NCBI GenBank assembly: GCA_017469025.1
Contig: JAFUHD010000360.1
Location: 1 to 32,746, forward strand
Direction of reading: 5' to 3'
Origin: Clostridia bacterium
GTDB taxonomy: Bacteria > Bacillota > Clostridia > Christensenellales > Aristaeellaceae
Length of the DNA: 32,746 bases
Shown: positions 1 through 32,746 of the stretch, in pieces
Layout: each line of letters starts with the position of its first letter
Position numbering within the stretch: the first letter of the stretch is position 1
Translations under genes and position numbers: made by a program
The notes under the pieces: model-generated
Databases searched by the model: none
What the model was told of the DNA's origin: nothing
Seen by the model: only the letters and a program-made list of their open reading frames with translations

Positions 1-239
1 TAGCCAAATAAATTAATGAAAACAACCCGTTATTGCACATCTGTTATGACCGAAGCATGGCATCGTCCCCAGTTTTCTGTTATACTGAACACATTACAGA
101 CAGCAGCAAAACTGTACGATAATCAGCCTGTCTGATAACAGGAATAATGCAGTCCGTGACATCTTGTGGGCATGGTATTCGGATTGCTGAAAATGGCATT
201 TGGACTGATACGGTACCTATAGCACGTCTTTACGGAGAT
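1..239 (+). other. Non-coding upstream region with possible promoter and degenerate repeat unit
   Basis: No convincing gene is visible. An extended -10 (TG, one base, then TATACT at 81-86) could start a transcript of about 245 nt ahead of the 331 gene, but its -35 is poor. A small hairpin (CCTGT / ACAGG) lies near 124-139. Bases 206-229 match bases 285-308 of the downstream repeat at 20 of 24 positions, so a degenerate partial copy of the repeat core sits 79 nt upstream of the good copy. Confidence 0.4.
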
Positions 240-323
240 GGCCCAGCACTTCGTGCTGGTTTGTCAAATCATGACAACTGCAATTGATACGGTGCCGAAA
301 GCACGACTATGTCATTAAAGGAG
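240..323 (+). repeat. Structured leader repeat, copy 1
   Basis: This non-coding element immediately precedes the 331 gene and ends in its Shine-Dalgarno (AAAGGAG, 317-323). It contains hairpin I (CCAGCAC 243-249, loop TTC, GTGCTGG 253-259), an inverted repeat (TTGTCA 261-266 / TGACAA 272-277), and hairpin III (GTGC 292-295, CGAAA loop, GCAC 301-304). ATGACA at 271-276 can instead pair with TGTCAT at 310-315, enclosing hairpin III and ending two bases before the Shine-Dalgarno region. Over 64 nt it differs at only three positions from copy 4 at the far end of the window. The RNA role is an inference; a mobile promoter/leader or an IS-derived repeat is the alternative. Confidence 0.85.
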
Positions 324-330
324 ATTCATC

Positions 331-723
331 ATGGGCATCATCCGACAGTTGAATAAAAAAAACGGCAAAGTGATGATCTACGAAACGTATACCGAAACAG
401 ATCCGGAAACTGGCAGGAAGCGCACCAGACGCAAATACCTTGGTACAGAAAATCCTGATGACGGTTCCATCATTCCCTCCTCCGGAAAGCGCGGCAGAAA
501 GCCAGGCATCCCTAACCGCCCAAAGGTTGTCTCTGAAGAGGCACTGTCTGGAAAAATAGACGAACTCAGAAAACTTCAGGCTGAAGAACAGGCACTGATG
601 GAACAGATTAGAGTGCTGAAGCAACAGACTGCAAAAATGCATGAACTCTTTCAGTCCATTTCAAAAGTCCTGTCCACTCTCTCGGATGAGATGCATGACA
701 CAAAGCAGCAGATGGACAAATAG
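331..723 (+). CDS. Small coiled-coil protein with AT-hook-like motif
   Basis: A 130-residue protein of unknown function. The start follows AAAGGAG with a 7-nt spacer, both supplied by the repeat element. Residues 1-50 (lysine/arginine-rich, a YETYTETDPETGRKRTRRKYLG-type stretch, then GTENPDDGSIIP) resemble in style the N-terminal segment of IS1634-like transposases, where a 'GKIDPETGEI.P' block occurs. Residues about 53-58 (KRGRKPG) look like an AT-hook core for minor-groove DNA binding. Residues about 68-128 are heptad-like, rich in E, K, Q and L, and likely a coiled coil. No transposase catalytic domain follows, so it is either a stand-alone DNA-binding/coiled-coil protein or a domesticated fragment of a mobile element. 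It lies 48 nt before the FIST-HD-GYP gene on the same strand and could be co-transcribed. Confidence 0.7.
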   Translation: MGIIRQLNKKNGKVMIYETYTETDPETGRKRTRRKYLGTENPDDGSIIPSSGKRGRKPGIPNRPKVVSEEALSGKIDELRKLQAEEQALMEQIRVLKQQTAKMHELFQSISKVLSTLSDEMHDTKQQMDK

Positions 724-771
724 CATACAGCGGATATGCTGTCCATGATCAACACACAAACGTAGCATGAT

Positions 772-2679
772 ATGTGGCAAAAACACTTCGAGTACCATAC
801 AATTGATGAAACCATACAGGATATTCCCGAGATTGCAAAGATGCTTGCCGCCATTCCTCACAGAGACGCGCTTCTGATCATCTTTACAACGGCAATTGGG
901 AAGTCAGACTTTGAACGGCTCCTGCCGGTTCTTGACCATCTTCTGCCGGATATCAGCCGTGTCGGTATTTCTGAATACCCGATGCTTGACAATACACCTG
1001 AAACTGCCGTCAAACTCAATCTGATACTGGCCAAGGAAACCCGTTTTACACCGGTTCAGATTCCATGCCTTCCCGGCAGCGAATGTGCTGCAGCAGATCA
1101 GCTGAGTGCCATCATGAAGGATATCCCGGATATCAAGGGCGTCCTGCTTTATCCGTCAAACCCGTCGCTTGACATTACGGCATTTCTGCGTATCGCATCC
1201 GACGGTTGCGGCGATATTCCATTCTTTGGCGCCTCTGCATTGCCAATGCAGTCCTATGAAACAGATCATCCAGACTTTGGAAATGCATTCTGTATCGGAC
1301 AGACTGCCTGTAGCAGCGGCTTCTCCACTGTTATTCTGTCAGGTGCCGAGCTTTCTGTCCATGTTGAATACATTCTGGGCTGGCAGCCGATCGGCCGGGA
1401 GATGGCCTTTACGCTCGGACCGCGCAGTGGCGTGGGTGAAAGCACGGTACATACCATTGACCGGCAGCCTGCCATTGATATCTACCAAAAATATCTGGGC
1501 GTTGGCTGGGACGAACATTTCGTGCTGAACGTCTGCGAATTTCCGCTGATGGTGGAGCGGAACGGAATGAAGATCTGCATGGTTCCGTTCAGAACGGAAA
1601 ACGGCGATCTGTTCTTCGCCGGTCCGCTTTACAATGGAGAACGCCTCCGGTTCTCATACTGCACACATGAAGAACTGCTCGGTGCTACCGAATCTGCTGC
1701 TAACCGCATGACTGCTTTCGAACCGGATGCACTTATCCTGACACTGTGCGGAAACCGTATCCGTTTCCTGCGCGATCAGGCTTCCACCGAATGGCATCGC
1801 TTTCAGGCAATCCTGCCCGATCTCACATACAGCCATGGAAACTGTGAACTGTTTTACCAGAATGGAAAAGGCGGTGTTCTCAACAGCGCTTTCGTGGCCT
1901 TCGGCATGCATGAGCATTCCAGATGTCCCCATCCCCTGCCCGGATATCAGTTGCCGGAAACAGCAGGTATTCCTGATCAGAATCCCATCCCGCTTTCCTA
2001 CCGCGTTTCCCACTTTTTCCACGTCATGACAGAGGAACTGGTCAGTCTTGAACAGAACCTTGAAAATGAAGTGAGACTCAAGACCCAGGAAAATGAAAAT
2101 CTTGCACTGCATGTCGTAATGACGCTGGCAGATGCCATTGATGCCAAGGACACCTATACCAACGGCCATTCCGCACGCGTTGCACAGTATTCCCGGGAAA
2201 TTGCCCGCCGGTATGGCTATACACAGCGCCAGCAGAATGCCATCTACATCATGGGACTCCTTCATGACGTTGGAAAGATCGGTGTACCGGACGCTGTAAT
2301 CAACAAGCCATCCAGACTGACAGATGAGGAATTTGCACTCATTAAAACACATCCGGCCGTCGGCGCCCGTATTCTTGGAAACATCCGGGAAATGCCGCTT
2401 CTTGCCACCGGTGCCCACTGGCATCATGAACGCTATGACGGGCACGGCTATCCGGACGGACTGAAGGGAACGGATATTCCTGAAGAGGCGCGCATCATTG
2501 GTGTCGCAGATGCATATGACGCCATGACCAGCAACCGGAGCTACCGGGGTTCCATGCCGCAAAGCACCGTACGTGAACAGATCGTAAAAGGACGCGGTAC
2601 ACAGTTTGATCCTGTTTTCGCGGATATCATGCTGAAAATGATTGATGAAGACCGGGATTATACCATGCGTGAAACCTGA
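772..2679 (+). CDS. FIST sensor / HD-GYP cyclic-di-GMP phosphodiesterase
   Basis: A 635-residue cytoplasmic signalling protein. Residues about 30-400 fit FIST_N and FIST_C, a family proposed to bind small ligands such as amino acids. A helical linker (about 420-450, 'EQNLENEVRLKTQENE') leads to an HD-GYP domain (about 455-625). Its HD pair is in LLHDVGKIG (His498, Asp499) and the signature HHERYDGHGYP starts at His551, so the metal site and GYP loop look intact. HD-GYP proteins hydrolyse cyclic di-GMP to pGpG or GMP. There are no membrane segments or signal peptide. The start at 772 has no good Shine-Dalgarno; an in-frame stop at 763 prevents a longer form. A strong terminator follows. FIST domains more often sit on kinases or GGDEF/EAL proteins, so the HD-GYP pairing is less usual. 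Confidence 0.9.
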   Translation: MWQKHFEYHTIDETIQDIPEIAKMLAAIPHRDALLIIFTTAIGKSDFERLLPVLDHLLPDISRVGISEYPMLDNTPETAVKLNLILAKETRFTPVQIPCLPGSECAAADQLSAIMKDIPDIKGVLLYPSNPSLDITAFLRIASDGCGDIPFFGASALPMQSYETDHPDFGNAFCIGQTACSSGFSTVILSGAELSVHVEYILGWQPIGREMAFTLGPRSGVGESTVHTIDRQPAIDIYQKYLGVGWDEHFVLNVCEFPLMVERNGMKICMVPFRTENGDLFFAGPLYNGERLRFSYCTHEELLGATESAANRMTAFEPDALILTLCGNRIRFLRDQASTEWHRFQAILPDLTYSHGNCELFYQNGKGGVLNSAFVAFGMHEHSRCPHPLPGYQLPETAGIPDQNPIPLSYRVSHFFHVMTEELVSLEQNLENEVRLKTQENENLALHVVMTLADAIDAKDTYTNGHSARVAQYSREIARRYGYTQRQQNAIYIMGLLHDVGKIGVPDAVINKPSRLTDEEFALIKTHPAVGARILGNIREMPLLATGAHWHHERYDGHGYPDGLKGTDIPEEARIIGVADAYDAMTSNRSYRGSMPQSTVREQIVKGRGTQFDPVFADIMLKMIDEDRDYTMRET

Positions 2680-2683
2680 TTCA

Positions 2684-2714
2684 CTGCAGCCAACAGGCTG
2701 CAGTTTTTCTTTTT
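2684..2714 (+). terminator. Rho-independent terminator of the FIST-HD-GYP gene
   Basis: Perfect 8-bp stem CTGCAGCC (2684-2691), AACA loop, GGCTGCAG (2696-2703), followed by a T-rich tract (TTTTTCTTTTT). It begins 5 nt after the stop codon. Confidence 0.93.
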
Positions 2715-2782
2715 AAACATTTTTTATAATCTGTATTGTTTGTGAATCAGTCCGTGTGTTTTTTATGGTGTTTGATGCCGAT

Positions 2783-2811
2783 TTGACATTTTCCCGTTAT
2801 TCTGCTAAAAT
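2783..2811 (+). promoter_or_regulatory. Strong sigma-A type promoter for citrate synthase
   Basis: Consensus -35 TTGACA (2783-2788), 17-nt spacer, -10 TAAAAT (2806-2811) preceded by an extended-10 TGC. Transcription would start near 2818, giving a leader of about 160 nt before the citrate synthase start. Confidence 0.85.
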
Positions 2812-2977
2812 GGATAATATTTCACTCGTGCAGCAGAAATGAAGCCGCACCCTGAAGTCCGGTCATTTATGGCCTGTTCCGGGGAAACGCCGGCATCCAT
2901 CTGCCGTTCTGTCAATACGGACAGACAGAGCTGACATGAAATTGAACGTTTCAATTCCTGCGATAATGGAGGTACCT
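2812..2977 (+). promoter_or_regulatory. Long 5' leader of citrate synthase with symmetric element at the ribosome site
   Basis: The leader is about 160 nt. It contains TCTGTC / GACAGA arms near 2908-2925 and, directly upstream of the GGAGG (2968-2972), a palindrome ATTGAA (2941-2946) CGT TTCAAT (2950-2955) extendable to 2938-2958 with one mismatch. It could be an operator or an RNA hairpin gating the ribosome site. I compared it mentally with glycine, THF and other common riboswitch signatures and saw no match. Function is not known. Confidence 0.45.
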
Positions 2978-4336
2978 ATGGAAAAAAGAAACTATGCAGA
3001 AATTACGCCCGAAATCATGACGCTGACAGACAGATGCATTCACAATGGGATCATTGACAAAGAGCTCTATGATCTGTACAAAGTCAATCGCGGTCTGCGC
3101 GACCTGAATGGCGTCGGTGTCCTTACAGGGCTTACCGAAATCTCCGAGATCATCGCCAAGACAAAGGACGGACAGCCTCTCGATGGACAGCTGTATTACC
3201 GCGGATATGACATTCACGACCTGGTTTGCGGCTTTCTGACGGATCACCGGTTTGGCTATGAGGAAATTGTCTATCTGCTTCTCTTTGGTGAGCTGCCGAC
3301 TATTAATGAGCTTGCAGAATTTAACCGGCTTCTTGGCAGCTATCGCTCTCTTCCGAACTCCTTTGTCCGGGACATTATCATGAAGGCACCCAGTACAAAT
3401 CTCATGAATTCCATGGCCCGCAGCGTTCTGACGCTGTATTCGTACGACAATGAACCGGAGGATATCTCGCTGTCCAATGTTCTCCGCCAGTGCATCCAGC
3501 TCATCGCCGTGTTTCCACAGCTTGCGCTGTACAGCTATCAGGCATATGACTACTACCTCCGCAACGGAACCAGCTTTTTCATTCATGACCCGGATCCCAT
3601 GCTGTCCACAGCAGAGAACATCCTGCGCATGCTGCGCCCTGATGGAAAATACACCGAGGTGGAAGCGCGGGTTCTTGACATGGCACTCGTCGTCCACGCT
3701 GAACACGGCGGCGGAAACAACTCCTCATTCACCACTCATGTGGTGACCTCCTCCGGCACCGATACCTACTCTGCCATTGCCGCCGCCCTGGGTTCTCTCA
3801 AGGGACCAAAGCATGGCGGTGCCAATATCAAAGTCACACATATGTTTGAGGAAATCAAAACCCATGTCATTGACTGGACAGACGATGATGAAATCAATGC
3901 CTACCTCAGGCTCATCCTGCACAAAGGTGCATTTGATCATACAGGGCTCATCTACGGCATCGGACATGCCATCTATTCAAAATCAGATCCCCGCGCCGAG
4001 ATTTTCCGCCGTTTTGTTGAAGAGCTTGCCAAAGAGAAGGGGCGCGAAAAGGAATACCAGCTTTATGCAAATGTTGAGCGGCTTGCCCCGCAGCTGATCG
4101 GCAGTGAACGCAGAATGTACAAAGGTGTCAGTGCAAACGTCGACTTTTACAGCGGTTTTGTCTACCAGATGCTGGGCATTCCAGAGGAGCTCTTCACTCC
4201 GATCTTTGCCATTGCACGCATCGCCGGCTGGAGTGCACACCGGCTTGAGGAACTGATCAATGGCAACCGCATCATCCGTCCGGCCTATATGGCCGTTAAA
4301 TCACGGGAACAATATGTTCCTCTTTCCAGCCGCTGA
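2978..4336 (+). CDS. gltA: Citrate synthase
   Basis: Condenses acetyl-CoA and oxaloacetate to citrate in the cytoplasm. The predicted protein has 452 residues. I chose 2978 because GGAGG at 2968-2972 is well placed; an upstream in-frame ATG at 2936 has no ribosome site and would overlap the palindromic leader element. Family motifs are clear: HAEHGGGNNSSF near residues 240-251, GPKHGGAN with His279, GIGHAIY with His330 and VDFYSGF with Asp389, matching the His-His-Asp catalytic set of citrate synthases (the His330-Asp389 spacing of 59 is close to the E. coli spacing). The C-terminal FAIARIAGWSAHRLEE block is also typical. It is a single gene with its own promoter; no aconitase or isocitrate dehydrogenase is adjacent, so it probably serves a partial branch toward 2-oxoglutarate and glutamate. 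A Re-type or methylcitrate synthase is less likely. Confidence 0.95.
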   Translation: MEKRNYAEITPEIMTLTDRCIHNGIIDKELYDLYKVNRGLRDLNGVGVLTGLTEISEIIAKTKDGQPLDGQLYYRGYDIHDLVCGFLTDHRFGYEEIVYLLLFGELPTINELAEFNRLLGSYRSLPNSFVRDIIMKAPSTNLMNSMARSVLTLYSYDNEPEDISLSNVLRQCIQLIAVFPQLALYSYQAYDYYLRNGTSFFIHDPDPMLSTAENILRMLRPDGKYTEVEARVLDMALVVHAEHGGGNNSSFTTHVVTSSGTDTYSAIAAALGSLKGPKHGGANIKVTHMFEEIKTHVIDWTDDDEINAYLRLILHKGAFDHTGLIYGIGHAIYSKSDPRAEIFRRFVEELAKEKGREKEYQLYANVERLAPQLIGSERRMYKGVSANVDFYSGFVYQMLGIPEELFTPIFAIARIAGWSAHRLEELINGNRIIRPAYMAVKSREQYVPLSSR

Positions 4337-4562
4337 AATATCCCGTTTTCGGTACTGGCCGAGCTTCATCAATGCATGTCCATCTGGCGTTGTCGTTTCC
4401 ATCTATTAAAAGACGGGCTGTCGTTTTTGAAACCGGCTGTTCATTGCAGGTAAGCCTGCGCATCCCCGCATCACAGACAGTTTCATCAGCTCGTCCTGCT
4501 GTCTGAGTGAATGCTGACGTGCGTTATTTGAGAAAGAAGCAGCCTAAACAGTCGTAAAACGG
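4337..4562. other. Intergenic region without recognisable gene
   Basis: The stretch between citrate synthase and the pectin operon terminator holds only a small hairpin (GCAGG 4446-4450, TAAG, CCTGC 4455-4459) without a U-tract. No clear terminator for citrate synthase is seen; it may rely on the hairpin at 4566-4593 read from the other side, which lacks a T-run in that direction. Confidence 0.5.
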
Positions 4563-4593
4563 AAAAGCCCGGAAACCAAACGGTTTCCGGGCT
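4563..4593 (-). terminator. Terminator of the pectin operon
   Basis: Perfect 12-bp stem AGCCCGGAAACC (4566-4577), 4-nt loop, GGTTTCCGGGCT (4582-4593). On the minus strand it ends in TTTT, followed by CCGTTTTA. It lies 60 nt after the GH105 stop. Confidence 0.9.
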
Positions 4594-4652
4594 GCATGTT
4601 TACAGGCCATATGGCCTGAAGATCGGCTCTTCAACGATCAGGAGAGGAACTT

Positions 4653-5747
4653 TTACGGCCGTACGGTTTCCAGATACATCTGAAACCGCTCCATCTCAGT
4701 ACACATGAGCAGAAATGCCCCCACGCCGTGAAGGTCGTTGACATTCACAGGACGCGCACAGTAGAACGCATAATCGCCGACACCGGTTCCGATGCAGACA
4801 TTTCCGACCAGCAGATCGTCCCCGTCAAAAGTCAGTGAGCGGATGACCCCGTCATAACCACGACGGGCATTTTCAGCATACTCGGCAGGCATAAACCCGA
4901 GACGCATCGCCTTGCACAGGGCGGCCACATAAAGACAGCTGCAGGAATTTTCAAGCCAGTTGTCCGGCTGGCCGCCTTTGTCGACCACCTGATACCAGCG
5001 TCCATCCTCTGACTGGAACCTGCACAGAGATCTGAGCAGATCTACTGCAAGATCACGCAGTGCCATCCGGTCCTCGACAGTCTCATCCAGATAGTCAAGG
5101 TCATTGAGCAGTGCCACGGGCACCCAGCCCATGGAACGGCCCCAGAACTCATGTGAACATCCTGTAACGGAGTCCGCCCACGGCGTCGTTCCTGTACCGT
5201 CCCAGGCATGATACCACAGTCCCGTACGGGCATCGCGTGTCTTTTTGGCCATCAGCTTCGCCTGCCAGACAACCGTATCACTCAGCTGCGGACGATGGAA
5301 GCGGGCAGCATATTCCGCGCAGAACGGACCTGCCATGTACAGACCGTCCAGCCACATCTGGTCTTTCAGCGTTGTCTTGTGCCAGTATCCGCCCTCGGCG
5401 TTGACGGGAATATCCTTTACCTCCTGCCAGACGGATTCAAGGCACTTTGAATAGAATGGATCACCGGTCCGGTCAAGGAGCGGGAACAGCAGAATGCCTG
5501 GCTGAATATCATCCAGGTCCGCATGTACCCCTTTCAGAATCCTGCCGTCATGGTCAAAGACCGAATCCACCCAGTCCTTCATGTAGGTAAAGTATTTTTC
5601 TTCCCTGCACAGTTTCCACGTTTCATACATTCCGGACAGAAAAACACCCTGATGATAATGAAACCGTCCGACAGGCGGCAGTTCCGGTGCCGCATACCGG
5701 CGCATCATGGTCTCACAGGCCGCCCGTGCATATTCAAGTGCGTTCAT
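4653..5747 (-). CDS. GH105 unsaturated rhamnogalacturonyl hydrolase
   Basis: A 364-residue GH105 (YteR/YesR-like) enzyme that releases the 4,5-unsaturated galacturonic acid left by pectin lyases from rhamnogalacturonan oligomers. No signal peptide is present, so it acts in the cytoplasm, as in Bacillus subtilis. The (alpha/alpha)6-barrel sequence includes KDQMWLDGLYMAGPF near residues 128-142; Asp134 is the likely counterpart of the YteR catalytic Asp143. HEFWGRSMGWVPVAL (about 200-215) and the C-terminal CIGTGVGDY block are also typical. The length is normal for the family. The start follows AAAGGGG in the 21-nt gap after the CE12 esterase. It is the last gene of a five-gene minus-strand operon and is followed by a strong terminator. 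Confidence 0.92.
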   Translation of the reverse strand: MNALEYARAACETMMRRYAAPELPPVGRFHYHQGVFLSGMYETWKLCREEKYFTYMKDWVDSVFDHDGRILKGVHADLDDIQPGILLFPLLDRTGDPFYSKCLESVWQEVKDIPVNAEGGYWHKTTLKDQMWLDGLYMAGPFCAEYAARFHRPQLSDTVVWQAKLMAKKTRDARTGLWYHAWDGTGTTPWADSVTGCSHEFWGRSMGWVPVALLNDLDYLDETVEDRMALRDLAVDLLRSLCRFQSEDGRWYQVVDKGGQPDNWLENSCSCLYVAALCKAMRLGFMPAEYAENARRGYDGVIRSLTFDGDDLLVGNVCIGTGVGDYAFYCARPVNVNDLHGVGAFLLMCTEMERFQMYLETVRP

Positions 5748-5768
5748 TTCTAGATCCCCTTTGCTGTA

Positions 5769-6437
5769 TTACTTTCCGGAATGGTCTGTCTGTGGAATGA
5801 GACCCATCTGCCGCAGCCGCTCCGAGACAATGGATGCGTAACAGAGCGCACCGGTCAGAGACGTATGCGTATCATCATCCATTCCATCCGGGTGACGCAT
5901 GTCCTGTCCCGGCAGCAGATGCAGATGAAACCTGCGGCTCCCGGCTTCGCCAAGCAGCGACTGCACTTCATGGCTTTTCTGATACAGGTCAATCAGCGGA
6001 ATACACTCATCTGCTGCCAGCGCACGCACGGCATCCACATAGGCACCGTGAGACGGCTGCAGCATGCCGTCCTGCCAGTTTCTGACACAGATCGGCGTCA
6101 GAAGGACGGGGACAGCGCCTTTTTTACGGGCACATTCCACAAATATCCGGAGATTAGACATAAAATCAGTCCAGGGCTCCGTATGCCGCTCCGGCTTGTT
6201 TCCGCCATCATTGTGTCCGAACTGGATCAGCAGCAGGTCATGCGGCTGAAGATGCGGCACAATGGCATCCAGACGCCCCTCTGCCAGAAATGTACGGGTG
6301 CTGCGTCCCGGAAATGAGCGGTTGTCAACCACCACCTCCGGCAGGAACGCGCCGATCACCTGTCCCCATCCGGTCATCTCCGTTTCCTCAGGCACATACG
6401 CAGCCGCTGTTGAATCACCACAGATAAACAGCGTCAT
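5769..6437 (-). CDS. SGNH/GDSL esterase, rhamnogalacturonan acetylesterase type (CE12)
   Basis: A 222-residue cytoplasmic SGNH hydrolase. Block I is CGDSTAA with the nucleophile Ser9, block II is the GRSTRTF glycine segment, block III is QFGHND with the oxyanion Asn, and block V is DDDTHTSLTGA with the catalytic Asp and His near residues 186-189. GRSTRTF and QFGHND are characteristic of the rhamnogalacturonan acetylesterase branch (YesT/RhgT), which removes acetyl groups from galacturonate residues. Its start overlaps the stop of the preceding esterase by 4 nt (ATGA), implying translational coupling. It is a paralogue of the neighbour but only moderately similar outside the motifs, so the two may differ in acetyl position or oligomer length. 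Confidence 0.88.
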   Translation of the reverse strand: MTLFICGDSTAAAYVPEETEMTGWGQVIGAFLPEVVVDNRSFPGRSTRTFLAEGRLDAIVPHLQPHDLLLIQFGHNDGGNKPERHTEPWTDFMSNLRIFVECARKKGAVPVLLTPICVRNWQDGMLQPSHGAYVDAVRALAADECIPLIDLYQKSHEVQSLLGEAGSRRFHLHLLPGQDMRHPDGMDDDTHTSLTGALCYASIVSERLRQMGLIPQTDHSGK

Positions 6438-7123
6438 GCCTGTCCCTCTGCCGGCATCTCAATCTCTGCGCGGATATATGGCCTGCACGCCGGCAGTGCC
6501 TGCATCTCACGGGCGACCAGTGCAGCAATCACCTTTGCGCCGGATGCGCAGAAATGTGTCTGGTCATTGTGTCCGTCCGGATAATCCGGATGTTCGCCCG
6601 GCGCCAGCTGGACGAACAGCTTTCTGGCCCGTTCCTGTCCAAGTGCAAGATAAAGCCGGCGGCTGTCCTGCTTGAGATCGCAGAGCGGAATATGTTTTTC
6701 CCGTGCGAGTTCCCGTACAGCCTTCGGATATTCGCCATGGGTATACATAAGGCTGTTGTCACCGGTAAAGAAGCGGCGGGCGACAGGGGTGATCAAAACC
6801 GGCTGTGCCCCTTTTTCCATGGCCAGCGTGCAGTAGCGCCACAGATTGTCCCTGTACGTTGTCTCCGGATCCGTATGCCGCTCGTCATCCTTTTCATCAT
6901 TGTGACCGAACTGAATCAGCAGCAGGTCTCCAGCGGACATTGCCTCCTGTACCGGTACAAACAGACCTTCCTCCCAGAAGCTGCGTGTACTGCGCCCGCT
7001 GAGCGCATGGTTCCGCACCGTAACACCCGGATTGACATACTTAGGAAGTGCCCAGCCCCAGCCGCGAAACGGAGGCGTATTATCATCGACTGTTGAGTCT
7101 CCAATCAGATAGATCGTATTCAA
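6434..7123 (-). CDS. Second SGNH/GDSL esterase, CE12 type
   Basis: A 229-residue SGNH hydrolase with the same blocks as its neighbour: LIGDSTVDD (Ser10), GRSTRSFWEEG, LIQFGHNDEKDDERHTDPETTYRDNL split over the third block, and NDQTHFCASGA with catalytic Asp/His. It is likely a rhamnogalacturonan acetylesterase with no signal peptide. The start codon is TTG at 7123, one base after the stop of the PL22-like gene; the Shine-Dalgarno AAAGGAG lies inside the 3' end of that gene, 10 nt away. It overlaps the next gene by 4 nt. TTG plus overlap on both sides suggests tightly coupled translation with PL22 and the second esterase. Confidence 0.88.
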   Translation of the reverse strand: MNTIYLIGDSTVDDNTPPFRGWGWALPKYVNPGVTVRNHALSGRSTRSFWEEGLFVPVQEAMSAGDLLLIQFGHNDEKDDERHTDPETTYRDNLWRYCTLAMEKGAQPVLITPVARRFFTGDNSLMYTHGEYPKAVRELAREKHIPLCDLKQDSRRLYLALGQERARKLFVQLAPGEHPDYPDGHNDQTHFCASGAKVIAALVAREMQALPACRPYIRAEIEMPAEGQA

Positions 7124-7124
7124 C

Positions 7125-8186
7125 TTACCAGTTCTCCTTTACCTGTTTGAGATCAATTGTGCAGACCTGTGCATTGCCGGCTGCATCCGGATTGGAAAAG
7201 AGGATCATGTCTCCGGCGCGGTTAAATGAAGGATGCTGATGGTCCGCACCGGTTTTGCAGAATCCGGTTGTGGCAATCAGCTGCATCTTTCCGGTTGCGC
7301 GTTCAATCAGAACAACGCCCTCCTGAATCTGTGTGCCCAGATAGCTGATTCGGTCCGCACACAGCCACCGGTGGTCACGGCTGATGCAGGGATGCAGCAG
7401 CTGTACGCTGCTGGCCGCCACATCAAAGTGTCTGCCGTCCTTGTCGCCTATGATTATATTGCCCGTATGCACTTCGCCGGCACTGCCGTCCACAAATCCC
7501 GGCGGATCCAGTTTCATCATGGCCATCTCGCTGCCGTCCGCAGACCACACCTCATGTGTAATCCACTCATTCGGATGCTCGACATAATAGGGCCGCACAT
7601 AGCGCTCTCTGACATCAAACATCCAGGTCCGCTGGAATGCGTCCCCTTCTGTCTCATGAATATAGAAGATCAGGTTTTCATCGGTCGGACAGATCTGCGC
7701 ATGTCCGAGACGGTAATCACTCTGATACACAACCTCTGCCTCGCGGCCCGGATCCAGAATCACCAGGGCATAGAGCTTGTTTGCCAGATGGTAACTGCAG
7801 GCAATCCGTCCGGAATCTGCTGCCGTCAGATGTCCTGTAATCTGGCCGCCCCTGGGCAGATCACCGATTTTCCGCATGCTGCCATCCGACAGATCCACCT
7901 CATAGACCTCAGTCTCATTCCGGCATGTATAGCCGACATTGCGGACACGGTCCGTCGCAAACCCGCGATAGTTGTCGTCCGTCACCCGCGTCAGTTCGCC
8001 CGTTTTGACATCCGCCCGCCAGCAGCCGCCGTCTGTCTGACCCGGAAGCTGCTGACGCATAAAGAAGAAATAGCGGTCATCTGTGGAAAAGTTTTCACAG
8101 GTAAAGTAAAGCTTTGAATTGCGTGCCGGACCGTCCGTATACCGGCGGACCAGATATCCGGTTATTTCGTCCCGATATTCAATCAT
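7125..8186 (-). CDS. Oligogalacturonate lyase-like seven-bladed propeller (PL22)
   Basis: A 353-residue protein resembling oligogalacturonate lyase, which splits short (often unsaturated) galacturonide oligomers to 5-keto-4-deoxyuronate in the cytoplasm. The chain shows repeated beta-propeller strands ending in D-G or D/N-R-A-G turns. Conserved blocks include GHAQICPTDENLIFYIHE (about 180-198), ITHEVWSADG (about 228-238) and ADHQHPSFNRAGD (about 317-330). The His/Gln-rich HQH element fits the Mn-binding His/Gln set known for Yersinia oligogalacturonate lyase. The start is well supported by GGAGG 8 nt upstream. The gene follows the CE4-like gene after 48 nt that contain a strong hairpin. Other propeller lyases (PL24, PL37) are possible. 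Confidence 0.82.
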   Translation of the reverse strand: MIEYRDEITGYLVRRYTDGPARNSKLYFTCENFSTDDRYFFFMRQQLPGQTDGGCWRADVKTGELTRVTDDNYRGFATDRVRNVGYTCRNETEVYEVDLSDGSMRKIGDLPRGGQITGHLTAADSGRIACSYHLANKLYALVILDPGREAEVVYQSDYRLGHAQICPTDENLIFYIHETEGDAFQRTWMFDVRERYVRPYYVEHPNEWITHEVWSADGSEMAMMKLDPPGFVDGSAGEVHTGNIIIGDKDGRHFDVAASSVQLLHPCISRDHRWLCADRISYLGTQIQEGVVLIERATGKMQLIATTGFCKTGADHQHPSFNRAGDMILFSNPDAAGNAQVCTIDLKQVKENW

Positions 8187-8202
8187 GTTCCTGTCCTCCA
8201 GA

Positions 8203-8226
8203 CGGATGCCTGTGGCATCCGTTTTT
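8203..8226 (+). terminator. Terminator-like hairpin facing antisense inside the pectin operon
   Basis: Perfect 8-bp stem CGGATGCC (8203-8210), TGT, GGCATCCG (8214-8221), followed on the plus strand by TTTTT. It sits between two minus-strand genes, so the U-tract faces antisense transcription. In the sense direction the same hairpin ends right before the PL22 Shine-Dalgarno and would be an intercistronic stabiliser or processing site. Confidence 0.75.
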
Positions 8227-8234
8227 CAGTTGTC

Positions 8235-9035
8235 TTAAAGTGAAACCGTCTCTCCGCCCGGAATGCATACCGGCGTACCATCATTCACCTGAATCCAGCA
8301 GTCTGCAGCATTCGGATTATGCACAAAGCTGTTATCAGCTGCAAACTGGAGATTGCGGAATGCATCCATGCAGTCGATAAACTCGATATTTGTGCAATAC
8401 CAGATATCTGTCTGGCCGCTCATCTCCTGGCAGAAAGTTTCGATCAGATCCCAGTTGTTCCGGTCGTCAAACTCGTAGCTGTGCCCCCAGACGTACATGA
8501 GATACAGATACTGCGTCTTGTGCATTTCCCTGAAGCGCTGTCCCAGTTCCAGCAGATTGTGGTTATGGTGACATGTCGCCTTCCAGCGGTATGGATTCTC
8601 CGGAAGCGCGAAATCATCCGAGGAACCGACAACGCGGGAATAACGTATGCCGCACAGCGGCAGAAGCTGCTCAATTTCCGGACTGAGCGAGCCATTGGGA
8701 TAGCTGAGGCCCCGTACCGGGTATCCGGTCCACTGTTCAAGTGCACGGCGGTCAGCCAGCACCTCCTCCGCCACCTCTGGCAGCGGACAGCGGGCAATTG
8801 TCGGATGGGTAACGGTATGACAGCTGACCTCGTGGCCTGCATACAGCGTCCGGATTTCCGAAGGATCGATCCGGCGCTCATCCCCGAACAGTCCGCTGTT
8901 CAGATGAAACGTTCCCCGGATTCCGTTTGCATTGAATATTTCCACCAGACGGCGGTCCTGGGTGCGCCCGTCATCATAGCTCATCGTCAGTGCTTTATGT
9001 TTTCCTCCGGGATAACAGCAATACACCTTGTTCAT
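8235..9035 (-). CDS. Polysaccharide deacetylase family protein (CE4/NodB fold), cytoplasmic
   Basis: A 266-residue NodB-homology protein. Motif 1 is TMSYDDGRTQD (metal Asp and catalytic Asp, about residues 18-28), motif 2 is CHTVTHPT (H-x3-H metal ligands, about 72-79) and motif 3 is LSYPNGSLS. I start at 9035 because GGAGG lies 7 nt upstream; an in-frame ATG at 9071 overlaps the promoter and palindrome. No signal peptide is seen, so it should act on imported oligosaccharides or another cytosolic substrate rather than on peptidoglycan. First gene of the pectin operon. Its substrate is inferred only from context; CE4 enzymes usually act on N- or O-acetyl sugars. Confidence 0.85.
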   Translation of the reverse strand: MNKVYCCYPGGKHKALTMSYDDGRTQDRRLVEIFNANGIRGTFHLNSGLFGDERRIDPSEIRTLYAGHEVSCHTVTHPTIARCPLPEVAEEVLADRRALEQWTGYPVRGLSYPNGSLSPEIEQLLPLCGIRYSRVVGSSDDFALPENPYRWKATCHHNHNLLELGQRFREMHKTQYLYLMYVWGHSYEFDDRNNWDLIETFCQEMSGQTDIWYCTNIEFIDCMDAFRNLQFAADNSFVHNPNAADCWIQVNDGTPVCIPGGETVSL

Positions 9036-9049
9036 ATGTTCCTCCACTC

Positions 9050-9065
9050 CATAATTGCAATTATG
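9050..9065. promoter_or_regulatory. Operator-like 16-bp palindrome of the pectin operon
   Basis: CATAATTGCAATTATG is a perfect palindrome covering the expected transcription start, between the -10 and the Shine-Dalgarno of the CE4-like gene. A repressor bound here would block initiation. It is unlike the AAAGCGCTTT sites at the transporter, so a different regulator may act. Confidence 0.65.
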
Positions 9066-9069
9066 CCGC

Positions 9070-9099
9070 ATTATACGTAGACTGGATGAACAGCGTCAA
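9070..9099 (-). promoter_or_regulatory. Promoter of the pectin operon
   Basis: On the minus strand: -35 TTGACG (9094-9099), 18-nt spacer, -10 TATAAT (9070-9075). The predicted start near 9063 leaves a leader of under 30 nt. The -35 lies only 2 nt beyond the upstream terminator stem. Confidence 0.82.
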
Positions 9100-9101
9100 G
9101 A

Positions 9102-9127
9102 GAAGCCGCCGATTTTTCGGCGGCTTC
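9102..9127 (-). terminator. Hairpin terminator after the solute-binding protein gene
   Basis: Perfect 11-bp GC-rich stem GAAGCCGCCGA (9102-9112), 4-nt loop, TCGGCGGCTTC (9117-9127). On the minus strand the tail is CTCTTG, a weak U-tract, so some read-through from the transporter operon into the pectin operon is possible. Confidence 0.7.
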
Positions 9128-9155
9128 TTGTCACTGTCTCAGAAATGACGATAAT

Positions 9156-10658
9156 TTATTTGGAAGCATCATACGCAGCCTGATACTCGGCGAGAATCAT
9201 TTCACCGCCCATATCATACCAGTCCTGATAAGCAGCCTTAAGACCGTTCATGTCGATCTTGCCGGCAATGTACTGAACCTGTGCGTCCTCAACATCCGTA
9301 TTGAGCGTGGCGCCCATCAGCGTATTGGTTTCGCTGTCAAAGGTCAGGCACGGATTGGCAATAACATACTGCGCATTGTCGATCAGGTTCTGGTTATACT
9401 GTACACGGAGAATATTTTGTGCCATCGGCGGCGTCAGATCGCCATTGACGTTCATGCCCAGCTGGTTGAGGGAGTGCTGAACCGTGCGGGTATAGATATC
9501 ATACTGGTTGGAATTCTCCATTTCGCCCTCTGGATAGGTATAACGGAATCCATCCTCATGGATCCAGTAGGTCTTGTCCTGCAGACCGCAGTTAAGCAGA
9601 GTCTGTCCTTCTTCAGTATTGCACCAGTCGAGGAATGCAAGTACTGCCTGAAGCTTGGATTCCGGAACCGCCTTGGTAATGACGATTTCGCCGCTGGCAC
9701 CGGTATTCTGCGGCCAGATCTGAATCTTGCCTTCGCTGTTGGGGATTGCCGTCAGCAGCGTGACAGCCGGATGCTCCGGATCCACACCGCTGTTTGCCTC
9801 AAGCCACTCCTCATAACGGTAGCCGTTGTCAAGGCAGTCAAGACGCATGAGCGCTTTTGGCGGATCAACGCGCTCGGCGTCATCCCAGTTGCCGGACTCA
9901 ATGGTCATGAAGTTGGGGTCAATGCCGCCTGCTGCATAAAGGTCGCGCAGGAAATCCAGGCCTTCCTGGAACTTCGCATCTTCAAACGCCGGATAAACCT
10001 TGCCGTCCGCATCAATGCCATACTGATACGGCGCACCAAACATGACGGTTGTGATACCGATAGTACCGGTCACATACTTGCACATGTTGATCGCATACAT
10101 GTTGTCAAGACCAGCCAGTGCCATGCACAGTGCCTTGAATTCATCCACGTTTGCCGGAACTTTCTCGATACCGGCCTTGGCAGCATAATCATTGCGGTAG
10201 TAGATGCCGGCACGCGCATACGCACGGGCACGATAGATGCCGTAAATGCGTCCATCAATGGATGTATTGTCATAGGTGGACTGCTGGCCCTGGGCAAGGT
10301 GCTCATACTGCGGGATGTAATCCGTCAGATCCCAGAATGCGCCTGCGCGGGCGGATGAAATTGTAATCGCATCGCGCGGTCCCTGAATGACCATGACCTC
10401 AGGCATGTTCTTGGGGTCAGCCATCGTAAGGGATGTCATCTCTGCATAACCGGAATTCGGTACCCAGGTAACATTGAGTTTCACACCGGTCGCCTCATAA
10501 ATGGCCTGAAGCACCGGATTTCCAGCCTCGAGGGTAACCCAGTCGGAATCAGAATAGAAGTCAGGGAGCATGACATTGAGCGTCATGTCCTCAGCAGCCA
10601 TTGCAGTACTCATTCCCAGAACGAGCAGTGCCAGGCAGATCACGATGATTTTCCGCAT
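9156..10658 (-). CDS. Extracellular solute-binding protein of a carbohydrate ABC importer
   Basis: A 500-residue family 1 binding protein of the LplA/YtcQ type that captures oligosaccharides for the two permeases upstream. The N-terminus is a classical signal sequence (MRKII, hydrophobic core, AMA-AED cleavage near residue 21). No lipobox cysteine follows: the only early Cys is inside the hydrophobic core. Gram-positive binding proteins are normally lipoproteins, so this one would be secreted unless anchored otherwise. The mature part shows the expected LNVMLPDFYSD opening and DGRIYGIYRARAYARAGIYYRNDY block. The start has a strong AAAGGAGG. An AAAGCGCTTT operator-like site lies just upstream. 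Probable substrates are pectin-derived oligomers, judged from the neighbours. Confidence 0.9.
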   Translation of the reverse strand: MRKIIVICLALLVLGMSTAMAAEDMTLNVMLPDFYSDSDWVTLEAGNPVLQAIYEATGVKLNVTWVPNSGYAEMTSLTMADPKNMPEVMVIQGPRDAITISSARAGAFWDLTDYIPQYEHLAQGQQSTYDNTSIDGRIYGIYRARAYARAGIYYRNDYAAKAGIEKVPANVDEFKALCMALAGLDNMYAINMCKYVTGTIGITTVMFGAPYQYGIDADGKVYPAFEDAKFQEGLDFLRDLYAAGGIDPNFMTIESGNWDDAERVDPPKALMRLDCLDNGYRYEEWLEANSGVDPEHPAVTLLTAIPNSEGKIQIWPQNTGASGEIVITKAVPESKLQAVLAFLDWCNTEEGQTLLNCGLQDKTYWIHEDGFRYTYPEGEMENSNQYDIYTRTVQHSLNQLGMNVNGDLTPPMAQNILRVQYNQNLIDNAQYVIANPCLTFDSETNTLMGATLNTDVEDAQVQYIAGKIDMNGLKAAYQDWYDMGGEMILAEYQAAYDASK

Positions 10659-10683
10659 AACAAAACCTCCTTTAATTATCTGT

Positions 10684-10693
10684 AAAGCGCTTT
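10684..10693. promoter_or_regulatory. AAAGCGCTTT operator-like site ahead of the solute-binding protein gene
   Basis: A 10-bp palindrome with the LacI-family/cre core, flanked by CTGT and CTG. It is in the gap between the second permease and the binding protein, and matches the core of the larger site at 12836-12857. It could bind the neighbouring LacI-family protein or CcpA. Confidence 0.65.
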
Positions 10694-10707
10694 CTGCGCA
10701 AACAGCC

Positions 10708-11646
10708 TTATCCTTTCAGGGCGCCGACCATAACGCCTTTGACGAAGTACTTCTGCAGGAACGGATAGATACACATGATCGGTACCGTTGCCACTACGAT
10801 AACCGCCATTTTGATCGACTGCTTCGGCGGTTCAACGAAATTCGGATCCATCAGGCTCATGTCGCCTGCTGCCGCTTCCGCCGTCACGATGATATTCCTC
10901 AGGATCAGCTGGAGCGGATACATCTTCTCGTCCGTCAGATAAATCATGGCCGGGAAATAGCTGTTCCAGTGTCCGACTGCATAGAACAGGCCGAATGTAG
11001 CCAGAACCGGCATGGACAGCGGCAGTACGATGCGGGTCAGCGTCGTAAGATCGTTGCATCCGTCAAGATGTGCGCTTTCCTCCAGTTCCTGCGGAATTCC
11101 CTGGAAGAAGTTTCTGACAATCATCAGGTTATACGCCGAAATGGCGCCAGGCAGCAGAATGGCCCAGTAAGTACCGCGAAGACCCAGCCAGGACGATACC
11201 ACAATATAGCCCGGAATCATGCCGCCGGAGAAGAACATGGAGAAAATAACCATATTCAGCAGACCGTTCCGGCCGCGCAGATATTTTTTGCTGAGCGGAT
11301 ATGCCATTGTAACGGTTGCAAGCAGGTTGATCGCTGTTCCGGCAGCCGTAATGAAAATGGAATTGCGGAATGCACGGAGCAGCTTGCTGGATGCAAAAAT
11401 ATACCGGTAGGCATCCAGGGAAAAGGTTTCCGGAATCAGGAACATCGGACGCGTCTGCAGTTCGAGTTCCGTTGCAAACGAGTTAAAGATAATATAGATG
11501 ATCGGCAGCACGGTTGTAAAAGCCGCAAGCCCAAGCACCAGATAGTTCAGCGTGTCGAAGGCAATACTGCCGGCAGAACGGTATACACCGACCGGTCCGT
11601 CATGCACATCATGAGGGGTTTTGCTGTTTTTTGTCTTTTCTGTCAT
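10708..11646 (-). CDS. Carbohydrate ABC transporter permease (LplC/YtcP type)
   Basis: A 312-residue inner permease with about six membrane segments, beginning near residue 33 (LNYLVLGLAAFTTVLPIIYII). The cytoplasmic EAA loop EESAHLDGCNDLTTLTRIVLP (about residues 198-218) contacts the ATPase. The segment FATELELQTRP and C-terminal LQKYFVKGVMVGALKG are typical of the LplC/YtcP group. GGGAGG upstream supports the start. It lies 14 nt after the first permease gene. No ATPase is encoded nearby; B. subtilis systems of this class share the ATPase MsmX, and the same is likely here. Confidence 0.92.
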   Translation of the reverse strand: MTEKTKNSKTPHDVHDGPVGVYRSAGSIAFDTLNYLVLGLAAFTTVLPIIYIIFNSFATELELQTRPMFLIPETFSLDAYRYIFASSKLLRAFRNSIFITAAGTAINLLATVTMAYPLSKKYLRGRNGLLNMVIFSMFFSGGMIPGYIVVSSWLGLRGTYWAILLPGAISAYNLMIVRNFFQGIPQELEESAHLDGCNDLTTLTRIVLPLSMPVLATFGLFYAVGHWNSYFPAMIYLTDEKMYPLQLILRNIIVTAEAAAGDMSLMDPNFVEPPKQSIKMAVIVVATVPIMCIYPFLQKYFVKGVMVGALKG

Positions 11647-11660
11647 TCAAACCGCCTCCC

Positions 11661-12611
11661 TCAGTAAAGTCCTTCTTCGCCCAGGGCATGCGCCACCTTG
11701 TTGGCGCTGACAACCATGATCACCGATACCAGACTCTTCATAAGACCGACAGCCGTCGTATAGGAATACTGGCCGTTGACAATACCGTTCTGATATACAA
11801 AGACGTCAAGCGTCTGGGATACGGAACGGTTCAGGGAGTTTGACATCAGGATAAGATGCTCATATCCGGTATCCAGTACTGAACCCATGCGCAGCACCAG
11901 CATCAGGACAATCGTGCTGCGGATGGCCGGAAGCGTCACATGCCACAGGCGCTGTGCGCGGTTTGCACCATCAATCATGGCCGCCTCATACAGCTGTGTA
12001 TCCACGTTTGTCAGTGCTGCAAGAAAGATAATCGTACCCCATCCGGTCTCCTTCCAGATGTTCTGGAATACGATCATCCAGCGGAATACACCCGGATCGC
12101 CCAGATAGTCGATCGAGTGCCCCAGCATCCGCGTCGTCAGCTTGTAAATGATGCCGTCCGCACCAAAGATGACGTACGTGATGGATACGACGATAACGAT
12201 CGAAATAAAGTGCGGCACATACAGAAGGGTCTGTGTCACCTTTTTGAATCCGAGACTCCGGATCTCATTGAGCATGAGTGCCAGAATAATCGGTGCAGGA
12301 AAAGTCAGGATAATATTCATAAAGGACAGGATCAGCGTATTGCTGAGATAATCCTGCCATTTCCGCGTTGCAAAGAAGCGCTGGAACCAGTAAATCCCCT
12401 TCCACGCGCTCTTCAGCGGTCCCAGGAAAGGTGAGTAATCCTCAAAGGCAATGATAACGCCCCACATGGGAAGATACTTGAAAACAAGAAAATACAGCAC
12501 TCCGGGGATGAGCATGATGTAAAGCCACTTGTTCTTGACAATATCCAGACCAAGTTTGCGCCAATACGCTTTCCCCGTTCCATAGAGTGCCCTGCGCTCT
12601 GCTCGTTTCAT
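11661..12611 (-). CDS. Carbohydrate ABC transporter permease (LplB/YtepP type)
   Basis: First gene of the importer operon, about 316 residues, with six membrane segments starting at YIMLIPGVLYFLVFKYLPMWG. The EAA loop is YEAAMIDGANRAQRLWHVTLP. The start is uncertain: the ATG at 12611 and an in-frame TTG at 12617 have no Shine-Dalgarno. A good AAAGGAG at 12647-12653 is 8 nt from a TTG at 12638 that is in frame with the gene, but its fifth codon is TGA (TTG GTG AAA AAC TGA). So the natural start seems cut off by a nonsense codon, or a tiny leader ORF precedes re-initiation. The remaining protein looks full-length for the family. Confidence 0.88.
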   Translation of the reverse strand: MKRAERRALYGTGKAYWRKLGLDIVKNKWLYIMLIPGVLYFLVFKYLPMWGVIIAFEDYSPFLGPLKSAWKGIYWFQRFFATRKWQDYLSNTLILSFMNIILTFPAPIILALMLNEIRSLGFKKVTQTLLYVPHFISIVIVVSITYVIFGADGIIYKLTTRMLGHSIDYLGDPGVFRWMIVFQNIWKETGWGTIIFLAALTNVDTQLYEAAMIDGANRAQRLWHVTLPAIRSTIVLMLVLRMGSVLDTGYEHLILMSNSLNRSVSQTLDVFVYQNGIVNGQYSYTTAVGLMKSLVSVIMVVSANKVAHALGEEGLY

Positions 12612-12691
12612 GCACAATTGACGTCAGTTTTTCACCAACGCCGCATCTCCTTTCTTTTTTCTGTTTCTGTTGAAAGTACTGACGGTCTTTC

Positions 12692-12706
12692 AAACCATGT
12701 TGGTTT
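12692..12706. promoter_or_regulatory. Operator-like palindrome at the importer transcription start
   Basis: AAACCA (12692-12697), TGT, TGGTTT (12701-12706), placed at the expected start site of the importer promoter, a position suited to repression. Confidence 0.5.
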
Positions 12707-12709
12707 CAT

Positions 12710-12744
12710 TTTATAGGTATCCAGTCCATACTGTCAATACCTAT
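12710..12744 (-). promoter_or_regulatory. Importer operon promoter overlapped by an inverted repeat
   Basis: On the minus strand: -35 TTGACA (12732-12737), 16-nt spacer, -10 TATAAA (12710-12715). Arms ATAGGTAT (12713-12720) and ATACCTAT (12737-12744) form an 8-bp inverted repeat that overlaps both the -35 and the -10, suggesting a regulator clamps the promoter. Confidence 0.75.
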
Positions 12745-12835
12745 TTTCAGCCAAATTTAGAATTATTAAACAATTTCTTTGTTCTGTTATTTCTGAATTG
12801 CCATGATTGTCTGAATCCTGACATCCATTTCATCC

Positions 12836-12857
12836 AAATTGAAAGCGCTTTCAATTT
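12836..12857. promoter_or_regulatory. LacI-family/cre-type operator between importer and regulator
   Basis: A perfect 22-bp palindrome centred on AAAGCGCTTT and flanked by AATTG / CAATT. It touches the upstream edge of the LacI-gene promoter and lies about 100 bp upstream of the importer promoter. Same core as 10684-10693. Likely bound by the adjacent LacI-type protein (autoregulation) or by CcpA. Confidence 0.8.
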
Positions 12858-12861
12858 GTCA

Positions 12862-12890
12862 TTGTTTCCATAAATGTCATCTGCTATAAT
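12862..12890 (+). promoter_or_regulatory. Promoter of the LacI-family regulator gene
   Basis: -35 TTGTTT (12862-12867), 17-nt spacer, extended -10 TGC + TATAAT (12885-12890). The transcript would have a leader of about 187 nt that includes a possible long hairpin (CCGGG near 12923 with CCCGG near 12962) and then repeat copy 2. Confidence 0.72.
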
Positions 12891-12990
12891 TCATGGCATA
12901 CGATATGGTATTGGTCTGATGGCACCGGGCTGCCTGAAACGGTATCTTCTGGTGATTCAGTCCCGGCCCCTGACAGCATCATAGGGAGAG

Positions 12991-13075
12991 GACCCGGCAC
13001 TTCGTGCTGGTTTATCAAATCATGACAACTGCTTATGATACAGTGCCGAAAGCACGATTATGTCATAAAGGGAGG
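12991..13075 (+). repeat. Structured leader repeat, copy 2
   Basis: This copy ends in the Shine-Dalgarno of the LacI-family gene (AAAGGGAGG, 13068-13075 region). Hairpin I is CCGGCAC (12994-13000) / GTGCTGG (13004-13010): the A-T pair of copy 1 becomes G-T, still pairing as G-U in RNA. The long-range stem ATGACA (13022-13027) / TGTCAT (13061-13066) is intact, as is GTGC (13043-13046) / GCAC (13052-13055). The short inverted repeat is broken here (TTATCA versus TGACAA), so the long-range pairing is the better conserved one. Confidence 0.82.
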
Positions 13076-13083
13076 TTTAAGAC

Positions 13084-14106
13084 ATGTCATCCGGCGGAAA
13101 CACGATTTATGACATTGCCTCGGCTGCTGGTGTCTCCATTACAACAGTTTCCCGTGTGCTGCGCGGCGAACCAAATGTCGCCCAAAGGACGCGGACCAAA
13201 GTTGAAAACGCCATTGAGCAGCTTCAGTACCAGCCGAATGCTGCCGCACGCGGCATGGCCGGCGGAAAAACCGGCACGCTCGGGATCGTACTCCCCCAGC
13301 TGTTAAACCCGCATTATGCAATGATCTATACCGGTGCCGTCAGCGCTGCCATAGAGAGCGGACAGAATCTGCAGCTTTTCTCAAGGCATGATATTCTCGG
13401 CAAAGGCGCATCCGCCCTCCCCGCCCTGATGAATCCGCATCTGGACGGCATCGTCCTCTATCTCGAATATCCTCAGCGGGAGGGTCTCGAACAGCTTGAA
13501 AAAACGCTGAACGAAATACACCGTTCCATGCCGTTCGTTCTGATCGGTACTGTCGCCCCGGAACTGCCGTACCCGGCCATTTCCTATAATATGGCTGCCA
13601 TCATGAAATCAACGGTAAGTTATCTGACCGGCCTCGGACACCGGCGGATCGCTTTCATCGGCGGTGCGGCTGACAGCACAAACGAACTCCGCAGGGATAT
13701 CGGCTATCAGCAGGGGCTGCGCGAAGCCGGCATTATCTATCGGGATGATTACAGGATACCCTGCAGTGATACCCTTGAGGCCGGCAGTAGCGCACTGCGT
13801 CAGCTGCTTGATCACCTGCCACGCAGCGAATGGCCGTCTGCCGTTATTGCACTCAACGATCTGGTCGCTACTGGCCTCATGGCATCTGCCCGTACTTACG
13901 GACTGCGCCTGCCGGATGACCTGTCGGTCATCGGATGCGACAATCTGTTCTATGCACCGTACCTGACACCATCCCTCACAACCATAGATCTCCATCAGCA
14001 GCAGCTCGGCATAAATGCCATCCGTCTGCTGCTCAGCGGCGATTCACGGCGTGAAAACGCTGCCTGGCACCTTATCGAGCGTAATTCCTGCCGGCCGTAT
14101 TTCTGA
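13084..14106 (+). CDS. LacI-family transcriptional regulator
   Basis: A 340-residue regulator with an N-terminal helix-turn-helix (TIYDIASAAGVSITTVSRVLRG, residues about 7-28) and hinge helix (YQPNAAARGMAGG, about 48-60). A periplasmic-binding-type effector domain follows (GTLGIVLPQLLNPHYAMIYTGA onward), ending in the usual VIGCDNLFYAPYLTPSLTTIDLHQQQLG. It most likely binds a sugar or uronate derivative and represses the divergent importer, and perhaps the pectin operon, through the AAAGCGCTTT sites. The start follows GGGAGG. It is transcribed away from the importer, a standard arrangement for local control. The unusual part is its leader, which carries the dispersed structured repeat. Confidence 0.93.
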   Translation: MSSGGNTIYDIASAAGVSITTVSRVLRGEPNVAQRTRTKVENAIEQLQYQPNAAARGMAGGKTGTLGIVLPQLLNPHYAMIYTGAVSAAIESGQNLQLFSRHDILGKGASALPALMNPHLDGIVLYLEYPQREGLEQLEKTLNEIHRSMPFVLIGTVAPELPYPAISYNMAAIMKSTVSYLTGLGHRRIAFIGGAADSTNELRRDIGYQQGLREAGIIYRDDYRIPCSDTLEAGSSALRQLLDHLPRSEWPSAVIALNDLVATGLMASARTYGLRLPDDLSVIGCDNLFYAPYLTPSLTTIDLHQQQLGINAIRLLLSGDSRRENAAWHLIERNSCRPYF

Positions 14107-14302
14107 TTCACCTCCTTTCATGCATCATCCCAGTCCGGTATTGCAGGACTGGAAAATGCTGAAACGCTCACACCGGTACCCGGACGCCGTCATATACGGA
14201 CAATTGTCCTGGCCTTTCGCCGCCGGTTATCCATTTTTTGACAGACTGACGCTTTTCGTCATGGCAGATCATCTGTCGGAACAGCGGAATCATTGTCTTT
14301 TA
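14107..14302. other. Convergent intergenic region
   Basis: Between the convergent LacI-family and potassium-channel genes. It contains a 7-bp hairpin (CCAGTCC 14130-14136 / GGACTGG 14146-14152) and a smaller TGACG / CGTCA hairpin near 14245. Neither has a strong U-tract, so a terminator is not clear in either direction. Confidence 0.4.
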
Positions 14303-15235
14303 CTATGTCCTGTTTTTGTCCAGCAGGACATTTTCCTCTTTCTGATGGTTTCTGAGCGCATCCATGGCAATTTCTCTTGCGACCTCATCCGCACCATGGT
14401 AGTATAGCAGAAGCTGTTCATCCTCTGAAAGCCTGTCAGCGTCTGCCGGCTCTTCCTCGTCCACTTCCTGACGTTCGGCTGCCTGTGTAAAACCAGATGC
14501 AATAATGCCCGTGGGAATGGCAATCACACCAATGCCAACCAGGCTGATAATCGCAGCAAAGAGTTTCCCCAGACTTGTTACAGGATACACATCTCCATAG
14601 CCTACCGTTGTCAGGGTGCAGAGTGCCCACCACAGCGTTGCCACTATATTTGGAAACTTATCCGGCTGGGCCGGGTTTTCCACTGTGTACATCACAATTG
14701 CAGAAAACAGCATCACGAAGAAACAGAGCAGCGTTGAGACGACCAGCTGGGATCTCGAATTCCAGATCACCCTTGAAACCGTTTTCAGTGCGGTCAGATA
14801 TCTGCCAAGTTTGAATACCGGAAGCAGCAGAAACAGCCGGAACAGCCTTGACATACGCAGAAAGCGCAGATCCAGCGGAAAAAACGGAATATAGAACGGC
14901 AGCACCACCAGCAGATCTACGACAGCCATGGGCGTACAGATAAATTTCAGTCTTGGATGTGCCTCATCCGGATACAGAAGATCCGCAGTCCAAAGTCTCA
15001 GTACATATTCAATCGTGAAAACCACAATGCAGACTGCCTCAAACGTATCAAACAAGAAACTGTACCGTATGGCGAGTTCATCAAAACTTTCCAGAATAAT
15101 TGCAATAACACTGGCGGCGATCAGCGTCATGATCAGTTTCTCAAAACAGTTTCCCAGCCTGCCGGCACGCTCCTTGTTACTGACGATCCCAAATATTCGC
15201 TGTTTCATATTCTGCCAGACCCGGTCAAACCACAA
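14303..15235 (-). CDS. Voltage-gated potassium channel (Kv type)
   Basis: A 310-residue six-segment channel subunit that would pass potassium across the cell membrane as a tetramer. S1-S4 occupy residues about 30-150; S4 carries arginines every third residue (LRFLRMSRLFRLF), a true voltage-sensor pattern. The pore loop has TLTTVGYGD (about residues 207-215), the potassium selectivity filter. After S6 (IIASGF) there is an acidic cytoplasmic tail (about 245-310, EVDEEEPADADRLSEDE) without a recognised RCK domain. The start is TTG at 15235, with AAAGGA 10 nt upstream; an ATG at 15208 lacks a ribosome site. It stands alone between sugar genes and has no obvious functional link to them. Confidence 0.9.
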   Translation of the reverse strand: MWFDRVWQNMKQRIFGIVSNKERAGRLGNCFEKLIMTLIAASVIAIILESFDELAIRYSFLFDTFEAVCIVVFTIEYVLRLWTADLLYPDEAHPRLKFICTPMAVVDLLVVLPFYIPFFPLDLRFLRMSRLFRLFLLLPVFKLGRYLTALKTVSRVIWNSRSQLVVSTLLCFFVMLFSAIVMYTVENPAQPDKFPNIVATLWWALCTLTTVGYGDVYPVTSLGKLFAAIISLVGIGVIAIPTGIIASGFTQAAERQEVDEEEPADADRLSEDEQLLLYYHGADEVAREIAMDALRNHQKEENVLLDKNRT

Positions 15236-15266
15236 ACCGGTTAATTCCTTTCCACATCGGTGCGCA

Positions 15267-15292
15267 TGGCCGGATTTCAGATCATCCGGCCA
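15267..15292. promoter_or_regulatory. Hairpin between the divergent channel and glycosidase genes
   Basis: Perfect 9-bp stem TGGCCGGAT (15267-15275) and ATCCGGCCA (15284-15292) with an 8-nt loop. No U-tract in either direction. It may be an operator or leader hairpin for one of the divergent genes. Confidence 0.4.
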
Positions 15293-15375
15293 GACTATTA
15301 TATCGTCTTCTTCAATTCCAGGTCAATCCATTCTGCCCGGCGGATTGCTGCGGCAGAACCGACAGAGGTTAGTCT

Positions 15376-17484
15376 ATGAATGATTTTTTGACCCGTCTCC
15401 AGATTCCGCCTGCTGAATATACCATTATGCCCTTCTGGTTTCTTAACGGCGATCTGGATCACGCAGAAATCCGCCGCCAGATTCTCGATTTCAAGGCACA
15501 TGGTGTTCTGGGTTTTGTTCTGCATCCACGCATAGGGCTCCCGGACCGGATCGGATACCTTTCCGATACCTTTTTCGATTATCTCCGGACCGCAGTTGAG
15601 ACTGCCCGTGAAAATGACATGCACATCATTTTGTATGATGAAGGCATGTATCCCTCCGGCTCCGCATGCGGCCAGGTTGTTGCCGGGCATCCGGAACTGG
15701 CAAGCCGGGGCATCGCCCTGACGCAGCAGCCTCTGGACGGGGATATCATTCTGGCGGAAACGGATGCGGGCTGTCTTGTCGAGCGCTTCAGTGGCGGCAC
15801 CATTCGGGGCATTCACTTCGGTGAGGACGACGGAGAACCGGCAGCGCCAAAGAGTGCCGACATTCTGAATCCCGCAGCTGTTTCCCGTTTTCTCTCCCTG
15901 ACACACGACGCTTATTACAGGGCGTTTGCCGGCGACTTTGGGAAGACCATTATTGGCTTTTTTACGGATGAACCGTCTGTTCTCGGCCGGAACACCCGGG
16001 ACCTGTTTCCCTGGACCAGGGGATTTGAGGACATTTTCACTTCAGCCGGCGGCAGCCTGGCCGGCCTTACAGGACTATTTACAGGCAAAGAAAACGCTGA
16101 CACAGCGCTGTATCATGAGCTGATTCTGAAGCGCGAATGCGAAGTTTATTACGCTGCGCTCTCCGGCTGGTGCATATCGCACGGCATAGCCCTGATGGGC
16201 CATCCCCACCAGAGTGACGATATTGAGTTTGAACGGTATTTCCACGTTCCGGGACAAGATCTCGTTCTGCGGTGGATCGCTCCGGAAACCGGCGATCTTA
16301 AGGGAATGGACACCGTTATGGCCAAATGCAGTGCAGATATCGCCCGTCTCATGGGACGCACACGGAACAGCAATGAATGCTTCGGTGCATGCTGCCGGGA
16401 TGGAAACCCATGGTATTTTACCGGCGCTGACATGAAATGGTACATCGACTATCTTGCCGTCCGCGGCGTAAACCTGTTCATCCCGCACGCTTTCTATTAC
16501 AGTCTTGAAGGCCCGCGAAGCCAGGAGCGCCCGCCGGATGTCGGTCCCGGCAGCATCTGGTGGCCGCACTATATGCACTGGTCACGGTACATGGCGCGCC
16601 TGTCCTGTCTCATGAGTGAAACTAAGTATCTGGCAGATATTGCTGTTCTGTGCAGGAACCGCGACATGCATGCAGATCTTGTCGCACCGCTGTTTGCCAC
16701 CCAGCGCGCTTTCCAGTACATCCCTGAAAGTTTCAAAGATGAATGCCTTGTGAAAGAAGGTCGGCTTCATCTGAGAGGCAGATCCTATTCAGCCGTTGTG
16801 AGCGCTGCCGGACAGTATCCATCTGTTTCCCATGATGCCGCCTCTGTTCCGCCGGATGTTCTGTGCATCCCGCCTGAACCGTCACTCCGCTGCGCACCGC
16901 TGTGCCGGGACGGTATTCCCTTCTGGTTTCTGGTCAATGCAGGAAATGAACCCATTGATACGCTGCTTCAGCTGCCCACTGACCGCTATATCGGCTGTAT
17001 GAATCTGTGGGATGCAAAGATATGCGCCGTTCCATGTGAGTCCGTCACGGACGGCATGCAGATGACACTGCATCTGGACCCACGTGAAAGCCGGCTGCTG
17101 TTTCTGTTTGACTCCCGTGAAGAGTGGGAACGGCATCTGCCGGATAAACACATCTGCCGGACACTTGGTGCAGATATCTTTACATGTATCAGCCGGAACC
17201 CGGACAAACAGGAAATCGTTTATGAGGCGCTGCTGCCCGCATGCGATACCGATATTGAACTCTGCCTGAAGGCAGAGGAAATGTGCCAGCTTACCGTTAT
17301 AGCCGGGCAGGAAACATATGATGCCGGAACGACCTGCTGGACACCACACCGTTTTCATCTGCGCGCCGCATGGCTTTGCGGACATGGTGCACGCCTCGTG
17401 CTCACCGTCACCGGCAGCAGGGCCAACCGGTACGGCCAGCCGGTATTCTATGGTCTCCTTCCATCAGAGAAAGCCGGCACTTGA
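15376..17484 (+). CDS. GH106-like glycoside hydrolase (putative alpha-L-rhamnosidase-type)
   Basis: A 702-residue protein whose N-terminal TIM-barrel resembles the GH106 group: PFWFLNGDLDHAEIRRQILDFKAHGVLGFVLHPRIG (in pieces from residue 18), ILYDEGMYPSGSACGQVV (about 85-103) and FFTDEPSVLGRN (about 194-205). GH106 members are alpha-L-rhamnosidases acting on pectin and other rhamnose-containing glycans. At 702 residues it is shorter than many GH106 enzymes (often about 1000), so accessory beta-sandwich domains are reduced. There is no signal peptide, which suggests action on imported oligomers. The start is preceded by CAGAGG. Family assignment is by overall pattern; a distant GH-A enzyme is possible, and the substrate is inferred from the nearby pectin genes. 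Confidence 0.6.
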   Translation: MNDFLTRLQIPPAEYTIMPFWFLNGDLDHAEIRRQILDFKAHGVLGFVLHPRIGLPDRIGYLSDTFFDYLRTAVETARENDMHIILYDEGMYPSGSACGQVVAGHPELASRGIALTQQPLDGDIILAETDAGCLVERFSGGTIRGIHFGEDDGEPAAPKSADILNPAAVSRFLSLTHDAYYRAFAGDFGKTIIGFFTDEPSVLGRNTRDLFPWTRGFEDIFTSAGGSLAGLTGLFTGKENADTALYHELILKRECEVYYAALSGWCISHGIALMGHPHQSDDIEFERYFHVPGQDLVLRWIAPETGDLKGMDTVMAKCSADIARLMGRTRNSNECFGACCRDGNPWYFTGADMKWYIDYLAVRGVNLFIPHAFYYSLEGPRSQERPPDVGPGSIWWPHYMHWSRYMARLSCLMSETKYLADIAVLCRNRDMHADLVAPLFATQRAFQYIPESFKDECLVKEGRLHLRGRSYSAVVSAAGQYPSVSHDAASVPPDVLCIPPEPSLRCAPLCRDGIPFWFLVNAGNEPIDTLLQLPTDRYIGCMNLWDAKICAVPCESVTDGMQMTLHLDPRESRLLFLFDSREEWERHLPDKHICRTLGADIFTCISRNPDKQEIVYEALLPACDTDIELCLKAEEMCQLTVIAGQETYDAGTTCWTPHRFHLRAAWLCGHGARLVLTVTGSRANRYGQPVFYGLLPSEKAGT

Positions 17485-17532
17485 AATTCATGTAGATTCC
17501 TTTTATCATATTCACGTAAACCCGCATTCAAA

Positions 17533-17571
17533 ACACGGTGTTTCCGTTGTCCTTTCACCGTGTGATCTTTT
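17533..17571 (+). terminator. Terminator or attenuator between the GH106-like and GNAT-like genes
   Basis: 8-bp stem ACACGGTG (17533-17540) / CACCGTGT (17556-17563) with a 15-nt loop, followed by GATCTTTT. The long loop and short U-tract make it a weak terminator; it stops just before the GGAGG of the next gene. Confidence 0.5.
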
Positions 17572-17589
17572 AAAACGGAGGATTCTGAC

Positions 17590-18138
17590 ATGGAAACCGT
17601 TTCTATTGTTGCTGTAGATAAAACAGAACGCTTTGTCAACATTCAGGAAGAAGACAGTCACCATCTGGATATCACCGATACCATTATCTGGTTTTATGAG
17701 GCTGATTCTTATTACGATGGAGATGCGCCATTGCCGCTCGGCCATCTTGAAGGAACACTGGTTAACGTAGCCGACATGAATGAAGATCCTCTCTTGGTCT
17801 GCGATGATATCGCCGCAGATCTCGGATTCATTATGGCCGTTGCCGCGCCTCATGTCGAACATTCCCTGTTCTACATTTCACGTCTCTATATGAACAGTGA
17901 GGATAATGCCCTGCGTGTCATGAAAGCCATGCCAACAATTCTGTATAAGCTGATGGGCTGCACACCTGACCTGCTGGTCAGCTTTCCGGAACAGCATCCT
18001 GAAAAACAGGAATCCGACATAGCATCCTGTGACATCAGCCGGGATACTCATGACTTCTTCAGCAAAGCCGGCTTTGTTGATACAGAAGGCGGTGTCCAGC
18101 TGTTCAAATATTCCATTCCCTCTGATATTGAAGGATAA
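17590..18138 (+). CDS. Hypothetical protein with GNAT-acetyltransferase-like features
   Basis: A 182-residue protein that I cannot name. The C-terminal half has the spacing of a GNAT fold: a strand LFYISRLYM (about 97-105), a helix (about 109-122), a strand LLVSFPEQ (about 128-135) and FFSKAGFVDTEGGVQLFKY (about 157-175), where 'FF.K.GF' is a common GNAT motif. The acetyl-CoA loop (Q/R-x-x-G-x-G/A) is not visible, so it may be degenerate. The N-terminal half is acidic (DKTERFVNIQEEDSHHLD, ADMNEDPLLVCDD). No signal peptide or membrane segment. GGAGG lies 8 nt before the ATG. It precedes a serine hydrolase gene on the same strand after 84 nt. Confidence 0.6.
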   Translation: METVSIVAVDKTERFVNIQEEDSHHLDITDTIIWFYEADSYYDGDAPLPLGHLEGTLVNVADMNEDPLLVCDDIAADLGFIMAVAAPHVEHSLFYISRLYMNSEDNALRVMKAMPTILYKLMGCTPDLLVSFPEQHPEKQESDIASCDISRDTHDFFSKAGFVDTEGGVQLFKYSIPSDIEG

Positions 18139-18222
18139 GAAAACGACTGCCGATTTGCGCTGTTTTATCAAAATGACTAGCAGCGCTGAAGGCCAAAGCA
18201 ACATCATAATGGAGGAACTGCC

Positions 18223-19188
18223 ATGTCTTTTTCATTTGAACGCATTTCCCCTGCTTCCGCCGGTGTCCGCGAAGATGCCATCCGTTCATTTCTTTCTGCC
18301 GCTGCTGAAGAAAACATAGACCTGCACAGCGTCATGCTTCTGAGGCATGACAAAGTCTGTTTTGAGCAGTGGTGGCCAGGACACGGTCCAGATGAATTCC
18401 ATGATATGTGGTCATTCAGCAAGAGCCTGACGTCAACTGCCGTCGGCTTCGCCGTGCAGGAAAATGCACTTACGCTTTCAGACCATCTGGTCGATCTTTT
18501 TCCAGACAAGCTCCCTGAGCAGGTTTCCGACAATCTCCAGAAGGCAACCATACGGGATCTGCTCACGATGAGCTGCGGACACGAAACCGAACCGGACTGC
18601 CGCAATGCACCTGACTGGATCCGGAGCTTTCTGACCCATGAATTCAAATATGCTCCCGGCACCATGTTCCAGTACAACACCATGGGCACCAATATGCTTT
18701 GTGCAGCACTGCGTCGTCGTACCGGAAAAAATCTCACTGAATATCTCCGTCCGCGTCTGCTCGATCCCATTGGCATTGAAGAAACACAGATGTGGCTCAC
18801 AATGCCGGACGGAACAGAATTCGGAGGGGCAGGATACCGGCTCCGGACCGAAGATATGGCGAAGTTCATGCAGTTTGTCGCAAATGGCGGCAGCTGGCAG
18901 GGACAGCAGCTGCTGAATTCCGAATGGTTCCGGATGGCAACAACAAAGCAGATTGAAACAGCAAATCCGGTTTACCATCCAGACAATCCTGACTGGAGTC
19001 TTGGCTACTGCTTCCAGTACTGGCGCTGCCAGCCGGAAGATGTTTACCGTGCAGACGGCATGTACGGTCAGTTCGGCATTGTCATGCCGCACCAGGATGC
19101 CATTCTGATCATCACGGAAAAGACAGAGAAGACGCAGCTTGTCCTCAATCTTGTCTGGACACATCTGCTGCCCGGCATTGAGGACTGA
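18223..19188 (+). CDS. Serine hydrolase, beta-lactamase/class C-like fold
   Basis: A 321-residue protein of the beta-lactamase/transpeptidase-like superfamily. The SxxK nucleophile motif is SFSK (Ser64, Lys67) in MWSFSKSLTS. The usual second motif YxN appears as Y151-N-T in MFQYNTMGTNML; relatives usually read YNN or YSN, so the Asn at the third place is replaced by Thr. The third region ADGMYGQFGIVMP fits the group's 'GAFGQ' segment. No signal peptide is seen, so it is more likely a cytoplasmic esterase or amidase than a cell-wall or antibiotic-resistance enzyme. GGAGG lies 7 nt before the start. Nearby sugar genes raise the possibility of a carbohydrate-ester substrate, but that is only contextual. 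Confidence 0.82.
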   Translation: MSFSFERISPASAGVREDAIRSFLSAAAEENIDLHSVMLLRHDKVCFEQWWPGHGPDEFHDMWSFSKSLTSTAVGFAVQENALTLSDHLVDLFPDKLPEQVSDNLQKATIRDLLTMSCGHETEPDCRNAPDWIRSFLTHEFKYAPGTMFQYNTMGTNMLCAALRRRTGKNLTEYLRPRLLDPIGIEETQMWLTMPDGTEFGGAGYRLRTEDMAKFMQFVANGGSWQGQQLLNSEWFRMATTKQIETANPVYHPDNPDWSLGYCFQYWRCQPEDVYRADGMYGQFGIVMPHQDAILIITEKTEKTQLVLNLVWTHLLPGIED

Positions 19189-19264
19189 AATATGTCCGAC
19201 TGCCCGTTGTAATCTGGCAGGCAGCACTGATCATTTGCGGAAAACATGCCTCTGCTTTGCACCG

Positions 19265-19328
19265 TTTTTTCAAAAATGATATTTGCAATTGATTCGGTGC
19301 CGAAAGCTGTACCATGTCATTGAAGGAG
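19265..19328 (+). repeat. Structured leader repeat, copy 3 (diverged, lacks hairpin I)
   Basis: It aligns end to end with copies 1 and 2 from the TTxTCAAA segment through GCAATTGATTCGGTGCCGAAAGC to the Shine-Dalgarno AAGGAG of the next gene. Hairpin I is absent. The long-range stem becomes ATGATA with TGTCAT, keeping all six pairs if one U-G wobble is allowed. The GTGC/GCAC hairpin is altered, but GGTGC (19296-19300) can pair with GTACC (19309-19313) instead. These changes preserve pairing rather than sequence. Confidence 0.78.
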
Positions 19329-19334
19329 AATACC

Positions 19335-20585
19335 ATGCTCTACTCAGACAAACTTTACCGCCTTGCCTTTGATTTTTATGATATTGCCCCCTGGAAAAAG
19401 ATCCGTGACGCACAGCTGTTTGCCTTCCATTCGCAAACATTTGACAGCACCATGTACTGCAGCATCACCGGGACTATTGGTGCATTGCTCGGACTCACGG
19501 TCTATACGGATGTAAAGGGACTTCAGTTTCTGTACGACTTAAGCACTCACTCCCACGATGTTCTCACTAACTTTCTGCCGGGAGACGGCTCCTATTCCAC
19601 CATGTTAATCAATGCCGTACAGTGCATTTTCACAGATCATCATGAAACCTTTCCGGAACAGATGCAGGCACTTAAAGCCTATGCGGACAAATATCATGAA
19701 ACCTATACCGGAAAACAGGACATCCCGACGTTCTACAATGTACTCCCGTTTCGGCAGCCATTTTCCCTTCATGATCCTGAGCGGCTCAAAGTACTTGAAG
19801 AAGCATTGTCTGCCTTTATGGTCTTTGACCGGGAATTTGGCCCGGACTATGAAGAAATCCCCCTGCTGTCTCCTGCCAGCCCCGTCACGGTTCCGCTTCT
19901 CATTCCGGACGGCAGCCACTGGCGCATAGTTTCACATAAACTGCCTGCTTATGAACCGGAATACCAACTTGATACGATTCCGTTCACCAATGATATCCTC
20001 CTTCAGAAACTGCGCCGCCTGCCCAGACTGGGTTCGGTAGACTGCATGTTGACGGTTATGCCTACTGCTGTAGCAGAGGAAGATACTGCCGTCTTTGCCG
20101 AGGCATTAATTCTTTACTGCCGTGAAAAGAGCTTTTTTGCACCACCTGCACTGGACCTGCGCGCACGCGGTGAAGAAGATGCATACGTATGGTCCAGAAT
20201 TCTGAATCAATTTGCCAGAGATACCCTGCCCGTCCACTTGAAAGCACTTCCCAATACCATTTATTACAACGGGCAGCGCACCTTCTGTGTACTCTATGAC
20301 CTCTGCATAAAGCTGCACATCAACCTCATAGCCAAAGAAAAAATGCCTGAACTTGAGCATCTGATTCAGAATATGGCACAATCCTTGTACCAGGAAGGCG
20401 GTGGAGAATTCTCAGATAATGAAGCGCTTCTGCTTCCTCTTCTTTCCGAGCTTGAAAAGCTTCCTTCATCTGCGCTTTACCTTATGCCAGATGAAGCCAA
20501 GGCTTTTCTCCGGTCCGTCAATCTCAAAGAGTGCAGCCCGCCTATTGCTGAGCGGCTGAAAAAGCTGCTGAAACGCTTATCCTGA
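19335..20585 (+). CDS. Uncharacterised protein resembling DUF7309/DUF6930 proteins
   Basis: A 416-residue protein of unknown function. The start at 19335 is supported by AAGGAG 8 nt upstream; an in-frame ATG at 19314 lies inside the leader repeat. The N-terminal part (WKKIRDAQLFAF, then MYCSITGTIGALLGLTVYTD at about 42-61) matches my memory of the DUF7309 pattern 'W..d.lFgv...YCSVMG..GE..GL.vY'. The C-terminal 200 residues, with RARGEEDAYVWSRILNQFA, look like a DUF6930-type region. There is no signal peptide, and no catalytic motif that I can name. It stands alone after the serine hydrolase and is closed by a strong terminator. The assignment is from pattern memory and should be treated as moderate. 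Confidence 0.65.
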   Translation: MLYSDKLYRLAFDFYDIAPWKKIRDAQLFAFHSQTFDSTMYCSITGTIGALLGLTVYTDVKGLQFLYDLSTHSHDVLTNFLPGDGSYSTMLINAVQCIFTDHHETFPEQMQALKAYADKYHETYTGKQDIPTFYNVLPFRQPFSLHDPERLKVLEEALSAFMVFDREFGPDYEEIPLLSPASPVTVPLLIPDGSHWRIVSHKLPAYEPEYQLDTIPFTNDILLQKLRRLPRLGSVDCMLTVMPTAVAEEDTAVFAEALILYCREKSFFAPPALDLRARGEEDAYVWSRILNQFARDTLPVHLKALPNTIYYNGQRTFCVLYDLCIKLHINLIAKEKMPELEHLIQNMAQSLYQEGGGEFSDNEALLLPLLSELEKLPSSALYLMPDEAKAFLRSVNLKECSPPIAERLKKLLKRLS

Positions 20586-20587
20586 CC

Positions 20588-20632
20588 ATAACGCAAAAAG
20601 CTCTGCCTGTGGCAGAGCTTTTTGTGTTATGG
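20588..20632. terminator. Bidirectional terminator between convergent genes
   Basis: AAAAAGCTCTGCC (about 20596-20608), TGT, GGCAGAGCTTTTT (about 20612-20624): a 13-bp perfect stem whose A and T tracts serve both strands. The symmetry continues outward as CATAAC and GTTATG. It ends the DUF gene and the minus-strand signalling/GH3 operon. Confidence 0.93.
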
Positions 20633-20633
20633 C

Positions 20634-23036
20634 TTACTTATTTTCATTCGAAAGTTTCGGACGGCGGAAATAATCACGGATCAGCCGGCCGAGACCCCTG
20701 TGCCAGTGTCCGTTGCACATAAAGCAGATGTCCTCTGCCATGGCAGTCGTCACCGCACCGCCCATCATCTTCGCCATCCCGCGGAACGGAATATTGTAGA
20801 TAAAGAGCAGATTGAGATCCGGCTTGCCGGCATTGATCGCTTTTTGGACCTTTCCGCTCATGATTTTGTAAACCAGCCGCGCAATCGGGTTCTTTGCATA
20901 AGAAAGCTGGGTAATCGTATCATTCATGTCAAGCGGCTGCATGGTATTCCACGTATGGCGTCTGGGTGTCTGGCCGAGAAGCGCATGGAAGGCGGAATCC
21001 GGAATGTCCATCAGCTCACACCTGCGATAGCAGTCTACCGGCAGGGATGCATACGGATTCTGTTTGCCCGTTCCCTTAATCTGCCAGGTCCCGCGCAGAC
21101 GGATATCCTCGCAGGAAGCACCAATCAGGATCTCATAATTGCCGCCTTCTATCTCAAACGCATTGCTCTGTACATTGAAGTAACGGAAGGTGTATTTGTC
21201 GAACGGAATCGTCACCTGTCTGCGTTCTCCGGCGTCAAGGTGTACCCGGACAAAGCCTTTCAGTTCCCGTTCCGCACGGAAGATTTTAGCATCCGGAAGA
21301 CCAATATAGAGCTGTGCAATCTCCTCACCGGCAACCTTTCCCGTATTTTCAATGGTAAATGTAACGCCGTTTTCCGAGATCGAAAGATTTTCATAAGCAA
21401 ACCGGGTATAGCTGAGTCCATAACCGAATGGGAAACGGACCGGCTTCTTTGCCGTTGTAAAGTAACGGTAACCTACATAGATTCCCTCACGGTACTCGCT
21501 GGTCGCCTGACTGCCCGGGTAATAATGGCTGACCGGCGTTTCATCATAGGCAAGCGGGAACGTTTCTGCCAGTTTGCCGCCTGGTGTAACATCGCCTGAC
21601 AGCACTCGCAGCATCGCCTCCGCCGCAGCTTCTCCGCCCAGGCCGCCGTACACAAGCGCTTCCACCTGATCAAGCCACGGCATCTCCACTGCACTGCCGC
21701 AGGACAGCACCGCCACGATATGGGGATTTGCTTTGGAAAGTTCGGCAATCAGGCGGACCTGATTGTCCGGCAGACGCATGTGTGTTCTGTCAAGACCTTC
21801 TGTTTCAAATCCTTCCGGAAGGCCGATGTACAGAAGGACAATCTCCGCCTGTTTTGCCAGCGCAACCGCTTCCGCTTCAAGTGCCGGGTTCTCCGTATCC
21901 TGCCGCTCAAATCCCTTCGCAAATCCGATCTGATTCGGGAACATGGTGCGCAGCAGCGGAAGTGTTTCGTCCACCTGCTGGGCATTGACCATGCTGCTGC
22001 CGGCGCCCTGATACCTGGATGTTTCCGCAAAGTCACCGATGACTGCAATCTTTGCACTCTTGTTGAGTGGCAATACATCATGATCGTTCTTCAGCAGCAC
22101 AATACACCGCTCCGCAGCTTCCCGGACCTTCCTGTGCTGCGCAGCAGGATCCACAGCCGGTCCCGGCCCGACAGCCTTTGTGGTCAGAATCACGTCAAGC
22201 AGTTCATCCACACGCTGATCCACAATGCTTTCCGCAATTTTTCCGCTGCGCACAGCTTCAACCAGCTGTACGGCACTGTCATCACCGGCACCCGGCATTT
22301 CAAGATTCATACCGGTCCGCACGCCCTCGACGTAACTGTTGCTTCCGCCCCAGTCCGTGACGACCATACCGTCATAGCCCCATTCATCCCTCAGAATGCC
22401 ATACAGATGGGCACTCTCATTGGTATAGGTGCCATTCAGCCTGTTGTAGCTGGTCATCACGGCACGCGGCCTGCCCTCAGTAATGGCGATTTCAAAGTTT
22501 GTCAGATAAAGCTCCCGCAGCGTCCGTTCGTCCATGACAGAATCCGAATGCATGCGCAGCAGTTCCTGGCTGTTGGCGGCAAAGTGCTTGGCACAGGCAG
22601 AAATTTCATTGCTTTGAATGCCGCGAATAAATCCGGCTGCCAGTTTGCCTGCCAGATACGGATCCTCGGAATAGTACTCAAAGCTCCGGCCGCACAGTGT
22701 GCTCCGTTTCGTGTTCAGTCCAGGTCCCAGCAGAACCTGAACGTCCTGGGCTCTGGCATCCGCACCAATGACAGCGCCCATAGTTTCGGCAATTTCCGGA
22801 TCCCAGCCATTCGCAATCGTAGATGCTGACGGAATACACGTTGCCTTGGTTGAGGCATTAAGGCCCAGATGATCTCCTTCACCAGCCTGCTTGCGCAGGC
22901 CGCTCGGTCCGTCTGACAGTGCCATGGACGGAATGCCCAGACGCTCAACCGGCCTGGTATGCCATACATCCTTTCCGGACAATATGGCGGCTTTTTCCTC
23001 CAGAGTCATTTTTGAGATCAGATCGGTATGGCGCAT
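20634..23036 (-). CDS. Glycoside hydrolase family 3 (beta-glucosidase-type)
   Basis: An 800-residue cytoplasmic GH3 enzyme, likely a beta-glucosidase or beta-xylosidase. The N-terminal barrel has LSDGPSGLRKQ, GPGLNTKRSTLCGRSFEYYSEDP and KHFAANSQE; the nucleophile is the Asp of GMVVTDWGG (about residues 222-230). The alpha/beta domain follows (CIVLLKNDHDVLPLN, about 298 on), then a fibronectin-III-like domain (VTFTIENTGKVAGEEIAQLYIG, about 554 on). The last ~120 residues (NPIARLVYKIMSG to GHWHRGLGRLIRDYF) are a helical extension that I have seen in other Firmicute GH3 proteins. GGGAGG precedes the ATG. It is 55 nt after the GGDEF/EAL gene and probably ends that operon, an unusual link between a glycosidase and signalling genes. 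Confidence 0.92.
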   Translation of the reverse strand: MRHTDLISKMTLEEKAAILSGKDVWHTRPVERLGIPSMALSDGPSGLRKQAGEGDHLGLNASTKATCIPSASTIANGWDPEIAETMGAVIGADARAQDVQVLLGPGLNTKRSTLCGRSFEYYSEDPYLAGKLAAGFIRGIQSNEISACAKHFAANSQELLRMHSDSVMDERTLRELYLTNFEIAITEGRPRAVMTSYNRLNGTYTNESAHLYGILRDEWGYDGMVVTDWGGSNSYVEGVRTGMNLEMPGAGDDSAVQLVEAVRSGKIAESIVDQRVDELLDVILTTKAVGPGPAVDPAAQHRKVREAAERCIVLLKNDHDVLPLNKSAKIAVIGDFAETSRYQGAGSSMVNAQQVDETLPLLRTMFPNQIGFAKGFERQDTENPALEAEAVALAKQAEIVLLYIGLPEGFETEGLDRTHMRLPDNQVRLIAELSKANPHIVAVLSCGSAVEMPWLDQVEALVYGGLGGEAAAEAMLRVLSGDVTPGGKLAETFPLAYDETPVSHYYPGSQATSEYREGIYVGYRYFTTAKKPVRFPFGYGLSYTRFAYENLSISENGVTFTIENTGKVAGEEIAQLYIGLPDAKIFRAERELKGFVRVHLDAGERRQVTIPFDKYTFRYFNVQSNAFEIEGGNYEILIGASCEDIRLRGTWQIKGTGKQNPYASLPVDCYRRCELMDIPDSAFHALLGQTPRRHTWNTMQPLDMNDTITQLSYAKNPIARLVYKIMSGKVQKAINAGKPDLNLLFIYNIPFRGMAKMMGGAVTTAMAEDICFMCNGHWHRGLGRLIRDYFRRPKLSNENK

Positions 23037-23091
23037 ATTTATCCTCCCTAACCATATATCTTATTCTGCATCCGGCATAGCTGCCGGGTGC

Positions 23092-25347
23092 TTACAGACT
23101 CAGTTGTTTCGCCGTTGCAGCAGTGCTGCCGGAATCAAACACGGCACACCCATACCGGCCGGTTTCCCTGAGATGTATCAGTGCGGTATCCGCATCGTGG
23201 AAGATATCCCCCTGCGGATGCTCACGGTCTGCAAATGCAACACCTGCGCTGATTGTCACGGCAGGGATACCGTCTGCCGGATTCTGCAAAGCCTGGTTCA
23301 TCTGGTTTACCTTTTCAACCAGAAGCTGCTGCACCGTGCTGTTCACACGCGTTACTATGACAACAAATTCATCATTACTGATGCGGCAGATATAATCGAC
23401 CGAGCGGAAATGCATGCGGAGCACATCCGCCACACGTTCAATCACACGGTCGCCGGTGCCGTATCCGCCGGTCGCCCTGAGTGCCTCAAAGTCATCCACA
23501 TTGATGACCATGAGCGCAATATGATTCTGGTCCGCATCCCTGAGCAGCATCTCATATGCACTGTAATTATACAGGCCTGTCTGCGGATCATGAAGCGCAT
23601 CATAAGTAAACTTTTCAGCGAAATCCCACATCTTGACCCGCGGCTTTTTCTCAACAATCTCCTCCACCGCAGACTTTCTTGCCAGCAGGAACGCTTCATA
23701 GTCCGCAGGCGGCAGTGGACGTGAAAAATAATAGCCCTGCACGATATCACAGCCCATCGTCTTGAGGGTAAGCATCTGTTCGGCAGTTTCCACGCCTTCG
23801 GCAATTGTCGGAACATTCAGTGAACCGGCAATTTCGATAACCACCTCCAGCATCTTGGTATTCTTGCGGCCCTTGAAAGCCGACCGGATAAACTGCATAT
23901 CCAGCTTGATGGCATCTACCGGCAGATTGGACAGCATATTGAGCGAAGAATACCCGCTGCCAAAGTCATCCATTTCGATATGGAATCCTGCATTGCGCAG
24001 TTTGTTGACCGTGCTGATGATCTGATCCGAATTCTGGGTATAAGCGGACTCTGTAATCTCCAGAAGCAGTTCACCCGGCGTGAGGCCGTACCGGCTGACC
24101 AGCTGCTGCATGTTGCCGGTCAGATCCGAATCAAACATGTCGACACGGGATACATTGACAGAGACGGGGACAGAAATGCCCAGCCGGTCCTTCCAGTCCC
24201 GCATCTGCGCTGCAGTTTCCTCCCAGACATAATGATCCAGTTTCTGAATAAGGCCATTGCTTTCAAACAGCGGAATGAAAACACCGGGAGATATCATCCC
24301 GAGCTGCGGATGATTCCATCGGATCAGCGCCTCTGCACTCGACAGAATCGGTACAGACGGACGGATATCAAACTTCGGCTGATAGTAAATCACAAACTGC
24401 TTTTCTGCGAGGGCCTTTGGAAAGTCTTCCAGCAGCTGCTCAGCGAACAGCTCTGATTCATGCAGTGCATTGTCATAGATGGCCACAACTTTGGAAAAAC
24501 TGTTCCGGACGGTATCCGCTGCCATTTTTGCCCGGTCAAACCGCTGCTCTACATCTATCGTTTTGTCCACATCGGCGTACACGCCCATACGCAGCCGGAT
24601 CCGGCTTTCCAGTCCTGCGGAAATTTTCTCCAGGATATCCGAATAATCCGTCCTGTGCGGACAGTACAAAAGGAATGTATCATCCTCACGCCGGCACACA
24701 ATGCCGCTGTTGTCCTTTACAATTTCCTGAAGCTGCCTTGCAATGGTGCGCAGCACTTCATCGCCGTACGCCTTTCCAAAGCGTTCATTTACCATATGAA
24801 AATGGTTGACATCCACGACGATGGCATCCATGGATGTATCCTTATGGAAAGTATCCAGTTGCTCTGCATAACTGTAGAAATAATCCCGGTTATACAGTCC
24901 TGTAAGGCTGTCGCATTCGGTATAGCGGATAATGTCCCGGTCCTCAGACAGTTCTATGGTCCTCAGAACGCGCGCCTGAATGACGGCAGGCATCGGATAC
25001 GGCTTTGGGATAAAGTCAATGGCGCCGGCCGTCAGGCTCTCCACTTCTGCCTCCCGGTCCGACGTGATGACAATCACCGGAATCCGGGCGGTTGACGGGT
25101 CTGCTTTCACCTGTCTCAGGATATCCAGTCCATGTGCATCAGGAAGATTCAGGTCCAGCAGAATCAGGCTGATCACCTTCTGATTCTCCCAGAGAATTCG
25201 GAATGCTGACTTTGCATCCTCGGCATTCAGAACATCATAGGTATCTGAAAGGATCATCCCCAGCAGTTCGCGGTTGATCCTCTCATCCTCAACCACCAGA
25301 ATTTTACGTCTGCGGTTCGGAGAATGCATAAGTGGCGGATTCAGCAT
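23092..25347 (-). CDS. Response regulator with GGDEF-EAL-GGDEF domains (cyclic-di-GMP phosphodiesterase)
   Basis: About 751 residues: receiver (about 14-135; phosphoacceptor Asp65 in LILLDLNLP, Lys in FIPKPYP), GGDEF-like domain (about 150-300), EAL domain (about 315-555) and a second GGDEF-like domain (about 585-735). The EAL catalytic set looks intact: EALIRW with Glu339, EITES, DDFGSGYSS, KLDMQFI, EGVET. Both GGDEF motifs are degenerate: the first reads about REDDTF, the second SNDEF. It is thus probably a phosphorylation-controlled phosphodiesterase, with the GGDEF parts as GTP sensors or structural modules. I start at 25347 because GGAGG lies 6 nt upstream; an ATG at 25365 abuts the previous stop and lacks a ribosome site. 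Probably controlled by the kinases immediately upstream. Confidence 0.92.
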   Translation of the reverse strand: MLNPPLMHSPNRRRKILVVEDERINRELLGMILSDTYDVLNAEDAKSAFRILWENQKVISLILLDLNLPDAHGLDILRQVKADPSTARIPVIVITSDREAEVESLTAGAIDFIPKPYPMPAVIQARVLRTIELSEDRDIIRYTECDSLTGLYNRDYFYSYAEQLDTFHKDTSMDAIVVDVNHFHMVNERFGKAYGDEVLRTIARQLQEIVKDNSGIVCRREDDTFLLYCPHRTDYSDILEKISAGLESRIRLRMGVYADVDKTIDVEQRFDRAKMAADTVRNSFSKVVAIYDNALHESELFAEQLLEDFPKALAEKQFVIYYQPKFDIRPSVPILSSAEALIRWNHPQLGMISPGVFIPLFESNGLIQKLDHYVWEETAAQMRDWKDRLGISVPVSVNVSRVDMFDSDLTGNMQQLVSRYGLTPGELLLEITESAYTQNSDQIISTVNKLRNAGFHIEMDDFGSGYSSLNMLSNLPVDAIKLDMQFIRSAFKGRKNTKMLEVVIEIAGSLNVPTIAEGVETAEQMLTLKTMGCDIVQGYYFSRPLPPADYEAFLLARKSAVEEIVEKKPRVKMWDFAEKFTYDALHDPQTGLYNYSAYEMLLRDADQNHIALMVINVDDFEALRATGGYGTGDRVIERVADVLRMHFRSVDYICRISNDEFVVIVTRVNSTVQQLLVEKVNQMNQALQNPADGIPAVTISAGVAFADREHPQGDIFHDADTALIHLRETGRYGCAVFDSGSTAATAKQLSL

Positions 25348-25366
25348 TTTGTTCCTCCATGGCATA

Positions 25367-28153
25367 TCACGGTTTTTTAAGGAATTTCTTCAGTGTTTCA
25401 ATCAGGACATCCACATCAATCGGTTTGGCAATATGCGCCTGCATGCCGGATTCAAATGCGGCCTCCTCATCCTCCTTGAAGGCATTTGCCGTCATGGCCA
25501 GAATCGGAATGCGGGCAAGCTCCGGATTCTCAAGCTGTCGGATCATCCGTGTTGCCGTGTATCCATCCATGACGGGCATCTGAATATCCATCAGGACCGC
25601 ATCGTAATATCCTGGCTGCGAACCCGCAACCATATCAAGCGCAATCTGTCCGTTTTCCGCTGTCTCCAGCATAAATCCATACTGGGACAGAATCATCTTC
25701 GCAATTTCCAGATTAATGGCATTGTCTTCAACTAGCAGCAGCCGTTTCTTCGTAAAGTCAATATGCTCTTCCTCAGCCTCTGTTTTCGGCTGCGCATCGG
25801 CTCCGACCTCGGACGCCTCGGCAATGCGCATCTTAAGACGGATCACCATCTCCGTGCCGCTGCCCGGTGAGGTCAGCACCTCAATGTTTCCGCCCATGAG
25901 ATCCACGATGCGCTTGGTAATGGAAAGTCCCAGACCGGTTCCCTCTACACCGCTGTCCGTGGAAGTTCTCTCGCGTTCAAAGGCATTGAACATCTTTTCC
26001 ACAAAGTCCTTTGACATTCCAATGCCGCTGTCCTTGATCCGGATTTCATAAGCAGCATATCCGCTTTCCCCGCTGCCTGTTTCCCAGACAGACGCTGAAA
26101 TCGTACCTCCGGCAGGCGTAAACTTGTACGCATTGCTGATGACATTCAGCAGCACCCGGTTCATATTTTTCCGGTCACACCAGACATAGCGGTGCTGTAC
26201 CTGTCCCGTATGGATGGTAAAATCCAGAGACTTCTGCTGCATCTGCTCTTCAAAAAGATCACGAATCTCTTCAAAGATCCGGATAAAATCCATTGGCAGA
26301 TACTCAAGCTTTACCTGTCCGTTTTCAATACGGCTCATCTCGAGAATATCATCCAGCAGCGCAAGCAGGTGCCTGCTGGAGAGCTCGATCTTGTTCAGAT
26401 ACTCATGCAGCTGCGGTGGTGCGGGCTCCTTGAGTGCAAGATTCGTATACCCGATGATTGCATTCATCGGGGTCCGGATATCATGCGACATATTAAACAG
26501 GAACTGGGACTTGGCCAGACTGCCTTCCACCGCCCGGATTTTCTCCCGCTCAATCGCCTCATGCTTTTCCCGTACCAGCCGCTGAATGAGCAGCATCACC
26601 ACAAAACCGGTAAAGACAATGGCCAAAAGCACGATTCCGCCCCATCGCATGGAATGACGGGCCGCATCCATATCAGGCTGGGCCGCAGTCATTTTCCCAA
26701 TCCACATAAACGAGGCATACAGAAGCAGGGCGAACAGGACAACGCCTGAGGCAGACATGCCGCTGTATTCGGTCAGATTGGTCCGGTTAACGGTCCGCCA
26801 GTAAAATGCAAACCCCAGCAGACACCAGAGCGCCAGAAGAAGAAACGATTCACTGCCCATGGCATCTATTGCTGCCATATTCGGAATCATCTGTACCACG
26901 ATAAAAACAACCGCAATCCCTGCACCGGCAAGGCCGATGACCATCATCCGGCGGTCGCCCTCCGTTCTGGCAATTTTGTATGCCGCAGCGGATGTATAGC
27001 CATATGCCACAATAGCGCCAAAGGATGTAAGATCCACAAACCAGTTCAGTGTATTGCGGCCAAGGAGGGAAACCAGTATGGACAGCACCATGATAAACAG
27101 AATGCTGTACGATGTTTTCTGGAACCGCTCTGACAGAATCCTGTCCTCTGCCATGGTTGACATGACACGGACGATTGCCCGGTATGCGCCGATGATACCG
27201 GTCATAATCGCAGCCAGCGCTGTCAGTCCGAGCACCACCAGCCCCGGCGTTCCCATATAGGTCCGAGCTGCATGGAACGTCGGAACTTCCTCGATGCCGC
27301 CCATGGCATTGGCTGCCGTAATGTACGCCTGCCAGGAGGAATAACCGTCCGGAATGGCAGATACGCTCACAATTGTCATGGCGATATAGACAAAGCCTGC
27401 CAGCAGAATCGAAAGGACAACAATTCCCCTTGCTTTGGCGAGTGGAAATTTAAAGTGCGGCGTCTCAAAGGAAATGATTTCAAAGCCCACAAACGCCCAT
27501 GGTGCAAGAATCACCAGACTGAAAACCGAAAAGGCACCATTTACCCGTTCGCTGCCGAATGACGTCAGAATTTCAGCATCCAGTGCATGCGGCGCGCAGA
27601 TCAGCGTCACCAGAACCGAACCCGCCAGCAGGACCACGGAAAGCACCGTATGCAGGCGCTGCAGGACGGATTTGGCTACCACAAACAGAATACCGATTCC
27701 CGCCAGCGCACCGACAGAAACGGCCACCTCACCGAGATCGATTACATTCCCGGCTACCGTATAATGTACACCCGTCTGCAGGCTTTCCCCGAACATCATC
27801 CGGATGACCAGAAACAACGCGGTTCCGTTCAAAAAGACAATAGTCAGATAGGAGAGGCACAAAAACCAGGAACACAGGAAGGCATGATCCCGGCCGAACG
27901 CTTCCTTCGTGTAGGAATAAAGGCCGCCAGTCCAAGGATTTCTAAACATCAGGTATGAAATACTGGAAGAGACCAAAGCCATGACAGCCATGCCGATGAT
28001 CATTGAGATAATCGTACCGGCTGGTCCTGCAATCGGCAGAAACGTCGTACCGGGCATCACATACGCACCCCAGCCGACTGTACAGCCAAAGGCCATCGCC
28101 CATGCATCCAGCGGCGACAGATATCTGTCCAGTCCCTTTTGGTTTTGTTCCAT
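25367..28153 (-). CDS. Amino-acid permease / hybrid histidine kinase / receiver fusion
   Basis: A 928-residue membrane protein. Residues 1-430 are a full APC-superfamily permease: SPLDAWAMAFGCTVGWGAYVMPGT carries the TM1 unwound-helix motif 'GxGxxxxPG', and about 12 hydrophobic segments follow. After extra membrane segments to about residue 520 comes a short coiled linker, then HisKA with SHDIRTPMN (His557), an N box (NVISNAYKFTP), G boxes (DSGIGM, GTGLGLSIT), and a receiver with Asp856 in LMDIQMPVMDG and AKPID lysine. All phosphotransfer residues look intact. The transporter part likely senses, and perhaps moves, an amino acid or amine. The design parallels CbrA (SLC5 transporter plus kinase) but uses another transporter family. 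It lies 19 nt before the receiver-GGDEF-EAL gene. Confidence 0.93.
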   Translation of the reverse strand: MEQNQKGLDRYLSPLDAWAMAFGCTVGWGAYVMPGTTFLPIAGPAGTIISMIIGMAVMALVSSSISYLMFRNPWTGGLYSYTKEAFGRDHAFLCSWFLCLSYLTIVFLNGTALFLVIRMMFGESLQTGVHYTVAGNVIDLGEVAVSVGALAGIGILFVVAKSVLQRLHTVLSVVLLAGSVLVTLICAPHALDAEILTSFGSERVNGAFSVFSLVILAPWAFVGFEIISFETPHFKFPLAKARGIVVLSILLAGFVYIAMTIVSVSAIPDGYSSWQAYITAANAMGGIEEVPTFHAARTYMGTPGLVVLGLTALAAIMTGIIGAYRAIVRVMSTMAEDRILSERFQKTSYSILFIMVLSILVSLLGRNTLNWFVDLTSFGAIVAYGYTSAAAYKIARTEGDRRMMVIGLAGAGIAVVFIVVQMIPNMAAIDAMGSESFLLLALWCLLGFAFYWRTVNRTNLTEYSGMSASGVVLFALLLYASFMWIGKMTAAQPDMDAARHSMRWGGIVLLAIVFTGFVVMLLIQRLVREKHEAIEREKIRAVEGSLAKSQFLFNMSHDIRTPMNAIIGYTNLALKEPAPPQLHEYLNKIELSSRHLLALLDDILEMSRIENGQVKLEYLPMDFIRIFEEIRDLFEEQMQQKSLDFTIHTGQVQHRYVWCDRKNMNRVLLNVISNAYKFTPAGGTISASVWETGSGESGYAAYEIRIKDSGIGMSKDFVEKMFNAFERERTSTDSGVEGTGLGLSITKRIVDLMGGNIEVLTSPGSGTEMVIRLKMRIAEASEVGADAQPKTEAEEEHIDFTKKRLLLVEDNAINLEIAKMILSQYGFMLETAENGQIALDMVAGSQPGYYDAVLMDIQMPVMDGYTATRMIRQLENPELARIPILAMTANAFKEDEEAAFESGMQAHIAKPIDVDVLIETLKKFLKKP

Positions 28154-28332
28154 TCCGTGTTCTTCTTTCTATCAGGCATATGCTGCAGCCTGACGCAGAA
28201 CCAGACCTGCAGCGTGTACTGGTTTTCAGAATAAACTGATTATTCTGCTGTAAGCGCGCCAGGCTTCATCAGGAAGTGTGCCGCTCACAGCTGTTTCAGA
28301 AAAAGGTTCCACCCGTTGTCCTGGCGGGCTGA
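28154..28332 (-). other. Gap between the two kinase genes
   Basis: No clear promoter. Two hairpins are visible: CAGAATAA (28227-28234) / TTATTCTG (28240-28247), and GCTGCAG (28182-28188) / CTGCAGC (28207-28213). Neither has a U-tract on the minus strand, so the kinases may be co-transcribed with differential stability. Confidence 0.4.
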
Positions 28333-31300
28333 TCAGATGCTTATCAGGCTTTCCAGTGTTTCAAACAGCGCCTCCGGCTGTACCGGCTTGCTGAGATGGG
28401 CATTGAGACCTGCCTGCATACTCCGCTGAACATCCTCATCAAACGCATTGGCTGTCAAGGCAATAATCGGCACTGTCTTTGCATCCGGACGCTCAAGTGC
28501 ACGGATCGTGCGCGTTGCCTCAAGTCCATCCATAACCGGCATCCTCATATCCATCAGGATGGCATCATAATAACCGTTTTCATGCTGTTCAAACATTTCT
28601 ACTGCCAGACAGCCGTTTTCAGCGTGGTCTACCTCGATTTCCCGCATGCCGAGTACCATGATCATGATTTCGGCATTCACCATCACATCCTCTGCCAGCA
28701 GAATATGCCGTCCTTTCAGATCAGCCTGTTGCCTTGATGGCAGTGCTTTTTTTCGCCGGAATGCCGCACGGAATTCATCCATGACATTTTCCGCATAAAG
28801 CGGCTTAGGTACAAATGTATCCACCCCGGCTTCTCTGGCATCCTCAGCCACATCATCCCAGCTGTATGAAGTCAGAATAATAATCGCGCTCCCATTGCCA
28901 ATCAGTTCGCGGATCCGGCGCGTTGTTTCCACGCCATCCATGCCCGGCATCTGCCAGTCAACCAGAATCAGGTTATAGGGATTCCGGCGGGCATGATGCA
29001 TTCGGATCATCTCAATGCCTTCTTCACCAGAGAGTGCAGCATCACAGCTGACTCCAACCTGTCCCAGCACAAGCCGCGCATGTTCACAGGCAACCGGATC
29101 ATCATCAATGACCAGTACGGTCATATCATTGAGATGCAGTTCTCCCTCATCCGCGTCGGAAGCCGTACGGCTGGACACAGCCAGCGGCACAGTTACCGTG
29201 AACGTCGTCCCGACACCTTTCTGGCTCTCCACAGCTATATTGCCATTCATGAGCTCGAGCAGACTCTTGGTAATCGGCATTCCGAGTCCCGTACTTCCGT
29301 ATTTGTTGGTTGAGGAGGAATCCTCCTGACTGAATGCATCGAATATTTTCGGCAGATACTCCGGACTCATCCCGATTCCGGTATCCCGCACCGTAAAGCG
29401 CAGTGCTGCTTTTCCATCAAAACAGTTGAGCGCCTCGGTTACAAACTCAACCGTACCGCCTTCCGGTGTAAATTTCACCGCATTCCCCAGTATGTTGATC
29501 AGCACCTGGCGCAGCTTCATGACATCGCCGATATAGTAATCAAACAGTTTCCCTTCCGTGCGGCAGACATAGTCAAGTCCTTTGTCCCTGCACTGCCCGC
29601 TGATAATGGTATTCACCTGATCCATCAGCTTGGCAAATAAAAACTCCTCATTGCTGATAACCATGCGTCCAGATTCAATGCGGGACATATCCAGAATATC
29701 ATTGATAATGCTGAGCAGATGCTGCGCAGATGCGCCAATTTTTTCCAGCTGGTCCCGCGTTTCATCCGGTATATGCGGATTTGAAAGCGCGATATTGTCA
29801 AGGCCGATAATGGCATTCATCGGGGTCCGGATTTCATGGCTCATATTGGACAGAAATGCCGTCTTGGCCTTGTTTGCCTCTTCGGCAGCACTGAGTGCCG
29901 CTCCAAGCGTTCTGCTGTGCTCCATCGCCTGTCGCATTTCCGAATCCACATCCACAAAGCACATACTGACCGCATGAACCACGTGATCATCCCGGTCCTC
30001 CGGATGCCGGACACCGGCAAACCGGATCATCTCATAAGACTCACGTCCACGGCGGATGACCTTGTACCGGAAGGAAATGACGCGTTCCGAAATAAGTCCT
30101 GCCCGGATGGCATCCGGCTGGATAAAATTCAGGAATTCTTCCCTGTACGCGTCGCTTACATATTCCTGCGCATAGCCGGTAATATCTTCCAGATAGGCAA
30201 AACGTTCTCCAACCCTGAAGCCGTGTTCAAGCTCGGAATGCACCTGATAGCACACGCCCTCATCGTTGTCCAGTACAACGTAATAAACGCCCCGGTAGTC
30301 AGAGGCCAGTGCAGTAATCAGACGGTCCTGTTCTGCCCGCTGATGTTCTTCATTCAGGAGCTTTTCCTGCAGAGCCAGACGCTGCTCCATCTCCTGCTGG
30401 CGGGCCTCAGCCTCCTTGATCCGGGTCATTTCCGTGATGTCAACACACATGCCCAGGACACACAGCCTGCCTGATGCATCAAAGAATTTCAGCTTGGTCG
30501 TCTGAAGATTCCGGATCTGCTTTCCGCCGGCGTCCGGTACATCCTCAAAGAAGATATGCGGCTCCTCCATGTCCAGCGCCTTCTGGTCATCTTCAACAAA
30601 ATGTCTTGCCGTCTCAGAATCAAAAATCTCATAGTCTGTAAGACCCACAACTGCCTCAGGCGAAGGCTTATGCGCATATTCGGCAAATGACTGATTGCAG
30701 GCCAGATACCGTCCGGTTTCCGCATCCTTTGAAAAGCTCATGGCCGGCATATTTGACAAAAGTGATGCCACGGATCCCATCAGGGTTGCCAGTTTCTCTG
30801 CCGACTGGATTTCCGCTATGAGCCTGCGGTTTTCCTCTTCAGCACGCTTGGCCTCCTGCAGCTTTTTCTGTACGGCCTGTCCCTGGCGGACATCCTCATC
30901 CACATCCTTGAATCCACAGACAATACCCATTTTTCCGCCAGGCATATTGACTTTGGCAAATTCAATTCTGAAATACCGTTCCGTTCCATCTTCCGTCCTG
31001 CGGAGATAGTTGATGGAAAACTGCGGTTTCTGCCTGAGCCGCTCAACGATGGCGCTGAGCTCCAGTTCACGCTGCAGCCGTTCCTGATCTACCGGTGCCA
31101 CCATTGTCTGGATATACGACGCCTTTGCCATCGAGTATTTCATCCGTCCGAGCGCTTCACGGATCGGGAAGGCATGCATGGTATCCCCCTGCGTATCTCC
31201 GCGAAACAGAGAAAAGCTCTCCGTCTTCACATCATTAATCAGCCAGACCGTATGGTACGCTTCGCTAAGCGCTTCAATAACCGCCTGACGTACGGCCAGA

Positions 31301-31725
31301 TCTGAAGCCATGCGTTCCCGCTTCTCCGTAATGTCAGAGATAAAGACATAATAAATGCCGCCGTATGCTTCTGTTTCCGTATAATGTCCGTAATCATCCA
31401 CCCAGCGCACGGTTCCGTCCCTGCGGACGATCCGGTATTCCACATAATCCAGATTGTCATCACTCTTTGCAATCTGATCGTCAATTGACTCCACAATTGC
31501 CTGATAGTCTTCCGGATACAGCATACCCTTGAAGGTATAGCCTGTCAGCGCCTTGAACTCCTCCAGATCGGCACATCCAAAAATATCAAAAACAGCGCGG
31601 TTTGCATACAGCAGCTCTTCCGGCTTTTCCGCCTTGTAGATAAAAAAACCGCCAGGCATATGCCTGCCTATTTCCTCTACCATTGGAATTGTCTGATCAT
31701 TCAGCTGAAACCTGTTTCCAAACAT
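28333..31725 (-). CDS. Soluble multi-PAS hybrid sensor histidine kinase with two receivers
   Basis: About 1130 residues and no membrane segments. The N-terminal half holds about four PAS-like modules: FFIYKAEKPEELLYANRAVFDIFG to VFISDITEK (about 25-145); a segment ending FRIEFAKVNMPGGKMGIVCGFKD (about 155-290); MPAMSFSKDAETGRYLACNQSF to CVDITE (about 330-435); and YYVVLDNDEGVCYQV to SFRYKVIRRGR (about 480-590). HisKA has SHEIRTPMN (His630), followed by ATPase boxes, receiver 1 (Asp923 in LVDWQMPGMDG) and receiver 2 (Asp1059 in LMDMRMPVMDG). I chose 31725 because AGGAG lies 9 nt upstream; a longer ATG at 31794 has no ribosome site. It has its own promoter and heads the signalling cluster. Signal unknown; output may pass to the EAL protein downstream. 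Confidence 0.93.
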   Translation of the reverse strand: MFGNRFQLNDQTIPMVEEIGRHMPGGFFIYKAEKPEELLYANRAVFDIFGCADLEEFKALTGYTFKGMLYPEDYQAIVESIDDQIAKSDDNLDYVEYRIVRRDGTVRWVDDYGHYTETEAYGGIYYVFISDITEKRERMASDLAVRQAVIEALSEAYHTVWLINDVKTESFSLFRGDTQGDTMHAFPIREALGRMKYSMAKASYIQTMVAPVDQERLQRELELSAIVERLRQKPQFSINYLRRTEDGTERYFRIEFAKVNMPGGKMGIVCGFKDVDEDVRQGQAVQKKLQEAKRAEEENRRLIAEIQSAEKLATLMGSVASLLSNMPAMSFSKDAETGRYLACNQSFAEYAHKPSPEAVVGLTDYEIFDSETARHFVEDDQKALDMEEPHIFFEDVPDAGGKQIRNLQTTKLKFFDASGRLCVLGMCVDITEMTRIKEAEARQQEMEQRLALQEKLLNEEHQRAEQDRLITALASDYRGVYYVVLDNDEGVCYQVHSELEHGFRVGERFAYLEDITGYAQEYVSDAYREEFLNFIQPDAIRAGLISERVISFRYKVIRRGRESYEMIRFAGVRHPEDRDDHVVHAVSMCFVDVDSEMRQAMEHSRTLGAALSAAEEANKAKTAFLSNMSHEIRTPMNAIIGLDNIALSNPHIPDETRDQLEKIGASAQHLLSIINDILDMSRIESGRMVISNEEFLFAKLMDQVNTIISGQCRDKGLDYVCRTEGKLFDYYIGDVMKLRQVLINILGNAVKFTPEGGTVEFVTEALNCFDGKAALRFTVRDTGIGMSPEYLPKIFDAFSQEDSSSTNKYGSTGLGMPITKSLLELMNGNIAVESQKGVGTTFTVTVPLAVSSRTASDADEGELHLNDMTVLVIDDDPVACEHARLVLGQVGVSCDAALSGEEGIEMIRMHHARRNPYNLILVDWQMPGMDGVETTRRIRELIGNGSAIIILTSYSWDDVAEDAREAGVDTFVPKPLYAENVMDEFRAAFRRKKALPSRQQADLKGRHILLAEDVMVNAEIMIMVLGMREIEVDHAENGCLAVEMFEQHENGYYDAILMDMRMPVMDGLEATRTIRALERPDAKTVPIIALTANAFDEDVQRSMQAGLNAHLSKPVQPEALFETLESLISI

Positions 31726-31868
31726 CGCGCTGGTCTCCTCTTCTGTGCCTGCACAAAATTCGCTGCCATCCTCCAGCAGCTTATTCCCTGTCATACAGGA
31801 TTTTTATACAAATGATGCCTTAGCCCCTTTTACATTCCTCTTCAAAAATGCTTTGTTTATTATTGTCC

Positions 31869-31897
31869 ATTATAACGAACAATGTTCTAAAAAGCAA
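31869..31897 (-). promoter_or_regulatory. Promoter of the multi-PAS kinase gene
   Basis: On the minus strand: -35 TTGCTT (31892-31897), 17-nt spacer, -10 TATAAT (31869-31874). It lies between the kinase and repeat copy 4, so copy 4 is not in the leader made from this promoter. Confidence 0.8.
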
Positions 31898-31966
31898 TTA
31901 TTACATTCTCGTCCCAACTTTAGCATGACAAACTGCCAAGAACAGGACAGGAACGGATATGCGTCC

Positions 31967-32050
31967 TTCATTTAATGACACAGATATGCTTTCGGCACCG
32001 TATCAATCGCAATTGTCATTATTTGACAAACCAGCACGAAGTGCTGGGCC
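31967..32050 (-). repeat. Structured leader repeat, copy 4 (orphan)
   Basis: Minus-strand copy with hairpin I (CCAGCAC 32031-32037, GAA, GTGCTGG 32041-32047), the inverted repeat TTGTCA (32013-32018) / TGACAA (32024-32029), and the GTGCCGAAAGC core at 31988-31998. The long-range pairing is 7 bp here (AATGACA with TGTCATT). A GAAGGA Shine-Dalgarno-like sequence follows, but no start codon with an open frame lies at a usable distance. It matches copy 1 at 61 of 64 positions, in opposite orientation. Confidence 0.83.
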
Positions 32051-32225
32051 AATTTCTCTGACCGTTTGACCTGCTACTATCCAGCGGCTGACTAATTGGA
32101 TACATTTCAAGTGATTACAAGGCTGTTCTTTAATAATATCACCACTCCTTCGAAAGGATCTATTCAGTCAGAACATGAACAGCAGCTGCTTTCCAAAGCA
32201 GGAGATAAAGGACAATCCTGTTATA
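32051..32225. other. AT-rich intergenic region
   Basis: No recognisable gene. The region holds short palindromes (AGCAGCTGCT; TCCTT / AAGGA) and is more AT-rich than the rest of the window, consistent with an acquired or eroded segment. Confidence 0.4.
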
Positions 32226-32254
32226 TTGAAGCAGAAGATTATGCATGATATAAT
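32226..32254 (+). promoter_or_regulatory. Promoter of the truncated MATE gene
   Basis: -35 TTGAAG (32226-32231), 17-nt spacer, extended -10 TGA + TATAAT (32249-32254). The start would be near 32261, leaving a leader of about 36 nt. Confidence 0.75.
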
Positions 32255-32296
32255 TCTGTTTGTTGAATTATTATGTAGAAGAGGATAACTGTTTGT

Positions 32297-32626
32297 ATGA
32301 TTGACAACAAAACGGAAAAAGGGAAAAATACAATCAGGTTTGCACCGATTTTTACAATTGCGACGCTTTCCATCGTGATTGATGAAGCCCAGCATATGCT
32401 CCAGGAAGCCATTGTTGGAAATCTGTTTAATGATACCGCGTTCAGTGCACTCAACCTGACGGAGCCATATAATCTCTTTATCCACTTTATTTCCTATCTC
32501 ATCTGTGTTGGCGGAGCCGCCCTGATCGTACGTGCACAGGGAGCAGGAAATAAGGAAGAGGAGCAAAAGCTGTACAACCACTGTATTACAGCCTGTATTC
32601 TTGCAGCTGAAGTGTCTGGAGTTTGA
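32297..32626 (+). pseudogene. N-terminal fragment of a MATE-family efflux transporter
   Basis: 109 residues matching the first quarter of MATE/MatE multidrug transporters (normally about 450 residues). After a short basic N-terminus comes a first helix region (FAPIFTIATLSIVIDEAQHMLQEAIVGNLFNDTAFSALNLTEPYNL, in pieces), which corresponds to 'VG..LG..AL.AV.L..P', and a second helix (FISYLICVGGAALIVRAQGAGN), which matches the 'GGS.L.SR.LGAG' segment. The reading frame is lost in the third helix: after ACILAAEVSGV a stop follows, and the downstream bases do not continue the family. Its promoter is intact. A fragment this short cannot transport; the downstream sequence suggests disruption by an insertion element. 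The weak ribosome site (AGAGGA, about 11 nt away) leaves the exact start open. Confidence 0.78.
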
Positions 32627-32746
32627 GATGCCCGGTCGTTAGCGCCCCTATTCAACAAGGTTTGAAATCTGTGGGGCTTATCTATGAATGCATCCTTATT
32701 CGCGGTGGCCATTTTGAATTTCGTGCACTTTGAAATGGGCTTACCA
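32612..32746 (+). mobile_element. Possible IS21-family terminal region at the window edge
   Basis: Downstream of the MATE break the sequence changes character. The segment GTGGCCATTTTGAATTTCGT (32703-32722), followed by GCACTTTGAAATGGG, resembles the multiple short terminal repeats ('GTGGC..TTTTGAATTGTGCACTTT') found inside the ends of IS21-like elements. No transposase (IstA/IstB) is in the window because it ends here. This is from pattern memory alone; the exact element boundary is not resolved. Confidence 0.4.

Follow-up and report, generated by a model that had tools for sequence, protein, structure and literature searches.

The short repeat found in four copies in the 32,746-nt stretch of contig JAFUHD010000360.1 from a Clostridia bacterium (the window, i.e., the whole stretch of DNA analysed here) is probably a non-autonomous mobile element, which uses the Shine-Dalgarno motif of genes as target and re-supplies it at its own right end. 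The definition of the element as a repeat family and the position of its borders are well supported, and we infer its movement from these borders and from one empty site. The original prediction of the same element at four sites was borne out for all four, and the copies turned out to belong to a very large family (Table 1).

Table 1. Positions of the four copies, of the parts of copy 1 and of the adjoining genes in the window.
Feature	Position	Strand	Remarks
Left motif of copy 1, TACGGAG	231..237	+	read as host target; left 7-mers vary mainly at positions 1-2
Copy 1, complete 86-nt element	238..323	+	unit including left motif 231-323
Hairpin I of copy 1, 7 bp, 3-nt loop	243..259	+	
Conserved TTTGTCAAAT of copy 1	260..269	+	
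Long stem P1 of copy 1, 5' strand ATGACA	271..276	+	sequence; helix 2, first four pairs
Conserved core GGTGCCGAAAGC of copy 1	291..302	+	
Long stem P1 of copy 1, 3' strand TGTCAT	310..315	+	
Right end of copy 1, AAAGGAG	317..323	+	Shine-Dalgarno of the ORF at 331
130-aa ORF behind copy 1	331..723	+	without Pfam or NCBIfam match
Copy 2 with left motif	12982..13074	+	element proper 12989-13074
LacI-family regulator behind copy 2	13084..14106	+	Pfam
Copy 3 with left motif	19236..19328	+	older; hairpin I largely lost; AAGGAG kept at right end
DUF7309/DUF6930 protein behind copy 3	19335..20585	+	start moved from 19314
Copy 4 with left motif	31967..32059	-	right end decayed to AAATGAA; no start codon adjoining

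The element has a length of 84-88 nt, follows an AAAGGAG-like (Shine-Dalgarno) motif immediately on the 3' side, and carries an AAAGGAG of its own at the right end. Behind the left GGAG-like motif, copy 1 consists of ATGGC, a 7-bp hairpin with a 3-nt loop (hairpin I), TTTGTCAAAT, ATGACA, a spacer, GGTGCCGAAAGC, TGTCAT and TAAAGGAG, and the conserved motifs of the element are TTTGTCAAAT and GGTGCCGAAAG. Hairpins are present near both ends, namely hairpin I on the left and the first four pairs of the long stem on the right. The predicted pairing of ATGACA with TGTCAT was found in copies 1, 2, and 4 and, with ATGATA and one U-G pair, in copy 3, and this pair as well as a G-T pair in hairpin I of copy 2 confirm the pair-preserving changes noticed before. 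The recurrence claimed for two hairpins applies only in part. Copies 1 and 4 show a perfect hairpin I, copy 2 shows it with the one G-T pair, and copy 3 has largely lost it, and the complete hairpin GTGC-CGAAA-GCAC is restricted to copies 1 and 2. Copies 3 and 4 have partly decayed and are older than the other two. Of the statement that three copies join the Shine-Dalgarno of unrelated genes, the connection stands for copies 1-3 with the ORFs at 331, 13084, and 19335; the ATG at 19314 given in the ORF table falls within copy 3, and the start of this ORF was reassigned to 19335. That these genes are unrelated agrees with the Pfam assignments, which give no family behind copy 1, LacI behind copy 2, and DUF7309 behind copy 3. 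The window also encodes a 635-aa fusion protein (772-2679, plus strand) of FIST N and FIST C sensor domains and an HD domain (Pfam HD_5), which is possibly a sensor-linked phosphodiesterase.

The borders of the element are indicated by the respective conservation values on its two sides. The left motif, evaluated in 58 arrays whose left unit is recent, shows A at positions 1-3 in 72, 72, and 93% and the following GGAG in 95, 86, 100, and 95%, with at most 0.19 bits anywhere further left. The right AAAGGAG, evaluated in 83 arrays whose right unit is recent, is conserved to 93-100% per position, with at most 0.21 bits beyond it. Among 39 recent single copies, AAAGGAG is present on the left in 18 and on the right in 29, and a variant occurs on the left only in 15 and on the right only in 4 (sign test p=0.019). 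Because the left motif varies and the right one is nearly constant, the former is regarded as host sequence and the latter as part of the element. In the related genome G002, the right end reads AGAGGAG in 9 of 19 real rows (our own count) and is one change away from it in most others, and AGAGGAG is found as left motif in 4 of 19, the left side being more mixed and the copies more diverged than in the genome of the window (G000). The element would enter directly behind AAAGGAG or a near match, and a gene with an invaded Shine-Dalgarno sequence would still possess one, provided by the AAAGGAG at the element end. A point against this explanation is that the uniformity of the right end could partly come from selection for translation.

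Two other modes of integration would also yield similar motifs on both sides. A target-site duplication was rejected, since the motifs on the two sides are not duplicates of one another; among 21 cases with a variant left motif, 1 has the identical 7-mer on both sides. A conventional DDE-type MITE with an (A)GGAG target-site duplication would agree with the GGAG on both sides of most copies, but is highly improbable in view of these non-identical flanks, which differ in G002 as well, and of the terminal inverted repeats, none of which were seen in the four better-sampled families (e.g., ATGGCC... versus ...CATTAAAGGAG in G000). Alternatively, a tyrosine recombinase may integrate small circles site-specifically at an AAAGGAG core, which would be consistent with identical or nearly identical 7-mer flanks, scarless insertion, and tandem arrays. 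However, core exchange should place variants on either side, and their distribution of 15 on the left versus 4 on the right among the 39 single copies renders this a rather improbable alternative.

Movement of the repeat is suggested by the junction between parA and parB. A ParB match was obtained in 28 of the 29 genomes of the genus, and the upstream DNA was compared in ten of them. In G016, the junction is free of the element and consists of TAA, AGGAGGACAACT, and ATG, and that of G002 is also without it; the junction of G000 contains three units, which begin exactly behind AGGAG, and that of G015 one unit of its own type. At the corresponding site of G004 (C165, L221), there is a GC-rich hairpin stretch of another kind, which may represent a decayed older insertion. 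The parA-parB junction is the one clean empty site obtained: the G016 ortholog of another coupled gene (L292) is without the element and its left side is not alignable, and trmK was dropped as a second empty site, the upstream gene being different and the comparison not clean. In addition, the copy at G000:C64 101-192 (L328) very probably interrupts an IS91-type transposase gene at a coding AAAGGAG, as judged from the flanking sequences. Its right side aligns, beginning with the first codons, with a related protein of 437 aa from residue 53 on (52% identity, E=5e-123), and its left side is an open frame, whose sole match is a weak one of six residues (36-41, E=0.016). This copy is located near a contig end and outside the 84-array count of ORF placement given below.

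The own genome of the window (G000, 4.25 Mb in 373 contigs) yielded at least 75 matches in a DNA search (40 of 334 candidates scored) and at least 169 matches at E <= 0.1 with a covariance model built from 20 copies (150 of 2419 candidates scored), so that the genome-wide check proposed with the original prediction gave a result beyond chance. A profile search of 653 kb, of which all stretches except the window had been picked for holding a match, retrieved 219 matches, including 187 of full length, which make up 129 arrays of one (70), two (32), three (23), or four units (4). The units of an array are arranged head to tail with a period of 86 nt, and other copies stand alone. Extrapolation leads to a total of roughly 300-500 copies in G000; the 97 kb from 16 contigs without a listed covariance-model match, a sample that biases low, still contained 7 matches. 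The arrays probably break the assembly, and their lengths would then be underestimated; in practice, 26 contigs have a listed match beginning within 150 nt of the first base. Among these contigs are C1, C38, C43, C70, C97, C117, C271, C292, and C325.

In 47 arrays with at least two complete units plus a right flank, the gene-proximal unit is nearer to the consensus than its neighbor in 34, further away in 12, and equal in one (sign test p=0.0016), and the mean unit scores fall from right to left from 91 (n=47) via 80 (n=47) and 67 (n=11) to 42 (n=2). This gradient fits insertion at the intact right-end motif as well as a stronger constraint on the proximal unit. By the former route, repeated insertion at the right-end motif would build up the arrays, with the newest copy beside the gene. 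Local duplication also occurs, since some neighboring units share private variants.

The association with gene starts was evaluated by crude gene calls in those 108 of the 129 arrays whose right end is present and followed by 200 nt or more. In 70 of these (65%), an ORF of 50 or more codons begins 3-15 nt past the right GGAG, and in 67 it begins 6-11 nt past it. The corresponding values are 8 of 96 for the outer left side of the arrays (Fisher p 1e-17), 107 of 1220 for random intergenic positions (p 3e-40), 58 of 149 (39%) for intergenic AGGAG outside elements (p 5e-5), and only 5 of 20 for the full AAAGGAG in intergenic DNA outside elements. Among 84 arrays with 450 nt on each side, 52 are coupled and 32 uncoupled, and none is located in a sense ORF and two opposite a long ORF. 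Most of the start coupling may be explained by targeting of AAAGGAG together with the loss of insertions into coding DNA, which would be purged, and the excess over AGGAG sites would be compatible with an additional preference, either for true gene starts or for a longer motif.

The structure of the element is conserved beyond G000. An alignment of 28 sequences from three species shows pairing of hairpin I in 100% of the cells and changes on both sides in 6 of its 7 pairs, which substantiates the claimed compensatory changes; the hairpin is kept with different stems in the three species. In the long stem, pairing amounts to 88.4% over the first four pairs, 2 of these 4 having changed on both sides, and the evidence for this stem is weaker, because RNAalifold returns hairpin I alone if run unaided. 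No element copy matches any Rfam 15 family (tested for the window at gathering score and for eight loci in E-value mode), two sub-threshold matches being both located off the element, which agrees with the statement that no named riboswitch shows such a layout.

This conservation bears on the possibility that the element is a cis-regulatory RNA, i.e., a structured leader of hundreds of genes which is read by a protein or ligand and kept by selection. Such a function would be in line with the paired changes in 6 of 7 positions of hairpin I, the conserved motifs TTTGTCAAAT and GGTGCCGAAAG, the distance of 6-11 nt between right end and start that is seen in 67 of 108 arrays, and the pairing of 0.848 in 56 diverged units scoring below 85, which exceeds all 1000 column shuffles (mean 0.81). 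However, a folded DNA substrate would show the same structure, the excess over the shuffles can be caused by inherited subfamilies as well as by a constraint on structure, and the insertion target AAAGGAG itself accounts for much of the start coupling. Moreover, 38 of the 108 arrays are without a start behind them by the test used, and the occurrence in arrays, the species-specific families, and the unrelated downstream genes do not fit this function. Old gene-proximal copies keep the hairpin no better than inner ones, albeit in small numbers and in classes cut by score: pairing is 0.86 (n=10) and 0.67 (n=6) in old start-coupled copies of two score classes, 0.91 (n=17) and 0.80 (n=15) in copies inside arrays, and 0.82 (n=4) in uncoupled right-hand units of the oldest class. 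A regulatory RNA is therefore considered unlikely. The promoter cassette also proposed is without support, as a sigma-70-type scan around copy 1 revealed no promoter-like site and no terminator pattern. Of the three readings offered originally, the mobile leader cassette or IS-derived repeat fits best, with no IS identified, and the new cis-regulatory RNA is not favored.

A view on related genomes shows that the repeat is confined to the genus among the relatives searched. The model trained on G000 detected 104 copies in G015 and 12 in G004, and by means of a model built from three families, with 22 candidates scored in each genome, 6 of 200 relatives were seen to carry copies, namely G000, G002, G004, and G015, and in smaller numbers G016 (2) and G023 (3). 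The five other carrier genomes show the same layout with a different sequence, and each well-sampled species has its own sequence family. Hairpin I is formed by CCAGCAC/GTGCTGG in G000, CCGGTGC/GCACCGG in G015, TCGACGC/GCGTCGA or CTGCCGC/GCGGCAG (some of the latter with a loop of 4) in G004, and CTGTTTGC/GCAAACAG in G002, and the respective long stems in G000, G015, G004, and G002 are ATGACA/TGTCAT, AATGT/ACATT, ATGAGC/GCTCAT, and AACGAGC/GCTCGTT. Two units near the G000 type (116 and 90 bits) are present at G015:C43:137-313 (L032, L035), the other 102 listed matches of G015 scoring at most 58 bits; to judge from their sequence, these units on a short contig may be due to transfer or contamination. 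An exact-pattern scan of genome contigs gave at least 52 stretches, 44 of which also match a profile; one of these (L119) is without hairpin I, leaving 43 in three MAGs. Viral contigs contained one pattern stretch, which has no profile match, and plasmid and phage sequences contained none.

No mobilising gene could be tied to the element. Y1 transposases are encoded in 16 of the 29 genomes of the genus and show no link to it, because carriers (4 of 6) and non-carriers (12 of 23) differ little (Fisher p=0.66). Y2 (IS91-type) transposases are found in 3 of 6 carriers (G000, G002, and G004) and in none of 23 non-carriers (Fisher p=0.005), and no Y2 match was obtained in G015, which is 75% complete. 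Note that G000, G002, and G004 are also the largest genomes after rounding, and that the Y2 distribution may be explained by shared ancestry: ParB identity groups four carriers (78-79% to G000), with 65% for G002 and at most 63% for non-carriers, the ParB of G023 not being found. In about 19% of the G000 genome, no autonomous copy was seen, and no ends common to the element and a resident Y1 element were found there or at the Y1 loci covered.

Both contacts between a transposase and the element in G000 look like one inserted into the other. A Y1 enzyme had been considered as mobiliser, since at one contig end a Y1 gene seemed to adjoin the left end of the element. It was dismissed when the same IS200 left end was found elsewhere without the element, indicating an IS200 insertion into a copy. 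The respective IS200-type element, apparently inserted into a repeat copy, is distributed over G000:C14 6503-6770 (L300) and G000:C163 1-130 (L299), with pieces of its transposase gene at two contig ends, and an isolated 41-nt match to its left end is present at G000:C54:7686-7726. Some element matches at the Y1 loci in G015 and G004 are weak or lie nearby, and these were taken as chance neighbors, given the density of the repeat. Likewise, Y2 was discarded as the parent, as the reading frame of the C64 gene seems to contain the copy found there, so that this gene looks like the victim of an insertion.

Single-strand transposition by HUH enzymes is marked by the absence of inverted repeats and target duplications, hairpins at the ends, a host motif on the left side only, and a target-like right end. 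The element may accordingly be moved in trans as folded single-stranded DNA by an HUH transposase of an IS200/IS605-like or IS91-like type, a plausible mechanism by analogy, if less firmly based than the insertion behind AAAGGAG. It would account for the lack of terminal inverted repeats, the hairpins near both ends, a host target restricted to one side, and a right end that imitates this target.

If these features are taken together, the repeat could possibly stand for a class of selfish elements which home on Shine-Dalgarno sequences, survive by rebuilding them, and occupy hundreds of gene starts without stopping translation, each insertion adding a structured unit to the 5' leader. This tentative proposal includes that they are moved by an undescribed enzyme or by an undescribed use of a known HUH enzyme, and that the folded ends are recognised more than the sequence, so that each species evolved its own sequence family. 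Since the target motif is re-supplied at the correct end, the entry of the element should do almost no harm at sites at which an insertion of random type would silence the gene. The repeat may thus serve as a testable case of an element adapted to a translation signal, and it provides a natural series of genes with one, two, three, or more structured leader units.

The available text of open-licence papers contains no report of a repeat targeting the Shine-Dalgarno sequence, and the known systems resemble the element only in parts. STAR and BOX are likewise interspersed intergenic repeats, STAR loci being described as differing between species, expanding and contracting (PMC3532100), and the pneumococcal repeats being read as parasitic (PMC3049150), but a Shine-Dalgarno target or an element-borne Shine-Dalgarno is not mentioned for them in the available text of these papers. 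REPs, and REPtrons with TnpA-REP, share the hundreds of short, structured, clustered intergenic copies, which are thought to be moved in trans by Y1 enzymes (PMC8266576). As defined in the same source, REPs are palindromes of 20-50 nt, mostly led by GTAG (PMC8266576), and this definition does not cover the element described here, which is without a GTAG-like tag, has two hairpins, and sits at AAAGGAG. In IS200/IS605 elements, guides 5' of the hairpins are reported to choose the cleavage sites (PMC8266576). The four better-sampled families of our element mostly retain a GGC immediately 5' of hairpin I, and this GGC is not a plain complement of GGAG. IS91-type rolling-circle elements use a specific short one-sided target, generate no target duplication, and may give tandem products, properties in which the repeat is alike, but no shared ends were seen, the ends at the Y2 genes not being comparable, and the IS91-type gene at C64 of G000 looks like an insertion victim. 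PATEs are non-autonomous relatives of IS200/IS605, and these as well as the IS200/IS605 MITEs agree with the repeat in having subterminal hairpins, a short left host motif, and a target-like right end and in lacking terminal inverted repeats and target duplications. In contrast to these relatives, for which the IS with matching ends was not found here, the element targets the Shine-Dalgarno sequence, comprises only 86 nt, and forms arrays.
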